Shown piece after piece: positions 1-64,000 of a stretch of DNA of 64,000 nt (position 1 is its first letter; every line of letters begins with the position of its first letter). Both the position numbers and the translations under genes were made by a program. The stretch spans positions 17,021 to 81,020 of the forward strand of contig JAHHHU010000021.1 of NCBI GenBank assembly GCA_019359175.1, read 5' to 3'. The notes beneath the pieces are model-generated. The model was not told the DNA's origin. It searched no databases and worked only from the letters and a program-made list of their open reading frames with translations. This DNA is from Phormidium tanganyikae FI6-MK23. Lineage in GTDB: Bacteria > Cyanobacteriota > Cyanobacteriia > Leptolyngbyales > Leptolyngbyaceae.

Positions 1-631
1 ACTGCTGCAAAAGTTCCTGTAATCGATCGCTTTCTCGCAAAATACTTCCGGCAATTTCTCGATTCGGATCTTCTGCTTGTAACCGCTTGACCAACAATTT
101 TCCAAACGTGCGTAAAGCTGTTAACGGACTCTTCAACTGATGCAGGAGATTATCTAAAACATCGTGCTGCTGAGATTGTCTCAATCGATGTTGCTGCTGA
201 GACTGATTGAGCCATTGCGCCCGCTGATCCATTACGCACGCCAGCGATAGCGTGCTAGCAATCCGTTCGACCTGCGATCGCTCCCACGTCGTCCAAGGTC
301 GATCCTCGCGCTCTGTCACCAACAATCCGAACACCAACTCCTCATGAATCAGCGGCAAAACCAATTGCTTCGGTTGCGTCAGCCCCGTTTGCGAAACAGC
401 ATCAATTTCCGGGAGCGCCTCGACTGCGGCAGGAAGGGCGAGACGATTCGATCGCTCTAACGCCACAGCACTGTCCGGATACGCTGCGATCGGCATTAGA
501 CGTGCCTGAGAACTCTCCACTAATTCTTCAGTTAGATAAATAACGCTGAGTGATGCCCCCAGTGCTTGAGTCAATAACGCAATTTGCGATCGACACAACT
601 CAATGAATTCGGAACTTGTGGGCATCAGCAT
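1..631 (-). CDS. Sensor histidine kinase, GAF plus HisKA, Hik2-like (C-terminus outside window)
   Basis: This is the N-terminal part of a cytoplasmic sensor histidine kinase, reading off the left edge of the window. A GAF-like region fills roughly residues 10-150. A HisKA dimerisation helix follows, with phospho-acceptor motif HQLKSPLTALRTFGKLLVKR. No transmembrane helix is visible. The H-box and the following TFGKLLVKRL are typical of the cyanobacterial Hik2 / plastid CSK group, redox sensors acting on photosystem stoichiometry regulators; that assignment is from family knowledge. A cysteine lies near the N-terminus in the sequence FIELCRSQI, close to where Hik2/CSK proteins carry a proposed iron-sulfur ligand. 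ATG codons at 631 and 625 are in frame. An AAAAAGAG run sits better placed for the second, so the start is uncertain by two residues. Confidence 0.75.
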   Translation of the reverse strand, partial: MLMPTSSEFIELCRSQIALLTQALGASLSVIYLTEELVESSQARLMPIAAYPDSAVALERSNRLALPAAVEALPEIDAVSQTGLTQPKQLVLPLIHEELVFGLLVTEREDRPWTTWERSQVERIASTLSLACVMDQRAQWLNQSQQQHRLRQSQQHDVLDNLLHQLKSPLTALRTFGKLLVKRLQAEDPNREIAGSILRESDRLQELLQQ

Positions 632-742
632 CTCTTTTTCGGCAGATTTTACAAAAATAAGGATTGACGATAAGTAATTTTTCTTATTAATTTAGTAGAT
701 AGCTCTGATCCCCAACGCTTTTGCATCCGTTTGTCTTAATCT

Positions 743-764
743 TTGAGAGTGTCTACACTCTCAA
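743..764. promoter_or_regulatory. Perfect 10+2+10 palindrome, possible operator
   Basis: TTGAGAGTGT, a 2-base spacer CT, then ACACTCTCAA form a perfect dyad in the 292-base gap between the minus-strand kinase and the plus-strand DUF3155 gene. It has no T-run and lies upstream of both genes, so a transcription-factor operator is more likely than a terminator. The regulator is not identifiable. It does not fit the NtcA pattern GTA-N8-TAC. Confidence 0.4.
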
Positions 765-923
765 TTCTGAGTTACGTGACAAGTATCCAGAAAATAAAAT
801 TAAGAAATTGTATAGATGCGTTAAGAGAAGTTGAAGTCTGGAGCTGTAGCTGATATATTTTCGACGGGTTTTGTAACGATCATTACAACTTTCGGCAGTT
901 TGGAACCTAAGGAGGTAAAGGGT

Positions 924-1238
924 TTGGCAAGAAGACGTAAACGGAAAAGCCGGAGACGGCAAGAAGGAAGACGGATTTTGGAAAGCGTCCCTCAATTTAG
1001 CATTGAGTGTGGCGAAGATAAACCTGTCACCGCTGCTCGCAAGTTCATTCACGCTGAAGGCATTTTGCCGCCCGCACTGTTACTGGTTAAGAGGAACGAG
1101 CATACCACGGATCGATACTTCTGGGCAGAGAAGGGGCTGTTCGGCGCTCAATACGTCGAAGAAAACCACTTTTTATTCCCCAGCTTGAGAACCTCTGAGG
1201 ATGAAGTTGATGTCGTCGTTCCTTCCCGGAGCAGATAG
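924..1238 (+). CDS. DUF3155-type conserved cyanobacterial protein
   Basis: A 104-residue basic protein beginning LARRRKRKSRRRQEGRR, initiated by TTG at 924. The start is chosen because a full Shine-Dalgarno AAGGAGGT at 909-916 sits 7 bases upstream. An upstream ATG at 831 would add 31 residues of low-quality sequence. The body (IECGEDKPVTAARKFI, LPPALLLVKRNEHTTDRYFW) resembles a small protein family confined to cyanobacteria, which I recall as DUF3155. Function is unknown. The Arg/Lys-rich N-terminus could bind nucleic acid, but this is inference. The gene stands alone and is followed by a strong terminator at 1363-1398. Confidence 0.8.
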   Translation: MARRRKRKSRRRQEGRRILESVPQFSIECGEDKPVTAARKFIHAEGILPPALLLVKRNEHTTDRYFWAEKGLFGAQYVEENHFLFPSLRTSEDEVDVVVPSRSR

Positions 1239-1362
1239 GCATTTGATCTAAACAGCTCAGTTTACCCTGATTTCGCCTGCTCTAGAATGCGAGTGCAACT
1301 GTAGTTTTCTCATCTACAGGTTCAGTCGAGCAAAGCGATCGTACATTCCAGCATTCACCCGA

Positions 1363-1398
1363 TAAAAGCTCCCCTCAACGCATCGAGGGGAGCTTTTA
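1363..1398. terminator. Bidirectional rho-independent terminator
   Basis: A perfect 14-bp stem TAAAAGCTCCCCTC / GAGGGGAGCTTTTA with an 8-base loop, carrying A/T tracts on both sides. It lies between the convergent DUF3155 gene (ends 1238) and the CCB1-like gene (ends 1407). Confidence 0.85.
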
Positions 1399-1406
1399 CA
1401 TACAGA

Positions 1407-1931
1407 CTATTCTGATTTCAGTTCTAACGATCTCTGTAATTCTTCCAACTCATCCCGGTGCGCCCTGACTGTAATAACGCTTTGGGAAGTCGCATCTAAG
1501 CTTGGCTCAACCTTCAGCGACACCTGCTCAACCCGCTCTGCCCCTTTCCAGTAAAAGACTCCTGCCAACGGGGACAGGAGTAATAATCCAAACCAAAAAT
1601 TTGACCAATCGGGCAGCACCATCGAGAGCACAAACACAAAGCACAGCACGCCGATCGAAGCAAGCAACGACAGAAATACTGCCAGGAACACGCTAGGACG
1701 AACAACGCCTTCAAATGTAACCTGATTTTGGGTTGCGTCGATCGCGGCCACTCGATACGATCGCTGCCCGAAATACGAGCGCAATTGAGAGAGCAGAGAA
1801 TCTTCAGATTGGTCGGAAAGCAACCGCACCTCCTGAGTTCGATCTTTGACTGAGGCGCGAATGAAGAAAAACAGCCCAATCATTAATAGAATCGTCAGGA
1901 GAAACGTGGAGGCAATTACAGGCTGAGTCAT
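1407..1931 (-). CDS. Cofactor assembly of complex C subunit B (CCB1-like) membrane protein
   Basis: A 174-residue membrane protein. One TM helix lies near residues 5-24 (ASTFLLTILLMIGLFFFIRA) and a pair of helices near 80-125, with soluble stretches between and after. It resembles the cyanobacterial family annotated as cofactor assembly of complex C subunit B / CCB1. In plastids this family helps attach the covalent c-type heme (ci) on the stromal side of cytochrome b6. The assignment rests on overall pattern, including RASVKDRTQ and VTFEGVVRPS; no catalytic motif is defined. It is a single gene, ending at the shared terminator. Confidence 0.7.
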   Translation of the reverse strand: MTQPVIASTFLLTILLMIGLFFFIRASVKDRTQEVRLLSDQSEDSLLSQLRSYFGQRSYRVAAIDATQNQVTFEGVVRPSVFLAVFLSLLASIGVLCFVFVLSMVLPDWSNFWFGLLLLSPLAGVFYWKGAERVEQVSLKVEPSLDATSQSVITVRAHRDELEELQRSLELKSE

Positions 1932-2007
1932 GGCGCAACGAAGAACAAAGATCCGGATTACACCACAAGTTTAGACAACAACGGGGTCATTCTCAGAACT
2001 CCGTTAT

Positions 2008-2400
2008 CTATTTTTCAGCCCCACTAACCTGAGGAATTCCCGAATTCTCGCGTGCTGTTTCGCGCTTCACCGCGTATTCGCGCCAAAGTCGGGCGAGATC
2101 TTGTGCCTGCTGCATGGCTTCAGATTTAATCTGATACATCCGGCGGGGACGACCGCGACCTTCGACTTTTTTCCAGTAGCCTGTGACCATTTCTTCATCT
2201 TCAAGAAACTTCAGAGCACTATAGAGAACGGTATCCGATAAACGATAGAGCGGGTATTCAGTTTCGAGCAGTTGAATTAGCTCGGTTCCGTAAGAGTCTC
2301 CCCGTAAGAGAACGGCGAGAACATAGCAGACCGCCAGTTCCTTATTGAGATAAAAAGGGGGCGGATCTTTGAAAAATTGATAGATATCCTCAAATTTCAT
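2008..2400 (-). CDS. PadR family transcriptional regulator
   Basis: A 130-residue winged-helix protein. The PadR signature is clear: ELAVCYVLAVLLRGDSYGTELIQLLE, then DTVLYSALKFLEDEEMVTGYW, then the basic wing VEGRGRPRRMYQI. A short helical tail would provide dimerisation. PadR proteins usually repress neighbouring or distant genes in response to small ligands; the ligand and targets cannot be told here. It has an unusually long upstream region (over 900 bases) with a potential RNA structure at 2488-2535. Confidence 0.88.
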   Translation of the reverse strand: MKFEDIYQFFKDPPPFYLNKELAVCYVLAVLLRGDSYGTELIQLLETEYPLYRLSDTVLYSALKFLEDEEMVTGYWKKVEGRGRPRRMYQIKSEAMQQAQDLARLWREYAVKRETARENSGIPQVSGAEK

Positions 2401-3312
2401 CTGTCTGATTCCAGGCGTGAGAAATAACTTGCTTGAAAAAGCGATGCCAAATTGAAAACTCAGCGTAGCTTACCTAAGATTAACAACCACGTTGCGGACG
2501 TTGCCGTCCCCCTAAAGGGTTAATCCTTCAACGTGAAATATTAAACTAACTCGAATCGCTAAGGTGAGTAGATACAATTGACGACTCTACAACTCAGGGA
2601 ACATTTACGATCGAATTGTTAGCGTGAAAGAACAGCGCAAGTCGATCGCAGTTTGAGTGGGGGCAATGTCGCTTCATCGTTAAGCAATTTCAGAAAATTA
2701 GTGCTGAAGAACCAGGGCAATTTAGGATTTGGTTTGATCGCAATCTCGATCGCAGTGTCGGTGGATGTCGCCTAGCATTCAATGCGCTTCTCTTGCAACA
2801 GCAATCTCGTTAAGTTGCTTAACTTCTACGAATTGTACATCCCGATTCTAAACTTGAATTCCTAATTTGTGGGTTACAAAGTAAATTAGCTTGCGCTGGA
2901 TCAAAGAGCCTTCAAGGATTTGGCGCTATTTGAAGAAATATTTCAATAAATCGCAATCTCTATAGGTCTACTTATTCGCGGAGATCTAATTTCGCTGGCT
3001 CAATCTAATCCTTGCTTAAGCTTCATACCTAGGCAGTTCGTGGTTTTGACTCGATTTTCAAAACTGTCAAAGTTGGTAGGAGAATTTTTAGCCTTTCTCT
3101 GAATCCACAAAGACTAAATTTCTTGCTCTCTCGATTAAAAGCACTGGCGATTTTAGCGAAATTCTAGCCAAAATTGGCAGAATTCTCATTTAGATTAGCG
3201 TGCTAAACGATCGCGGAAATTATTTTTGCGTCGTCGCCCAAAATCACGACAATTTGCTAAAATCACTGCTGATCCGACGCGCAGTTTTAGGAAAGGTTCC
3301 CAACAAGAAGAA
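2401..3312. other. 912-base gap without a recognisable gene
   Basis: I see no credible open reading frame, tRNA or repeat here. It is AT-richer than its neighbours, with many stops in all frames. The only distinct structure is the possible three-way junction at 2488-2535. Promoters for padR (minus strand) must lie at its left end. A non-coding RNA gene is possible but unsupported. Confidence 0.4.
2488..2535. other. Possible RNA three-way junction upstream of padR
   Basis: An outer stem CACGTTG (2488-2494) / CAACGTG (2529-2535) encloses two hairpins: GGAC-N6-GTCC at 2496-2509 and CCC-TAAA-GGG at 2510-2519. It sits 88-135 bases upstream of the padR start, so it may be in the padR leader or part of an unannotated RNA. 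No riboswitch class is recognised. Confidence 0.25.
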
Positions 3313-3573
3313 TTAGACTAAGCCTGTTCGCAAAGCAACCACAGCAGCTTGAACGCGATCGTCTACTGCCAGCTTGTTCATAATGCCGCGCACATGGGTT
3401 TTTACTGTGTTCGGGCTGAGATAAAGCTTTGCGGCGATTTCGGGATTGCTCAAACCGTCCACCATCAGTCTGAGAACCTCATGTTCTCGCTGTGGCAATT
3501 GCCCGATCGTGTTATCAGCAGCGGGAGGCTTGAGATGTTCGATCACGCGATGGGCGATCTGTGGATCAGACAC
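3313..3573 (-). CDS. Stand-alone LuxR-type HTH regulator, PedR-like
   Basis: An 86-residue protein that is almost entirely a LuxR/FixJ C-terminal helix-turn-helix: LPQREHEVLRLMVDGLSNPEIAAKL followed by YLSPNTVKTHVRGIMNKL. There is no receiver domain. Its size and architecture match PedR (Ssl0564 of Synechocystis), a small LuxR-type regulator that responds to photosynthetic electron transport via thioredoxin. It contains no cysteine, so direct thiol control like that reported for PedR is not evident. The start is GTG at 3573, with no strong ribosome-binding site. It stands alone on the minus strand. Confidence 0.7.
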   Translation of the reverse strand: MSDPQIAHRVIEHLKPPAADNTIGQLPQREHEVLRLMVDGLSNPEIAAKLYLSPNTVKTHVRGIMNKLAVDDRVQAAVVALRTGLV

Positions 3574-3672
3574 GCAGCGATGGAAGAGCCATAATAGAGC
3601 ATGCTAAAAACAGCTTCCCTCATCATAACGGTCGGCTACGAGGATTCTTTGGCAGTGGTTAAAAGACGATCG

Positions 3673-4398
3673 CTAAAATCGCCGACCGAGCAATCGCTGT
3701 TTCACCCCTTCTGCGATCTTCTGACCGAGATATTCAGGAATCAGACTTTCGTTTGGGCCAAGAAGATAGAGAATCAGTCGCGTTCGTCCGCGCCAAACGA
3801 GCAGATTCGCGTTCACAACCAGCAAATCCTCTTGCCAAATTGCGTACATTACTTTATAGAACAGTCCCGGTTGGTTATCTGCTTCGATCAGCAACGCAGG
3901 CAGGTGAAACACTGGATCGACGTAAAATTCAGTCTCAACCTGTTCCAAACCTGCGTCTAGGTTAAATTCAACCGCTAGCATTTCCTCGACTTCAAACCGT
4001 CCTGCCAACGCTTCTCGAATTGCTCGGCAAACGTTTTCAGAGGTTTTATCGGTCAGGGCTTTTCCGCTGCGGGACACGATTAGTTTAATAAATACCAGCA
4101 TTGGCGGATAAATCTGTCCGTACAAGCTCAGACTGTGAATCGTCAAGCCATAAGCCGCCAATACCCCAAAAATATCACTGAGCAAAAAAGATTGATTTCG
4201 GTAAGCGAAATGCAGTGCGCTTTTCGTCCCCTCGGTTTTTAGCTCAATCACCGCCTGTTTCGACTTGTACAATTGATACGCCAGTCGAAGGTTTTGCAGT
4301 TGAATTTCGCTGCTGACAAATTGTTCGTAAAACTGCGGAAACGCTCGATTGAAGCGCTTTAACAGTTCTAAAGTAGACGATTTTAGACCCAGAGCCAT
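3673..4398 (-). CDS. Protein with two ACT-like domains (GlnD C-terminus-like)
   Basis: A 241-residue protein with an N-terminal helical region (1-65) and two ACT-like segments. One lies near residues 68-130 (FLLSDIFGVLAAYGLTIHSLSLYG). The other is near 170-225 (ALLIEADNQPGLFYKVMYAI, VWRGRTRLILYLLG). The second resembles the ACT repeats at the C-terminus of GlnD (PII uridylyltransferase), but there is no nucleotidyltransferase or HD domain. A ligand-sensing role is inferred. It is divergently transcribed from the GNAT gene at 4574. Confidence 0.65.
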   Translation of the reverse strand: MALGLKSSTLELLKRFNRAFPQFYEQFVSSEIQLQNLRLAYQLYKSKQAVIELKTEGTKSALHFAYRNQSFLLSDIFGVLAAYGLTIHSLSLYGQIYPPMLVFIKLIVSRSGKALTDKTSENVCRAIREALAGRFEVEEMLAVEFNLDAGLEQVETEFYVDPVFHLPALLIEADNQPGLFYKVMYAIWQEDLLVVNANLLVWRGRTRLILYLLGPNESLIPEYLGQKIAEGVKQRLLGRRF

Positions 4399-4573
4399 AG
4401 TGGTGGAGACTGCCCCTAGAGGACGTGCGGATAAACAAGCGGAAACCAGGAATGAACGGAAGAAATCGATCGAGAAACGGCAATTGCCAACATTTCCCTA
4501 AAATCGGCAGAATGCAACCCAAATCCGAGAGATATACTAACTATTACTGCTTCACTGTTATCACCACGCTTTC

Positions 4574-5110
4574 ATGGGTTTTTGGAAAAGCTTATTTAGT
4601 AGTACGGACGCTTCGATCGAGAAACCAGCTTCGACCGAGAGCTATGTTGTCCCTGGATCAGTGGATGGCTCGACGACGGGCGATCGCGCAAACTCACGGA
4701 TCTTTTTCTCGACTGAACGCGAGATCGATCTTTACGAGCTAGAGGAGTTATGCGATGCGGTCGGTTGGTCGCGTCGTCCGCTCAGAAAAGTCAAAAAGGC
4801 GATTCAGCATAGTTTTTTGGTTGGTACGATGTGGGAGCAACGCGGAGCAACGCGGCGACTGGTCGGATTCGCACGGGCGACTTCTGACCATGCGTTTAAC
4901 GCCACGATTTGGGATGTCGTGGTACATCCAGATTTCCAGGGCAAGGGGCTTGGGAAAGCGCTAATGAAGTTCATGATTAAGAAGCTTCGGAGTGAGGATA
5001 TCAGTAATATCACTTTGTTTGCTGATCCGCAGGTCGTTAATTTCTACCGAAATTTAGGATTCATGCAAGATCCAGAGGGAATCAAAGGGATGTTTTGGTA
5101 TCCGGATTAA
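4574..5110 (+). CDS. GNAT family N-acetyltransferase, Ycf52/NSI type
   Basis: A 178-residue protein with a low-complexity N-terminus (1-45) followed by a GNAT fold. The acetyl-CoA motif is [20 protein letters not shown] (Q-x-x-G-x-G), and the C-terminal NFYRNLGF is typical. The segment [20 protein letters not shown] matches the group containing red-algal plastid Ycf52 and plant chloroplast NSI/GNAT2, which acetylate proteins and affect photosynthetic state transitions in plants. The substrate in cyanobacteria is not deduced here. Start is ATG at 4574, in a 175-base divergent promoter region. Confidence 0.82.
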
Positions 5111-5188
5111 ATTTGTATCCGGGATTCCACTTTACAAGAGTTCCCCAGTCGCGAAGCAGGGATACGGGCGATCGATGAAATTCCGGAA

Positions 5189-5641
5189 TTATCGAAGGAT
5201 GCGGGCTTGCTGAATCCATAGACCAAGGTAATCCGTGGTCGGACAGAGATCGCGGCGTTGCATGGTGGAGACATGAAGCCGGAGTAATTGGCGGTGGAGT
5301 TGCCCGATCGAGGTTTGCGATAGTTGCGCGGGTGAAGCGATCCCCGCATGAAGCAGTAAGCCTGCGTATTCACATCCAACGCTAGGAATTCGGGCAAGAT
5401 TCGCAAGTGCGACCCATTTGTTCAATTGACGGATCGGAACGTGAAGTTCGTTTGCCAGGAGATTTCGCTTATCTTGCGTACCGCCTAACTTTACGAGATC
5501 TAAAGTAGTGTGGATTTCTCGATCGAGTAACCGAGTCGCATCATCGGCAGCTAGTCCAGGAAGTAAATCGATCGCCCAACTCGCGGATGCAATTCCTGAA
5601 GGCTTTTTCGATGGCGGTGAGGCATTGGAAGAATGAGCCAC
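5189..5641 (-). CDS. DUF4332 domain-containing protein
   Basis: A 150-residue protein with two helix-hairpin-helix-like halves. The C-terminal half has the DUF4332 pattern: WVALANLARIPSVGCEYAGL, then LLHAGIASPAQLSQTS. The N-terminal half repeats it weakly (LLPGLAADDATRLLDREIHT). Helix-hairpin-helix proteins often bind DNA non-specifically; the role of this family is unknown. It is convergent with the GNAT gene (78 bases between stops) and divergent from the Fur gene. Confidence 0.7.
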   Translation of the reverse strand: MAHSSNASPPSKKPSGIASASWAIDLLPGLAADDATRLLDREIHTTLDLVKLGGTQDKRNLLANELHVPIRQLNKWVALANLARIPSVGCEYAGLLLHAGIASPAQLSQTSIGQLHRQLLRLHVSTMQRRDLCPTTDYLGLWIQQARILR

Positions 5642-5895
5642 GGTATCCTCGAAGCAAAATTAAGACATTTTAGTTTAACGAACTTGTTACACAAATGCAG
5701 CGCTTCAAAGCAAAGTTGTAGCGAGTTTGCTTTAGCGTGTGATAGAAATAGATCAGATGAGCTAACCTCTATCATTCGATAGGGTATCAGACCATTCTGA
5801 AAACGAATAAAGCTTTCATTTAAAGTTGTATTTTCTAACAGATTCACGATCGAGATGCTTCATTAACAACAGAGTCCATAGCATTACTAATTACG

Positions 5896-6336
5896 ATGAA
5901 CACCGAACTTACGTCAGACCTCAAACCGATTCGCTGCCTTGATGATGCGATCGAGCGCTGCCAAACGCTCGGAATGCGGCTTAGTCGCCAACGTCGATTT
6001 ATTCTGGAACTGCTTTGGCAAGATCAAGAGCATTTGTCCGCGCGGGAGATTTACGATCGCTTAAATCGCCAGGGAAAAGACATCGGACATACATCGGTGT
6101 ATCAGAATTTAGAGGCACTGTCTGAGCAGGGGATCATCGAATGTATCGAGCGATCGGACGGAAGATTGTATGGAAACGTAAGCGATGCCCATAGCCATGT
6201 GAACTGCATCGATACCCAGCAAATTCTAGACATTCACATCGAACTTCCTGAAGAAATCATTCGACAGGTAGAGGCGCAAACGGGTGTGCGAATCACAGAG
6301 TATCACATCGATTTCTATGGCTATCGAGCGAAGTAG
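5896..6336 (+). CDS. furC: Fur family transcriptional regulator, FurC/PerR type
   Basis: A 146-residue Fur protein. The winged helix covers about residues 20-90 (LSRQRRFILELLWQ, GHTSVYQNLEALSEQGIIE). The regulatory metal site is visible as H47, D97, H99, H101 and D112. The paired CxxC structural-zinc motifs usual in Fur/PerR are absent: cysteines are at 14, 22, 83 and 104 only. Sequence style fits the cyanobacterial FurC (PerR-like peroxide-response) group better than FurA or Zur; this is judgement from memory. PerR-type regulators control peroxiredoxins, but no target gene is adjacent. Divergent from the DUF4332 gene. Confidence 0.75.
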   Translation: MNTELTSDLKPIRCLDDAIERCQTLGMRLSRQRRFILELLWQDQEHLSAREIYDRLNRQGKDIGHTSVYQNLEALSEQGIIECIERSDGRLYGNVSDAHSHVNCIDTQQILDIHIELPEEIIRQVEAQTGVRITEYHIDFYGYRAK

Positions 6337-6625
6337 AAACCGATGTGCTAGAGAAATCTTTTATACGCGATCGCAAATGCTTTCGGAGTTCAGATTGAGA
6401 AATTCGTGATTCAATAGGCGAAACCCGTTCTTCTCAATCGCGTTCATTTCATCGTCGCTTACGTCCTAAACGGTTTATGAGCGAAGTTTTTGTAATTACT
6501 CCCGGAAACATTGATCCTTCGAGCGGAACTTGTAACAGCATTCTGCATCGAGGGCTCCATCGGCAAAATCGCCTGTAAAATAGCCGAAACTCTGACCCGC
6601 GCCTGATATACGGTTCGCAGCGATA

Positions 6626-8689
6626 ATGGCTAGAAAACCCACCCCCCAATGGCTTCAAGGGCTTCAATCATTCCAGAAGCCGAAATCTGAAGAAGAGCAT
6701 CCGTCGACTCCAATCGATCGCCCCTCCGACCATTCCACTGTTCTCCTAGAAGATGACCCCAACTCTGAGGATTCTACGGAGTTAGAACCGCGTGAGTCTC
6801 TGCCGCATCCGGTAAAGCACCGAGTTGCCAAGATTAGCAAACGCGCAGCGAAAACTGCGACGGCTGCAACCACCGTGACCGCCCACCGAATGGGATCGCT
6901 TGCCAAAGCTTGGAAGTGGCAACTGATCTGGTTAAGTATTCTCGGTGTTTTTGGGGGAACCGGAGCGATCGCGTTTTTGTGGATCTCGAAAGTTCCGCCC
7001 GCTGTCGAGTGTCAGAAAGTAACCGTTCAATCGTTGGAGTCAGAGCAGCTTTCTTGCGCTCAACAAGCCGCGCAGTCGGGTAACGCTGATCAGATTATTG
7101 CTTCGATTAATTTGGTGAAAGGCTGGACGACAGAGCATCCCCTGTATGGACAGTCGCGATCGCTGCTCGAAGATTGGTCAAATACGCTGCTGATTTTGGC
7201 ACGCGATCGAGTGAATCAGCGAGACATCAAAGGCGCGGTTTCCCTAGCAAATCAGATTCCGCAGTCGAGTCCGATCTACAAAGATGCTCAAGCGGCGATC
7301 GATCGATGGCAGGCAGAGTACCGCAGAGGAGAAGCGATTTACGCCAAAATTGTCGATGCGCTGAAGAAGCAAAGCTGGGATAAAGCGTCGGAGCAAATGG
7401 CGCAATTGGCGCTCGTGAATGATCCCGGTTGGCAAGAGCGCTTAGGGCAGATTCGTGAACAGACCAACAGCGAGAAGAAAGCTTGGAAATCTTTAACTGA
7501 CGCGCGGAATTTTGCGAAAGCGAATCCACCGACGCAGCTAGGGCAAGCGATCGCACTGGCTGATCCCATCGATCGCAAAACGTTCGTTTGGACATTGCAG
7601 GCAAATCAGGAAGTGACTCGCTGGCGCAATACGATTTTTAGTCTAGTGATCGCGCAGTTTGATCAGCAAAAGATTGGTGTTGCAAGCAATCTACTCAACT
7701 CGCTGCCAGAAAGTGTTCAGTTGACGGGCGCTAACCAGGATCTAATTCGATTGGTGCGGGCAAGAGAAATTGAAACTGCTAATCGATACAATGCGCCGGG
7801 ATTGGAACGAATTGTGCCGATAATGATGGCGACTCATCTGGTGAAGCAGATCGATTCCCAAAGTCCATTTGCATCACGGGCAAAAACGTTAATTCCCCGC
7901 TTAGAGCAGCAGACACAAGATTTAATGCAGTTGAACGTTGCAAGCACGATCGCGAATTTACAACAAATCCCGATGCTGGAAGTTGCGATCGCTCAAGCAA
8001 CTTCGGTTCAACCAAAACGTCCCGGACGGCTTCACGCGCAAACCTTGATCGCACAATGGCGTAAGGAATTGCAGTCGATGCAGGATCGACCTGTTTTAAC
8101 CCGCGCGGAACAGGTCGCGAAATCCGGCAAGGTTGGAAATCTTCGATCCGCGATCGCGCTGGCATCGCTTGTAAAACCGCAGCGATCGCTCCGAATTCAA
8201 GCGCAAACGAATATCGCGGATTGGACAAATCAGATCGAGATTATTGAAGACCGTCCAATTATCAACAATGCAAGAGCGATCGCGCAAACTGGACAACTCG
8301 GACAGGCGATCAACGTGGCAGGAAGTATCCGGCCGGGACGAGCCTTGTACAACGAGGCGCAAGGCTTGATCGGGGAATGGGTGTATCAGATTCAGCTTGC
8401 CGAGGATCGACCAGTTCTAAATCAGGCGGCAGGGCTAGCAGGTCAGGGATATCTGACCCGCGCGATCGATGTGGCAGCGGGAATTGCGCCGGGACGACCG
8501 CTGTATGGGGAAGCGAGAGGCTTGATCGGGCAGTGGGCAGCAGAGCGGGCAGAAATTTGGCGGCAGCGGGATGGCGCTCCTCAGCCTGCACCGAGTTACG
8601 AGTCACCTGTGCAATCGGCTCCTTCACCTGAGCCGAGTCGATCCGAACCCATGCCACCTGCTTCGTCGGAACCTACCCCGCCGCAGTAG
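6626..8689 (+). CDS. Single-pass membrane protein with tandem helical repeats
   Basis: A 687-residue protein. Residues 1-95 are hydrophilic and acidic, then basic. A TM helix lies near 98-120 (LIWLSILGVFGGTGAIAFLW). The rest is an extracytoplasmic helical repeat domain. The clearest repeats, about 50 residues each between 485 and 645, share DRPVLxxAxxLAxxGxLxxAI, then a PGRxLYxEAQxLIxxW motif. A Pro/Ser/Glu-rich tail follows. Such proteins are sometimes misannotated as chromosome segregation ATPases, but no ATPase motif is present. Function is unknown; the repeats resemble TPR-like scaffolds. The next gene (DUF3685) follows on the same strand. Confidence 0.7.
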   Translation: MARKPTPQWLQGLQSFQKPKSEEEHPSTPIDRPSDHSTVLLEDDPNSEDSTELEPRESLPHPVKHRVAKISKRAAKTATAATTVTAHRMGSLAKAWKWQLIWLSILGVFGGTGAIAFLWISKVPPAVECQKVTVQSLESEQLSCAQQAAQSGNADQIIASINLVKGWTTEHPLYGQSRSLLEDWSNTLLILARDRVNQRDIKGAVSLANQIPQSSPIYKDAQAAIDRWQAEYRRGEAIYAKIVDALKKQSWDKASEQMAQLALVNDPGWQERLGQIREQTNSEKKAWKSLTDARNFAKANPPTQLGQAIALADPIDRKTFVWTLQANQEVTRWRNTIFSLVIAQFDQQKIGVASNLLNSLPESVQLTGANQDLIRLVRAREIETANRYNAPGLERIVPIMMATHLVKQIDSQSPFASRAKTLIPRLEQQTQDLMQLNVASTIANLQQIPMLEVAIAQATSVQPKRPGRLHAQTLIAQWRKELQSMQDRPVLTRAEQVAKSGKVGNLRSAIALASLVKPQRSLRIQAQTNIADWTNQIEIIEDRPIINNARAIAQTGQLGQAINVAGSIRPGRALYNEAQGLIGEWVYQIQLAEDRPVLNQAAGLAGQGYLTRAIDVAAGIAPGRPLYGEARGLIGQWAAERAEIWRQRDGAPQPAPSYESPVQSAPSPEPSRSEPMPPASSEPTPPQ

Positions 8690-8761
8690 GAGATTGTTTG
8701 AAGTTGACTTGTGCTGGGCGTTTCTAAGCGGTTTAATCAAGACAAACGTGCTGGCGAATGG

Positions 8762-10417
8762 ATGAATAGTTTAGCTGGAGTGCGGCGATTGATGATTGTG
8801 GAGCGAGATCCGGTGTTTCGATCGGGCTTGCTCAATTGTTTGAGTCGATTTCCAGAGTTTCGGGTCGTGGCGGAGGCGGAATCGATTCCGATCGCGTGGC
8901 GAAATTTGGCGGAACTGTCTCGCGATCGATTAGATGGGATTCTGATCGGGGTTGGGATTGAGTTTGCTCAACAGGTAAAAGCGCAGTATCCGACGGTGCC
9001 AATTTTGCTGATCGAGCCGCTGTCTGAATCAGACTTAGGCGCGGCGTTTCAAGCAGGAATTGAAGGGTATTGCCCAAAAGGAAGTTCGATCGCAGAATTT
9101 GTCGCGGCAATTCGGCAGATTACAACGCAGCAGAATTATTGGCGATCGGAGGTGTTGGAGCAGTTGACTGTATCGAGTCCGCGATCGCGATCGATTAGTG
9201 TGGTGAAAGTGATTCGGCAAAATTGGCGATCGTCGGGACTCGTTCAGATTGAAGCGGCACTGAATGACATTGACGCGCAACTGCGATCGACGAGTCTTTC
9301 GACATTGGATCAGATTTTTCTCACGGGAAGACGACGGGAACTCAAAGCGGCTCGATGGTTGATTCAGAACGCGATCCCATCTGAGGAGATTCAACCGAAT
9401 CCACGCGCGATCGTTCCGGTTGAATTCGCGATTACGGTTCCTGAGACTGCGGAAATTGTTCCAGAAGCGCCGCTTCCGAAAGCATGGCAAGGGGAAATTC
9501 TCGATCGCATTGCAGCAAAACTACAATCGAATCTCGATAATCTCACCAATATTCCATTAGAAATTGACGTTTTAAGGATCGAAAAGAAAAGAGAATTGTT
9601 CTTTACAATTTTGCGGCAATTAGAAGATTTGCTGGATGAATTGCGATTTTCTCAGATTCAAATCGATCAATTCGCAGCGAAACAATCGGATATTTTGCGC
9701 GACTTGTGGCAAGCGATCGTGATGCAGTTTTTCGGGCGTTATTCGATGGTGCGAGTGAAAAAACGCGATCTTGAAATCGTGTCTGCACTGCTCAAGGAAG
9801 GCGATATGGTTCAAGCTCAAATTCTGGATCAAATTCCATTTTTACGAGAGATTTTTGAGCATTTGCTATTTGAAACACCGCTGATTGTTGATCAAACGCT
9901 TTATCAAGTTGGCACGATCGAAGCTAGCGATCGCGCAATTTATCTGCTCGAAAATCTGATGATTCAGCTTGCAGATGCAGTGATTCAACCGCTACTGAAT
10001 CGATTTTCTAACTTGGAATCAATCAAACAAAGTTTTTACGATCGTCGCCTTTTATCGACTCGCGAAATCGAACGGTTTCGAAATGATTTGTCTTGGCGAT
10101 TTCGAGTAGAGCGATTTTTTACTGACCCGAAAGCGATTTTTGAAAGTCGATATCGGCTCTTTGTCTTAACCGAATACGGCATCGATCGTATTATCGTTTA
10201 TTCACCCAGAATCGAAGAACTCGAAACACTTTCTGGAGTGCAATTAGCAGTCACTCTAGCGTTAGAAACTCGCGATGCGCTTTCTCCTCGATTGAGAGGT
10301 ACGATCGCATTTCTTGGCAGTGGAATTGTCTACATTTTGACTGAAGTAATCGGGCGTGGGATTGGACTGATTGGACGTGGAATTCTCAAAGGAATTGGAA
10401 AATCAGTTCGCGGATAG
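8762..10417 (+). CDS. DUF3685 protein with receiver-like N-terminus
   Basis: A 551-residue protein from ATG 8762; a GTG at 8711 would add 17 unlikely residues. The N-terminal 120 residues resemble a response-regulator receiver: RRLMIVERDPVFRSGLLNCL, LDGILIGVG in place of the usual phospho-Asp strand, and GIEGYCPKGSS. The Asp normally phosphorylated is replaced, so it is probably a pseudo-receiver. The remainder matches the cyanobacterial DUF3685 family: long, helical, ending in a hydrophobic Gly-rich segment (FLGSGIVYILTEVIGRGIGL) that may contact membrane. Function is unknown. It follows the repeat membrane protein by 72 bases and may be co-transcribed. Confidence 0.72.
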   Translation: MNSLAGVRRLMIVERDPVFRSGLLNCLSRFPEFRVVAEAESIPIAWRNLAELSRDRLDGILIGVGIEFAQQVKAQYPTVPILLIEPLSESDLGAAFQAGIEGYCPKGSSIAEFVAAIRQITTQQNYWRSEVLEQLTVSSPRSRSISVVKVIRQNWRSSGLVQIEAALNDIDAQLRSTSLSTLDQIFLTGRRRELKAARWLIQNAIPSEEIQPNPRAIVPVEFAITVPETAEIVPEAPLPKAWQGEILDRIAAKLQSNLDNLTNIPLEIDVLRIEKKRELFFTILRQLEDLLDELRFSQIQIDQFAAKQSDILRDLWQAIVMQFFGRYSMVRVKKRDLEIVSALLKEGDMVQAQILDQIPFLREIFEHLLFETPLIVDQTLYQVGTIEASDRAIYLLENLMIQLADAVIQPLLNRFSNLESIKQSFYDRRLLSTREIERFRNDLSWRFRVERFFTDPKAIFESRYRLFVLTEYGIDRIIVYSPRIEELETLSGVQLAVTLALETRDALSPRLRGTIAFLGSGIVYILTEVIGRGIGLIGRGILKGIGKSVRG

Positions 10418-10570
10418 CACAAATCGGCTCTAAAATATCACTAGAAACGTGCGTCGATCTTGAATTTCGCGCGTGAATCTGCAACATTTTCAAATAGAGC
10501 GATTAGACTAAATCTGCAACTTCTATTTTGAATCACTCATTGAGAACCTGGCGCAACGGGAGCGCAATCT

Positions 10571-11383
10571 ATGGAAATTGTTGGTGCATTGTTTCTGATT
10601 GTTTTGGGTTACATTATTGGTTCTGTCCGCATCGTGGAGCAGGGCGATCAGGCGATCGTGCAGCGACTCGGACAATACAAGCGCATCCTTAATCCAGGAC
10701 TCAATTTTGTGATTCCACTGATGGACACGGTACTCGTCGAAACCATTCGGGAGCAACTGTTAGATATCGAGCCACAACGCGCGTTTACGAAAGACAATGT
10801 ACCGATCGAAGTCGATGCGATCGTGTCTTGGCAAATTCTTGATCTGAGAAAGGCTTACTACGCGGTAGAAGATTTGGAAGAGTCGCTGAAGCAGATTGTG
10901 ATCTCAACGTTGCGAAATGAGATTGGACAACTGACCTTAGAAGAAACCTTTTCATCTGCTAGTGGGATTAATCAAGCACTGCTGCGGCAGTTGGATAAGT
11001 CCACAGCAAACTGGGGCGTGAAGGTGATTCGTGTCGAGGTGCAAGAGTTCCAGATTTCTCAAGCTTTGCGGGAGTCCTTGGAGAAGGAGCGGGCAGCGCG
11101 AAGTGAAAAGCAAGCTGAACTGACGCGCACCCAAGGAACGGTGCAATCGATTCAGGAGTTGGCGCAGGCGCTTCAGGGACAGATGAACGCAGACGATGTG
11201 CTGCGCTATTTAGTTGCAAAGGATTACGTCACGGCGAGTATGGAACTTGGTAAGAGCGATAATTCTAAGATTGTGTTTATGGACCCGCGTGCGCTGAATG
11301 AAGCGGTGACGGATCTGATGGGTCATGCTCCAGCGATTGAACCACGCGATCGCGGAAGTATCGACGGAAACGGAGAATCGTAG
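10571..11383 (+). CDS. SPFH/Band 7 (stomatin-like, slipin) protein
   Basis: A 270-residue protein with an N-terminal membrane anchor (VGALFLIVLGYIIGSVRI) followed by a PHB/Band 7 domain: VEQGDQAIVQRLGQYKRILN, then LNFVIPLMDTV, then VDAIVSWQI. A coiled-coil region with ESLEKERAARSEKQAEL follows. Stomatin-type proteins oligomerise in membranes and organise protease or channel complexes. It resembles Slr1128 of Synechocystis. No NfeD or FtsH partner is adjacent. Confidence 0.85.
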   Translation: MEIVGALFLIVLGYIIGSVRIVEQGDQAIVQRLGQYKRILNPGLNFVIPLMDTVLVETIREQLLDIEPQRAFTKDNVPIEVDAIVSWQILDLRKAYYAVEDLEESLKQIVISTLRNEIGQLTLEETFSSASGINQALLRQLDKSTANWGVKVIRVEVQEFQISQALRESLEKERAARSEKQAELTRTQGTVQSIQELAQALQGQMNADDVLRYLVAKDYVTASMELGKSDNSKIVFMDPRALNEAVTDLMGHAPAIEPRDRGSIDGNGES

Positions 11384-11420
11384 ATCGACGCAATTTAAGT
11401 TTCAGGTTTGGTGATTGCCC

Positions 11421-12218
11421 ATGACTCAACAACTTCTCAACAATGAAGAGATCGTCTCTGAGCTTGACATCAGCCATTTGACGATCGAGGACGATACACC
11501 CGTGGATAACTTTCAATCTGAAGAGCAACAACGGCTCCTAGTCGAACCGCTTTATAGTTCTAAGGCTCTGCCTGTCCCCTTTCTAGCCGCTGCTAACGTC
11601 GGGCTGTTCTACAAACTTAAAGGCGATCCGATCGTGCCCGATGCGCTGCTGAGTTTAGAAGTCCAGCGCCCCAACGACTTTTCTGAAAAGCGCAATCGCT
11701 CCTACTTTGTGTGGGAGTTTGGCAAAGTGCCAGAAGTCTGTATCGAAATTGTGTCGAATCAAGAAGGCGATGAGGTGATTCTCAGTCAAAAATCGCTTCA
11801 AAAAGGCAAGACGACGGCGAAGAAAGAGATTTACGCTCAGATCGGGGTGCGATACTACGTGGTCTTCGATCCGCTCGAACAGATTCAAGCGCCAGAAGAA
11901 ATGAATCGGGCGTTGTTGCGGGTGTGGTCAATTTCTGGCGAAGGCTACAGGGAGGTGACACCACCGGAAGGAATTCGCGAAGTAGGGCAATCCGTTTGGC
12001 TAAATGGAGTTGGAATTGGTTTGACCCTATGGGAAGGGCAATTTGAAGACGAAGGGATGCGGTTGTGGTTGCGCTGGTGCAATCGTAACGGGCAGGTCAT
12101 TCTCACTGGCGCAGAAGGCAAAGAAATAGAACGCCAAGGTAGAGAAATGGAACGCCAACGAGCGGAGCGACTTGCCGATCGACTCCGAGCGCTGGGCATC
12201 GATCCGAATGAGGTTTGA
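11421..12218 (+). CDS. Uma2 family (DUF820) putative restriction-endonuclease-like protein
   Basis: A 265-residue member of the Uma2/DUF820 family, greatly expanded in cyanobacteria and built on a PD-(D/E)XK-like fold. Visible core elements are IVPDALLSLE, VPEVCIEIVSNQEGDE and KKEIYAQIGVRYYVVFDP; the E-x-V and K-x-x-x-Y are family hallmarks. The C-terminal 40 residues are a charged helix (EIERQGREMERQRAERLADR), also common in the family. Nuclease activity is not established. ATG 11421 is preferred over the TTG two codons upstream. Confidence 0.85.
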   Translation: MTQQLLNNEEIVSELDISHLTIEDDTPVDNFQSEEQQRLLVEPLYSSKALPVPFLAAANVGLFYKLKGDPIVPDALLSLEVQRPNDFSEKRNRSYFVWEFGKVPEVCIEIVSNQEGDEVILSQKSLQKGKTTAKKEIYAQIGVRYYVVFDPLEQIQAPEEMNRALLRVWSISGEGYREVTPPEGIREVGQSVWLNGVGIGLTLWEGQFEDEGMRLWLRWCNRNGQVILTGAEGKEIERQGREMERQRAERLADRLRALGIDPNEV

Positions 12219-12222
12219 TAGT

Positions 12223-13053
12223 TTATCTCCAAATTGCATCAGCCACCCGACAAGCATCGTGCATCGCTGCGACATCATGCACTCGAACGATATCGGCTCC
12301 ATTAACGATCGCACTCACACAAGCGGCAGCCGTTCCCCAAACTCGCTTCTTTGGATCGGGCTGATCGAGAATATGCCCGATGAAGCCTTTTCGCGAGGCT
12401 CCGACTAAGATGGGACAGTTCAAAGATTGAAAGGCTTGTAATCGTCGTAAGATTTCTAAGTTTTGAGCGTATTTTTTTGCAAATCCGATTCCTGGATCGA
12501 TCATGATTTGCTTGATTCCATGTGCGATCGCGCTTTCAATTCGTTCTTGCAAGAAATCACAAATCTCTTGAATCAGATCTTGATACTCAGTTAAAGACTG
12601 CATTGTTTTCGGTGTTCCTCTCATGTGCATCAGAATAATTGGAACGCCTAATTTTTTAACCGTTGAGAGCATTTCTGAATCGAAAACTGCACCAGAAATA
12701 TCATTGATGATATCGGCTCCGGCAGCGATCGCTTCTCTTGCAACCTGCGATCGAGTTGTATCGACTGAAATTGGAATCTGAACATCCTGTCGAATGGCTT
12801 CGATTACAGGAATCACTCGATCGAGTTCTTCTTGCAATGAGACTTCATCCGCATTTGGGCGCGTGGATTGTCCGCCGATGTCAAGAATATCTGCACCGTC
12901 TTCGATCATTTGATTGGCTTGAGCGATCGCGCTTTCCAATGAGTTGAACTGTCCGCCATCGCTAAAACTATCGGGCGTGACGTTCAAAACGCCCATGATG
13001 TAGGTTTTCTGTCCCCAATTGAAAGTGGTGCGCGGTAGTTCCCAGGCTTGCAT
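12223..13053 (-). CDS. folP: Dihydropteroate synthase
   Basis: A 276-residue TIM-barrel enzyme joining 6-hydroxymethyl-dihydropterin diphosphate and p-aminobenzoate to make dihydropteroate in folate synthesis. Signature motifs are complete: MGVLNVTPDSFSDGG, DILDIGGQSTRPNA, NDISG, IILMHMRGTPKTM, IDPGIGFAK and GASRKGFIG. It has the usual length for the family. It stops 4 bases from the convergent Uma2 gene. No other folate gene is adjacent. Confidence 0.95.
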   Translation of the reverse strand: MQAWELPRTTFNWGQKTYIMGVLNVTPDSFSDGGQFNSLESAIAQANQMIEDGADILDIGGQSTRPNADEVSLQEELDRVIPVIEAIRQDVQIPISVDTTRSQVAREAIAAGADIINDISGAVFDSEMLSTVKKLGVPIILMHMRGTPKTMQSLTEYQDLIQEICDFLQERIESAIAHGIKQIMIDPGIGFAKKYAQNLEILRRLQAFQSLNCPILVGASRKGFIGHILDQPDPKKRVWGTAAACVSAIVNGADIVRVHDVAAMHDACRVADAIWR

Positions 13054-13183
13054 TACTAATCCATTGAATCACTACTATTGATTATCCCCGTCTTTCGGTA
13101 GAGATCAGATCCCGCACTGAGAAAGACGCAAAGATCTCGCGATCGTCAAATGATAGTCACAGTACGTTATGGAGTAATTTCCT

Positions 13184-13483
13184 ATGTTGTCGAATCTCCC
13201 TATGTTGTCGAATCTGTTGGGCGCTGCGTTTCAATTGCCCCCTTCTGGAAATCTATGGAACTGGCAAGGTACACCGTTTATCGTGGGGGCTTGCTTGTTG
13301 GTGTTGTTGATTGGTTCACGCACAATCAAATATCCCCATACGGGTGCAAGAATGCCGCTGCCTTTTTCTAAATCGCTGTTCAACAATATCAGCGTTGGAG
13401 CATTTTTGGCTTGCATGAGCTTCGGTCACATTCTGGGCTTTTTGCTGACGCTGGGATTTGCGAATACTGCATTGCGAGGATGA
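13184..13483 (+). CDS. psaK: Photosystem I subunit PsaK (divergent)
   Basis: A 99-residue protein with two hydrophobic segments (near 30-46 and 72-92). The PsaK hallmarks are SRTIKYP in the loop region and the second-helix FGHILGFLLTLGFANTALRG. PsaK is a peripheral two-helix subunit that helps bind IsiA or antenna to photosystem I. The N-terminal half differs from the main PsaK1 type, so this may be a PsaK2-like or alternative paralogue. A GGAG at 13171-13174 sits 9 bases before ATG 13184. The start region is a tandem duplication: a second ATGTTGTCGAATCT begins at 13202, giving an alternative in-frame start. Confidence 0.8.
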   Translation: MLSNLPMLSNLLGAAFQLPPSGNLWNWQGTPFIVGACLLVLLIGSRTIKYPHTGARMPLPFSKSLFNNISVGAFLACMSFGHILGFLLTLGFANTALRG

Positions 13484-13513
13484 ACCGAATAAAGGTTCTT
13501 TATTGACTAACGC

Positions 13514-13554
13514 ACTTGAGTGATTGACCCTCTGAGCCACTCGATCACTCAAGT
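13514..13554. terminator. Hairpin between psaK and the hybrid kinase
   Basis: ACTTGAGTGATTGA (13514-13527) pairs with TCGATCACTCAAGT (13541-13554), with one G-T wobble. It lies between the convergent stops of psaK and the kinase. The T-run is weak (TCAGTTT), so this is a moderate terminator candidate. Confidence 0.6.
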
Positions 13555-13570
13555 TCAGTTTAATAAGCAT

Positions 13571-16500
13571 TTACGATTCAGGCTTCAGCAGTGACACGAT
13601 TGTATTAATCAATTGATCCGGATCAACAGGTTTCGCTAAATGTCGCTGAAATCCTGCGGCTAGGATTTGACGCTGATTCACTTCTCCAGCATAAGCAGTC
13701 AACGCGATTGCAGGAATCTGACTCTGTTGCCGAATTTGCTGAATCAGTTGATAGCCATCCAGATCCGGCATAGCAATATCACTTACCAACAGATCTGGTG
13801 CAAACTCAGATAGTTTCATTAGGGCTGATTTTGCAGACTGAGCGCTTTGTACGATCGCGCCTGCTGTCTCAAGCAAGAACACCAAAAAATCGAGGTTGTC
13901 CGTTTCGTCATCGATCGCGAGAATTTTAACTCCAGCAAGATCCTGCTTTGATTGAGGTTGGTCTAAAGGAGCATCGATCGGCGCTTGGGAAAGTGCGATC
14001 GGCAATCTCACTGTAAACGTCGCACCTTGATTTTCACCGAAGCTTTCAGCCGCAATCGTGCCGCCGTGTAGCTCGACTAAATGACGTGCGATCGCAAGCC
14101 CCAAACCCAATCCGCCAAACTGCCGAGTCGTCGAAGAATCAGCTTGATGAAACCGCTCGAAGATATACGGCAAAACTTCCGATCGAATGCCTTTTCCTGA
14201 ATCGCGGATTTGAACTTGCGCTTCAGTTCCAACTTGCGATAACGTCACTTCAACTTGTCCCGAGATCGGCGTGAACTTCACTGCATTCGAGAGCAAATTC
14301 CAAAAGACTTGCTGTAATCGATTCGCATCACCTCGAACTGAGCCAACCGTTGAATCGAGATGCAGAACAAGGTCGATCGCTTTCGATTCTGCGGCTAATT
14401 GAACGGTTTCTAACGAAGCTTTCACCGTTTCTGCAAGATTGACTAAATCCGTATTTAGCGTAAGCTTGCCTTGGAGAATTCGAGAGACATCGAGTAAATC
14501 TTCGATCAGTTGAGCTTGCAAATAAGCATTGCGCTCGATTGTTTTTAATGCTTGCGGAACTTTGGTTGGGGGGCATTTCTCCGCTCTCAACATTCCCACC
14601 CAACCTAGAATCGGATTCAGCGGCGTTCTAAGCTCGTGAGAGAGAACGGCGAGAAATTCATCTTTGATCCGATTTGCTTGTTCGGCTTGTTCGCGCAAGA
14701 GCTTTTCTCGATCGAGCAATTGCTGTCGTTCTGCTTCACTCTGTTTCACCTCGGTCACATCTAACAACGTTCCGACCCAGCGCAGCGGTGTACCATCCGG
14801 TGCAAGAAAAACTTTGCCGCGCGACGAAACCCAGCGTTCAACCCCGTCGGATTGGCTAATAATGCGATACTCAATCACTTGATCGCCTTCGTTTTGTCGA
14901 TCAAGGACTGCCTGTACTGCTTGATTGACGCGATCGCGATCTTCGGGGTGCATTCCTCGTTCTATGGTTTCGTAAGTAATTTCGGCATCGATCGGCACAC
15001 CAAACATCGCTTTGCAAGCATCATTCCAAATAAGTCGGCTTGTGATCAAATTAAAGTCCCAAGTGCCGAGTTCCGCAGACTCGATCGCCAATCGTAAGCG
15101 CTCTTCAGTTTCTTCTAGTTCCGCTTCGATTTGTTTACGCTCGGTAATGTCAGAGAGTGCGCCTGGAAAAGAAAAGGGCGTTCCTTCGGTATCGTATTCT
15201 ACTCGTCCGCGTGCTGCCACCCAGCGTTCTGCTCCCTTCGCAGGCTGCACTCTGTACTCTGCAAAATAGTCTTCGCCCGTCTCGATCGCTTTCTGAATTG
15301 CGACTGTCACTGATTCACGATCCTCTGGATAAATCGCATTCAAAAAGAACTCGATCGGTAAACCTCGCAGTGCTGCTTCTGGATCGACTCCAAATAAATT
15401 TGCAAACGCAGCATCGGTCGAAACGAGATTATCCTGAATTCGCCAGCGCCAAGTATGAATAGAGCCAGCCGTTAAAGCGGAAGCAAGTAACGAGTCGGCT
15501 TCTCTCAGATTGGCTTCGGTTTGCTTGGGTTGCGTGAGATCGATCGCAAAAAAGAAGCCACTCCGAGCATTCCGACCAAACGTACCACCGCTAATCAGAA
15601 TGGGGATACGCTGCCCATCTTTGTGAAAATATTCTTTCTCATAGGAAGCGCAGTAGCCTTGAGTTGCTGTTTCTTGCAACGCTTGGATATCACGTTCTGC
15701 CCACTCGATCGGGGTTAGCGCTTTCCAGCTAATTTGTCCTGATTCAAGCTCTGAGCGCGTATAGCCAATCAAATCGAGCAGCGCATCATTCGCGTTAATT
15801 AATCCGCCTGCTTCTGTCCAAATGCCGATCGGAATCATGTTGCACTCAAACAAGCTGCGAAACCGAGCTTCACTCTCGCGCAATGCCTGTTCTGTCTGCT
15901 TGCGTTCAGTAATATCGGTGATAAAGATCGAAGCGCCCGTTTCAGAAGGGTAAATCCGATTGAGATACCACCGATTCCAACTCTCATAAAAGAACTCAAA
16001 TTCGATCGTGCGTTGTTCCTTAATCGCTCGCTGATATTCAAGCTCGATCGGGCTACCGATCAAATCTGGAAACACATCCCAAATCCGATTCCCGATTAAT
16101 TCTGCTTCTGATTGCCTTAATAATTCCGTTGCCATTTGATTGACATAGGTATAGCGCCACTCGCGATCGAAAACTGCAAACGCATCCGTAATACTTTGGA
16201 TTACCGTTTCCGCTTGGGCTTTTGCGGCTTCGGCTTCTTCACGAAGAAAGCGTTCTCGATCGGTTGCTTCCTGTTGTGCTTTCTCGTTTAACTTTTCTTG
16301 TGTAATGTCGCGCACTTCGATCACAGTCCCGATCGTGCGTCCTGCCTCTCGAATCGGACTCGCTGTATACGCCACGGGATAAAAGTGTCCATCTCGATGC
16401 ACGAACACTTCTTCGCCTTGCTCTTGATTGTTTTGCGGAAACACTTGATCGATCGGACATTCACACAGCGGATAGGGACGACCATCTGGGCGAGTGTGAT

Positions 16501-16690
16501 GAATCACATCATGTAGAGCCTGCCCTTCAACTTCCGACAGCAAATATCCAGTTAGCTGTTCTGCCGCAGGATTCATGTAGACACAGTGCTGATATTCATC
16601 CATGACAAACAGCGCCAATGTTGCATTGTTGCAAACCGCTTCCAAGTACTGTTTGTAATATTGAGGATCTGTCAAAGCCTGTGGAGTCAT
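13571..16690 (-). CDS. Hybrid sensor histidine kinase with five PAS domains and a C-terminal receiver
   Basis: A 1039-residue soluble kinase. Five PAS/PAC modules occupy about residues 10-660; each ends in a PAC-type phrase such as VIEVRDITQEK, IFITDITERKQ or LSDITERKQIE. HisKA follows with FLAVLSHELRTPLNPILGW (His near 684). HATPase_c has VFWNLLSNAVKFTP, IRDSGKGI and GGLGLGLAI. The receiver starts near 920 (VKILAIDDE) and its phospho-Asp is in SDIAMPDLDG near 969. The missing TM helices imply cytosolic sensing, probably of light, redox or ligands through PAS cofactors. The upstream GT4 gene is in the same direction, 79 bases away. No separate response regulator is adjacent. Confidence 0.92.
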   Translation of the reverse strand: MTPQALTDPQYYKQYLEAVCNNATLALFVMDEYQHCVYMNPAAEQLTGYLLSEVEGQALHDVIHHTRPDGRPYPLCECPIDQVFPQNNQEQGEEVFVHRDGHFYPVAYTASPIREAGRTIGTVIEVRDITQEKLNEKAQQEATDRERFLREEAEAAKAQAETVIQSITDAFAVFDREWRYTYVNQMATELLRQSEAELIGNRIWDVFPDLIGSPIELEYQRAIKEQRTIEFEFFYESWNRWYLNRIYPSETGASIFITDITERKQTEQALRESEARFRSLFECNMIPIGIWTEAGGLINANDALLDLIGYTRSELESGQISWKALTPIEWAERDIQALQETATQGYCASYEKEYFHKDGQRIPILISGGTFGRNARSGFFFAIDLTQPKQTEANLREADSLLASALTAGSIHTWRWRIQDNLVSTDAAFANLFGVDPEAALRGLPIEFFLNAIYPEDRESVTVAIQKAIETGEDYFAEYRVQPAKGAERWVAARGRVEYDTEGTPFSFPGALSDITERKQIEAELEETEERLRLAIESAELGTWDFNLITSRLIWNDACKAMFGVPIDAEITYETIERGMHPEDRDRVNQAVQAVLDRQNEGDQVIEYRIISQSDGVERWVSSRGKVFLAPDGTPLRWVGTLLDVTEVKQSEAERQQLLDREKLLREQAEQANRIKDEFLAVLSHELRTPLNPILGWVGMLRAEKCPPTKVPQALKTIERNAYLQAQLIEDLLDVSRILQGKLTLNTDLVNLAETVKASLETVQLAAESKAIDLVLHLDSTVGSVRGDANRLQQVFWNLLSNAVKFTPISGQVEVTLSQVGTEAQVQIRDSGKGIRSEVLPYIFERFHQADSSTTRQFGGLGLGLAIARHLVELHGGTIAAESFGENQGATFTVRLPIALSQAPIDAPLDQPQSKQDLAGVKILAIDDETDNLDFLVFLLETAGAIVQSAQSAKSALMKLSEFAPDLLVSDIAMPDLDGYQLIQQIRQQSQIPAIALTAYAGEVNQRQILAAGFQRHLAKPVDPDQLINTIVSLLKPES

Positions 16691-16769
16691 GAAGAGCGGA
16701 AGTCCATCTTGGAATAGAATTCATCATAAGGTAGACGATCGTGAATCTCTGTGTACCGATCGAAAGAAC

Positions 16770-17990
16770 TTACCTCAAAAGAGTGTTGTACAGTTCAAGA
16801 TATCGCTGTGCCTGAATTTCCAAGCGATACTCGGAAAGCGCGATCGCTCTACACTGTTGCCTCATCTGCTGCCGGAGTTCTTCATCTTCCAGCAGCATTA
16901 CAATGCCTTGAGCCAAATCATTGATATCTTCTGGTTTCGCCAAATATCCCGTCACACCAGGACGCACCAGATCAGACACTCCCCCAACATCACAAGAAAC
17001 TATCGGTGTTCCACAAGCTAGACTTTCTTGAAGCACGAGCGGTAAGTTGTCCGCACGAGTCGGAAACACAAACAAATCAGCGGCAGAATATGCGATCGCT
17101 TTCAATTCTTCCTCTCGCACATATCCAAGCACGATCGCTTCAATTCCCGCTTGTTGTGCGATCGAACTTTCTCCATCTCCCAGCATCAATAGAACTATCT
17201 CACCTTTCAGCGATTCTGGTAACTGTTGCAGTGCAGCTAACAATAAATCGCCGCCTTTGCGCCATTCCTGAAGATGCGTTGCCACAAACAACAATACTTT
17301 CTTCCCTTTCGGAATGTTCAATCGATCGCGGCATTGTTCAGGATCAAGCGGTTGGTACAATTCCACATCAATCCCATAAGGAATGTGATGCACATCAAAC
17401 GATTGAAACAATCGGCTTTCTCGTGCAACTGTTGCAAGCCATCGACTCGGAGCCACGATCGATAAATTCGCGCGTTGATATGTCCATTTTTTGAGCTTCC
17501 ATTCCCAGCGACTACTATCCCGTTTCATCGGTGGGAAGATCTCTAAGTCTGGACAATGACCGCAACCCATCTTCCAGCGATCGCAATCATAGCTAAAAGA
17601 GCAATGTCCAGTGAGCGACCACATATCATGCAGGGTTAGAACCGCAGGCCTATTCTGTGTTAAATGTGCGATCGCAAGATAGTTAAAATACCCGTCATGT
17701 AAGTTATGAAAGTTGATTACATCCGCAGATTGATAGAACGGATGCTGTTTAAGCTTGAATGTTGAAAGTAAGTGAATTTGAGCGAATCCGAGTGGATCAG
17801 TGAAACGCTGAATTCGCTTTTCTGTGCGGGATGCGGGAGCAATTAAATTCACTCGATCGCTCTCAGTTTCTTTGCGTGCGACTAGTGATCGAGAATCAAT
17901 TCTTTGCTGCAATAGTCCCTGATGTAGCCGATAGGCTGCAATTGCTGCCCCACCTGCTGTATCTGATTGATTGATATGGAGAACTCGCAT
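16770..17990 (-). CDS. Glycosyltransferase family 4
   Basis: A 406-residue GT-B fold enzyme. The N-terminal acceptor domain begins MRVLHINQSDTAGGAAIAAY; the C-terminal nucleotide-sugar domain has VLLFVATHLQEWRKGG and the GT4 motif FVFPTRADNLPLVLQESLAC (E-x7-E). The NFHNLHDGYFNY and SLTGHCSFSYDCDRWKMGCG regions are typical of WcaL-like polysaccharide glycosyltransferases. It probably acts in exopolysaccharide or lipid-linked glycan synthesis; the sugar is not predictable. It is isolated from any polysaccharide cluster. Confidence 0.88.
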   Translation of the reverse strand: MRVLHINQSDTAGGAAIAAYRLHQGLLQQRIDSRSLVARKETESDRVNLIAPASRTEKRIQRFTDPLGFAQIHLLSTFKLKQHPFYQSADVINFHNLHDGYFNYLAIAHLTQNRPAVLTLHDMWSLTGHCSFSYDCDRWKMGCGHCPDLEIFPPMKRDSSRWEWKLKKWTYQRANLSIVAPSRWLATVARESRLFQSFDVHHIPYGIDVELYQPLDPEQCRDRLNIPKGKKVLLFVATHLQEWRKGGDLLLAALQQLPESLKGEIVLLMLGDGESSIAQQAGIEAIVLGYVREEELKAIAYSAADLFVFPTRADNLPLVLQESLACGTPIVSCDVGGVSDLVRPGVTGYLAKPEDINDLAQGIVMLLEDEELRQQMRQQCRAIALSEYRLEIQAQRYLELYNTLLR

Positions 17991-18020
17991 GACCCAGTAT
18001 CACACCTTCCTAACGGTAAT

Positions 18021-18425
18021 CTAGAGTTGCCGCCAGTTCTCAATTTGCAAGCCAGGAATTCGAGTAAACTCTCGCTCGTTTGCCGTGACCATCACAAGCT
18101 GATGCCGAAAGGCAATGGCTCCAATCAAAACATCGTAAGCACCGATCTGCTGACCTTGAGATTTAAGAAGGCAGCGAATCTGCCCCGCTTGCTCAGCATC
18201 TGGCACATCGAAGGGAAGTAGCGAAACCGAACTCAGAAAGCTAGAAATAACAGGTTCAATTTTTTGGGCACGCTGGGGATTGAGTTGTAAGCCGTAGCGT
18301 AATTCCATTACAGTAATTGCAGAAACAGCAATCTCAGCGGGTGGCGTTTGCCGAATTCGAGATTGGGTATTGGGTTCACCTTTGATAAAGTCACTAATCA
18401 CGCAGGTATCGAGCAGGTAACGCAT
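18021..18425 (-). CDS. vapC: Type II toxin, VapC-like PIN-domain ribonuclease
   Basis: A 134-residue PIN domain. Acidic catalytic positions are visible: D6 (YLLDTCVISDFI), E41 (AITVMELRYGL) and D98 (IGAYDVLIGA), with the C-terminal TANEREFTRI. VapC toxins cleave tRNA or rRNA when released from the antitoxin. The start overlaps the antitoxin stop by one base (TAATG), the usual translational coupling. It ends the minus-strand run that includes the large NACHT gene. Confidence 0.9.
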   Translation of the reverse strand: MRYLLDTCVISDFIKGEPNTQSRIRQTPPAEIAVSAITVMELRYGLQLNPQRAQKIEPVISSFLSSVSLLPFDVPDAEQAGQIRCLLKSQGQQIGAYDVLIGAIAFRHQLVMVTANEREFTRIPGLQIENWRQL

Positions 18426-18667
18426 TAAAACAGCTCCGTTTCACGGGGCGGAAGAAGTTCAGCACGATAAGATTCGAGATTGGGAAAATCCGGCGTGCCT
18501 TCATAAGAGAGAACGAGAGCTGACCAATCCGCGTCTTGAGATAATTGGGTGACTTGGCGAAGGGACTGAAGAATCAGTGTTTCAACTGGAATATTTAGTT
18601 GGGCAGCCTGTTGAAGTAGATTCTGTTCTAAATCTTTGGGTAAGTCGATCGTAATCTGCATAATCAT
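18425..18667 (-). CDS. vapB: Type II antitoxin, VapB-like
   Basis: An 80-residue protein with an N-terminal ribbon-helix-helix-like segment (MQITIDLPKDLEQNLLQQAA, then NIPVETLILQSLRQ) and an acidic, disordered C-terminus that would wrap the toxin. It begins 16 bases after the stop of the NACHT-type gene on the same strand and overlaps vapC by one base. The pair could be an independent addiction module or be co-transcribed with the NACHT gene. Two ATGs one codon apart are possible starts (18667 and 18661). Confidence 0.82.
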   Translation of the reverse strand: MIMQITIDLPKDLEQNLLQQAAQLNIPVETLILQSLRQVTQLSQDADWSALVLSYEGTPDFPNLESYRAELLPPRETELF

Positions 18668-18683
18668 GAACTCTCTGATTAAT

Positions 18684-21600
18684 CTATTTTTCTAGCTTTT
18701 GCTCAATTTGAGGAGCTGTATTTGGCTTGAAGAAAAATTTCTTGATTTCGTCGTTAAATACTCCACTAACAGCTATGGAAATTAGTGAAATAGCAATAGG
18801 AAGCCAGAATTTCCAGTTAGCTTCCTTTTCAGGAGGGGGATCGCTTCTGTGTTCAATCTTGCCACTGCCCACAACTCCGCTGATTTCGGAATTCATAACA
18901 TGAATACTTTGATCGATCTTAGGTTCATCTGCCATTTCCTGTGTTCTCCGAGCAATTGTACCAAGCTGATTGTATAACTCTAAGTTGGAAGGCTCTTGAT
19001 TCGCCACAAGCCGAAGAATTTCCTCCGGTTGCGGTGGTTTCCATTCCCTACGCCGAGCAGAAGCCTCAGCTTCTGGTAATCGCCATTGCAGTTTATCTTT
19101 CTGTTCAGGAAGCTGATGAATTATTTTACGAAGTGCTTCACACGCTCCGCGAGTACCGCGTTGTTGAAGCCGCTGTGGAATTTGTTCTCTCCATCTTCTG
19201 ATGCTATCTTCAGCGCTGATTGAATAGTCTTCGATTCTAATGTCTTCATTTTGAATGTTTCCTTGCTTTTGTTGGGGTTCAGGATAGTGTTTGACCAAGA
19301 AAATGTATAAATCAGCAATATAGTCTTCACAAAGTCTATGTTCGATACTTCCTTGAAACTCATTTGCAAATGACACAGCTTCTAAAACTTTCTTCCTGTA
19401 TTCAAAGTCATGTTGAATTGAGTTCCATACTAGCGCCCAGCTTTCATCGTCGGTGTAGAGCATCAACATTTGGGCTGCAACGATCGCAATTTCTCTCGCT
19501 TTTCCCGCGATCGGCGGAGGCGATGAGATTTGAGCTTGCGCGAATGTCTTAGCTGGCTTGCTTTGTTTGCTCAAAAGCTGTTTGAGTAGAGAGCCAATGC
19601 TCTTAGCGGTTAGTTTTTCATCCTGCAATTTGCGGCAGAGTGCGGTCTCCAGTCGCTCATTCCAAAGCTGATCTACTTGATTAGAAATATAGATATCACC
19701 ATGTTGAGTGTTGTCCCAATCTAGCAAGATTATTAGCCTACTTACAAATTCATCTGGCGCGTTCTTGTAAGTTAAAGACAATAGCGGTTCTCGATGCTCC
19801 TTGTTTCGACTATCACTAGAATTTGGATAATCGAGAATTATTGCCGTCCACTTTCTCCAAATTTCAGGAGGAATATCAAGAACGTATTGACGTTCTTTTT
19901 CAAGAACTAATCGCAAAGCTTTGTAACCCGCAAGTGCAGAGTATCGAGCAGAGTATCGAAAAGAATTTGTGCCAAACCAAGCATCTGTCTCAGGGTTGCC
20001 GTCATAAATATATCGCTTCGCCGCTGAAATAATTCGCATCTGTGTTAAGTCATCTGCTTCTCTCCAACCTGGAAGCACGGTCAAATCTGATTGGGAGTCA
20101 TCACCGTAATATTGGCTTGTTGGCAGCAATGTCATTTCTCTGCAAAGAAGCCACCATGCTTCCACTTGACCAAGCTCAAACTGCTCTAAGTACGTCAGCA
20201 CTCTTTCTTTAGGAAACGGCTTTACTTCAGGCTTTTCATCCTCCCAGGAGCGTCTTTCGTCTATCTCACGTAAGTAATTTGCTCTTGCTGTTTCAGCTTC
20301 AGATGAATTAATCTCAATTTGTCCCAGAAATGCTGCAAATTCCAATTTCAAAACAGGAAAATTCTCACTAGCAGCGATTACTAAACTAAGTTGATCTGCA
20401 TCAGTCCAATCTAATTTCAAGCGCACCAACCAAGCGTAAGTTCTTTGAACCGATTCTAGTTCTGAAGTTTGAATTTTCTCAATTAGCCATGAAAAATCTT
20501 GTTTTAGAGGAGTTACACGACTATAAAAGCTAGCTCCAGATAAGTAATACAGATGTTCTGTCGAGTCAGCGACGAGATTGATGATTGCGTCAAGAAGGCA
20601 ACGACGTTTAGAATCGTCCTCAGCCAGTAAATCTATAAACTCGATGCCTGTAAGGCTATCGATAACCTGTTGGTATGCCCTAATCCTTAGCAGAACGATT
20701 TTGGAAAATATTTCAAGAACTTGTCGGATTTCGAGATGCTGCCATGCCTTGAGCAAGATTCTATCTGATAATGCGTTGAAAGGATAGTGAGAGTGATGCA
20801 ATACTGGCTGATTTTCTAGCCATGTTAGTACGGCTGGTAAATCACTTACTTGAAGATGTTTCGCAAATTCTTTTGCTAAGAAATCTTGATAAATGCCGCC
20901 GATGACCCTTGCTCTAGGTTGCGTAATACTGTCTAAAACTTCTACGGCTGCTAGATGTTTGGGATAAAGAGCGTGTAGCGCGTGTCCTTTCAATTCGTCC
21001 TCTAAATCATCATCAGCCTGAGAGACAGCTAAAGGTTTTAATCGAAGTTTAGTTTCGGCATCTCCCAAGCGCTTTACTGCTTTTGCAGCCCTAGCTCTAA
21101 GCCAGTAAGGTTCTGTGGGATCTAGAGTGACATCAGCCAACCAGTTTTTAACTGCTTGTACATTGCAGGCTTCTGCAATATCGATTGCAACATATCGCGG
21201 TACCTCACTTTTTGTAGAATTGCAGATATACCATCGCAATTGAGTCGATAATTCAGCATGATTCCATCGCTTGTAGGGCGAAAACTCAGGCAGATGAAAG
21301 TCATAGACTAACTTTCCTTGATCATGCAACGCCAGTAGAGAATCAAGCACTGCTGCTTTTTCTTTATCGCTACTTACCAAAATCTCGCTTTGAAGTAGGA
21401 TATTTGGATCAGTCGTCATAACGCTTTGAAAGGTTTGGGTGTCCAAACTCGCTAACCAGGCAGCAGTTTCATGAAGTTGAGGAATAACTCTCCCATCTGG
21501 GTGAATAATTAGGCTTAGGATTTGATCCAGAGACAGATTATGTTGCTTCAAATACCATGCAGCTAGAAATTCAGGATAAGACTGATGCGCCCATCCCATA

Positions 21601-22658
21601 CGATTAGTACCGCGAGATGAAAACAGCCCAGTATCCAAAACTTCTCCGATAATGGTAGCGGTGACATCCACAGACCTTTGACTTGCTCTCTCACTTCCTA
21701 AACAAAGCCTTTCGAGCAGGATGTCTTCATCAGCAACATCGCTCAAACTTCCCGTCCAAACCGCAGATTTTCTAGCAAAGATAGTTACAGCAGCAATACG
21801 AGCAGCGATAATTAAGCGTTGCCCAACGTCAGTGCTGCTAGCTCTTCTGCTTGGATGATAGTTTTGGTCTTTTGGCTCTTCACACAATATCCTGCATCCC
21901 TCAAGGTAAAGATCAGTCAGCCGTTGCGGGAATTGCTTATTATTACGTTGAAAAATGTTTATTAGGAACTGTAGCGTTATTGGCTTAATTGCAAACGGTA
22001 CGACCCCTTTACGATCTACCGCTTCCAAAAACCTATCAGCGTCTATCCTAGACTCGGTTGCTGCTATTCTTACGTCAGTTCGTCGAAGCGGAACTAGCTC
22101 ATAAATTTTTACATTATTCTTCCAGAGCTGGTTCAATCCTTCTTCCATACTCTTTGGAAAGACAGCAGTTCGACAAGCAATACGGAAGTAAAGACGACTG
22201 AGATGTCCACGGTATTCCTCTTTGCTAAGTTCTTCGACCAACAGCATTGAGAGGGTATCGATTTTTAATAAGCCTTCGTCTAGGCTATCTAGAAAGAGAT
22301 GAAGACGATGTGTACCATTCGTCCAGTCAATAAAAGTTTTAGACTCAAATAGATTTCGGATTAATCTAGTTTCGCTGCTGTAAGCTTGCAGATCGAGAGG
22401 CAGTTGCTTGTCAAGCGCATTAACGGCAGTTTGAGTATGGTTTCTCAGATTTTTTAGTTCCTGCGACTTGCCAATTCCTGGTTCACCTAGCAAAACCAAG
22501 CATTGAGACTCAACCATCGATTCAAGACTAGTCAGTTCTGAATTGCAATACTTTCCCCACTCAGAACCAGGATTGGTCAGATAGCCACGATCGCTAAGAT
22601 CGAATTGACTCGATCGAGCACACCAAAAACGCTTCCAGTCATACACAAGATCCGGCAT
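18684..22658 (-). CDS. NACHT/STAND-type ATPase with helical repeats and C-terminal membrane segment
   Basis: A 1324-residue protein. The NTPase starts almost at the N-terminus: Walker A GEPGIGKS at 58-65, Walker B LHLFLDSLDEG at 119-129, an RIACRTAVFP sensor strand near 159-168, and the NACHT winged-helix phrase WAHQSYPEFLAAWYL near 380-395. About 800 residues of helical, HEAT-like sequence follow. A Gly-rich patch lies near 1250-1268, then a single TM helix near 1283-1301 and a basic tail. Related bacterial NACHT/STAND proteins sense phage proteins and trigger abortive infection; that role is inferred here. No nuclease, TIR or protease effector is recognised, and the membrane segment is the only effector-like part. 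CGATCG occurs only about four times, far fewer than in flanking genes, suggesting transfer. Confidence 0.82.
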   Translation of the reverse strand: MPDLVYDWKRFWCARSSQFDLSDRGYLTNPGSEWGKYCNSELTSLESMVESQCLVLLGEPGIGKSQELKNLRNHTQTAVNALDKQLPLDLQAYSSETRLIRNLFESKTFIDWTNGTHRLHLFLDSLDEGLLKIDTLSMLLVEELSKEEYRGHLSRLYFRIACRTAVFPKSMEEGLNQLWKNNVKIYELVPLRRTDVRIAATESRIDADRFLEAVDRKGVVPFAIKPITLQFLINIFQRNNKQFPQRLTDLYLEGCRILCEEPKDQNYHPSRRASSTDVGQRLIIAARIAAVTIFARKSAVWTGSLSDVADEDILLERLCLGSERASQRSVDVTATIIGEVLDTGLFSSRGTNRMGWAHQSYPEFLAAWYLKQHNLSLDQILSLIIHPDGRVIPQLHETAAWLASLDTQTFQSVMTTDPNILLQSEILVSSDKEKAAVLDSLLALHDQGKLVYDFHLPEFSPYKRWNHAELSTQLRWYICNSTKSEVPRYVAIDIAEACNVQAVKNWLADVTLDPTEPYWLRARAAKAVKRLGDAETKLRLKPLAVSQADDDLEDELKGHALHALYPKHLAAVEVLDSITQPRARVIGGIYQDFLAKEFAKHLQVSDLPAVLTWLENQPVLHHSHYPFNALSDRILLKAWQHLEIRQVLEIFSKIVLLRIRAYQQVIDSLTGIEFIDLLAEDDSKRRCLLDAIINLVADSTEHLYYLSGASFYSRVTPLKQDFSWLIEKIQTSELESVQRTYAWLVRLKLDWTDADQLSLVIAASENFPVLKLEFAAFLGQIEINSSEAETARANYLREIDERRSWEDEKPEVKPFPKERVLTYLEQFELGQVEAWWLLCREMTLLPTSQYYGDDSQSDLTVLPGWREADDLTQMRIISAAKRYIYDGNPETDAWFGTNSFRYSARYSALAGYKALRLVLEKERQYVLDIPPEIWRKWTAIILDYPNSSDSRNKEHREPLLSLTYKNAPDEFVSRLIILLDWDNTQHGDIYISNQVDQLWNERLETALCRKLQDEKLTAKSIGSLLKQLLSKQSKPAKTFAQAQISSPPPIAGKAREIAIVAAQMLMLYTDDESWALVWNSIQHDFEYRKKVLEAVSFANEFQGSIEHRLCEDYIADLYIFLVKHYPEPQQKQGNIQNEDIRIEDYSISAEDSIRRWREQIPQRLQQRGTRGACEALRKIIHQLPEQKDKLQWRLPEAEASARRREWKPPQPEEILRLVANQEPSNLELYNQLGTIARRTQEMADEPKIDQSIHVMNSEISGVVGSGKIEHRSDPPPEKEANWKFWLPIAISLISIAVSGVFNDEIKKFFFKPNTAPQIEQKLEK

Positions 22659-22750
22659 ACGAAGAAACTTTGAGGGTAGAACTCCTGTTCTAAGATAACG
22701 CCACTTCAGAATTTTGAGTACGGAGACAATAAGATTCTTGCATGGAGAAC

Positions 22751-23044
22751 TCAGGTTTTTTGAGCGATCGACAGTCTCAAATTCAATTGCTCCAAAAGCT
22801 CAACCAGCATCAATAAACCCGGCATTTCTCCCTGTTCAAGCAGCTCGTAACACTGTTGCCACTTTGAAGTATCTTCTAGTCCAGTTGAACCCGCACGAGC
22901 CTCCGCCACATTCTTTAAAGCTAAACGAATATGCTGTGGATCGCCATCTTCTAAGACAGAATCCAAATATGCTGCTGCTTCATCTAGATTTTCTAGCGAA
23001 GCAATTAGGAAAGCATAGTAACTCTTAACTGTCAGCACTATCAA
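22751..23044 (-). CDS. HigA-like addiction-module antitoxin (orphan)
   Basis: A protein of about 97 residues. SYYAFLIASLENLDEAAAYL, then DSVLEDGDPQHIRLALKNVA, and the closing LLMLVELLEQLNLRLSIAQ match the antidote family related to HigA (TIGR02684-like). The expected central helix-turn-helix (A-x-x-x-G-L-S-R) is poorly conserved here (STGLEDTSKWQQCYELL), so DNA binding may be lost. No RelE/HigB toxin is adjacent. The start is uncertain: no ATG exists, and TTG 23044, GTG 23038 and TTG 23074 are in frame; the last lies within a hairpin. It is 92 bases upstream of the NACHT gene and same-strand. Confidence 0.6.
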   Translation of the reverse strand: MIVLTVKSYYAFLIASLENLDEAAAYLDSVLEDGDPQHIRLALKNVAEARAGSTGLEDTSKWQQCYELLEQGEMPGLLMLVELLEQLNLRLSIAQKT

Positions 23045-23068
23045 TTGTTCTCTGATATGAGCCTGAGC

Positions 23069-23096
23069 GCGCAATCAGAAAAAAACTGAATTGCGC
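23069..23096 (-). terminator. Hairpin after the GH57 gene
   Basis: Read on the minus strand, GCGCAATTCAG, a T7 loop and CTGATTGCGC form a hairpin with one bulged base, 9 bases after the GH57 stop. There is no T-run after the stem, so it may be a weak terminator or an RNA-stabilising 3' end separating GH57 from the antitoxin/NACHT genes. Confidence 0.5.
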
Positions 23097-23105
23097 TTCC
23101 ACGGT

Positions 23106-24695
23106 CTACAGGGGGCGGTAAACGCGGTAGTTGATGTCCGGGAAGATATTGTCGATCGCTTCGACTTTCTCAACCCAACCAGAGTCTACTTTGCCGTGAT
23201 TGAGATCTTCGTAGAGCTTATTGAAGCGCATTAAATGCGATCTGGTTCTTCTGATTGCATAAGGAACCATTGTTCCAGTTCGCATAATAAACGCCCAGTC
23301 GGAGGATTGCGCCAGCAACAACTCACGTGCTGCTTGGTTTAATGCTTTCCATTCCAGTTCGTCCGCAGGTTCACGTTTTGCAAGATCGATCATCCGTTCT
23401 GCGGCTTTATGCAAATGCGGATAGATCCAAGCATTCGTTTCATTCAGCCAGTACTCGTGGAAGCCTTTGTAGCCCCAGCTTGATTGCGACGGGCGGCAGA
23501 CTTGCTGAGTCGGATGCTTTCTCAAATAGTCTGCTAAGTGCGCCATCTCAAACGTATCTTGATCAAACCAAGCTTTGCGGAACAGGTAATCAATAAACAT
23601 CGGGCCTTCATACCACCAGTGACCAAATAGTTCCGCATCATACGGCGAAACAATAATTGGCGGACGGTGCATGATGCCAAACAGATGTTCAACTTGGCGC
23701 TCGCGGTTGTAGACGAAGTTTGCTGCGTGTTCCGTCGTTTTTTGCCGCGCCCAGTACGGGTCGTAAAGCTGCTTGTCCCCTAGTCCTAAACCTTTGCCTG
23801 TAATCTTGTGGTACTTGATGCCGACATTCTTGCGCTGACCATTCGGCATGGCATACGGCTTGATATATTCATAGTCCGCATCCCAACCCAAATCGCGGTA
23901 AAACTCTCGGTATTCGACAGCGCCCGGATACCCGACTTCAGACGACCAAACCTGCTGCGAAGATTCATGGTCGCGTCCGAATGCAGCAACACCCGGTTCT
24001 GTAAAAATCGGTGCATAGCTTCCATACCGAGGACGAGGACGAGCGTAGAGAATTCCATGTCCATCCGTGAGAAAGTAGCGCAGTCCCGCATCGGCTAACA
24101 TTCGCTCTACGCCTTCGTAGTAAGCGCACTCAGGCAGCCAAATCCCTTTCGCGGGACGACCAAAGGTTTTTTCGTAATGTTCGCAGGCGACTTGGATCTG
24201 TGCCCAAACTGCTTGCGGGTACATCTTCATCAAAGGCAAGTAGCCGTGAGTTGCACCACAAGTAATGATTTCTAGGTTGTTGGAGTCGAGAAACTGTTTG
24301 AACGCGGTGATCAGATTACGATCGTACTTTTCCCAAGTGTTCCGAACGCCGTTAAATTCCTTCGCGTTATGTTCTGCGAGATACTTCATGTGTCCCGTAT
24401 GAGCATGACGCTCGACTTCCATTTCTGCCAGTTCTTCGAGTTTAGACAGATGCTCATCGTAGCGATCTTGCAAGAGCGGATCTGCCAGCATCGAACACAA
24501 CGGCGGGGTCATGCTCATGGTGATTTTGAAGTCTACGCCATCGCGTTTCAAGCCTTCAAACACCTGAATCAGTGGAATATAAGTCTCAGTAATCGCCTCA
24601 TAGAGCCATTCTTCTTCTAGTACAAAGTCACTTTCAGGGTGACGCACAAACGGGAGGTGAGCGTGCAGTACTAGGGCAACATATCCGATGCTCAT
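23106..24695 (-). CDS. Glycoside hydrolase family 57, probable 1,4-alpha-glucan branching enzyme
   Basis: A 529-residue GH57 protein. The N-terminal (beta/alpha)7 barrel begins GYVALVLHAHLPFVRHP. The predicted nucleophile is E189 in GIWLPECAYYEG, and the acid/base is D353 in PYDAELFGHWWYEG. A helical DUF1957-type C-terminal domain contains SSWGYKGFHEYWLNETNAWI and SSDWAFIMRTGTMVPYA. These features fit the branching-enzyme subgroup, which remodels glycogen-like glucan in the cytosol. Substrate specificity is not proven by sequence. It is downstream of the SpoIID gene on the same strand, 172 bases apart. Confidence 0.9.
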   Translation of the reverse strand: MSIGYVALVLHAHLPFVRHPESDFVLEEEWLYEAITETYIPLIQVFEGLKRDGVDFKITMSMTPPLCSMLADPLLQDRYDEHLSKLEELAEMEVERHAHTGHMKYLAEHNAKEFNGVRNTWEKYDRNLITAFKQFLDSNNLEIITCGATHGYLPLMKMYPQAVWAQIQVACEHYEKTFGRPAKGIWLPECAYYEGVERMLADAGLRYFLTDGHGILYARPRPRYGSYAPIFTEPGVAAFGRDHESSQQVWSSEVGYPGAVEYREFYRDLGWDADYEYIKPYAMPNGQRKNVGIKYHKITGKGLGLGDKQLYDPYWARQKTTEHAANFVYNRERQVEHLFGIMHRPPIIVSPYDAELFGHWWYEGPMFIDYLFRKAWFDQDTFEMAHLADYLRKHPTQQVCRPSQSSWGYKGFHEYWLNETNAWIYPHLHKAAERMIDLAKREPADELEWKALNQAARELLLAQSSDWAFIMRTGTMVPYAIRRTRSHLMRFNKLYEDLNHGKVDSGWVEKVEAIDNIFPDINYRVYRPL

Positions 24696-24867
24696 AGGGA
24701 CTCTGGGGGTAGGTAGGTGGGATCGTTGCCCAAATTGTACGGCAAAATTGTGACCAATTTGGTTAATTCGGGATCAGATTTAGCCACGGGGATCGGGTCA
24801 GGATCGAGACCTCCAGAACGGTGACGATCCTAGCCAAACGCCATGAAGTTCTCCCACCTAAAATCGA

Positions 24868-26058
24868 TTACTGAGGATCGAGTGGAACAAGGACGGCTCC
24901 AATATAGTACTGAGGCAAAATCTCGTTGTATTTCTTTCCCTGACGCGCCATGTTGTAGGCTCCCCATTGGCTCATACCCACGCCGTGCCCAAAACCGCGT
25001 CCAGTCACCACAAATTGCAGCGTCGCTTTTCCACCTGCTTTACTTGCGATCGGTTGAGCCGCGATCGTAAACAGCGTACTTCTCAGATTGAGCGCCGCCT
25101 GAATATCGTCACCTTTGACAATTTTCGTTCCGCGATCGCCCACAATTTCCATTGCCAGCACTCGCCCACATTTGGTCAAATTCTTAGGAGCAATTCGCTG
25201 AATATTGCCGACTCCAAAATGGCTACTCATTTCGCTAAGAGAAAGCGTTTTCGACCAAGCACTGACAGGCGTACCTTCATCAAAACCGACCTGACGCGAC
25301 TGAAAATAGGGCAGTGCCGTTGACCAAACATTCTCTGATCCTTCTGTGCAGCCCCCCGCCGAGGAATGAAAATACGCTTCCACGACTCGATTGTTGTACG
25401 CCAAAACCTGTCCAGCGGTCGAAAGAACGGCTTGCTGAGTCCCGGTCGATTCTGATTGAACTCCGTTATAAACCTGCGATCGCGTTGTATCGTCGAGGTC
25501 GAAAACACTATTGATGCTATTTCTCGCGCCTTGTAGCTTGTAGACTGCGTAGCTCCGAGCCGCGACTGCTTGGGCTTTCAGCGCTTCTTGCGGCCAATTG
25601 CCGTTCATCTCAGCGCCAAGAACGCTGAACAAATACTGCTCCAAATCCACGTAATTGACTGCCGTGAGTCCTTTGCCTGTGGGAACGAGGTACACTCGAC
25701 CGCGATACCAGCGATTTCCAATCCAAACCACGTCGGTTGCTTGCTTCGGCACAATCCACATCGCGCCAGACTTCCATCGATCGAGCGCGACTCCACCATT
25801 TTTTGCCTGTGCCGCGAAGCCATTCATCGCTTGAATTTCACCGACAACCTGCCCAGAACCATCGAGAACTTGAGCAGTGCCTGAGCTACCGACATTGACT
25901 TGCGGCGCATTTTGTTCGATCGCCACTCGCAGCTCGACAGATCCTCCAGCACGAGCAGGCATCATCGCCGCCACCCAGATCAAGAGCGCAAACCCCAAGG
26001 ATTTCGGAATCGAGTTGAAAAACGAAAGGATCGATCGAGCATTCATCTGATTAACCAT
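24868..26058 (-). CDS. SpoIID/LytB domain-containing secreted protein
   Basis: A 396-residue protein with a signal peptide (SLGFALLIWVAAMMPARA, cleavage near 37). The SpoIID/LytB domain shows NYVDLEQYLFSVLGAEM, QEALKAQAVAARSYAVYKL, AYFHSSAGGCTEGSENVW and the closing RGFGHGVGMSQWGAYNMARQ. Bacillus SpoIID is a lytic transglycosylase acting on denuded peptidoglycan. The cyanobacterial relatives are presumably periplasmic wall-modifying enzymes, though this organism does not sporulate. It is divergent from clpS across a 370-base region in which I see no gene. Confidence 0.88.
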   Translation of the reverse strand: MVNQMNARSILSFFNSIPKSLGFALLIWVAAMMPARAGGSVELRVAIEQNAPQVNVGSSGTAQVLDGSGQVVGEIQAMNGFAAQAKNGGVALDRWKSGAMWIVPKQATDVVWIGNRWYRGRVYLVPTGKGLTAVNYVDLEQYLFSVLGAEMNGNWPQEALKAQAVAARSYAVYKLQGARNSINSVFDLDDTTRSQVYNGVQSESTGTQQAVLSTAGQVLAYNNRVVEAYFHSSAGGCTEGSENVWSTALPYFQSRQVGFDEGTPVSAWSKTLSLSEMSSHFGVGNIQRIAPKNLTKCGRVLAMEIVGDRGTKIVKGDDIQAALNLRSTLFTIAAQPIASKAGGKATLQFVVTGRGFGHGVGMSQWGAYNMARQGKKYNEILPQYYIGAVLVPLDPQ

Positions 26059-26428
26059 TGCACTACGAAATTTTCACTAACAACTAACAGCGGTCATTCC
26101 AAGCGTTCTGGATCAATTTGCCACGATTTGCGAAGTTTCTAACATTTGTTAATATATTCGACTTTGTTTTGCCTGTAATCCGGATCACGCAAATCCGATC
26201 GAAATTTCATCGTTCCTTCGCTCTGACCGTCTCAGTTTGGCGCAAGTTCCTGTGGCAGTATGAAGATAATGTATTGAGTTCAAATCGATCAGCCTTACAG
26301 ATCACATTTTTAGGCACGAATATTTAATCGATTGGTATGGGATTACCAAATTAAGTCCGAGCGACTTGGTGAAGAGTGAATTAGAATTTGGTAGGAAATT
26401 TTGCGGATTCAAGTCCCTGTGTTGCGTT

Positions 26429-26752
26429 ATGACTAGCGTTTTTGTCAATTCAACTTCGATGATGGTGGGAAGTGTCGCGACTCCTGAGAAAACCAGTCAA
26501 ACGATTCGCCAAACTTACCCAAACTATAAAGTGATTGTTCTCGACGACGAGTTCAATACGTTTGAACACGTCGCTAAATGCTTAGTGCAGTACATTCCAA
26601 AAATGACCAGCGATCGCGCTTGGAAGCTCACCAATCAAGTGCATTTTGAAGGACAAGCGATCGTCTGGACAGGCCCGCTCGAACAAGCCGAACTCTATCA
26701 TATGCAGCTCAGTGTAGAGGGTTTGACGATGGCTCCCTTGGAGAAAGCATGA
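26429..26752 (+). CDS. clpS: ATP-dependent Clp protease adaptor ClpS
   Basis: A 107-residue ClpS adaptor. The core is YKVIVLDDEFNTFEHVAKCL, then HFEGQAIVWTGPLEQAELYH, with the D-D/E-x-N-T-x-x-H substrate pocket that binds N-end-rule residues and hands substrates to ClpC/ClpA. Cyanobacteria often have two ClpS types; this one has a long N-terminus and could be ClpS2. Candidate starts are ATG 26429 and ATG 26459; I see no decisive ribosome-binding site. It overlaps the next gene by four bases (ATGA). Confidence 0.88.
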   Translation: MTSVFVNSTSMMVGSVATPEKTSQTIRQTYPNYKVIVLDDEFNTFEHVAKCLVQYIPKMTSDRAWKLTNQVHFEGQAIVWTGPLEQAELYHMQLSVEGLTMAPLEKA

Positions 26753-27036
26753 AAAAAGAACAGGGGCGGCTAGTTCTCAATCACTCGACCCACCTTCCGG
26801 GTCTGATTGCACTGCTCGAAAAGCTCATCAAAATTGAGGGAATTCAAACGATCACGCCAGCGGTGATTGGGTCAGTGCGTTCTCATTCTCCCCAGTTTAA
26901 GCTCAAAATTTCGGTGCCGATTCGCGGCGGGTTTAAAGCGATCGCGCGTCAAGGTAAGTCGTTTCAGGAGGTCTTCATCCTCACAACATTGGAACAAGAC
27001 CAGCTTGAAAGTGCGATCGCTCAATTGCTCAAGTAA
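26749..27036 (+). CDS. DUF2103 domain-containing protein
   Basis: A 95-residue protein beginning MKKEQGRLVLNHSTHLPGLI, matching a small family annotated as DUF2103 (predicted metal binding). Only His residues at 12 and 15 are obvious potential ligands, so metal binding is doubtful. It shares ATGA with clpS, implying one transcript and translational coupling, and possibly a function linked to proteolysis. Its stop abuts the stop of the convergent gene at 27037 with no spacer. Confidence 0.72.
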   Translation: MKKEQGRLVLNHSTHLPGLIALLEKLIKIEGIQTITPAVIGSVRSHSPQFKLKISVPIRGGFKAIARQGKSFQEVFILTTLEQDQLESAIAQLLK

Positions 27037-27357
27037 CTATTCTGCTTGCTGTTGAGTGGAAGCAATTCGGTGAAGCGGTAGACTCAACGCACAGGAGAAG
27101 GTGAGGAGGTAAGAAATTACAGCTGTCCACTTGAGGCTGAGCAGACAGGTCGCCCAGTCAGGAGAAACCCACTTCTGTGCCCCGATCGCGATGCAATGTA
27201 CAATCCAATAGGCAAACGCCATCGAAAAAAGAACCTCATCAGCAATATCAGAATCCTCGCTCTGTGCCTGCTTTTTGTAGAGCAAAATGTAGAGTCCGAG
27301 AACGCTGGCAAAGAACGAAGCGAGGTTCAAATAGTCGTGCCAAATTGAGTAAGCCAT
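27037..27357 (-). CDS. Hypothetical small membrane protein
   Basis: A 106-residue protein from ATG 27357; a longer frame to 27441 lacks a better start. About three hydrophobic helices are visible: LNLASFFASVLGLYILLYK, LFSMAFAYWIVHCIAIGA and WTAVISYLLTFSCALSLP. I do not recognise the family. It is convergent with the clpS-DUF2103 operon, stops being directly adjacent. Confidence 0.55.
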   Translation of the reverse strand: MAYSIWHDYLNLASFFASVLGLYILLYKKQAQSEDSDIADEVLFSMAFAYWIVHCIAIGAQKWVSPDWATCLLSLKWTAVISYLLTFSCALSLPLHRIASTQQQAE

Positions 27358-27495
27358 AGTGCGGATATAAGACAGATTTAAGTCACGAATCAGTCTAGAG
27401 GATGAGACGGGCAATTCTCCAGAAAGTCTTACAAACAGCAATATTTGAGCAATTTTTTTTACAAAACTACAGATAGGATTCAGGCGATTTTTTGA

Positions 27496-28413
27496 ATGAA
27501 TTTGCCGCTAATTTACCACCCTAACTACGTTGTACCCTTGCCATCGGATCATCGCTTTCCGATGGAGAAATTTAAGAAACTTTACGAGCTACTTTTAAGC
27601 GATCGTGTTGCTGATCCCACTCAATTTCACTTTCCCGATCGGTCTCCACAAGCCTGGATCGAACTCGTTCACACCTCCGATTATGTCAATGCGTACTGCA
27701 CCGGAACGCTCGATCCAAAAGCCCAACGCCGCATCGGTTTGCCTTGGAGTCCTGAGCTTGTGAATCGGACTTGTACCGCAGTCGGAGGAACCGTTCTGTC
27801 CGCTCAACTTGCTTTGAAGTCTGGGTTAGCCTGTAATACGGCAGGAGGAACCCATCATGCGTTTCCAAGTTATGGATCGGGATTTTGTATCTTTAATGAT
27901 TTAGCGATCGCGTCTCGTATCTTACAAAAATTGGGATTAGTCGAAAAAATCCTGATTGTCGATCTCGATGTTCATCAAGGCGATGGCACTGCACTGATTT
28001 TTCAATCTGATCCGAGCGTATTTACCTTCTCAATGCACTGTGAGACCAATTTCCCTGGCACAAAGCAACAGAGCGATTTAGATGTTCCATTAACGGAAGG
28101 GATGGAAGACGATGAATACCTGCAAACTTTGGCGCAGTATCTTCCCGATTTACTCTCTGAAGTGAAGCCGGATTTGGTGCTGTACGATGCTGGAGTTGAT
28201 CCGCATTTCGGCGATCGTTTAGGCAAGCTCGCACTCACGGATTCTGGTCTGTATCGTCGGGAAATGCAAGTTTTAACGACCTGTGTTTCGCAAGGGTATC
28301 CGGTCGCTTGTGTGATTGGGGGCGGATATGCCGAGGATATGGAAGCGCTCGTTTATCGTCATTCGATTGTGCATCGGGCTGCAAGCGACGTGTTTCGGCA
28401 ATACCGATTGTAA
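27496..28413 (+). CDS. Histone deacetylase family protein
   Basis: A 305-residue arginase/deacetylase-fold enzyme. Active-site elements are GGTHHAFPSYGSGFCIFND (catalytic His pair), VDLDVHQGDGT (Zn-binding Asp and His), and LYDAGVDPHFGD (second Zn Asp). Bacterial homologues deacetylate acetylpolyamines, acetoin-related or other small substrates, not histones. The substrate is not predictable. It is a monocistronic gene with ATG 27496. Confidence 0.9.
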   Translation: MNLPLIYHPNYVVPLPSDHRFPMEKFKKLYELLLSDRVADPTQFHFPDRSPQAWIELVHTSDYVNAYCTGTLDPKAQRRIGLPWSPELVNRTCTAVGGTVLSAQLALKSGLACNTAGGTHHAFPSYGSGFCIFNDLAIASRILQKLGLVEKILIVDLDVHQGDGTALIFQSDPSVFTFSMHCETNFPGTKQQSDLDVPLTEGMEDDEYLQTLAQYLPDLLSEVKPDLVLYDAGVDPHFGDRLGKLALTDSGLYRREMQVLTTCVSQGYPVACVIGGGYAEDMEALVYRHSIVHRAASDVFRQYRL

Positions 28414-28472
28414 ATACAAGGAATTCGACGATCGCACATTGAAGCATCTGATCAAACGACACTCAAACTATT

Positions 28473-29006
28473 ATGCTTCTCAATCGCCGATTCTTTGTCC
28501 CAGCAATTTTTCTTACGATCGCTGTAACTACCCTTCCGCCCGCCATTGCGTTTTCCGCTCCTGTTGCAGCTTCTCCGGTGCGTGAAGTCTCGATCTCCCG
28601 CATGGGACTGGGTGGCATCAAACTTGGAATGAAAGCGGCTCAAGTTCAGCGCAAAGTAGGCAAACCTTTGAAAGTAGAATCTGAGAATTCTAGATGTTGT
28701 GGTGTGTTGCTGCACTGGCAATATTCAGATCTTGAAGTTCGGTTAGAAGTGCCAGAAGGTAGAAATCAAGAACGAAACGCTTCAGTGTATTCGATTTCGA
28801 CCCGAAGCGCTAAAGTTGCCACATTAGAAGGAATTCGAGTGGGCGATCGGCGAAGCAAAGTGATTCGAGCCTACGGCGAACCCTATGGCAGTGGGACGAC
28901 CGAAGACAGAATTTTTTACAGCAACGACACATCCGCTTCGGCGTTGGTATTTCGGTTTAAAGACGATCGGGTCGTCGAAATCAGCGCAAACAATCAACTG
29001 AATTAA
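28473..29006 (+). CDS. Secreted hypothetical protein with two similar domains
   Basis: A 177-residue protein with an N-terminal signal sequence (VPAIFLTIAVTTLPPAIAF). The mature part has two related units, GGIKLGMKAAQVQRKVGKPL and GIRVGDRRSKVIRAYGEPYG, each beginning with a G-[IV]-x-[LV]-G-x-x-x-x-x-V helix that recalls the BamE/SmpA and BLIP-like fold. A Cys-Cys pair lies between them. This suggests a periplasmic binding or envelope role, by inference only. A mobile-element remnant lies directly downstream. Confidence 0.6.
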   Translation: MLLNRRFFVPAIFLTIAVTTLPPAIAFSAPVAASPVREVSISRMGLGGIKLGMKAAQVQRKVGKPLKVESENSRCCGVLLHWQYSDLEVRLEVPEGRNQERNASVYSISTRSAKVATLEGIRVGDRRSKVIRAYGEPYGSGTTEDRIFYSNDTSASALVFRFKDDRVVEISANNQLN

Positions 29007-29082
29007 TTCAGTTGATTAAAAATCTTTGGAACTTTTACTCTGAGAAAATCATCCGTGAGTAAAGTGGTGATCTTAAAACAAT

Positions 29083-29336
29083 GGGTAGTGCTAAACGGGT
29101 AAGGATGGCTGAAATCCCCTTTTAGCCAGAAGCTCACTGATTGACTACCCTATGGAACAATCTAAGTATCTGCTCAAGATAGAAGCTGCGATGCTAGTCT
29201 TTCGTTAACGGTTTGGCTGTGGGGCTGCAAATGTGTGAAAAAAGCCAGGATACTTCAAGGCTGTGAGCTTAATCATATGCTCTGCAACCCCCGTAAAAAA
29301 AGAGTTATATCGATCCTTACCCGTTTAGCACTACCC
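29083..29336. mobile_element. MITE or internally deleted IS, 254 bp, 24-bp perfect inverted repeats
   Basis: The ends at 29083-29106 and 29313-29336 are perfect 24-bp inverted repeats, beginning GGGTAGTGCTAAACGGGT. The interior has only a short frame starting MEQSKYLLKIEAAM that stops after 18 codons, so it is non-autonomous. No target duplication is evident in the flanks (CAAT on the left, GCAG on the right). The parent IS family is not identified. Confidence 0.75.
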
Positions 29337-29400
29337 GCAGGTTGAGATTCAAGTGCGATCGATAAAACAATTTAGGTAGACCTGCAAACCCATGCGAGAC

Positions 29401-29435
29401 AAAACCGGGGTCAGCACTTCATGAACCCCGGTTTT
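29401..29435. terminator. Bidirectional rho-independent terminator
   Basis: AAAACCGGGGT (29401-29411) pairs with ACCCCGGTTTT (29425-29435), an 11-bp perfect stem with A/T tracts at both ends. It serves the minus-strand response regulator ending at 29457. Confidence 0.85.
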
Positions 29436-29456
29436 ATTTTGATTGAATATCTAGAT

Positions 29457-30164
29457 CTAACTCACCACAGCAGGCGATTCAAACTTATAGCCCACACCGC
29501 GAACTGTTTGAATCAAAGCAGGCTGACTGGTATCAATCTCGATCTTTTTCCGAATCTGTCCGATGTGGACATCCACCACCCGCTGGTCGCCCACATATTC
29601 ATAATCCCAAACTTCCTGAATCAGTTCAGCCCGTCGCCAAACTCGACCCGGATGCGCCGCCAAAAAATGCAGCAAATCAAACTCCAAAGCTGTCAACGGC
29701 ACAATGTCTTCATTTAGCTTCACTTCGCGCCGGACTGGATCAATCATCAATCCACCAAATGCGAGACATTGCTGCTCGGCGGCTGTCACGATTCTCTGAC
29801 GTTTGAGAATCGCACCGACTCGTCCGCCCAGTTCCACCAAGCTAAACGGCTTTGTAATGTAATCATCTGCGCCCTGTGCGAATCCACGAACTTTATCCGC
29901 CTCATCGGTGCGGCTGGTTAACATCAAGACAAATACATTTGTGCGGCTCTGCATCTCTTGACACAGCGAGTAGCCATTTGCATCAGGCAGGTTCACATCC
30001 AAAATCACGAGATCCGGGTTGAACTGCTCAAATGCCTGCATCGCGGATTTGCCATCTTCCGCAGATTCCATTTGGTAGCTTTGCTTGGTGAGGAAGCGAT
30101 GAACGAGATTCCGAATTGCCGGATCATCATCCACGACGAGTATCTTGGCTGGGGCTATGACCAT
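29457..30164 (-). CDS. OmpR/PhoB-type response regulator
   Basis: A 235-residue regulator. The receiver domain (5-120) has the acidic pocket VVDDDPAIR, phospho-Asp D56 in LVILDVNLPD, LMLTSR and the conserved Lys in DDYITKPF. The C-terminal winged helix has LTALEFDLLHFLAAHPGRVW and VDVHIGQIRKKIE, then IQTVRGVGYKFE. It is of the kind common in cyanobacteria (NblR- or Rre-like). I cannot name the orthologue with confidence and no cognate kinase is adjacent. Confidence 0.9.
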   Translation of the reverse strand: MVIAPAKILVVDDDPAIRNLVHRFLTKQSYQMESAEDGKSAMQAFEQFNPDLVILDVNLPDANGYSLCQEMQSRTNVFVLMLTSRTDEADKVRGFAQGADDYITKPFSLVELGGRVGAILKRQRIVTAAEQQCLAFGGLMIDPVRREVKLNEDIVPLTALEFDLLHFLAAHPGRVWRRAELIQEVWDYEYVGDQRVVDVHIGQIRKKIEIDTSQPALIQTVRGVGYKFESPAVVS

Positions 30165-30490
30165 AACCTTGCATTAAAAGTAAATTGAGAAGTGATAACG
30201 ATCGAGAGGCAACAGGGAAAACCCTTATTTCTGTCTTACACAGAAGAAACTTGTCATCAGCATTAGTATGCCTCAGCTTTTGAATAGAATATCCTGGTTT
30301 GTCGCAGTTTCCGCAAATTTACGGTCGAATCTAAAATCAAAGTGGGATTTAAGATCGCAGTCTACGGAGGATGCGACGATAAAGATCAATCGGTAAACTT
30401 ACCGCAAGTCGGGGGCACATCGTCTACACTCTAGTTGTAATCCCCAACGCAGCTAGGTTACTTTGGTAGAGAAGGTGGAGTAACAAGCCC

Positions 30491-31108
30491 ATGAGCGCGC
30501 AAAGCCCGTATGAAAAGTTAGGCGTTTCTGAAGGTGCGACGTTTGAAGAAATTCAGACGGCTCGTGCCCGATTAGTTGAAGAATTGGCAGGCGACCAGCG
30601 GAAAATCTCGGAAATTGAGGCGGCATATGATTCTGTGCTGATGGAGCGCTTGCGCTTGCGGCAGGAAGGAAAGATTAAAGTGCCTGATCGCATTCGATTT
30701 CCCGAAAAATTAGTGCAGGCGACTCCAGCGGAAACTCCTGCCCCCGCAAAAAAATCGACTCAATGGCTGACGAATTTGATCGATCAGCCGAGCGCTCAGG
30801 ATATTGCTTTTCCTGGCGTTGGAATGGCGGGATTGGGGGCACTGGTTTATCTGTCTCCGACGGATCAAGTGCTGCAAATCGCGATGGCGTTGGCAACGGG
30901 GACAACGCTCTATTTTCTCTACCGCAAAGAACGGAAACTAGGACGGGCAATTTTGCTTGGTGTCGGGGGGTTGCTGTTGGGATTTGCGATCGGGGGCGCG
31001 GCTTATACGCTCTTATTGCCTTCCCTACCGATGCTGCCCTCAAATGAAATTGTGATCAGTTTGGTGACTTTTCTGGTTTTATGGTTGGTCAGTAGCTTTA
31101 CCAAGTAA
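30491..31108 (+). CDS. CPP1-like (DUF3353) J-like membrane protein
   Basis: A 205-residue protein. The N-terminal J-like domain (SPYEKLGVSEGATFEEIQTA) lacks the HPD motif of true DnaJ. Three or more hydrophobic helices follow from about residue 108 (IAFPGVGMAGLGALVYLSP, ILLGVGGLLLGFAIGGAAYT, ISLVTFLVLWLVSSF). This is the architecture of CPP1, the chaperone-like protein of protochlorophyllide oxidoreductase in plants, which stabilises POR at the thylakoid. It is followed 6 bases later by the DUF4129 gene, so it is probably one operon. Confidence 0.82.
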   Translation: MSAQSPYEKLGVSEGATFEEIQTARARLVEELAGDQRKISEIEAAYDSVLMERLRLRQEGKIKVPDRIRFPEKLVQATPAETPAPAKKSTQWLTNLIDQPSAQDIAFPGVGMAGLGALVYLSPTDQVLQIAMALATGTTLYFLYRKERKLGRAILLGVGGLLLGFAIGGAAYTLLLPSLPMLPSNEIVISLVTFLVLWLVSSFTK

Positions 31109-31114
31109 TTCCTG

Positions 31115-31735
31115 ATGGCGGCTGAACAATTTCAGAAGAGTGATTTCAATTGGCAAATTCAGCAGTTTTTCCGGCAGGTGGGTGAGTGGATCGAGTTGCG
31201 ATTTCCTCAGATTCAGCCGCCCGATGTCCCCAATGCGCCAAATTGGGCGTTTCCGTCTTGGTGGCTGGAGGCGGGTTTTTGGGTGGTTGTCGGGCTTGCG
31301 GTGCTGTGGTTGGGGTTCCAAATTTATCTTTGGGTGCGATCGTATCTGAATCGAAATCAAGCTCAGATCGCTAAGTTTCTCGATCGAGGTTCTGCCAATG
31401 CCGAAAAAGAGCGCACAATTTCAGGCTGGGTAAAATCCGCTCAAGAGTTTCAACAGCAGGGAAATTACCGAGAGGCATCAAGAGCGCTTTACATGGCGAC
31501 GTTGCAACGGCTGAGTGAGACGAAATTGATTCCGAACGACAAGAGCCGCACCGATCGAGAATATTTGCGTCTCGTTCAACTCTTGCCGCAAGCCGAGTCG
31601 TATCAAATGCTACTTGACACTCATGAACTGCTTTGTTTCAGCAATCTGCCGATCTCAGCAGAAATGTTCGATCGAGTCCAGCGAGCGTATGACAACATTG
31701 AACGCGCGACCCTCGATTCGGTGAGAATGGCGTGA
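31115..31735 (+). CDS. DUF4129 domain-containing membrane protein
   Basis: A 206-residue protein with one TM helix near 50-73 (WWLEAGFWVVVGLAVLWLGF) and a cytoplasmic DUF4129 domain near 105-200 (FQQQGNYREASRALYMATLQ, SRTDREYLRLV, HELLCFSNLPIS). DUF4129 proteins usually occur with DUF4350, MoxR ATPase and DUF58 proteins. Only DUF4350 follows here. Its stop overlaps the DUF4350 start (TGATG). Confidence 0.8.
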   Translation: MAAEQFQKSDFNWQIQQFFRQVGEWIELRFPQIQPPDVPNAPNWAFPSWWLEAGFWVVVGLAVLWLGFQIYLWVRSYLNRNQAQIAKFLDRGSANAEKERTISGWVKSAQEFQQQGNYREASRALYMATLQRLSETKLIPNDKSRTDREYLRLVQLLPQAESYQMLLDTHELLCFSNLPISAEMFDRVQRAYDNIERATLDSVRMA

Positions 31736-32811
31736 TGAAAAAACTCGATCGACGTTTGGTATTTGGGCTGATTGCGATCTCCGTGGTCATTGCCCTCACG
31801 CTGTTTATCGCGCCCAGAAGCAACCGAATTACGAGCGGCTCCACGTTTAGTCGTTCTCCCGATGGTTACGGGGCTTGGTACGCCTATATGCAGCAACAGG
31901 GAACGCCCATTGAGCGCTGGCGCAAATCTCCAAATGAGATCGATCAAATCTCAGGAACGGGAAACACGATGATTCAAGTCGATACCTCTGGGGTTGGGGC
32001 AGCATATCCCGATGAAGATTGGATCAAGCGCGGCAATACCTGGATCGTTTTGGGAAAAAGTAATTTTGCGGCGACTGAGGCAGGATTTTTGACGCGGCAT
32101 CAAAGCGATCGAGGATCGGTCAAAATCGAAACCTCCAGGCGACTTGAAATGGATAAAGGAGTGAAACAGATTTTAGGCGATCGCTTTGGGTCGATCATTT
32201 GGGAGGAACGTAAAGGCAAAGGTCGAATCGTTTATGCCGTCACTCCGTTTCTCGCTGCCAATGCTTACCAAGATGAGCCTGGAAATTTTGCGTTTTTGGC
32301 GCAATTAGCAACTGGGAAAAAGATTTGGATCGATGAATACCTGCATGGCTATCGGGATGAAACTGCCAAAACGGAAAGCACACAAACTTGGGCAGATTAT
32401 CTGATCAGAACGCCTTTATCTGTCGGATTGCTGCAAGCGATCGTGATTTCTCTCATTCTAATTTGGGCAAAGAATCGTCGATTTGGACAACCGAAACCGC
32501 TCGAAAGTCCGCGCGTGAATGATAGCGAAGCGTATACGCAAGCGTTGGCGGGTGTGTTGTACAAAGCGGGACGGAGTGAATTTGTCGTTGATGTGGTCGG
32601 GCGTGAGGAGCAATTGCGGATTCAGAGATCGCTCGGTGTGGGGGGGACATTGCTCGATCGAGAAGCGTTGATCAATGCCTGGGTGCAACAAACCGGAAGA
32701 CCTGCCGCAGAACTGGCGCAGCTTTTCCCAGAGAAACAGCGATTGAGTGAGCAAGAATTAATCAAGTGGCTGGCTCAAGTGAAAGAGATCAAGCAACATC
32801 TTCCAATTTGA
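31735..32811 (+). CDS. DUF4350 domain-containing membrane protein
   Basis: A 358-residue protein from ATG 31735; a GTG one codon earlier overlaps the previous stop differently. An N-terminal TM helix (LVFGLIAISVVIALTLFIAP) is followed by an extracytoplasmic DUF4350 domain (FSRSPDGYGAWYAYMQQQGT, GKGRIVYAVTPFLAANAY, IDEYLHG). A second TM lies near 230-250, then a C-terminal helical part. A degenerate copy of its last ~25 codons recurs at 34486-34576. Confidence 0.8.
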   Translation: MKKLDRRLVFGLIAISVVIALTLFIAPRSNRITSGSTFSRSPDGYGAWYAYMQQQGTPIERWRKSPNEIDQISGTGNTMIQVDTSGVGAAYPDEDWIKRGNTWIVLGKSNFAATEAGFLTRHQSDRGSVKIETSRRLEMDKGVKQILGDRFGSIIWEERKGKGRIVYAVTPFLAANAYQDEPGNFAFLAQLATGKKIWIDEYLHGYRDETAKTESTQTWADYLIRTPLSVGLLQAIVISLILIWAKNRRFGQPKPLESPRVNDSEAYTQALAGVLYKAGRSEFVVDVVGREEQLRIQRSLGVGGTLLDREALINAWVQQTGRPAAELAQLFPEKQRLSEQELIKWLAQVKEIKQHLPI

Positions 32812-32856
32812 ATGCTAGATCTGGTTAATCAATGTTAGATTGCAAAACAAGCACAG

Positions 32857-33516
32857 ATGCCAAGTTCTACTTCTAGGTATCGCGATTGGGTAGACAAGCG
32901 GAATGATCCGCTTGATCGGAAACAGATTGCCTACGCTGCACTCGACGCATACGAAGAGATCGCAAATCGCGATCTCATTCAACTCGATGACCTTACACCG
33001 ATTATTACTGCTGCAAAGAGCCAGTATATGACCGTCTGGGATGTTGGCACCGTCTTCCTCGTGCGATTAGCTGAAACTCATATTGCTGCACAGGGAGCAA
33101 TGCTAGAAATAATGGACTCCCCAAAGGCAAAGGAGCGATTGCACCTCATTTGGGCGTTAACAGCACGATTGCCTGAAGACTTTCGCATGAACATAATCCG
33201 CAAAGCAATTTCTGATCGTGCTAAGCGTGTCCGCACAATAGCCGCTGCAAAGGCTGACCTATTCGGATTCAAAGAATTGCTCCTCGAACTCGAAGCGCAA
33301 CGCGACCGAGAGAGCGATGACGACGTTAGAAACACTCTTCAGTTTCATATCGTCATGCTTCGCAGTGGGTACATTCTAGAACGCGACGCTGACGGTAATC
33401 CTTGCCTGAGCGTTCGCACGAAGAATGGCTGGACAAGTCCCCGCATTACCCAAGAAGACATTGATCAAGGTAGACTGGGATCGAAAATCGAGGAGATGCA
33501 GACCAAGGATTATTAG
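32857..33516 (+). CDS. Hypothetical helical protein
   Basis: A 219-residue protein, largely alpha-helical and rich in Ala/Arg/Glu, with HEAT-like phrases (KAKERLHLIWALTARLPEDF, AISDRAKRVRTIAAAKADLF). I do not recognise the family. Its sequence is essentially free of CGATCG, unlike the core genes nearby. It lies between DUF4350 and the small-protein/protease pair, whereas the degenerate second copy of this arrangement lacks it. These points suggest it was inserted recently. Confidence 0.5.
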   Translation: MPSSTSRYRDWVDKRNDPLDRKQIAYAALDAYEEIANRDLIQLDDLTPIITAAKSQYMTVWDVGTVFLVRLAETHIAAQGAMLEIMDSPKAKERLHLIWALTARLPEDFRMNIIRKAISDRAKRVRTIAAAKADLFGFKELLLELEAQRDRESDDDVRNTLQFHIVMLRSGYILERDADGNPCLSVRTKNGWTSPRITQEDIDQGRLGSKIEEMQTKDY

Positions 33517-33619
33517 TGAACTCAAGAAAGCTATTCCAGATTCTATAACTTAGAGATTAAGAACTATATATAATTGTTCAGTTAAAGTAGAAAAAGCAAG
33601 TTGCAATGAGGTCAAACTG

Positions 33620-33892
33620 ATGGCAGTTCGCCAACGCCGTTACAGTAAAGAAGAATTGGCTCGACGTGGGCAAGAACTCTATGAGTCTGGCATTCGGCAG
33701 CAAGTCGAAACCGGAAACGAGAGCAAAATTGTGGCGATCGACCTCGAAACCGGGGCCTTCGAGGTCGATGAAAATCTCGTACCCGCAACCAATCGCCTGT
33801 TTGAGCAATATCCTGATGCTCAACCTTGGGCAATTCGGATCGGACATCGCGCCGTTGATCATTTTGGGGCACGGAGTCTGAAGCAGAATTGA
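33620..33892 (+). CDS. Small protein paired with a retropepsin-like protease (antitoxin-like)
   Basis: A 90-residue protein beginning MAVRQRRYSKEELARRGQEL, with a core KIVAIDLETGAFEVDENLVP and ending RIGHRAVDHFGARSL. Small proteins of this type recur in cyanobacteria upstream of clan AA aspartic proteases; this is family knowledge from memory. A GAGGT lies 8 bases before ATG 33620. Its stop overlaps the protease start (TGATG). The arrangement resembles a toxin-antitoxin operon, but toxicity is not established. A truncated paralogue lies at 34618. Confidence 0.7.
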   Translation: MAVRQRRYSKEELARRGQELYESGIRQQVETGNESKIVAIDLETGAFEVDENLVPATNRLFEQYPDAQPWAIRIGHRAVDHFGARSLKQN

Positions 33893-34200
33893 TGATTTAC
33901 GGAGTTGTGAATTCACGTCGTGAAGCAACGCTTCCACTGGTAGTTGGGAACTCAACAGGACAACGGCAATTGATCGATACGGTGATTGATACAGGATTCA
34001 GTGGGTTTTTATCTCTACCATCCGCGATGATTGCTACCCTCGATTTACCCTGGAGCGCTTCTGATATCGTGACCTTGGGCGATGGCAGTGAAACTCTATT
34101 CGATCTGTACCCTGCAACTGTGATTTGGGATGGGCAGTACCGCGAAATTTATATTGCAGAATCAGAAACAGAACCTTTGTTAGGAATGGCATTACTCTAA
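33892..34200 (+). CDS. Clan AA (retropepsin-like) aspartic protease, truncated by a MITE
   Basis: A 102-residue frame from ATG 33892 with the catalytic motif VIDTGFSGFLSLP (D-T-G) and the second conserved strand TEPLLGMALL. Members normally continue about 20 residues further. Here the frame ends at a TAA created by the end of a mobile element inserted at 34200. The missing end, LYGYRLQVDAIEGGSVKIEL, is encoded just beyond the element at 34406-34471. The protein is therefore probably a C-terminally truncated, possibly inactive protease. Active retropepsin-like enzymes are homodimers. Confidence 0.8.
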   Translation: MIYGVVNSRREATLPLVVGNSTGQRQLIDTVIDTGFSGFLSLPSAMIATLDLPWSASDIVTLGDGSETLFDLYPATVIWDGQYREIYIAESETEPLLGMALL

Positions 34201-34403
34201 CCTGAGTTCGGGTTAAGCTAAAGGTTAAAACGCCCGCCGCAGCTAGCTTGAGCCAATTAACCGGATGGTAAGACTTTCTCAATAAGGCCTGCTACTGAAA
34301 ATATTCTCAACTGCGAGACTTATTGACAAGAGCTTGACTTGAAGCCGGGTTGCAAGCCACGGAGAATCAAGACTTTTGGCGATTTCTTATCCCGAACTGA
34401 CGT
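34200..34403. mobile_element. MITE of about 204 bp inserted in the protease gene
   Basis: The ends are imperfect inverted repeats, left ACCTGAGTTCGGGTTAAG and right (complement) ACGTCAGTTCGGGATAAG. They are flanked by a direct 7-base repeat TACTCTA (34193-34199 and 34404-34410), or 8 bases if the preceding T is counted. The interior has no credible reading frame. The insertion interrupts a codon run that is restored exactly when the element and one repeat copy are removed. Confidence 0.85.
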
Positions 34404-34471
34404 TACTCTATGGTTATCGATTACAGGTTGATGCGATCGAGGGTGGTAGCGTTAAGATCGAGCTATTGTGA
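34404..34471 (+). pseudogene. Displaced 3' end of the clan AA protease gene
   Basis: Starting in the second target-site copy, the frame reads LYGYRLQVDAIEGGSVKIEL and stops at TGA 34469-34471. It joins in frame to GMALL at 34197 when the MITE is excised. This is the authentic C-terminus of the protease at 33892, now untranslated. Confidence 0.85.
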
Positions 34472-34485
34472 TGCTTGCGAGCGCA

Positions 34486-34576
34486 GTAGAACTGAAGAAA
34501 AACAGCGATCGGTGAGCAAAAGTTACGCAAGTGGATCGCTCAAGTACGGGAAATTAAACAACATCTTCCGACTTGA
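34486..34576 (+). pseudogene. Degenerate duplicate of the DUF4350 3' end
   Basis: The bases from about 34504 to 34576 align with 32742-32811, the last codons of the DUF4350 gene, and encode WIAQVREIKQHLPT followed by TGA in the matching position. Small indels shift the frame upstream of the Trp. It has no start and is a non-functional fragment. Confidence 0.75.
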
Positions 34577-34617
34577 ACTTGAGATGAAAGCTTAACCTTT
34601 AAAGCGAGTTCAAGCAT

Positions 34618-34737
34618 GTGACAGTTCGACAGCCTCGATACGACAAAGAGAAAATTGCTCGGCGTGTGCGTGAGATTTACAAGTTGCAAGCGCGTGCTGC
34701 TTTGCAGATGCCGTCAGGGTCGCAAGCCGAAGATTGA
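34618..34737 (+). pseudogene. Truncated paralogue of the 90-residue small protein
   Basis: From GTG 34618 the frame reads VTVRQPRYDKEKIARRVREI, clearly related to the N-terminus of the protein at 33620, and stops after 39 codons. It lies 41 bases after the DUF4350-end duplicate. No second protease follows. Confidence 0.7.
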
Positions 34738-34785
34738 TGCTCGCGGGCATAGCTCCTATCACTTGGAGCAACATCACTACTCAAA

Positions 34786-35103
34786 CTACAACGGATCTGG
34801 GCGAGAAATCGAATCAATCAACTCCTCGATCGACTCAACATCAGGACAGTTCTGCAATTCACCCTTGAACCATTTCACCTCGTTCGGGTCGGTATCAGGC
34901 AGTTGATAAACGAGCAATACCCCAACCACTCGCGCCAAGGTCAACGGGTCAGGCGAGAGATGACTCAAAAGTTCTTGTGCGGTCTGGTAGAGTTGTTCGA
35001 TCTCCGCTGCGCTCTTCGACCGTCCAAGCTCGATCGACATCTGCTGTAAGTTCTCTTTGACCGCTTGAACAATCTCTGCTGAGTCATCGACAGAATAAGG
35101 CAT
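34786..35103 (-). CDS. Hypothetical acidic protein
   Basis: A 105-residue acidic helical protein (MPYSVDDSAEIVQAVKENLQ; ending IEELIDSISRPDPL). I do not recognise the family. Codon pattern and absence of low-complexity sequence support coding, but the surroundings are full of decayed genes, so it could itself be an orphan. Confidence 0.5.
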   Translation of the reverse strand: MPYSVDDSAEIVQAVKENLQQMSIELGRSKSAAEIEQLYQTAQELLSHLSPDPLTLARVVGVLLVYQLPDTDPNEVKWFKGELQNCPDVESIEELIDSISRPDPL

Positions 35104-35181
35104 GATATTTCAGCTTCAGTATGGCAATTGTGCCTTCACCCTTCAAGTTTATATCCTAGAATATTCAGACAGCCTCAATAA

Positions 35182-35517
35182 AGAATCAACGGCGAACAAT
35201 TCAGGTTCACTGATGCTGTTATTCTTCAATTCAGCTTTGAAGGGTGTGAAGAGTTCGCAAGTCTATCTGCACGTCGCAGGTTTGGGGGTCGCAGACTGGT
35301 ACTCACAGGGAAAGGGCAGCCGAGACTATCCCTTGGGTGACGTGATGTGGAAGCTCTCGACCTGCCGAAGATAAGCACATCATTCAATCTCAAATTCAAC
35401 CCTGGCGAAAAAGTCCTTCTTGCCAAATCAAATGATTCTTCGATCGTTGAGATGCCATCAGTTCAACAATACTTAGAAATGTCCCCCATCTATCAGCTTA
35501 TTGAACTGTCTCGATAA
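35182..35517 (+). pseudogene. Pseudogene of unknown protein with one in-frame TGA
   Basis: A continuous frame of 111 codons reads RINGEQFRFTDAVILQFSFE, then LVLTGKGQPRLSLG, a TGA at 35338-35340, then VEALDLPKISTSFNLKFNPG, and ends SVQQYLEMSPIYQLIELSR. It has protein-like composition on both sides of the single stop and no good start codon upstream. The family is not recognised. A GTG at 35347 could express only the last 56 residues. Confidence 0.5.
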
Positions 35518-35605
35518 GCTAATGTACAAACTATTCTGTTCCTAATCGAATGCAGGAAGTCTTTCATTGTGGGTGTGCTTATTTTGCCAGGTTTGAATTA
35601 ATTTA

Positions 35606-35668
35606 ACGCCAGTTCGACGGGCTTCCCGAAGTCACAACCGAAGCCAACCACTTCTGTCGAACTGACGT
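35606..35668. mobile_element. Miniature 63-bp element of the same MITE family
   Basis: The ends are ACGCCAGTTCGAC and (complement) ACGTCAGTTCGAC, sharing ACGTCAGTTCG with the element at 34200-34403. They are flanked by a 7-base direct repeat TAATTTA (35599-35605 and 35669-35675), 8 bases counting the preceding T. The interior folds into a further GGCTTC/GAAGCC stem. Confidence 0.75.
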
Positions 35669-35672
35669 TAAT

Positions 35673-35940
35673 TTAGCTAACGCTCCAACATCCGATTACC
35701 AAATCGCTCATGGTACTGCTGGCAGTCGGAGCGATAAAGGATTTTCCCTCTTTCACGACTTGCCCGTTGCGAACTACGTTCCGTGCTCTCCCTTGAGGTT
35801 CAACTGACTTTGATACGCATCGAACTTATTAAAGCATCGTTTCGTTCAGCATGATCTATGGAAGACGCGTTGGCAGGTCGGTTCCAATGCTTTTTCCCTC
35901 ACTGATGATCACTGGGGAGCCGTTTACTACGTGTTTAAAA
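35673..35940 (-). pseudogene. Decayed minus-strand gene with two similar motifs
   Basis: One minus-strand frame reads HVVNGSPVIISEGKSIGTDL, meets stops at 35856-35858 and 35826-35831, then resumes as RARNVVRNGQVVKEGKSFIA and ends VIGCWSVS. The two stretches share V-V-x-N-G-x-x-V-x-x-E-G-K-S, so they may be internal repeats of one protein. No start is visible. The family is unknown. Confidence 0.35.
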
Positions 35941-35966
35941 AACAGGTTCTAACCTGAGTTAGAACC
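35937..35966 (-). terminator. Rho-independent terminator of the DUF370 gene
   Basis: Read on the minus strand, GGTTCTAAC, loop TCAG and GTTAGAACC form a 9-bp perfect stem followed by TG and a T6 run. It begins 8 bases after the stop of the gene at 35975-36331. Confidence 0.85.
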
Positions 35967-35974
35967 CAATCTGA

Positions 35975-36331
35975 TTATTCTTCAATTACTTCGCGGATGC
36001 GGCGCTCCAGACGGTCTAGATCCAATCCACCCTCATCGCGAGTAAAGCGGCGTACCGTCCCATTCGCTTGCTGAAGATCGTTAAGCAAATCGCGTAAAAT
36101 CTCCTGCTGCTGACGCGATTGCGTCACTTCGCGCGGCTCCTGCACCAAATCTCGCACGATCGAATCTTCAGCACGGGATGCAACAATTGGATCAGTCTGT
36201 CCCTGAATCTGAACAAACGTCCGGCGACCCGGGCCCCGCTCTTCTTCGATGGGAATCACAGCCGTCACTTGGTCAGACCGCACATACTTACCAAACCCTA
36301 AGTGAACGAGAACAGACGATTGAATTCGCAT
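35975..36331 (-). CDS. DUF370 (RemA-like) protein
   Basis: A 118-residue protein. The N-terminal half, LVHLGFGKYVRSDQVTAVIP followed by GRRTFVQIQGQTDPIVASRA, resembles the DUF370/RemA fold, which in Bacillus is a ring-forming DNA-binding regulator of matrix genes. The C-terminal half is a charged helix (RREVTQ-type, then LDRLERRIREVIEE) not found in RemA. A regulatory role is inferred from the family only. It has its own terminator. Confidence 0.65.
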   Translation of the reverse strand: MRIQSSVLVHLGFGKYVRSDQVTAVIPIEEERGPGRRTFVQIQGQTDPIVASRAEDSIVRDLVQEPREVTQSRQQQEILRDLLNDLQQANGTVRRFTRDEGGLDLDRLERRIREVIEE

Positions 36332-36569
36332 ATCGACTCTTACCTTGCTTGATATCTCTATTATCGAAGATAAGATCGATCGCTGAAAGTATCTGTCCGA
36401 GCGGTTTTCCGTCTATTTGGAGTAGGAATTACCGCAGGAGTTTCGCGATCGTCCAAAACCGCTGAAATGGTGAAACTAACAGCCCAATTGAAAGTCCGCG
36501 ATCGCACTCAAGCAACAATGTTCACCAGTAGATTCTTGCCCTTATTGGAACGATCGTTGTAATTGACGC

Positions 36570-37766
36570 TCAACTGCCGCATTGCCAAACCTTTAAACTG
36601 TTTCCAACACTCGTCACAAGCAGACGACTCTGCTGGCTAAACTGAATCGATTGCCAAATTCCTTGACCCAAGTTGGCTTGAGAAAGGCAACCGAACGGTT
36701 CTCCCGTCTGTGCATTCCAAATTCTCAGAACATTCCGTCGAGCTAGATAACTTCCGAATTTGGGATGAGTGTCGGTGTGCTGAAATCCTGCAACAAACCA
36801 TTTGCCATCGGGACTAAGCGCAGAAACCTGAAGCGCTCGATCGCACAAATCAAGCTGAATCCGACAATATATCTCGCCCGTTTTAACTTGACGAAGCAGC
36901 ACCTGCCGACCGACGATCGTTGCTGCACTCTCCCAGTCTGGAGTAATTGCTAGTAATTGTTCGCACTGAGTCAGCCACCCTAAGCTAGAGATTGTTTCTC
37001 CCGTTTCCAAGTTAATGACTTCCGATCGCGGTTCAATCCTCAAAAGTGCTTTCTCACTCGCTGCCATTCTGAGCGTAGGAATATCCGTGATACAGGGCAA
37101 GATGTGAGTCACTTTGCCTTCGGGAAGGTTCCAAATGCGTAAAGCTCGATCGCGAATCGTGGTGTAGGCTCGACGATCGCGAATTTCATACTGATTGCAA
37201 CCACTACTTACTACCGTTTGCCCATCTGCACTAATCGCGATTGCGGTAACTGAACTGTGATGACCTGTGAGCGTTGTTCGTTCTTCGCCCGTTGAGACAT
37301 TCCAGACTTTGATCGTGCGATCGCGGCTTCCGCTGACCAAAGTGTTTCCATCTCGGCTCAGTGCGATCGTTGTGATCGGCGCTTGATGCCCTTTGAGTGA
37401 AAAAAGACGCTTGCCTGTGCGCCAATTCAAAACTTGAATCGTGTTCGTTGATTCGGGTTGACTGTCGCGAGTGGGAGAGCCAACAGTAAAAATCGTCTCT
37501 TCATTCGGATGAATCACAATTCGACGTACAGCATCACCAAAGCTGAAAGTTTGGAGACAACGCAGCGCGGTAGTTTCGCTAGTTTGAGTAGGTTGTTTTG
37601 TAAAAGATGCGAGATCCCATTTAGGATCTTCGTAACGAAGGGATTCTTCTAAAGGAGCAATTTCACGATCGAGCCAAGTTTCAGCGGTATGGAGCAAATC
37701 GAGAGTTGAATCTGGGGTGCGATCCAACAAGGTAGGCATTTCTTCGATCGATGAGTCTTGAAACAT
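36570..37766 (-). CDS. WD40 repeat protein
   Basis: A 398-residue protein with an N-terminal 75-residue segment of unknown kind and a WD40 propeller. The best repeats are KGHQAPITTIALSRDGNTLV...DRTIKVWN and TGHHSSVTAIAISADGQTVV...DRALRIWN, plus NVLRIWNAQTGEPFGCLSQA and SLKVWQCGS. Others are degenerate. No kinase or NTPase domain is fused. It presumably acts as a protein-interaction scaffold. Confidence 0.85.
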   Translation of the reverse strand: MFQDSSIEEMPTLLDRTPDSTLDLLHTAETWLDREIAPLEESLRYEDPKWDLASFTKQPTQTSETTALRCLQTFSFGDAVRRIVIHPNEETIFTVGSPTRDSQPESTNTIQVLNWRTGKRLFSLKGHQAPITTIALSRDGNTLVSGSRDRTIKVWNVSTGEERTTLTGHHSSVTAIAISADGQTVVSSGCNQYEIRDRRAYTTIRDRALRIWNLPEGKVTHILPCITDIPTLRMAASEKALLRIEPRSEVINLETGETISSLGWLTQCEQLLAITPDWESAATIVGRQVLLRQVKTGEIYCRIQLDLCDRALQVSALSPDGKWFVAGFQHTDTHPKFGSYLARRNVLRIWNAQTGEPFGCLSQANLGQGIWQSIQFSQQSRLLVTSVGNSLKVWQCGS

Positions 37767-37937
37767 GGCTTGCTCTCACCAATGGGGATCAATGCCAGTG
37801 TTCACCCTGACTCTCATTCGCTCCACGGTGTTACTGATGATTTCTGGATAAAGTTTTCGCCATCGCTCCCCAGATTTACTGAGTTAGCTGAATCACAGGA
37901 GTTTTTTGCATCCGTAGAAATCGAGTTTTGTCATGGT

Positions 37938-38918
37938 TTAACTACTCGATTGAATCCCGCGTTCTCTCAACTGCCGCACAAAAAATTCTTCAAGTGAAGG
38001 ACGCGCCAAATCGATCGAGATCAATTGAGCATTCATCAAACGCAAACTTCCTAAGAAATCCTGTGGTTCTCCGTTGAGATGCCCCGTCCACAAGCCGTCT
38101 TGAAGTTCCAGATTCGGTATCCATTGGTGCAGCGTTTCCGGCTTTCCGCCTTTGACTGAAACGCGGTAGTTTTCAGCAGTTCCGAGAAGTTCCTGCATCG
38201 AACCGATCGCAATCATTTCGCCTCTTGCAAGCAGAGCCACGCGATCGCAAATTTTCTCCACATCCGACAGCACATGACTATTAAAGAAAATCGTTTTGCC
38301 TTGGGACTTAAGCGACAGAATGATTTCGCGCATTTGGTAGCGTCCCAGGGGATCGAGTCCTGACATCGGCTCATCGAGAAACACGAGATCTGGATCATTC
38401 ATCAATGCTTGCGCCATTCCAATTCGTTGCAGCATTCCTTTTGAGTATTGCCGCAGTTGTTTTTTCTTTGCCGCAGACTGAGCCAAACCGACTAGATCGA
38501 GCAGTTCAGGAATGCGTTTTCGTTGTTGCGATCGCCCAATTCCAAATAGATCTCCGGTGAAGTTGAGAATCTCCCAGCCCGTTAGATAGTCATAAAAATA
38601 GGGATTTTCGGGCAGATATCCGATCCGTTGTTTGACAGTGCGATCGCCAAGCGGTTTGCCTAAAAGGGTGGCTCGTCCCGATGTCGGACGGACAATTCCG
38701 AGTAGCGTTTTCAGCAAAGTGGTTTTTCCGGCTCCGTTTTGTCCGAGCAAGCCGAATGTTTCACCCTCGTATACGGTGAGACTGACCGTGTTAAGCGAAG
38801 CAACCCTTTTGTTCATCCAAAACCCAGTGCGGTAGGTTTTGCTAAGTTCATAAGTTTGCAGCGCGATCGAACGGTCGAAAACAGGAAGTTGAAGGCGAGT
38901 TGCGACAGCAGAATCCAT
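37938..38918 (-). CDS. ABC transporter ATP-binding protein (ABC-2/export type)
   Basis: A 326-residue ATPase. Walker A is GLLGQNGAGKTTLLKTLLG, the signature is QYSKGMLQRIGMAQAL (Y-S-K-G-M typical of ABC-2 exporters), Walker B is PDLVFLDEPMSGLDP and the H-loop is TIFFNSHVL. The C-terminal 85 residues are the DUF4162-like extension common to this class. No permease gene is adjacent, so the partner must be elsewhere. Substrate unknown. Confidence 0.9.
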   Translation of the reverse strand: MDSAVATRLQLPVFDRSIALQTYELSKTYRTGFWMNKRVASLNTVSLTVYEGETFGLLGQNGAGKTTLLKTLLGIVRPTSGRATLLGKPLGDRTVKQRIGYLPENPYFYDYLTGWEILNFTGDLFGIGRSQQRKRIPELLDLVGLAQSAAKKKQLRQYSKGMLQRIGMAQALMNDPDLVFLDEPMSGLDPLGRYQMREIILSLKSQGKTIFFNSHVLSDVEKICDRVALLARGEMIAIGSMQELLGTAENYRVSVKGGKPETLHQWIPNLELQDGLWTGHLNGEPQDFLGSLRLMNAQLISIDLARPSLEEFFVRQLRERGIQSSS

Positions 38919-39051
38919 AAGTACCCCGATCTCTACTGAGTAGCCATTTAATCACTTCTTACGATTCCCGCCTCAGCAATTTTTGCGATCGTGTCTTCTC
39001 GCTTCCCCAAAATTTTGTAAACTTTGTCTAGAAGCTTATCTTTTCCCTTAT

Positions 39052-39198
39052 ATGACTCGCTCAAAGTTTGTTGCAGTATTGACCGGAGTTATCTCTTTGG
39101 TTTTAGGTATCGGTTACTTACTATTGGTTCAGCTGCTCGATTTTCGGGGGGAAATGCTTCCGGCTCCGATCGAAGTGATTCCAACATTTTTCTTCTAA
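39052..39198 (+). CDS. Small single-helix membrane protein, 48 residues
   Basis: MTRSKFVAVLTGVISLVLGI begins a 48-residue protein with one TM helix and a polar tail ending in Phe residues. It looks like a conserved short cyanobacterial membrane protein; function unknown. It ends 1 base before the convergent GTPase stop at 39200. A longer in-frame extension to 38983 has no support. Confidence 0.6.
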   Translation: MTRSKFVAVLTGVISLVLGIGYLLLVQLLDFRGEMLPAPIEVIPTFFF

Positions 39199-39199
39199 A

Positions 39200-40798
39200 T
39201 CATCTCCAATCGTCGATCGTATCTTCTCTCGATCGTGGTAACTCCTCATACTCCGGCATTCTCAATTCTTCGAGCGGTTCCGGCTCAATCTCTGCTTTCA
39301 TTTCAAGCTGCAACGGTCGAATTACGCGCGTCACTGCTTCTTGCATAAACGTCTTAATAAATTCATCGCGTCGATTGAGTTGGAACTGTTGCTGTACCAC
39401 TTCGGTAATGCCACCATCGCCCCAACTCTGATTATTTCGGAAATATTCGATAAAGCTCTTGCCTGCGATACGAGTGAGATAAGCCGCACTCACGCCCTGA
39501 ATTGCTCGACCCGCTAAAAATCCCGCTACGCTGAATTGAAGCGCCGTTGTCACAACCTCGATCGCACCTCGAACAATCCCCAAACCGACCAACGTTTTCG
39601 CTAACGAAATCGCCATCTCTTTCGCATGATCGACCGTAATTTCGCACCCATAAATCCGCCCAATTTCAACGACCATTTGAGCATTGACCGCCGTCGTTGC
39701 CAATAAATCTACAACCGGGATCGGCGTTGCAGCAATCACTCCCGCTCCAATCCACTGATATCGATCGACTAATTTTTCTGCCTGTCGTCTTCGCTGCTCA
39801 TCGATCAACCGCCGCGCCTCTTCGCCCAACCGCTGCGACTGAATCAAAATGTTATCCGCCAGCAAATCTTCGCCTTCAGTCCGCAGAATCTTCGCAATTC
39901 GATCGATCAATTCTGTAACCTCTGGATCGGGATAAAGCCATTCTCCAGTTTCGGTTCGCATGGCGGGCGGATTTGCCGCGATCGCGACGACATCTTCCAT
40001 TGCCACTGTTCCGCGCACCCGTTCCCGCAATCGCGCCAAAATCGCCGCTAGATCTTCCTCGGTATAGAGATCCGCTTTGTTTAAAACGACAATTGATCGC
40101 TTTCCAATTTGCGTTAATGCCTGTAACGGCTCATACTCCGACTGCCGCAAATCGTTATCCAACACGAACACAATTAGACCCGCTTCGGTTGCCAATCGCC
40201 GCGCCAATGCTTCTCGATCGGTTCCCGCCACTCCCGCTTCTAGAATTCCAGGTGTATCGGTGATGATGACTTCTCGATCGACTCCGTTTAACTTCAATCG
40301 ATAGGTTGCGCCCGCTTCCGTCGTTCCCATTGGTGCGCCCACTTTGCCGACAATCTGCCCCATTAGTGCATTGACTAGCGAAGTTTTTCCTGACGATCCG
40401 GTTCCAAAAATGACCAGCCTAAATTCACCCCGCGCCAGATCCTGTTCGATCGCTTTCGATCGCTGGATCAATTCTCGTCGCGCAACTTCATCTTGAATCT
40501 GCGAAACTTGCTGCCGCACCGCTTGTAAATTTTCTTGTGCGGCTTCTGTTTTGACTTCTGAAACTTTGGGGAGCGATCGCTTCCGCCGCTTCGCTCGATT
40601 TGGCAACCAGAAAAAGTAATACGTAAAGGCTGCAATCAAAACTGCCAGCAGCACGACCACTAAGAAAATAACCAGATTTGCCAAAAATGGATTCGCGATC
40701 GCCCAACTCAATCGCGTGATCGAGTCGATTAGCCAGATCACCAATCCTAAGATCACAGCAATACCGACAACCAGCGTAATCAGTCGAGATAGGCGCAT
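39200..40798 (-). CDS. Membrane-associated GTPase with DUF697-like C-terminal domain
   Basis: A 532-residue protein from ATG 40798; a GTG one codon upstream is also possible. Two N-terminal TM helices (LITLVVGIAVILGLVIWL, LANLVIFLVVVLLAVLIAAF) precede a dynamin/Era-like G domain: G1 GTGSSGKTS, G3 DTPGILE, G4 NKAD. The C-terminal part (WIGAGVIAATPIPVVDLLAT, FSVAGFLAGRAIQGVSAAYL) is the hydrophobic YcjF/DUF697-type domain. Such proteins are found in many cyanobacteria; cellular role unknown, possibly membrane remodelling or stress. Confidence 0.85.
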   Translation of the reverse strand: MRLSRLITLVVGIAVILGLVIWLIDSITRLSWAIANPFLANLVIFLVVVLLAVLIAAFTYYFFWLPNRAKRRKRSLPKVSEVKTEAAQENLQAVRQQVSQIQDEVARRELIQRSKAIEQDLARGEFRLVIFGTGSSGKTSLVNALMGQIVGKVGAPMGTTEAGATYRLKLNGVDREVIITDTPGILEAGVAGTDREALARRLATEAGLIVFVLDNDLRQSEYEPLQALTQIGKRSIVVLNKADLYTEEDLAAILARLRERVRGTVAMEDVVAIAANPPAMRTETGEWLYPDPEVTELIDRIAKILRTEGEDLLADNILIQSQRLGEEARRLIDEQRRRQAEKLVDRYQWIGAGVIAATPIPVVDLLATTAVNAQMVVEIGRIYGCEITVDHAKEMAISLAKTLVGLGIVRGAIEVVTTALQFSVAGFLAGRAIQGVSAAYLTRIAGKSFIEYFRNNQSWGDGGITEVVQQQFQLNRRDEFIKTFMQEAVTRVIRPLQLEMKAEIEPEPLEELRMPEYEELPRSREDTIDDWR

Positions 40799-40981
40799 CA
40801 CTTCAAATATATTGGGGCAACGTTTCTCTATTGTGTCTGATTCGTTTCGATCGTGTTCCGCAGTCCAAAACGTATCAGCGATCGGTTTGCTACCCGTGGG
40901 ATCTCAAGTTTCGGTTGATTTTCTTGAGTAGATTTTTTATCTTCAAAAAGTTAACGCTCTCATCACAACGAAAGCAAAATT

Positions 40982-41515
40982 ATGGGTCTTTTTGATCAAA
41001 TTGTTAGCGCTGTCGCAAATCCGCAACAGCAAGCTTCTACCAATCAACTCGGTAGCATCCTCGGTGTTGCTCAACAACTCACTGGAAACCAAGGACTCGA
41101 CTCAAACGCAACTCAAGCCGTAATGTCTCTACTCGGCGGGCACGTTCGATCGGCATTACAAAACACTCAAGCGAATCAAGGCAGCGATCAAGTTCATTCC
41201 TTGGTGAATCAGTTCGCTGGACTCGGCAGCAATCCGCAAGCAGTTAGCACTCTCTTTCCAGGAGGCGCACAGCAGCAGGTTTCTGAAAACATCGCCCAGC
41301 AAACCGGACTGAATGCGGGCATGATTCAATCGATGCTGCCCGTCCTCGTTCCCCTCGTTCTCAATCTTCTTCAAAGCGGCTCGGCGCAGCAGGGCGTTCA
41401 ATCCGGCGGTGGAAACCCCGTGCTCAACACCTTTCTAGATGCCGATCGCGATGGCGATGTCGATATGGGTGACGTGATGGGCATGGCTGGACAATTTCTC
41501 AACCAGCAGCGCTAA
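40982..41515 (+). CDS. DUF937 domain-containing protein
   Basis: A 177-residue Gln/Asn-rich protein with the DUF937 pattern: MGLFDQIVSAVANPQQQAST, LGSILGVAQQLTG, FPGGAQQQVSENIAQQTGLN. Hydrophobic LPVLVPLVLNLLQSG follows. Near the C-terminus DADRDGDVDMGDVMG forms an EF-hand/dockerin-like calcium loop. YidB-like relatives are of unknown function. A strong terminator follows at 41544. Confidence 0.8.
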   Translation: MGLFDQIVSAVANPQQQASTNQLGSILGVAQQLTGNQGLDSNATQAVMSLLGGHVRSALQNTQANQGSDQVHSLVNQFAGLGSNPQAVSTLFPGGAQQQVSENIAQQTGLNAGMIQSMLPVLVPLVLNLLQSGSAQQGVQSGGGNPVLNTFLDADRDGDVDMGDVMGMAGQFLNQQR

Positions 41516-41543
41516 ATTCTCGCATTCAACTCCTAGAAAGCAA

Positions 41544-41579
41544 GAAAGCGGACTGGATCGCCTTGATCCGTCCGCTTTC
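41544..41579. terminator. Bidirectional terminator
   Basis: GAAAGCGGAC (41544-41553) pairs with GTCCGCTTTC (41570-41579), and inside it GGATC pairs with GATCC around a 5-base loop, with one bulged T. It lies between the convergent DUF937 gene and the RRM gene. Confidence 0.85.
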
Positions 41580-41584
41580 AAACG

Positions 41585-41890
41585 TTAGAAGTTGTTTCTG
41601 CTAAAACTCTTGGCTCCTCCAGCTCCTCCGGCCGCGCCTGCACGCGGTTCACGCGGCTTCGCTTTATTCACTTTTAGTTCTCGACCCAGCCACTCTGCAC
41701 CATCTAGTTCAGCGATCGCGGCATCTTCTTGGGCATCTTCCGCCATCTCGACAAAGGCAAATCCCCGTTTTCTGCCTGTTTCTCGGTCTGTTGGAAGGCT
41801 CACCCGGCTCACTTCGCCGTACTCCGCAAACACTTCCTTGAGATCATCTTCAGTGGCCTGAAAGGACAGGTTTCCAATGTAAATAGTCAC
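41585..41890 (-). CDS. RNA-binding protein, single RRM plus Gly-rich tail (Rbp type)
   Basis: A 101-residue protein starting at GTG 41890, chosen because GGAG lies 6 bases upstream. The RRM has RNP2 IYIGNLSF and RNP1 KRGFAFVEM. The tail is Ala/Gly-rich (AGAAGGAGGAKSFSRNNF). Cyanobacterial Rbp proteins bind RNA, some are cold-induced, and some help localise thylakoid-protein mRNAs. The gap to pstS (520 bases) leaves room for a long 5' leader. Confidence 0.92.
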   Translation of the reverse strand: MTIYIGNLSFQATEDDLKEVFAEYGEVSRVSLPTDRETGRKRGFAFVEMAEDAQEDAAIAELDGAEWLGRELKVNKAKPREPRAGAAGGAGGAKSFSRNNF

Positions 41891-42339
41891 GTTACTCTCC
41901 AACCATTCGTGTGAGGGGTGAACTCGGAGAAGGTCGATAGAGCAGGAACCAAGACCGCTCACCTAATCGCCGTCGCCGAACTCTGTTTTGAGAGTATTAT
42001 ACTAGACTCATCTCGATTTGAGAAGCACACTAACGGTCATTCGTCTATCCGTAAAAATAGGAATTTCTATCATTGGTCGCGTGAAATCTTATGGATGAGA
42101 TCGTGGAATTCGTGACAAAACATTTTTTAACAATAGAAGTTGATAGATTTGCTCTCAGAAAGTTGACAAAACGTTACAAAATAAGGGAACCTTAAGAATA
42201 GGAATCAGTGCTGTTGCGCTGTTCTGGAAAGAACAAGTTTATTGCAGTCACGGATAAGATTCGATTTTTCTAAGGATCTGTTCGTTTTTGTCTGTAGCGC
42301 AGGCAACATTCAGCAAGGTTATGGTAGAAAAATTACCCT

Positions 42340-42358
42340 CTTAACCTTGTCTTAAGTC
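42340..42358 (+). promoter_or_regulatory. Candidate Pho box upstream of pstS
   Basis: CTTAACCT-TGT-CTTAAGTC gives two 8-base units spaced by 3, close to the cyanobacterial SphR/PhoB pattern of repeated CTTAACC(T/A). The second unit is imperfect and a third is not clear. It sits 53-71 bases upstream of the pstS start, as expected for phosphate-starvation control. Confidence 0.55.
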
Positions 42359-42410
42359 TGTAGATGTACCCTGTTGGATATACCTACATGCGTTGCTCTG
42401 CGTTTTATTT

Positions 42411-43520
42411 ATGGCGTTTTCTCAGCGAAAAATTCATTTGGGAGTGTCTTTTTCCTCCCTTGCTGCTCTAGTACTCGGTCTAGCAGCGTGTACTCCTCAA
42501 ACCGCAAGTACTCCTCCTCAAGGTGCAACTGGCAACAGTCCTGCTGCGCCCGCTTCAGCTCCGGGCGGTGCGGCTTCGATCAACGGTGCGGGTGCTTCGG
42601 CTCCGAACTTGCTGTATCAGCGCTGGTTTCAGGAATATAACAGGAAGAATCCAGGTGTACAGATTAGCTATGACTCCGTGGGAAGTGGTGCGGGTGTCAA
42701 GCGATTTCTAGACCAAACGGTTGATTTTGCAGCGACGGATGACCCCTTGAAAGACGAAGATCGGGCGAAACTGCCAGGCGATCGTGGTAAAGCCGTTCAA
42801 ATTCCCTCAACGGGATTGTTCATCGTGATGGCGTACAATGCGCCTGGATTGACGGATCTCAAACTGACGCGCGAAGCATTCTGCGGCATCGTCGATGGTT
42901 CGATCAAATCCTGGGACGATCCAAAGATCAAAGCAAATAATCCAGCCGCACCGAGCCAGCCTTTGACGTTTGTTCACCGCTCCGACGGCAGTGGAACGAC
43001 GGCAATTTTTACCAACCACATCACAAAAGCGTGCCCGAACTGGAAAGGCGGTTCAGGTAAAACGGTGGAATGGCCCACTGGAACAGGCGCGAAAGGAAAC
43101 GAAGGTGTGACCGCTCAGATTCAGCAAACCGCTGGCGCGATCGGATATACCGAGTATTCTTTCTCAAAGCAGAACAACTTGCCGACCGCAAGCTTGCAAA
43201 ATAAGTCGGGGGCTTTTATTGCACCGACTCCTGAATCTGCTTCAAAAGCTTTAGATGGCGTGTCTGTGCCTGATAACTTTGTGGTGAAAGTGCCCGATCC
43301 AGAAGGCAAAGATTCTTACCCGATCGTCAGTTTGACCTACTTGTTGCTGTACGAAAACCCGAAAGATCCGGCGAAAGCGAAAGCCTTCAACGAGTTTATG
43401 AAGTGGGCTTACGGTGACGGAAAAGCATTTGCGACCGAATTGGGATATCTTCCGTTGCCAGAGTCGATTTCCACCAAGGCGGCTTCTGCATTGGATACGA
43501 TTAAGGTAGCTGCGAAATAA
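42411..43520 (+). CDS. pstS: Phosphate ABC transporter substrate-binding protein PstS
   Basis: A 369-residue lipoprotein from ATG 42411; a TTG 6 codons upstream is less likely. The signal ends in a lipobox, LGLAAC, with Cys27 as the lipid anchor. A Pro/Ala-rich linker follows, then the phosphate-binding domain: INGAGASAPNLLYQRWF, VDFAATDDPLKD, FVHRSDGSGTTAIFTNHITK and GAIGYTEYSF. It binds phosphate in the periplasm for PstCA. A 13-bp hairpin separates it from pstC. Confidence 0.93.
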   Translation: MAFSQRKIHLGVSFSSLAALVLGLAACTPQTASTPPQGATGNSPAAPASAPGGAASINGAGASAPNLLYQRWFQEYNRKNPGVQISYDSVGSGAGVKRFLDQTVDFAATDDPLKDEDRAKLPGDRGKAVQIPSTGLFIVMAYNAPGLTDLKLTREAFCGIVDGSIKSWDDPKIKANNPAAPSQPLTFVHRSDGSGTTAIFTNHITKACPNWKGGSGKTVEWPTGTGAKGNEGVTAQIQQTAGAIGYTEYSFSKQNNLPTASLQNKSGAFIAPTPESASKALDGVSVPDNFVVKVPDPEGKDSYPIVSLTYLLLYENPKDPAKAKAFNEFMKWAYGDGKAFATELGYLPLPESISTKAASALDTIKVAAK

Positions 43521-43529
43521 CCGCAGCGA

Positions 43530-43564
43530 TCGACTAGAGAGCGAGTATTACTCTCTAGTCGATG
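43530..43564 (+). promoter_or_regulatory. pstS-pstC intergenic hairpin
   Basis: ATCGACTAGAGAG (43530-43542) pairs perfectly with CTCTCTAGTCGAT (43552-43564) around a 9-base loop. No T-run follows, so it more likely stabilises the pstS message 3' end or reduces read-through than terminates fully. This would give more binding protein than permease. Confidence 0.6.
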
Positions 43565-43611
43565 TGCGATCGCATGGTATTGTTTTCATCACTTTCCTCA
43601 AAGAGTTTTTT

Positions 43612-44568
43612 ATGGCTTCGCCTGCGGATCGATCATCGCGAATGTCTTGGCGGCGTACTGATACGTCTCGCCTGATTGATAACGGATTTGTTTGGCTCAC
43701 GGCTGCGTTTGCGGTTGGAATTGGTCTTTTGCTATTGGCGATTGCAGGTCGAGTGGGAGCCGATGCGATCCCAGCAATTCAGAAATTTGGGCTTGGTTTT
43801 TTGGTGACGAGTCGGTGGAGCGTCAATGATGAAGTATTTGGCGCACTGACTCAGATTTATGGAACGCTCGTGACTTCGTTTTTGGCGTTGTTGCTGGCAG
43901 TACCCGTCGGGATTAGCGTGGCGCTGTTTTTGAGCGAAGATTTTTTGCCGCCCAGAGTGAAGCAGCCGATCGTGTTTATGGTTGAACTCCTAGCGGCGAT
44001 TCCGAGTGTAGTGTACGGACTGTGGGGCATTTTCGTACTGATCCCGGTGCTGCGTCCGTTTGGGATGTGGTTGAATGCAACACTCGGCTGGATTCCGATT
44101 TTTAGTACGGCTCCAGCGGGGCCAGGAATCTACGCGGCTGGAATTATTTTGGCAATTATGATTTTGCCGATTATTGCAGCAATTTCGCGTGATGCGCTCG
44201 TTGCGGTTCCGGCAGAATTGCGCCAAGCGTCGTATGGACTCGGTGCAACTCGATGGGAGACAATCTTCAAGGTTTTGCTTCCTGCGGCGTTTTCTGGGGT
44301 CGTGGGTGGCATTATGCTGGCGTTGGGTCGGGCGATGGGTGAAACGATGGCGGTCACGATGGTGATCGGAAACGTCGATTCGATTCGATCGTTCTCGATT
44401 CTGGCTCAAGGTTCTACGGTGGCATCGCTGTTGGCGAATCAGTTTGCAGAAGCGAGTGGGCTGCAAGTGGCATCATTGATGTATGCGGCGCTGGTCTTGT
44501 TCGCACTGACATTGATTGTAAATGTGTTGGCGGAAATGGTCGTCCGCCGATTCAGTATGAAGCTCTAG
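43612..44568 (+). CDS. pstC: Phosphate ABC transporter permease PstC
   Basis: A 318-residue inner-membrane permease starting at ATG 43612; a GTG at 43564 would add 16 residues. It has six predicted TM helices (e.g. WLTAAFAVGIGLLLLAIAG, IYGTLVTSFLALLLAVPVGI) and the EAA-like loop ELRQASYGLGATRWETIFKV that contacts PstB. Position between pstS and pstA confirms the role. Confidence 0.94.
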   Translation: MASPADRSSRMSWRRTDTSRLIDNGFVWLTAAFAVGIGLLLLAIAGRVGADAIPAIQKFGLGFLVTSRWSVNDEVFGALTQIYGTLVTSFLALLLAVPVGISVALFLSEDFLPPRVKQPIVFMVELLAAIPSVVYGLWGIFVLIPVLRPFGMWLNATLGWIPIFSTAPAGPGIYAAGIILAIMILPIIAAISRDALVAVPAELRQASYGLGATRWETIFKVLLPAAFSGVVGGIMLALGRAMGETMAVTMVIGNVDSIRSFSILAQGSTVASLLANQFAEASGLQVASLMYAALVLFALTLIVNVLAEMVVRRFSMKL

Positions 44569-44598
44569 GCACTAAGCTCGAATGAGACAAGGATTTGT

Positions 44599-45474
44599 AT
44601 GACTTCTCCAGAATTTGCGACTGCCGGACGGAGCTTGAAGCGATCGCCGAGTTCTCCTCGCACCCTGTTTTCTTCAGCGATGACGATTCTGACGTTTGCG
44701 TGTGCGGCGTTGGCGCTGATTCCGCTGGCGGCTGTGACGTTCTACGTTTTGATTAACGGGGCTTCACGACTGACTCCCAGTGTGTTTATCGAATTGCCCC
44801 CTGCGCCGGGATTAGCGGGCGGCGGTTTTGGCAATGCGTTTGTAGGAACGCTGCTCACGGTTGGAATTGCAGCATTATTGGCGATTCCGTTTGGCATTAT
44901 TGGTGCGATTTATCTGTCTGAGTTTGGGCGCGATACGAAACTGGCAGAAACGGTCAGCTTCTTGACCAATGTGTTGAGTGGTGTGCCATCGATCGTGATT
45001 GGTGCGTTTGCTTACGCGATCGTGGTGTTGAATACTGGGACGTTCTCGGCGGTGGCGGGTGGTTTTGCGCTGGGGGTGCTGATGCTGCCGACGATCGTGA
45101 GAACTGCAGCCGAAGCGCTGGAAGCTGTGCCAAATGATTTTCGTCAAGCTGCGATCGGACTCGGTGCGAGTCGGATTCAGACGACGTTGCAGATTGTGCT
45201 TCCGGCAGCGATTCCGGCAATCGTGACTGGAATTTTGCTAGCATTGGCGCGGGCGGCGGGCGAAACGGCTCCGGTCTTGTTTACGGCTTCATTTAACCGA
45301 TTTTGGAATACGACTTTGTGGGAACCGACGGCTACGATGTCGCGGTTGGTCTTTGACTTTGCAACTTCTCCGTTTAAGGCTCAACAAGAGCTTGCCTGGG
45401 CGGGTTCGCTGGTGTTGGTTTTGCTGGTTTTATTCACCAGCATTTTCTCCCGGATGTTGATCAAACGTCGATAA
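44599..45474 (+). CDS. pstA: Phosphate ABC transporter permease PstA
   Basis: A 291-residue permease with six TM helices and the EAA loop DFRQAAIGLGASRIQTTLQI. FGNAFVGTLLTVGIAALLAI and ARAAGETAPVLFTASFNRFW are typical of PstA. An AAGGA lies 6 bases before ATG 44599. It is 30 bases after pstC and 44 before pstB. Confidence 0.94.
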   Translation: MTSPEFATAGRSLKRSPSSPRTLFSSAMTILTFACAALALIPLAAVTFYVLINGASRLTPSVFIELPPAPGLAGGGFGNAFVGTLLTVGIAALLAIPFGIIGAIYLSEFGRDTKLAETVSFLTNVLSGVPSIVIGAFAYAIVVLNTGTFSAVAGGFALGVLMLPTIVRTAAEALEAVPNDFRQAAIGLGASRIQTTLQIVLPAAIPAIVTGILLALARAAGETAPVLFTASFNRFWNTTLWEPTATMSRLVFDFATSPFKAQQELAWAGSLVLVLLVLFTSIFSRMLIKRR

Positions 45475-45518
45475 ATCCTTTTTGAAACGCTCCAATCCTC
45501 TATCCTTCAATTAACTTT

Positions 45519-46325
45519 ATGACTTCTAGAGTTCAGAACGCTCGCCAAACTGAAACTATCTTTCGCACCGAGAACCTCAATATCCATTACGGCAATTTCT
45601 TGGCGGTGCGAGATGTGTCGATCGACATTCCGAAAAACGCTGTTACTGCTTTTATTGGCCCTTCAGGTTGCGGTAAAAGTACCGTGCTGCGCTGCTTTAA
45701 CCGACTGAATGATTTGATCAAGTCGTTCCACATCGATGGCAAGATTTACTATCACGATCAGGATCTTTACGCGACTGAAATTGATCCGGTCGAGGTGCGT
45801 CGGCAAATTGGGATGGTGTTTCAAAAGCCGAACCCTTTCCCGAAAACGATTTATGACAATGTCGCATTTGGTCCTCGGTTGCTTGGCTACAAGGGCGACA
45901 TGGATGAACTGGTCGAACGATCGCTCAAACAATCCGCACTCTGGGACGATGTGAAAGATAAGCTCAAAGCTTACGGAACCGATCTTTCTGGGGGTCAACA
46001 ACAACGGCTGTGTATTGCGCGTGCGGTGGCAGTCCAACCCGATGTGATTTTGATGGACGAACCTTGTTCGGCGCTTGACCCGATTTCGACTTTGAAAGTG
46101 GAAGATTTGCTGCAAGAGCTGAAAGAGAAATACACGATCGTGATTGTGACTCACAATATGCAGCAGGCTTCTCGCGCCTCGGATTACACGGCGTTTTTTA
46201 ATGTGGAAGCGAATGCGAAGGGACAAAGAACGGGCTATATCGTGGAATACGATCGCACTGAGCGAATTTTCCAAAGTCCTCAAGAGCAAGCGACTCAGGC
46301 TTATGTCAGTGGTCGTTTCGGCTAA
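45519..46325 (+). CDS. pstB: Phosphate ABC transporter ATPase PstB
   Basis: A 268-residue ATPase: Walker [22 protein letters not shown]-loop [10 protein letters not shown], signature [15 protein letters not shown], Walker [16 protein letters not shown]-loop [10 protein letters not shown]. It powers phosphate import through PstCA. It is the last gene of the operon; no phoU follows. Confidence 0.96.
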
Positions 46326-46350
46326 ATCAGCATCTTGATAGGCTGGAACG

Positions 46351-46376
46351 GGGAAGCTACCTTGCTTCTCTTTTTT
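46351..46376 (+). terminator. Terminator of the pst operon
   Basis: GGGAAGC, loop TACCTT and GCTTCTC (one G-T wobble) are followed by six T residues. It lies 26 bases after the pstB stop and overlaps the last codons of the convergent DUF2993 gene. Confidence 0.65.
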
Positions 46377-47136
46377 GTGGGTTGCGGAGTTGCACAAAGC
46401 TGGCGACTTCTAAGCGAGAGGGTTCTAGCTTTAGATTGAGAATGCGGGCAGTGATGTTTGACGATTCCAAGCGGCGTAAATCGGTGCGATCGCGGATTAA
46501 GTTCTCGATCGCGCGGGTGACAACTTCGGGACTTTCCTGTCCGTTTGCCCAAATTCTCAGCTTGTTGAGTTGCAGCGATCGGCCTGAAATGATCTGCGGT
46601 TCGGCTTCAGCGACGATTTTGAGTGTTGCGGGATCGCCTTGTTCTTGGAGTTCGACTTGGAATCGGATTCGATCTTGCGGGAGAAGTGTGAGTTGTGGAT
46701 TGAGAAAGTCGTAGCGTTCGACTTGTCTCACATCTCGGCGGAGCAGTCGAATTCCAAGATTTTTAAGTCGAGCGGTAACGAAGGGCGATCGTAATGCGCG
46801 ATCGATGTCTTTTTGAGTCAGAACAATGCGAACGCCTGCTTGTAAGGGCTTTTCGAGTTTGCGGGTTTTGAGTTGAAGCGCGATCGGATCGGTTTCGAGT
46901 TCTAAGGTATCGATGCGAAAGTCTTGAACTGGGAAAAGTCCACGACCAGCGATGCGAATGCGATCGGCGCGACCTTGAATGATTTGGTAACTCGGAGCAT
47001 TATCGACGCGGACTTGTAGCTGTTCTGCGGCGACGAGTTGTTTACGGATTTGGGATTCTGCGACTCGATCGACGATGACTCCGGTGGGAGAGAGTAAGCC
47101 TAGTAAGCTCGAAATCAAGATTGTGAAAAATTCCAT
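46357..47136 (-). CDS. DUF2993 domain-containing (LmeA-like) protein
   Basis: A 259-residue protein with a short hydrophobic N-terminus and the DUF2993 phrases VIVDRVAESQIRKQL, GRADRIRIAGRGLF and VVLTQKDIDRAL-like (IVLTQKDIDRALRSP). The family includes LmeA, implicated in lipoglycan biology in actinobacteria, and is widespread in cyanobacteria with unknown function. It follows the Sua5-like gene by 4 bases, so is co-transcribed with it. Confidence 0.8.
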   Translation of the reverse strand: MEFFTILISSLLGLLSPTGVIVDRVAESQIRKQLVAAEQLQVRVDNAPSYQIIQGRADRIRIAGRGLFPVQDFRIDTLELETDPIALQLKTRKLEKPLQAGVRIVLTQKDIDRALRSPFVTARLKNLGIRLLRRDVRQVERYDFLNPQLTLLPQDRIRFQVELQEQGDPATLKIVAEAEPQIISGRSLQLNKLRIWANGQESPEVVTRAIENLIRDRTDLRRLESSNITARILNLKLEPSRLEVASFVQLRNPQKREAR

Positions 47137-47140
47137 AGCT

Positions 47141-47719
47141 CTATAACTCGATCGCTCCCTGTCTCAAAACCTGCCACCCTTCACCTGTCCATTTCACTAC
47201 AGTCGAAGGTGTTCCCGAAGCCACTTCATCCGAGTTCGACGCTAACATCAATACCTCCGGAAACTCTGCCGCGATCGCATTCATCGAAAGTAACGCAGGT
47301 TGCCCCGATCTATTTGCGCTCGTGGTTGCTAATGCTCCAGTTTGTGCGAGAATTTGACGCGCGATCGCATGATTTGGAACTCTCACGCCGATCGTGGTTG
47401 GATCACTCGGATTCATAGCAGCGGGAACACGATTGTTTGCTGGAAGAACTAAAGTTAATGCACCGGGTAAGTATTGTTGTGCGATCGCGTTCCATTGTTC
47501 CAATTCTCGATCGCTTCCCTTCACGTATTGCCAAAGTTCTTCGATTTCGCTTGCCATTAGAATCAACGGTTTATCGAGGCTTCGCTGTTTTGCCGTGAAG
47601 ATTGAATCTGCGCGATCGGGCTTTGCAGCTAAAGCGGGAACCGTATCAGTTGGGAAACTTGCAAGATGAGTTCCGGCGCGAACTGAACTGACAAGGGTTT
47701 CAAATGCAACTTGTGGCAT
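47141..47719 (-). CDS. tsaC: Threonylcarbamoyl-AMP synthase (Sua5/YrdC/TsaC)
   Basis: A 192-residue YrdC-domain protein that makes threonylcarbamoyl-AMP from Thr, bicarbonate and ATP for t6A37 of tRNA. Motifs: FPTDTVPALAA, KQRSLDKPLI (K-x-R), PGALTLVLPA, TIGVRVPNHAIARQIL and TTSANRSGQPAL. It lacks the Sua5 C-terminal domain, so is the short TsaC form. It lies between XdhC and DUF2993 genes in an apparent operon. Confidence 0.9.
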   Translation of the reverse strand: MPQVAFETLVSSVRAGTHLASFPTDTVPALAAKPDRADSIFTAKQRSLDKPLILMASEIEELWQYVKGSDRELEQWNAIAQQYLPGALTLVLPANNRVPAAMNPSDPTTIGVRVPNHAIARQILAQTGALATTSANRSGQPALLSMNAIAAEFPEVLMLASNSDEVASGTPSTVVKWTGEGWQVLRQGAIEL

Positions 47720-47740
47720 AAGCGATTTAAATTGAGGCTC

Positions 47741-48667
47741 TCAGTCTATCATTCTCAACGATTCGGAAAGCGATCGACCTGTTCCCCCGCGTCTAACTAA
47801 AATCAATTCTGCACTGATGCTAATCGCGATTTCTTCGGGCGTTAATGCTCCAATGTCTAAACCGATCGGAGCATAAATCGATCGCCCTGAAATTCCCGAT
47901 GATTGAAACACTTGTCTGACGCGCTTTTCACTGCCGATCATTCCAATGTAGCGGCAAGGTACAGTTCGATCGATTAAAGCTTGTAGTGCTGCTAAATCGT
48001 ATTGATAGCCGCGTGTTACTAACGCTGCATAAAGCTGAGTATATGTTGCAAGTTGATCAACTGTTTCATCGATCGAACAGTTAAAAATCCTCGCATTGGG
48101 ATAGCGATCGACATTTGCCCATTCAGCGCGATCGTCTTGAACGATTACTTGGAATCCAATCAGATCTGCCACTTTTGCTAATTGAATTCCACAATGTCCC
48201 GCCCCAACAATTAATAGTGTAGGCAGAGGTTCGATCGTTTCGATAAAAGCTCGATCGAGACAATCTTCCGAGAGATAAGGCTCTGAATCAAATGGAGTCA
48301 CGATCGATACTGATTGACCCGATTCGAGCCGGGTTAGAATTTCGCGAGTGAGGGAGATTGCTCGATCGCCTTCCCACCGCTCCAACCAAACTCGCATCAT
48401 TCCGCCGCAAATTCCTTGAGTTTCTCGCTGCGGTGCGCCTGTTAGATCAATTTTAACCCATTGTTTTTCACCTGTTTGCAGCACCTCCAACGCTTGCTGA
48501 ATCACTTTTGCTTCTCCGGCTCCACCCCCGATCGTGCCAAAAATCCGCCCCTCTGCCCCGATGATCATCTTTGCTCCGACTTCACGCGGTACAGAACCTT
48601 TAATCTGAACAACTGTTGCTAGTACCGCAGGTATTCTTTCTAGAAGTTGACGATAACAATCGAGCAT
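47741..48667 (-). CDS. XdhC/CoxI family protein
   Basis: A 308-residue XdhC-type protein with N-terminal XdhC_CoxI domain (VVQIKGSVPREVGAKMIIG, GTIGGGAGE) and a C-terminal Rossmann domain (LLIVGAGHCGIQLAKVADLI, YIGMIGSEKRV). XdhC proteins bind molybdenum cofactor and deliver the sulfurated form to xanthine dehydrogenase-type enzymes. No molybdoenzyme gene is in this window. It starts a probable operon with tsaC (21 bases apart). Confidence 0.88.
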   Translation of the reverse strand: MLDCYRQLLERIPAVLATVVQIKGSVPREVGAKMIIGAEGRIFGTIGGGAGEAKVIQQALEVLQTGEKQWVKIDLTGAPQRETQGICGGMMRVWLERWEGDRAISLTREILTRLESGQSVSIVTPFDSEPYLSEDCLDRAFIETIEPLPTLLIVGAGHCGIQLAKVADLIGFQVIVQDDRAEWANVDRYPNARIFNCSIDETVDQLATYTQLYAALVTRGYQYDLAALQALIDRTVPCRYIGMIGSEKRVRQVFQSSGISGRSIYAPIGLDIGALTPEEIAISISAELILVRRGGTGRSLSESLRMID

Positions 48668-48748
48668 AGGGAAATTTGGCTGAGATGACCTGATTTTGAC
48701 ATACTCCCCCGAATGGTCTAAAGTCCAAAAGAAAATTGGGATCAGATC

Positions 48749-49801
48749 ATGACAAAGCTAAAAGTCGGACTGTTGTTTGGTGGGCGTTCTGGAGAACATG
48801 AAGTCTCGATCGCATCGGCTCGATCGATTGCCCAAGCCCTCAGCGATCCTGCTAATGCTGAAAAATATGATCTGATGCCGTTCTACATTCAGAAAGATGG
48901 ACAATGGCGATCGCCTGATACTGCTCGATCGGTCTTAGAGTCTGGCGCGATTGATTGTGCAGACAGCGCCACAAATCTTTGGCAATTCCCTTCCGAAGCG
49001 GTACAAGTCGATGTCTGGTTTCCAATTTTGCATGGACCAAACGGCGAAGATGGGACGATTCAAGGCTTGCTGACCCTAATGCAAAAACCGTTCGTCGGCT
49101 CTGGAGTGCTGGGATCTGCGGTCGGAATGGATAAGCTGACGATGAAAATGGCGTTTGCTCAGGCAGGATTGCCGCAGGTGAAATATCTTGCAGTCGGTCG
49201 GGCTGAAGTGTACTCAAATCCTTGTGTGTTTCCGAAATTGTGCGATCGTATTGAATCCGAGTTTGGCTATCCTTGCTTCGTCAAACCCGCCAACCTAGGA
49301 TCATCGGTTGGGATCTCAAAAGTGCGGACTCGCGCAGAGTTAGAAGCGGCATTAGACAGTGCAGCGAGTTACGATCGACGGATCATCGTTGAGGCGGGAG
49401 TGGTTGCACGAGAAGTTGAATGTGCAGTCTTGGGAAATGATCAAGCGAAAGCTTCGGTCGTAGGCGAGATTAGCTTTGATAGTGACTTTTATGATTACGA
49501 AACAAAGTATACGGCAGGCAAATCGAGCCATACGATTCCAGCGAAGTTGCCGCCCGAAGTGACAAGCTTAATTCAAGAGCGAGCATTGCAGGCTTTTCAT
49601 GCGATCGATTGTTCGGGCTTAAGCCGCGTTGATTTCTTTTACGTCGAATCAACCGGAGAAGTATTGATCAACGAAATCAATACCCTACCTGGATTCACCG
49701 CAACGAGTATGTATCCGATGATGTGGGACGCAACGGGAATTTCTTACCCAAATTTAGTCGATCGACTGATTCATCTTGCGCTTGAGCGTTCAAATCCTTA
49801 A
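48749..49801 (+). CDS. ddl: D-alanine--D-alanine ligase
   Basis: A 350-residue ATP-grasp ligase making D-Ala-D-Ala for peptidoglycan. [57 protein letters not shown] and [20 protein letters not shown] are complete. The 3' end overlaps the convergent surE by 12 bases. Confidence 0.96.
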
Positions 49802-50467
49802 CTGTGTAATCGCGATCTGACCCGATAAACAAACATCCACATCAGATCCTCGATCGCGCTTTCTCTCTCCATAGTTACCGCAGTAATAAAAGTCATTGCC
49901 TTCAATGCGAAAATCGCTCGGAAGCGGCTGCGTGCACGGTTCACAGAAAATCATCTCTGGATTAGGTGCATTCGGTTCGACATAGGGAAGATTCACATTC
50001 CAGTAAAAACCAAGCTGGTAAGGTCGATCGATTAATTCCCTGAGAACCTTCGCGGCGAGAGCAGTCGAACGATTCCAATCGATCGGAATTCTACCTTTCT
50101 TATATTGTGAAATTGCAATTCCTGGAACGCGATGAAACGCAGCTTCTCGAATCGCTGCAACAGTTCCAGAAATGTAAACATCAACGCCCATGTTGCCACC
50201 GGAGTTAATACCCGATAAAACGAGGCTTGTATCAGGAAAAAGATAGTTCAGCGCAAGCCGACTACAATCGGCAGGAGTGCCCCCGATCGCATATTCTCGA
50301 TCGTTGCGCTTCTCGACTCGAATCGGCTCTGTCGTCGTGACTTGATGACCGCATCCGGAGTAGTGACCGCTCGGCGCAACTAAAATTCCGGCTCCGTTCA
50401 TTGCGCCTAACAATGCCCGAATTCCCGGCGCATCAATGCCATCATCGTTCGTCAAAATAACCGTCAT
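49790..50467 (-). CDS. surE: 5'/3'-nucleotidase SurE
   Basis: A 225-residue SurE nucleotidase with the metal site [13 protein letters not shown] (Asp-Asp) and conserved [22 protein letters not shown] and [13 protein letters not shown]. It dephosphorylates nucleoside monophosphates, possibly in stress survival. Its ATG overlaps the pfkA stop by one base (TAATG), giving translational coupling to phosphofructokinase. Confidence 0.94.
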
Positions 50468-51546
50468 TAGTCTCCTAGGTAAATCCCTAGTCCGCGTGCA
50501 GTCTTGACCAGTGTACTCTCTGGATCAACCACACAATATCGTTGAATCGCATCGCGAATCGGCACATCGATCACTTGTCGATCGTGCCATCCCACCATGC
50601 GATCGAACTTTTCTGCCGCAATCAGATCGACTGCCGCCACACCAAACGCAGAGGCAAGTAAGCGATCGAGTGGCGAAGGTGTTCCGCCCCGCTGTGCGTG
50701 TCCCAAAACCGTAACGCGCGTTTCTGCTCCATTACAAGCATGAATAGTATCCGCAAGATACTGTCCGACTCCGCCGTACCGCATTTCACCAAACGCATGA
50801 GTACAGTTAATCGCGTCACCTGCCTCTGTTTTGACCGCTTCGGACACAATGATCAAGGAATAGTTTTTTCCTTGGTCTTGGCGTTCTGCAAGCTTGCGAC
50901 ACAGATCGCTAATCGTGTAGGGAATTTCGGGGATCAAAATCACATCTGCGCCGCCTGCAATGCCCGCACTAATGGCAATGTGTCCCGCATCGCGTCCCAT
51001 CACTTCGAGAATCATCACGCGCGAATGACTTGCAGCCGTGAACTGCAATCGATCGAGGGCTTCGGTTGCGATATTCACAGCCGTATCAAATCCAATTGAT
51101 CGCTCTGTGATATCAACATCGTTATCGATCGTTTTCGGAATCGTGACTAGATTCATTCCGCCTTGTTGTGCCAGCTTGCGAAGAATCGCCATACTGCCAT
51201 CCCCCCCGATTCCGATGATCGCATCGAGTTCCAACATCCGATAGCCTTCGATGATCTCTTCAGAGCGATCGAGAATTTGTCCATCAGGCATCGGAAACGC
51301 AAACGGATTGCCTTTATTCGTTGTGCCGAGCAGCGTGCCGCCGTGGGTGAGAATGCGATCGACTTTCTCGATATCGAGCACTGTAAATTCAGGCGGTCGC
51401 GCCATTAGTCCATTCGTCGCGCGGGCAATTCCAAACACTTTCCAATCGTAGGTGCTTGCCCGAAACACGACCGCTCGAATCACTGCGTTCAGCCCCGCAC
51501 AATCCCCACCGCTCGTCAAAATCCCAATCCGTTTGACTTCGCCCAT
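50467..51546 (-). CDS. pfkA: ATP-dependent 6-phosphofructokinase
   Basis: A 359-residue PFK from ATG 51546; a GTG four codons upstream is possible. Motifs: GILTSGGDCAGLNAVIRAVV, IGIGGDGSMAIL, TIPKTIDNDVD, EVMGRDAGHIA, VLGHAQRGGTPSPLDR. The GGDG combination indicates ATP use, while PKTIDND (Lys where E. coli PfkA has Gly) places it in the mixed group related to PPi-dependent enzymes. It catalyses fructose-6-phosphate phosphorylation in glycolysis. Confidence 0.94.
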   Translation of the reverse strand: MGEVKRIGILTSGGDCAGLNAVIRAVVFRASTYDWKVFGIARATNGLMARPPEFTVLDIEKVDRILTHGGTLLGTTNKGNPFAFPMPDGQILDRSEEIIEGYRMLELDAIIGIGGDGSMAILRKLAQQGGMNLVTIPKTIDNDVDITERSIGFDTAVNIATEALDRLQFTAASHSRVMILEVMGRDAGHIAISAGIAGGADVILIPEIPYTISDLCRKLAERQDQGKNYSLIIVSEAVKTEAGDAINCTHAFGEMRYGGVGQYLADTIHACNGAETRVTVLGHAQRGGTPSPLDRLLASAFGVAAVDLIAAEKFDRMVGWHDRQVIDVPIRDAIQRYCVVDPESTLVKTARGLGIYLGD

Positions 51547-51625
51547 AATCTCATACACTGAATAAGCTGTGTGAGTGTAATACGTTTCACCAAACAGTAG
51601 CCAAGATTACAGAATAGATTTAGGA

Positions 51626-52558
51626 ATGTCAGAACAAGCAGACATTTTCACGATTCCCGTCGCTCCAGAAGATTATCGATCGGGCTTTGTCGGCATTATT
51701 GGTCGTCCCAATGTCGGCAAGTCTACGATCATGAATTTTCTCGTGGGTCAAAAGATTGCGATTACGTCTCCGGTGGCGCAGACGACGCGCAATCGGTTAC
51801 GCGGTATTCTCACCACGCCCGAGGCACAGATCATTTTCGTCGATACGCCCGGAATCCATAAGCCCCATCACCAATTGGGGCAAGTGTTGGTTAAAAATGC
51901 CCAAAGCTCAATCAATGCCGTCGATGTGGTGTTGTTTGTGGTCGATTGTGCCGTCGAATTGGGCGGCGGCGATCGCTATATTGCAGAGTTGCTGAACCAG
52001 ACGGAAACGCCTGTGATTCTGGGATTGAACAAAGCCGACCAACAATCCGCTCCCCAGTTCGACGATCGCTATCGAGAATTAGCGGAAGCGCGAGGCTGGA
52101 CGATCGCGAAATTTTCCGCCCTTCAAGGCGAGGGAATGGAAGCGCTGCAAAGCTCGATCGTTGAAAACCTAAAACCAGGGCCGTATTACTACCCACCCGA
52201 TTTGGTCACAGATCAGCCGGAACGGTTCATCATGGGCGAACTGATTCGAGAACAAATTCTGCTGCTCACGCGCGAAGAAGTGCCGCATTCGGTCGCGATC
52301 GAGATTGAAAAAGTGGTCGAAGAAGCGAAATTGACGCGAATCTTTGCTGCGATTAACGTCGAGCGACCGTCGCAAAAAGCGATTCTCTTGGGCAAAGGCG
52401 GCGGGATGATTAAAGCGATCGGAACTGCCGCGCGCGAACAGATTCAAAAGCTGATCGAGGGTCAAGTGTATCTTGAGTTGTTTGTGAAGGTGCTTCCCAA
52501 GTGGCGACAGTCGCGGGTTAGACTGGCGGAATTTGGCTATCGAGTGGAAGAAGATTAG
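51626..52558 (+). CDS. era: GTPase Era
   Basis: A 310-residue protein with an Era-type G domain (G1 GIIGRPNVGKSTIMNFL, G2 TTRNR, G3 VDTPGIHKPHHQLG, G4 LNKAD) and a C-terminal KH domain (AINVERPSQKAILLGKGGGM, LELFVKVLPKWRQS). It binds 16S rRNA and assists 30S maturation. Monocistronic. Confidence 0.96.
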   Translation: MSEQADIFTIPVAPEDYRSGFVGIIGRPNVGKSTIMNFLVGQKIAITSPVAQTTRNRLRGILTTPEAQIIFVDTPGIHKPHHQLGQVLVKNAQSSINAVDVVLFVVDCAVELGGGDRYIAELLNQTETPVILGLNKADQQSAPQFDDRYRELAEARGWTIAKFSALQGEGMEALQSSIVENLKPGPYYYPPDLVTDQPERFIMGELIREQILLLTREEVPHSVAIEIEKVVEEAKLTRIFAAINVERPSQKAILLGKGGGMIKAIGTAAREQIQKLIEGQVYLELFVKVLPKWRQSRVRLAEFGYRVEED

Positions 52559-52661
52559 CGAGTCGAATCGATCATGCTTCAGAACGCGATAAACTGATCC
52601 CCTTCAGGACTGTCCCGATTTTTTGTGTATCAATCTAACGGGGCAATAAGCAGGAGGTTCT

Positions 52662-53471
52662 ATGCCAACAGTCAGCGCTCAAACTGTCAACGTTTTGAGC
52701 AACAACATTAACCATTTAATCCTGCAACGCAACCTGATCGATCTGGCGCTTCAGATTGTGCCAAAGCTGATTTGGGCAAGCGTGATTCTCTTTTTCACGC
52801 GCTGGACAGCAAACTTGATCAGACCAATCGGGTTTCGTCTGCTCAAATATGCAGAACCGACGCTGCAAAAATTTCTGATTCAAGTCGCAGCGATTTTGGT
52901 TTGGATGGCGGGCGGTGTTGCGGCATTAAACGCGATCGGGCTGCAAACGACAACGATCGTAGCGGTGATCGGTGCGGCAGGTTTGGCGATCGGTTTAGCG
53001 CTGCAAAATAGCTTGTCTCACTTTGCAGCGGGGGTGATGCTCGTGAGTTTCCGACCGTTTGAGGTGGGAGATACGATCGAAGGCGCTGGCGTTGCTGGAA
53101 CGGTCGATAGTATCGGATTGTTTTCGACGACGATCGTATCTTCTGACAATGTTCGGATCACAGTTCCCAACAGCAACTTGTTTAGCGGAACTCTAAGGAA
53201 TAATACGATCATGGGCACGCGGCGGATAGATTTGCACATTGATATTGGCGATCGAGAAATTGAGTCCACCATTACCCATTTGTTATCTCTCGTTCAACCG
53301 CATCCGCTGATTTTGCGCGAACCTAGACCCACTTGTCACGTAGAATCGATCACCGCAGAAACAACGATTCTCTATCTCCGTCCTTGGTGTGCTGCAACGC
53401 ATCATGAACAAGTGCGATCGGAGATTTTGCAGCTTGCGAAAGAAGCTCTGAAATCTAGTGAATCTGTGTGA
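52662..53471 (+). CDS. Small mechanosensitive channel, MscS family
   Basis: A 269-residue channel with three TM helices and the MscS pore helix VIGAAGLAIGLALQNSLSHF followed by AAGVMLVSFRPFEVGDTIEG. The cytoplasmic beta domain has TVPNSNLFSGTLRN. It releases solutes on hypo-osmotic shock. An AGGAGG precedes ATG 52662. The 3' end overlaps the convergent cyclic-nucleotide-binding gene by 17 bases. Confidence 0.92.
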   Translation: MPTVSAQTVNVLSNNINHLILQRNLIDLALQIVPKLIWASVILFFTRWTANLIRPIGFRLLKYAEPTLQKFLIQVAAILVWMAGGVAALNAIGLQTTTIVAVIGAAGLAIGLALQNSLSHFAAGVMLVSFRPFEVGDTIEGAGVAGTVDSIGLFSTTIVSSDNVRITVPNSNLFSGTLRNNTIMGTRRIDLHIDIGDREIESTITHLLSLVQPHPLILREPRPTCHVESITAETTILYLRPWCAATHHEQVRSEILQLAKEALKSSESV

Positions 53472-53931
53472 TCGGTTCACCTTTGAGCAACCGAATTTCT
53501 TGATCTCGCGCTTTGATATCTTTGTTCATCTCGCGCACTCGACCAGAGAGAATTTTGATCAGATTCAAAGCAATTCCAGGCGTTTCGTCTACCGCTTCGT
53601 AGAGTTGCTGCTGCGTCAAAACGAGACATTCACAAGGCTCGATCGCGGTAACAGATGCTGATCGAGGTTCTGAATCAAACAGCGACATCTCACCGAAAAA
53701 ATCGCCTCGCTTGTACAGTGTCAATTCACGGCTGCCATTGTGAACCCGAACCACGCCTTTACAAATCACATACATCGATCGACCTTCTTGACCTTCGACG
53801 AGAATCGTTTCTCGCACTCCATAAGATCGCTCTTCCATGATCGATGCGAGCCGCACTAGAAAATCATCCCGCAACTCTTTGAAAATCGGGACTCCTCGCA
53901 CAAGCAATAATCGTTCAAAACTGTTTAACAT
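53455..53931 (-). CDS. Cyclic nucleotide-binding domain protein without HTH
   Basis: A 158-residue protein comprising one cNMP-binding beta-roll: FKELRDDFLVRLASIMEERS, ILVEGQEGRSMYVICKGVVR and the phosphate-binding cassette FGEMSLFDSEPRSASV. There is a short C-terminal helix and no DNA-binding domain. It starts 18 bases after the MFS-HEAT gene on the same strand. It may be the regulatory subunit of that transporter, since one-polypeptide MFS-HEAT-cNMP proteins exist in other bacteria (family knowledge). Confidence 0.88.
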   Translation of the reverse strand: MLNSFERLLLVRGVPIFKELRDDFLVRLASIMEERSYGVRETILVEGQEGRSMYVICKGVVRVHNGSRELTLYKRGDFFGEMSLFDSEPRSASVTAIEPCECLVLTQQQLYEAVDETPGIALNLIKILSGRVREMNKDIKARDQEIRLLKGEPITQIH

Positions 53932-53949
53932 AGCTGGCGTTTGCTCACA

Positions 53950-56900
53950 CTAACGAACTAGATCACCCTGAGATTTAGGAGGACGATTGACCTGAGAAAA
54001 CTCCTCTGGCAAGGTCATTCCTAGCTTCTGCATCATTTGTTTTACCTGCTTTGACACAATTGGATCACGCTCATTCCGAAATCCTTGTAAAACCCGTCCT
54101 AACTGTTGTGGATACTGTTCTGCCACATAGCTCAAAACCGATTCCCGAACATATCCCCTCGGATGCCGCAGACTCGATCGAATCGCTTCTCCGGTGATAT
54201 CCCAATGTGCCCGTCTTGCTAAATGGAAGCAGCACGCCAACGCCCAATCTGAAATAAAATGCCGCAGTTCTAATAGATGATTGAGCCGCTCATTCGGCTG
54301 CATCGGTGTGTAAGGCACAAGACTCGACAAACTTTGCAGCTTATCCATTGGAAGCTCTCGATCGAGGACTCCTAACAGTGCGCGTTTACTCGCAATATCC
54401 AACGTACTATCAAGAATCTCTAAGCCTTGCGCGATAGCCGATCGAGACTCAGACTGAAAATTAAACTCCGCGACTCGAATCGAACCGATCGGATAGAGAA
54501 ACTTCATCAGCAAGAACAATCGCTCGATACTGTCAGCGGGCAATGTTTCTAACGCTGATCGCAACAACACTGTTTCATCACAGCGCACCCGCTCCAAAAT
54601 CAAATCCATTGAGGCAGCATACACTTGCCCCATAAACATCAACTCTTGCTCGATCAGTTGTTCAACTCCTTGTCTTCCCAACTGCTCTGAAACTGCCTCA
54701 ATTCCTTTCTCATTGGGCACTTTTAGCAGAATCCGCAGCAGTAAGCGTCGAGTCGTTCCCCAAGAAGTCGTCAGACGGGAGATCAGAAGTTCGATCGCTT
54801 CGGGGGTTCCAATTTGCCCGATCGCGTTAAATGCCTCGCTCCGAACTAATGAAGGTCGTTCAATATCATCGGCAAGGCGAATCAGTTTCGGCAGTACCTC
54901 ATTGCCCAATCGAACTAATGCAGACTTTGCAGCTTCGCGCGTTGGACGACAGTACAAGCCTGTCAGCAAATAACGATAAAACTCTTCCGATCTCGTTGCT
55001 GCGATCGCTTCGAGTGTGGCAGACTTCACCTCGATCGACGGGTCTTTTAATAGCTCTGGAACATAAGGCTTCAACCACAATCGTAAACCCTGTAGATGCA
55101 CCGCACCACCAAGCGCACGGCAGCCAATCACTCGTTCCTGTGTTTGTTTGTGCTTCAACATGGCTTGCAGCACATAAGTTGCTTCTGCTTTTTCCGACAT
55201 TGAGCCTTGACGCAGAATCAAGGATGCTGCTGTTGCTCTGACGATCGAAGGATGGTTGGATTTGAGATAGTGGCGCAGTTCACTAAAAGCCGCTGTCTCT
55301 TCAGTGAGCCAAATATACCGTAGAGCCACTGCCATCACTTCTGGCGCAGGACGCTGGGAGCAAAGTGATTTGACTGGATTTAAGAATGCTGGACTAGGAT
55401 GATTTAGCATCACCTCAATGCTTTTGTGCTGCAATTCGGGAGTGAGTTTTAGCAACAGTGGTGCAAGAACTTCTCCTGCATTTTTGCCGTCGATTTCACT
55501 CAAAAATTCAATACAGGCGCGTTTATCTTCGTCAGCTCCCGACTTTTCTAATGTCTCGATCGTCTTTTGTCGCAGCGCTTTCATATCGACATCTGACATA
55601 CTCAGCTGCCCCCGTCCTGCATTTAGCACTAAGAGATTGAGATACTCTTTTTTGAGAAACGCGATCGTCGTCAGCCATGCGATCGCAAATACGATCATCA
55701 ATCCAAAGCTTAGATTTTGTTCTGCGATCCCAACTCCATTTAGACCTAGTTGCACCAGTCCCAAGAGAATCAGTCCAGTAATCGCTGTAGAAATTGGTTC
55801 TGCAATCCCACGAACTTTCGCCTGTTCTCGATTCCGCAAATGATCCGGCACAGAGTAGAACAGAAACGGAACACTGCCGCTTAACAACGTATAGTGCAGC
55901 AATTCATAGAGAAACCGCATCACCAAAACGCTCAAGAAGACCGGAGAGATACCTGTGATCGAGACTCCAGCGAATCCGAGAACAATAATCGGGAGCAACA
56001 TCAGCGATCGGAAAACGCCCACTCGATCGAGAACGCGACTCGAAAAAAGCCACTGCATCCCCAGTTCACAGATCCCCAATGCCCCGTTAAAGATACCTAA
56101 GAATCCAGCGACCTCCCCGCCTCCTAATTGGCTTGAGATCCCGGAGTTGCGTCCGAGTTGGGTAAGAAACTGAAACTCAACCAGCAGCAGAAATACTTGC
56201 GCCAATGCAAAGAAAATTTGCAATAGAATCATGTATCGCTGCATTTGTCCTTGCAGGCGAGTGGTCGAATCTTCCACGATCGTGTCGTCGCGTCGTCGTC
56301 GCACTTCTGGGAACGCCTGTTGATAGCTGTGACTCAGCCCCCCTAAAATCACTGCCCCAGCCATCATGAACCCAAATGCAATCAGCAGCACTTGTGAAAC
56401 CGCTGTATCACGCGGAAACAGTCCCAAAACAAACGGCAATGAAAATCCGCCTACCACATCCGCAACCAGAATTCCGCTACTGATCAGCGGGTAGGCGCGC
56501 TTGATTTCTCGAATATTGAAAAGCTGATTGGCTGTGATGGAGGCATTAAGATCATTGAGAACGTGACTTGCTTCCAGCCAAAGCTGCATCGAAAAGACAA
56601 CGACTTGCAGCATATAGAATTGTCCAATTCTGTCTCCAAATGCGCCGCTTAAGCCAAGTGAGAAGAAGGGAAGGGGAGAAGCGAGCAAAACCGCGATCGC
56701 AACAATTACGATTCTCAATGGCAAATAGCGCTGAAGCTCCGAATATAGCCACCCTAAGCCGATTTTAATCGCGGCACTGACCATGTAGATCAGCGGTAAA
56801 TTTGCCGCCCCGTACTGTGCAAGGAACATCTCAACCGAGCAGGCTTCCAGCCACATCAATCCCGTTGAAGTGAAAGTGTAGAAGGCGAACATCCAAAAGG

Positions 56901-57018
56901 TTCGATTGCCTTCACCGGATCGGAGATTGATCCAGCGGAGAAAGGAGTTTTCGCCGGATTTTGTGGAAGCTTGATTTGTCGGAAGCATGGGGGAGGGGTT
57001 CCAATTGAATCGATGCAC
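53950..57018 (-). CDS. MFS-like transporter fused to HEAT repeats
   Basis: A 1022-residue protein. Residues 35-465 contain about twelve TM helices of MFS / nucleotide-exchanger type (FWMFAFYTFTSTGLMWLEAC, LPLIYMVSAAIKIGLGWLYS, FLGIFNGALGICELGMQWLF). From about 480 to 1000 it is soluble and helical with HEAT repeats (RACIEFLSEIDGKNAGEVLA, VKSATLEAIAATRSEEFYRY, VRSEAFNAIGQIGTPEAIEL). The start is GTG 57018 with AAAGGA 5 bases upstream; ATG 56988 is an alternative. Substrate unknown, possibly nucleotides. The cNMP-binding gene follows. Confidence 0.85.
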   Translation of the reverse strand: MHRFNWNPSPMLPTNQASTKSGENSFLRWINLRSGEGNRTFWMFAFYTFTSTGLMWLEACSVEMFLAQYGAANLPLIYMVSAAIKIGLGWLYSELQRYLPLRIVIVAIAVLLASPLPFFSLGLSGAFGDRIGQFYMLQVVVFSMQLWLEASHVLNDLNASITANQLFNIREIKRAYPLISSGILVADVVGGFSLPFVLGLFPRDTAVSQVLLIAFGFMMAGAVILGGLSHSYQQAFPEVRRRRDDTIVEDSTTRLQGQMQRYMILLQIFFALAQVFLLLVEFQFLTQLGRNSGISSQLGGGEVAGFLGIFNGALGICELGMQWLFSSRVLDRVGVFRSLMLLPIIVLGFAGVSITGISPVFLSVLVMRFLYELLHYTLLSGSVPFLFYSVPDHLRNREQAKVRGIAEPISTAITGLILLGLVQLGLNGVGIAEQNLSFGLMIVFAIAWLTTIAFLKKEYLNLLVLNAGRGQLSMSDVDMKALRQKTIETLEKSGADEDKRACIEFLSEIDGKNAGEVLAPLLLKLTPELQHKSIEVMLNHPSPAFLNPVKSLCSQRPAPEVMAVALRYIWLTEETAAFSELRHYLKSNHPSIVRATAASLILRQGSMSEKAEATYVLQAMLKHKQTQERVIGCRALGGAVHLQGLRLWLKPYVPELLKDPSIEVKSATLEAIAATRSEEFYRYLLTGLYCRPTREAAKSALVRLGNEVLPKLIRLADDIERPSLVRSEAFNAIGQIGTPEAIELLISRLTTSWGTTRRLLLRILLKVPNEKGIEAVSEQLGRQGVEQLIEQELMFMGQVYAASMDLILERVRCDETVLLRSALETLPADSIERLFLLMKFLYPIGSIRVAEFNFQSESRSAIAQGLEILDSTLDIASKRALLGVLDRELPMDKLQSLSSLVPYTPMQPNERLNHLLELRHFISDWALACCFHLARRAHWDITGEAIRSSLRHPRGYVRESVLSYVAEQYPQQLGRVLQGFRNERDPIVSKQVKQMMQKLGMTLPEEFSQVNRPPKSQGDLVR

Positions 57019-57084
57019 ATGATTCCTTTACATTGGAATCCTCCCTAAGATGCCCAAGAGACTGTAACTCTAAACCCCGCAAAA

Positions 57085-57113
57085 AGGACAGTGAGAAGTG
57101 ATCCCACTGTCCT
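57085..57113 (-). terminator. infC terminator
   Basis: On the minus strand AGGACAGTG pairs with CACTGTCCT around an 11-base loop, followed by TTTTT. It lies 26 bases after the infC stop. Confidence 0.85.
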
Positions 57114-57138
57114 AAAACGATCGAGATGATGTCGCGGC

Positions 57139-57672
57139 TTATTTCTTCGGTGCGAGCAGCATCATCATATTGCGCCCTTCTTTTTTCGGGGCTTGTTGCA
57201 CTTCGGCAATTTCTTGGAGGTCGCCTGCCATCCGCTTCAGCAAAGTCTCAGCAAGATCACTGTGCTGAATTTCTCGTCCTCGGAACATGATTGTCGCTTT
57301 GACCTTATCTCCGGCTTTGAGGAAGCGTTCGGCTTGATTGATTCGCACGTTGTAATCGTGTTCCTCAATTTTGTAGCGCATTTTGACTTCCTTGACATCG
57401 ACGGTATGCTGCTTTTTCTTCGCTTCTTTGGCTTTCTTTTCCTGCTCGAATTTGTGCTTACCGTAGTCGATGATTTTGACGACAGGGGGGTCAGCCTTGT
57501 CACTCACGAGTACGAGATCGAGTTCCTTTTCGTCTGCCATCGTTTGTGCTTCACGCGAAGCCATAATGCCTAGCTGAGAGCCGTCTGCATCGATGACACG
57601 AACTTTGGGGAATCGAATCCGTTCGTTGATCGTGGGCATATCTCGATTGGGTCTTTTTTCTATCACAGGCAC
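57139..57672 (-). CDS. infC: Translation initiation factor IF-3
   Basis: A 177-residue IF-3. The N-domain is [20 protein letters not shown]...[20 protein letters not shown]; a Lys-rich linker ([15 protein letters not shown]) leads to the C-domain ([37 protein letters not shown]). The GTG at 57672 gives [19 protein letters not shown], an N-terminus shared with other cyanobacteria; ATG 57639 is the alternative. A non-AUG start is typical of infC and permits autoregulation, known in E. coli. Confidence 0.95.
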
Positions 57673-57860
57673 CTGTTGAATAAGTGGATAAGGGTGACAA
57701 TGAATCTCGATCGAGCATTGTCAATTCGTCTGTATTCGCCATTCTACTCAGTTTGGCGGAATTTCTCTCTACTTCGTTACGTAAATTCTAAAGCAGGGAT
57801 CGGCATTTGGGGATTCGGAGAACCGATTAAAATAATAAACAGAGTGATATCGGTGAAATT

Positions 57861-58772
57861 GTGGTAGACGCTTTACCTTGGCGGCAACGGATTGGAAGTC
57901 AGCGCGATTGGATGTGGCGCGGGTGGCAAACGCGATATACCTATCAGCGATCGCAAAAATCAGAGAGTTCACCCCCGTTGATGCTAATTCACGGGTTCGG
58001 AGCCTCGATCGGGCATTGGCGGCATAATGTGTCGGTGTTGAGTCAGCATCATACAGTGTATGCGCTCGATCTACTGGGGTTTGGAGCATCGGAGAAAGCG
58101 ATCGCACCCTATAACGTGGCTCTTTGGATCGAGCAGGTTCACGATTTCTGGTTGACGTTTGTGCGGGAGCCTGTGGTTTTGATCGGGAATTCGATCGGGT
58201 CGCTGGTGTGTTTGGCAGCGGCAAAGGCATATCCCGAAATGGTGAAAAGCGTAGTGATGCTGAATCTGCCGGATTCTTCGGTGCTGGAAACGCCGGAATG
58301 GGCGGGAACGGCGGTGAAAGTGTTTCGCCCGATCGCGGCTGTGGCGAAGAGCGTTTTCACGTTTCCGCTGATTTTCAATCCATTCTTTCGGGTGTTGAGA
58401 AGTTCGCGGTTGGTTCGATTGTGGGCGCGGCAGGCGTATGCAAGTTCGGAAGGGATCACGGATGAACTGGTGGAGATTTTATCGACTCCGGCACGCGATC
58501 GAGGAGCGGTGAAGGCTTTACGATCGATGGTGACGACTCCGAAAATTACTGAGTATACGGCGCGAGCAATTTTGCCGACGCTGAAGATTCCGATGCTGTT
58601 GTTTTGGGGCAAGCAGGATAAGTTTGTGCCACCGAGTTTGGCGGCGTTTTGTGTCAAACTCAATCAAAAGCTGGAACTGGTTGAGGTCGATAATGCGGGG
58701 CATTGTCCCCACGATGAGCAACCGGAAATCGTGAATCGTAAAATTCTGAGTTGGATTGGTGAATTTGCATGA
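57861..58772 (+). CDS. Alpha/beta-fold hydrolase
   Basis: A 303-residue hydrolase with oxyanion motif LMLIHGFGASIGHWRHN, nucleophile elbow VLIGNSIGSLVCL (Ser in G-N-S-I-G), acid in LLFWGKQDKFVP and catalytic His in VDNAGHCPHDEQP. It resembles the cyanobacterial/plastid group that includes pheophytinase-like enzymes. The substrate is not assignable. The start is GTG 57861. It overlaps the next gene by ATGA, forming a three-gene operon with a membrane protein and an ABC ATPase. Confidence 0.87.
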   Translation: MVDALPWRQRIGSQRDWMWRGWQTRYTYQRSQKSESSPPLMLIHGFGASIGHWRHNVSVLSQHHTVYALDLLGFGASEKAIAPYNVALWIEQVHDFWLTFVREPVVLIGNSIGSLVCLAAAKAYPEMVKSVVMLNLPDSSVLETPEWAGTAVKVFRPIAAVAKSVFTFPLIFNPFFRVLRSSRLVRLWARQAYASSEGITDELVEILSTPARDRGAVKALRSMVTTPKITEYTARAILPTLKIPMLLFWGKQDKFVPPSLAAFCVKLNQKLELVEVDNAGHCPHDEQPEIVNRKILSWIGEFA

Positions 58773-59320
58773 CTTCTGAATCGCCTGATGTTTTTCGGAT
58801 TTCGCCGTTGATTCGACTGACGTTGCTCAGTTTGTATGTTGCGTTAACCACACCGCTCCCAGTATTGGCAGAAGCGACGAATGCGCCCGTTTCAAGTGGC
58901 TGGCTTTGGGTGGGAATTGCGATCGGCTTTATCGCTTTATTCGGTGCATTGAGTGAACGAGTGATTCTCGATGCAGGTGGAATTCAAGTGACTTACCCCA
59001 CCTGGGTTCCGAAGTTCTTTCGCAAGGGGTGGCAGTTGCCTTGGTCAGAAGTGAAGGCGCTAAAACCTCGATCGACTGGACAAGGCGGATTGGTTTACTA
59101 TTTCTTGAGCAAATCCGAAGAAGGCTATTTGTTACCGATGCGGGTCGTAGGATTTGCGCGATTGGTGAACCGAGTTCAGCAAGAAACGGGGATTAATACA
59201 ACCGATGTGAGACCCTTATCGCAACCGTGGATGTATTTGATTCTATTAGGGTTCACGATGTTGTTATTGTTGATTGATGTTTGGACAGTTTCGACTGCGA
59301 TCGCGCTCGGCAAAATTTGA
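58769..59320 (+). CDS. Hypothetical membrane protein
   Basis: A 183-residue protein with hydrophobic segments near 14-36 (signal-like, LLSLYVALTTPLPVLA), 43-62 (GWLWVGIAIGFIALFGALSE) and 152-175 (YLILLGFTMLLLLIDVWTVS). The middle is a PH-like globular stretch (VILDAGGIQVTYPTWVPKFF, LPWSEVKALKPRSTGQGG). It is coupled to genes on both sides by ATGA and TGATG overlaps. Family not recognised. Confidence 0.65.
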   Translation: MTSESPDVFRISPLIRLTLLSLYVALTTPLPVLAEATNAPVSSGWLWVGIAIGFIALFGALSERVILDAGGIQVTYPTWVPKFFRKGWQLPWSEVKALKPRSTGQGGLVYYFLSKSEEGYLLPMRVVGFARLVNRVQQETGINTTDVRPLSQPWMYLILLGFTMLLLLIDVWTVSTAIALGKI

Positions 59321-60057
59321 TGCTTATCCGGTTAGAGCAGGTCAGTCTCGCGGCTGGCAGAGTCACGAAGAAAGGGACACCGATTACGGGGTTTGAGGTA
59401 CTGCGGAATATTTCGTTTGAGGTGAACAAGGGCGATCGAATTGCGATCGTCGGTGCTTCGGGTTCCGGCAAAACTACATTGCTCAAATTGCTCAATCGAT
59501 TGGCGGAACCGAGTGCGGGGTCGATTGAGTTTGAAGGCAAGCGATATCAAGACATTCCAGTATTGCAATTACGACAGCAAGTTTTATATGTTGCTCAAGA
59601 ACCGAAGCTATTCGGAATGACGGTTCGGGAAGCATTAAGCTACCCACTGAAACTGAGGAATTTAAAGGATTTCGATCAGCGCGTAAATGACGGAATTGAG
59701 CGAATGAACATTCCGCGCGATTGGCTCGGTCGTTCCGAGTTAGAGCTTTCAACGGGGGAACGGCAGTGGATCGCGATCGCTCGTGCCTTGATTTGTCAGC
59801 CTGCGGTGTTGTTGTTCGATGAACCGATCGCGAATTTAGATGCAAACCGAAGTGAAGCATTGCTGAAAATTTTGGCTCAGGTAGATTCTACGGTTTTGGC
59901 AGTCACGCATCAGTTTGAATGGGCGGAGCGTTTCGGGGAGAGAGTTCTACAGTTGCAGCAGGGGCAATTGATTCGGGATGATCATCGGGTGAATTGGGAA
60001 GACATGAAGCGATCGATCTCACAAGTAGAAGCCGAAGAAGCGGCAGAATGGGATTAG
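59320..60057 (+). CDS. ABC transporter ATP-binding protein (FetA/YbbL-like)
   Basis: A 245-residue ATPase from ATG 59320, which overlaps the previous stop. Walker A is IVGASGSGKTTLLKLLNRL, signature ELSTGERQWIAIARAL (S-T-G-E), Walker B VLLFDEPIANLD, H-loop AVTHQFEWA. The small size and LSTGE signature recall FetA/YbbL, whose partner is the FetB permease. No FetB is adjacent; the preceding membrane protein has too few helices to be a standard permease. Confidence 0.88.
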   Translation: MLIRLEQVSLAAGRVTKKGTPITGFEVLRNISFEVNKGDRIAIVGASGSGKTTLLKLLNRLAEPSAGSIEFEGKRYQDIPVLQLRQQVLYVAQEPKLFGMTVREALSYPLKLRNLKDFDQRVNDGIERMNIPRDWLGRSELELSTGERQWIAIARALICQPAVLLFDEPIANLDANRSEALLKILAQVDSTVLAVTHQFEWAERFGERVLQLQQGQLIRDDHRVNWEDMKRSISQVEAEEAAEWD

Positions 60058-60151
60058 TTTTGAGACGAGAAAATCTGTAATTGCGATCGCATTGACACAA
60101 TCGACATCACATGAGGATAATGGGAGTTTGTTGAAAACCCTAGACTCCTGA

Positions 60152-61498
<1,347 letters not shown>

Positions 61499-61517
61499 TT
61501 ACTTTTAGGTTCATATT

Positions 61518-61817
61518 ATGCCGTTCTCGATCGAAGCTCAAAAACGTCCTGAAGGAAGCAAGCCGAATGCGCTGCGTCGCGATGGCAAAATTCCTGCAAC
61601 TTTGTATGGTCACAATGGTGCAGAGTCCATTCAGCTCGTGGTGGATTCAAAACTTGCAGGCTTTCTTGTCAGAGATGCTGCGGTGAATACATCCAAGATT
61701 GATGTCACGATTCCAGAATTGTCCTGGAATGGTCAAGTGGTAATGCGCGAAGTGCAAAAGCACCCTTGGAAGGGCTTTATTTATCACATTGCGTTCTTCC
61801 AACAAAAAGGGCAGTAG
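61518..61817 (+). CDS. rplY: 50S ribosomal protein L25 (short form)
   Basis: A 99-residue L25, the single-domain form that binds 5S rRNA: IEAQKRPEGSKPNALRRDGK, IPATLYGHNGAESIQLVVD and VVMREVQKHPWKGFIYHIAF. It lies 19 bases after purA, probably co-transcribed, and ends at a terminator. Confidence 0.93.
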   Translation: MPFSIEAQKRPEGSKPNALRRDGKIPATLYGHNGAESIQLVVDSKLAGFLVRDAAVNTSKIDVTIPELSWNGQVVMREVQKHPWKGFIYHIAFFQQKGQ

Positions 61818-61847
61818 TTGCGGCTTGCTGTCAGATTCGATGTATAT

Positions 61848-61876
61848 AAAGCTAGGGAGAGATCCCTGGCTTTTTT
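61848..61876 (+). terminator. purA-rplY terminator
   Basis: AAAGCTAGGGA and TCCCTGGCTTT form an 11-bp stem with one G-T wobble and a GAGA loop, followed by further T residues. Confidence 0.88.
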
Positions 61877-61921
61877 GGTGAATGTTCGTTTGAGTAGTTC
61901 GCTGCGATGATGAATTCGGGA

Positions 61922-62008
61922 AGCCCCCTAAATCCCCCATTCTGGGGGACTTTGAAAATGGAAACGCGCTTGGCTTGAAGTCCCCCAAATTGCGGGATTT
62001 AGGGGGCT
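61922..62008. repeat. Palindromic intergenic repeat, long form
   Basis: Two arms in inverted orientation, 61922-61953 and 61978-62008, each beginning AGCCCCCTAAATCCC and ending TGGGGGAC(TT). Each arm is itself partly palindromic (CCCCCA...TGGGGG). The same core occurs at 63669-63705. It resembles dispersed intergenic palindromes of cyanobacteria; it lies between the rplY terminator and the next gene. Confidence 0.75.
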
Positions 62009-62063
62009 GAAGCTGTCAACAACGTAGCGAAAAGCCTCATCGAATTTACGTTTTTTCTGGTGA

Positions 62064-63566
62064 ATGGAACTTATGACGACTACGACTCTTCCCCCGATCG
62101 TTGAAGCGCTTCTCAATCCTGCGATTTATGACCATCCGGTTAAAGGCCCGATCGAGCTAATTCAAACGCACGTTTCCTACGTTTTTCTCACTGGGGACTA
62201 TGTTTACAAGCTGAAAAAGCCTGTGAATTTCGGTTTCTTGGATTATTCTACGGTGGAGAAACGCAAACATTTCTGTGATGAAGAGTTGCGGCTGAATCAA
62301 CGCGGCGCAGCGGAATTGTATTTGAATATTTTGCCGATCGCTCAAGACGGTGAGAAGTTTATTTTGGGTGGAAACGGCGACCCTGTTGATTACGTGGTGA
62401 AAATGCAGCAGTTTCCACAAGAGACGCTGCTCAGTGCAATGTACGATCGAGGAGAACTCACCGAACAGCATTTAACTGATTTGGCGAAAGTTCTGGCAGC
62501 ATTCCACAAGTCTGCACCGACGAATGATTACATTCTGAGTTTTGGGGAAGTGTCGCAGATTCGACAAGCGATCGACGAAAACTATGATCAAACCGTCGGG
62601 TACATCGGAGTTGCTCAAACTCAAGAACAATTTGATCAAACGAAAGCTTATACGGATCAGCTATTCGCTGAGAATGAGGCATTGTTCAAAAGCCGAGTTG
62701 AACACAAATTCATTCGCGAATGCCATGGGGATGTTCACCTGAGAAACATTTGTTTCTGGAACAACAAGATTTTATTGTTTGATTGCATTGAGTTTAATGA
62801 ACCATTCCGCTTTGTCGATACGATGTTCGACATTGCTTACATCATCATGGATTTTGATGCGCGGAACCGTCCTGATCTCAGCAATCTGTTCTTGAATTCG
62901 TATCTTGAACAATCCGGCGACTGGGAAGGCTTGCAGGTTCTACCGCTCTATAACAGTCGTCAGTCTTATGTTCGGGCAAAAGTCACATCATTCTTGCTGA
63001 GTGATCCGAGTGTTCCGGAATCCGTGAAAGAAGAGTCGAAAGAAACTGCAAGCCGTTACTATCGATTGTCCTGGGAATATACCAAGCCGAAACAAGGCAA
63101 GGTTGTTTTGATGTCAGGACTATCGGGATCAGGAAAAAGCACGATCGCATCAAAATTAGCTCGTGAGTCAGGCGCGATTCAAATCCGCTCTGATGCGGTT
63201 CGTAAGCATTTAGGGGGTATTGCGCTCGATGCGAAAGGGGATGAGCCGCTGTACAGTTCAGAAATGACGCAGAAGACTTACGATCGCTTGCTCGATCTCG
63301 GCGTGACTTTAGCCTCGCAAGGATACACGGTGATTCTCGATGCGAAGTACGATCGACAAGCGTTACGCGCTCCCGTAATCGAGCAGGCACAAGCGCATGG
63401 AATCGCGATCGAGATTCTGCACTGTGAGGCTTCGGAGGAAGTTTTACGCGATCGACTTGTTCAGCGACAGGGTGACATTTCGGACGCGGATCTTGATGTC
63501 TTAGCTCAACAGACCTTTGAGGCATTTAGTGAGACTGAGAAACCTTTGGTCAAAACAGTCAGCTAG
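62064..63566 (+). CDS. Bifunctional aminoglycoside-phosphotransferase-like / AAA kinase protein
   Basis: A 500-residue fusion. The N-terminal half is an APH-like kinase fold (VFLTGDYVYKLKKPVNFGFL; catalytic loop FIRECHGDVHLRNICFW; metal-binding LFDCIEFNEPFRFVDTMFDI). The C-terminal half is a P-loop kinase (Walker A VLMSGLSGSGKSTIASKL near 350, then QIRSDAVRKHLGG and VILDAKYDRQALR), like COG0645. Such fusions are widespread; substrates are unknown and resistance should not be assumed. ATG 62064 and ATG 62073 are both possible starts. Confidence 0.88.
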   Translation: MELMTTTTLPPIVEALLNPAIYDHPVKGPIELIQTHVSYVFLTGDYVYKLKKPVNFGFLDYSTVEKRKHFCDEELRLNQRGAAELYLNILPIAQDGEKFILGGNGDPVDYVVKMQQFPQETLLSAMYDRGELTEQHLTDLAKVLAAFHKSAPTNDYILSFGEVSQIRQAIDENYDQTVGYIGVAQTQEQFDQTKAYTDQLFAENEALFKSRVEHKFIRECHGDVHLRNICFWNNKILLFDCIEFNEPFRFVDTMFDIAYIIMDFDARNRPDLSNLFLNSYLEQSGDWEGLQVLPLYNSRQSYVRAKVTSFLLSDPSVPESVKEESKETASRYYRLSWEYTKPKQGKVVLMSGLSGSGKSTIASKLARESGAIQIRSDAVRKHLGGIALDAKGDEPLYSSEMTQKTYDRLLDLGVTLASQGYTVILDAKYDRQALRAPVIEQAQAHGIAIEILHCEASEEVLRDRLVQRQGDISDADLDVLAQQTFEAFSETEKPLVKTVS

Positions 63567-63612
63567 AACGAATGAGATCGGGGCAAAAAATTCTGCTCCG
63601 ATCTCATTCGTT
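63567..63612. terminator. Strong bidirectional terminator
   Basis: AACGAATGAGATCGGGGCA (63567-63585) pairs with TGCTCCGATCTCATTCGTT (63594-63612), a 19-bp stem with one G-T wobble around an 8-base A-rich loop, directly after the APH-kinase stop. Confidence 0.85.
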
Positions 63613-63668
63613 TAGGATCGTGGATTAAGTAACCTGTAAACTTTCGATTCGTCGTCGCTGAGATCTTC

Positions 63669-63705
63669 GCCCCCTAAATCCCCCAGAGTGGGGGATTTAG
63701 GGGGC
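63669..63705. repeat. Palindromic intergenic repeat, short form
   Basis: GCCCCCTAAATCCCCCA and TGGGGGATTTAGGGGGC form a perfect 17-bp stem with loop GAG. It shares its arm with the repeat at 61922-62008. It is intergenic and has no T-run. Confidence 0.8.
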
Positions 63706-63796
63706 AAAAGCCGCCTCAACCGGAGCGACTCGCTTCTTGGCGAAAGGGCAAGAAGTTACACCTTAATAAAAATAAATTCACATTCCTTAGACTCTT

Positions 63797-63884
63797 CTAA
63801 CGTGCGAAGGTCGCTTTTCGCTGAGTCAGTCGGGCGATCCCAATGAACATCGCACCCACCACACAAAATCCGACAAATATAGCG
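63797..63884 (-). pseudogene. 3' fragment of a membrane-protein gene next to an IS630 end
   Basis: A minus-strand frame reads SSAIFVGFCVVGAMFIGIAR followed by LTQRKATFAR and a TAG at 63797-63799. It looks like the last TM helix and basic tail of a membrane protein. Upstream it runs into the transposase C-terminus in another frame, so the 5' part appears to have been replaced by the insertion sequence. The exact junction is not determined. Confidence 0.45.
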
Positions 63885-64000
63885 CTACTCAAGCACGTTA
63901 GGACAATGTTTGAAGGCAGCATCGACACAATCCCGGAAGCTGTCAAACTCATCCCACCGTTGCCGCATCCAATTCTTCAGCACCCACCACCAATGCTCAA
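63885..64000 (-). mobile_element. IS630-type transposase, C-terminal end (rest outside window)
   Basis: The last 37 codons before a TAG at 63885-63887 read EHWWWVLKNWMRQRWDEFDS followed by FRDCVDAAFKHCPNVLE. This is characteristic of the C-terminus of IS630-family DDE transposases common in cyanobacteria. The terminal inverted repeat cannot be located from this fragment alone. Confidence 0.8.

Follow-up and report, generated by a model that had tools for sequence, protein, structure and literature searches.

Introduction

Bacterial NACHT (bNACHT) proteins are presented with an N-terminal effector in the accessible portions of two reports (PMC12169576, PMC13092281). The accessible portion of the former further assigns a C-terminal sensor to bNACHT25/32 and to clade 14 with SNaCT, and treats clade 14 as lacking a discernible effector. 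The giant NACHT protein analysed here resembles the bNACHT proteins, as set out in that portion of PMC12169576, in its NACHT module and C-terminal helical region, but differs from them in that its variable, effector-like domain is C-terminal, beyond the solenoid. Animal NLRs (NLRP7, NLRC4, NOD2 and NLRP3) possess a leucine-rich sensor where, in our reading, this protein has a long helical repeat, and their effector-like domain sits at the opposite end. The likeness to EruA and HyoA runs along the NACHT core and, in a nuclease-tailed relative, into the tail as well, whereas the present protein has another tail, a VapBC partner and an EruA score far under the equivalog cut-off.

As for the partner genes, type II VapBC pairs specific for tRNA(fMet) resemble the pair studied here in PIN domain, catalytic acids and size; the present pair differs in that, in many genomes, it immediately follows a NACHT gene, and in scoring under the NCBIfam equivalog cut-off. 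According to the accessible portion of PMC9458426, CreTA is an RNA-based toxin-antitoxin guard of CRISPR-Cas that is repressed by Cascade. The likeness to CreTA, as outlined there (PMC9458426), lies in the idea of a toxin-antitoxin pair that penalises the loss of a defence system, and the difference in that a protein pair is found here, with no known control by NACHT.

A full-text literature search for NACHT together with VapBC and cyanobacteria returned nothing, most subscription papers being outside its coverage, and the novelty of the arrangement is thus provisional. Of the two papers found to combine NACHT with VapBC, PMC13092281 mentions VapBC, in its accessible portion, solely as background on PIN domains, and PMC7863931 is off topic by its title. 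Likewise, no paper was found for EruA with NACHT or antiphage, or for HyoA, and the EruA papers since 2022 concern other subjects, judged by their titles.

Gene organisation of the locus

The window, i.e. the whole analysed stretch of 64,000 nucleotides from Phormidium tanganyikae FI6-MK23, comes from contig 17 of a genome that measures 5.7 Mb and is assembled into 77 contigs. On its minus strand, a HigA-like gene is followed after 92 bases by the NACHT gene and, after another 16 bases, by vapB, which overlaps vapC by one base (Table 1). This order, together with the strands, the gaps and the VapB/VapC overlap, had been reported in a preliminary description made from the letters of the DNA, and all of its coordinates hold.

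Table 1. Features of the NACHT-vapBC locus, in positions of the window
Feature	Position	Strand	Basis or remark
HigA-like ORF	22751-23044	-	TTG start; longest ORF begins at 23074
Conserved element just upstream of NACHT, GTTATC box, probable promoter region	22659..22720	-	profile
NACHT-STAND ORF, 1324 aa	18684-22658	-	NACHT module, helical solenoid, exchangeable C-terminal tail
Walker A, GEPGIGKS, residues 58-65	22464..22487	-	40-sequence alignment
Walker B, LFLDSLDE, residues 121-128	22275..22298	-	40-sequence alignment
Exchanged C-terminal tail, from about residue 1223	18684..18992	-	tail clusters; DNA breakpoints in relatives
Predicted membrane helix within tail, FWLPIAISLISIAVSGVFN	18753..18809	-	Kyte-Doolittle hydropathy
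VapB antitoxin ORF, 80 aa	18425-18667	-	conserved start MQITIDLP at 18661
VapC toxin ORF, 134 aa, PIN domain, tRNA(fMet)-type	18021-18425	-	PF01850

With an E limit of 1, the profile of the conserved element upstream of NACHT matched 11 of the 52 VapC loci. Ten of these matches precede NACHT genes or N-terminal NACHT fragments, and the remaining one lies at the scar of locus G274, described below; seven of the matched loci had served to build the profile, and four (G274, G245, G239 and G212) had not. The palindrome in the element was also considered as an operator for VapB, and this was rejected, since GTTATC also precedes some homologues without vapBC, e.g. L054 and L058. A sigma-70 scan of the 16-base gap between NACHT and vapB detected no promoter-like or terminator-like site.

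The NACHT protein and its relation to EruA

The motifs GEPGIGKS (Walker A) and LFLDSLDE (Walker B) contain residues that are invariant in all 40 aligned sequences (G58, E59, G61, G63 and K64 in the former; D124, S125 and D127 in the latter). Pfam gave nothing above cut-off for the NACHT protein, and its NCBIfam matches were solely the antiphage models EruA (NF058535) and HyoA (NF058534), both far under their equivalog cut-offs. The EruA match covers residues 40-1227 and model positions 13-1147 of 1318, and scores 159.5 bits where the equivalog cut-off is 1000. Five relatives are likewise matched by this model, four of which have different tails, and in a nuclease-tailed relative the alignment extends into the tail (model positions 72-1274). 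Judged from these profile scores, the NACHT protein appears to be a relative of EruA, not an EruA member. The giant NACHT/STAND identity proposed in the preliminary description was borne out, and the protein is a distant relative of a family to which NCBI gives the label antiphage.

The predicted model of the NACHT protein aligns with NLR structures, and its NTPase module has a predicted fold of the NLR type. Among the best 50 matches of each fold search, no Avs-type or bacterial NACHT structure was found, a result that is not informative on kinship; similarly, PADLOC-DB (2023) gave no match for the protein at E up to 1, and absence there excludes nothing. With Walker A at residue 58, there is too little room before the module for an N-terminal effector. 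In the homologue search, in which 7992 candidates were scored, the leading named homologue among the best 120 of 2320 matches, those listed, was that of Leptolyngbya sp. NIES-2104.

Exchange of the C-terminal tail

Similarity among the homologues extends from residue 1 to about residue 1222, beyond which their tails are unrelated. The 196 tail rows, which contain some proteins twice, found via two routes, and for which the counts were taken from clusters, comprise 71 nuclease-like tails (assigned by motif, as our own call; P0003 has no Pfam match in its tail), 49 with one hydrophobic helix, the class of the window, 16 CHAT and four TIR tails, and otherwise helical, short or single ones. In the window tail, the top 19-residue Kyte-Doolittle mean is 1.81, compared with a class median of 2.21 over 49 tails, and the membrane-helix call is made from hydropathy alone.

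The tails are exchanged between relatives. Sister pairs on the core tree have different tails, e.g. the window with L132 and L051 with L056. The latter pair shares 86.6% DNA identity until about 30 bases ahead of the tail and none over the tail itself; the identity resumes at the NACHT stop codon, with 87.4% through vapBC. Like breakpoints flank the tail in L137 and L055, where similarity resumes at vapB, and vapBC is the 3' flank of the exchanged tail in both breakpoint pairs. Furthermore, one pair of linked loci combines cores at 83% and VapC at 90% with unrelated tails, and a second pair combines cores at 46% with tails at 91% and VapC at 84%. The family places interchangeable effector-like domains at the far end, unlike the described front position, and since close relatives differ almost only there, a single sensor can be compared while its effectors vary within an unchanged frame.

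The VapBC pair and its linkage to NACHT genes

VapC passes PF01850 with 64.2 bits (cut-off 23.6) and scores 115.5 bits with the tRNA(fMet) equivalog NF047863 of NCBIfam, under its cut-off of 140; among solved chains, the nearest carry the name tRNA(fMet)-specific endonuclease VapC (E 4.7e-19). Counted over the rows that have a residue at the site, the catalytic acids D6 (51/51), E41 (52/52) and D98 (48/49) are kept in linked and lone copies alike, and early stops shorten six of the 52 VapC copies. VapB alone gave no Pfam match; in its 12-row alignment, the 11 other rows are 62-79% identical to that of the window. The layout, with VapB directly upstream of VapC and the 1-base overlap, is that of type II VapBC.

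We then scanned 388 sampled genomes of the class separately for NACHT and VapC, scoring up to two NACHT and up to ten VapC candidates per genome. As a result, the NACHT family was found in 26 genomes, this VapC subfamily in 53, each time as a single match per genome, and both in 16. In 14 of these 16, the exceptions being G006 and G202, the VapC gene immediately follows NACHT; among them are two loci with a broken NACHT (G239 and G268) and one, G259, that a contig end divides. With 16 PIN matches in the 5.7 Mb window genome, chance adjacency would be rare, and the adjacency of NACHT and vapBC is far beyond chance. A second family sample of 63 genomes yielded one new VapC genome, G389, which is without NACHT.

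Seen from the NACHT side, 85 loci were read, of which L074, L091, L104 and L109 had no ORF match, leaving 81. Ten of these have a vapBC pair directly downstream, in one case with vapC frameshifted, and a further locus holds a VapB stub. The preliminary description had asked whether homologues keep vapBC within about 50 bases, and this check came out positive, the pair recurring at a spacing of about 17-39 bases from homologues in several cyanobacterial families. The set for the NACHT tree likewise counts 81 rows of at least 1000 aa, in which the window and later loci are included and short fragments and the duplicate L234 are omitted (L078 and L241 are identical); it contains 11 intact pairs, four relic or broken ones, 58 loci without vapBC, and eight that could not be scored, their contigs breaking off too early. 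Since vapBC is absent from 58 of the 73 scorable homologues, the NACHT core appears to work without it, and the eight changes that the vapBC label requires on the NACHT tree suggest that the pair was gained or lost often. In the 11 linked loci, higher core identity goes with higher VapC identity (Mantel r 0.71, p 0.0001).

One and the same vapBC type is found behind three tail types, i.e. membrane-helix, nuclease-like and helical tails. All seven membrane-tail loci with readable neighbours have vapBC (five intact, two as relics), as against vapBC or a relic in eight of the 66 remaining loci (Fisher p 4e-6). Six of the seven belong to one clade, so that the count is close to two independent cases, and the association is a lead, not a rule.

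Scanning of 49 ORFs downstream of the vapBC-less homologues for substitute toxin-antitoxin pairs revealed no pattern. The commonest downstream family among those listed (25 of 63) was Uma2, with five of the 49, and there was one AbiEi match. In our reading, AbrB-like and Fic/Doc genes lie downstream at L059, and Phd-like and RelE-like genes at L110.

Loci that have lost one partner

The 53 VapC loci examined (52 and the window) include 11 with an intact upstream NACHT ORF, the window counted, one that is cut by the contig end (G259), one with a broken NACHT (G268), and two that keep N-terminal NACHT fragments (G239 and G245). Six lone vapBC loci (G364, G049, G192, G033, G164 and G274) keep tail-end NACHT remnants, which stop 21-40 bases ahead of vapB. 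All six outscore every one of 1562 control windows (maximum 27.3 bits), the weakest being G274 with 27.7 bits, and this search, the only one with empirical controls, is the one used for the count. The remaining 32 loci comprise 30 without an accepted NACHT trace and two (G142 and G321) without upstream sequence; a divergent clade, no member of which is NACHT-linked, makes up 12 of the 30.

At G274, 53 bases separate the end of the NACHT upstream element from vapB, and the element passes into the final codons of NACHT, so that its match and that of the tail remnant overlap by about 20 bases. The NACHT body is gone at this locus, and vapBC stands behind the upstream region of NACHT. VapC is of full length in seven remnant loci, i.e. 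the six with tail remnants and G239, and shortened in G245 and G268. The reverse case, a decayed vapBC beside an intact NACHT, is found in L069, L135 and L086, and both partners are damaged in G245, G268 and L239. The seven loci with an intact vapBC and a NACHT remnant, set against the three with a decayed vapBC, show no significant asymmetry.

A loose remnant search (E 1e-3) gave weak matches upstream in G003, G053, G063 and G213 and downstream in G212 and G250, which were not accepted; the strong downstream NACHT match at G321 is a separate protein. A candidate at G078 (21.9 bits, empirical p 0.036) was left uncounted, as were all lower scores, and so were G224 and G296, where, by eye, the last codons of a nuclease-type tail seem to survive but the scores did not pass.

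Possible functions of the pair

What these genomes show directly is how the genes are ordered, that vapBC recurs next to NACHT, that tails are exchanged, and that vapBC has been left beside NACHT remnants. With slightly more confidence than doubt, we read the locus as a two-part unit of a tail-swapping, EruA-like NACHT sensor of the NLR type and VapBC, which would likely serve abortive anti-phage defence, with the tail as the effector and VapBC as a probable guard. In favour of this reading are the NLR-like predicted fold with its conserved motifs, the distant EruA match, the tail classes and breakpoints, the adjacency in 14 of 16 genomes, the VapC identity that rises with that of the core, the NACHT remnants upstream of lone vapBC, the 16-base gap free of promoter-like or terminator-like sites, and the conserved catalytic acids of VapC. 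Against it weigh the 58 homologues without vapBC, the 30 VapC loci without an accepted NACHT trace, the eight changes on the NACHT tree, the vapBC pairs decayed beside an intact NACHT, the shortened VapC copies, the membrane helix called from hydropathy, and the EruA score far under its cut-off. The helical solenoid would bind a phage product, and the NACHT module would then oligomerise as in NLRs. The tail of the membrane-helix class may breach the membrane, and tails of the other classes may have nuclease, CHAT protease or TIR NADase activity. VapB and VapC would be made from the NACHT transcript; upon shut-off of expression by the phage, or upon loss of the operon, the labile VapB would decay and VapC would cut the initiator tRNA, which would arrest the cell and select for retention of the operon. 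Standing behind three tail types, vapBC is unlikely to be a stand-in for a missing effector, and in the loci that have it, its similarity tracks that of the core even across wide divergence, which argues that it is not noise. The three tail types, the absence from most homologues and the similarity following the core together fit a guard or addiction role best. With the recurrent VapBC and the remnants of loss, it can be tested directly whether NLR-type immunity is guarded by toxin-antitoxin pairs, as reported for CRISPR-Cas.

A tentative and rather doubtful elaboration is a plug-in-cassette NLR, in which the sensor core and the resident VapBC on either side would be fixed and the killing tail between them would recombine, VapBC both protecting the operon from loss or phage shut-off and serving as the fixed homology arm. 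If true, this would amount to a toxin-antitoxin-guarded NLR.

Conserved linkage alone is compatible with an effector role of vapBC, which stays a rival to the guard reading, albeit an unlikely one. The preliminary description had seen vapBC as placed like a downstream effector of the NACHT gene; in a stronger form of this view, active NACHT would titrate VapB or trigger its degradation, and VapC would cut tRNA(fMet) and stop the phage. The conserved spacing and the VapC similarity that follows the core agree with such a role, as does the presence of vapBC or its relic in all seven readable membrane-tail loci, whose tail may need a partner. However, the latter count shrinks to nearly two independent cases by its clade structure, the same vapBC is found behind nuclease-like and helical tails, most homologues are without it, and vapBC persists where NACHT is gone. 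The effector claim was therefore not supported, the NACHT protein having a variable tail of its own.

We regard as equally improbable that VapBC is a selfish hitchhiker in an often-transferred defence operon and brings no benefit to NACHT. Lone vapBC loci are indeed common and mostly keep the catalytic residues, NACHT has been lost around vapBC, and the window genome holds 16 PIN matches, all of which would suit a hitchhiker; yet the single match per genome, the adjacency in 14 of 16 genomes and the similarity that tracks the core point to a long partnership, not to random landing.

The HigA-like gene and its chromosomal spot

The HigA-like protein barely passes PF21716 (28.3 bits; cut-off 27) and scores 26.1 bits with TIGR02684 (cut-off 53.7), and no toxin partner lies beside its gene. 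In same-genus genomes, the spot between the branching-enzyme and glycosyltransferase genes holds the HigA-like gene only (G001 and G002), vapBC only (G003) or nothing (G004), and no remnants of NACHT or of its upstream element were found in G001-G004. In G005 and G006 the surroundings of the branching-enzyme gene are different, and G007 yielded no match to that gene. Of 81 other NACHT loci searched for HigA, none gave a match at E 0.01.

Since G001 and G002 hold the HigA-like gene at this spot without NACHT or vapBC, we consider it a resident of the spot, and its membership of the unit, as assumed in the preliminary description, was rejected on this ground and on its absence from the 81 NACHT loci. 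An accidental pile-up of all four genes in a small insertion hotspot, the branching-enzyme/glycosyltransferase interval, would suit the varied contents of the spot but leaves unexplained why vapBC stands behind NACHT in other families and at other sites, and for the pair, contradicted by this recurrence, it is highly improbable. For the HigA-like gene, the pile-up reading stands.

Insertion site and upstream element

In the genus of the window, a small hotspot lies between the branching-enzyme gene and the glycosyltransferase gene: it holds the full block, HigA only or vapBC only, or is empty. A conserved non-coding element (GTTATC box) is found 5' of several NACHT homologues; its copy in the window contains the palindrome AGAAC-AGGA-GTTCT. 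In two Nostoc genomes, related imperfect repeats were observed to flank the NACHT gene.

Tails and neighbours of NACHT homologues

The C-terminal tail of one homologue (L110) resembles an alpha/beta hydrolase, as read from the motifs HGIRSRGEW and AHSFG, and is a possible additional effector type. A separate protein in genome G321, encoded 3' of vapBC, shares 42% identity with one helical NACHT tail, as if tails also occurred as independent genes. Another very large gene adjoins the NACHT homologue in genome G006, and its product is possibly a second conflict protein; at two other loci (L106 and L108), ~1350-aa genes lie immediately 5' of the NACHT homologue. Finally, a homologue in a Nitrospira genome is split into several pieces over a longer span than usual, as if interrupted by additional DNA.

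Coordinates of the features described, within the window or the named locus
Location	Positions	Feature
Window	17991-23105	Interval between flanking genes
Window	22659-22720	GTTATC-box element
L064, L118	~7600-7880 and 12100-12540	Imperfect repeats
L110	8001-12140	Homologue with hydrolase-like tail
L210	684-1112	Tail-like protein, 142 aa
L132	12057-15527	Large gene, 1156 aa, strand opposite to NACHT
L122	7866-13108	Split homologue
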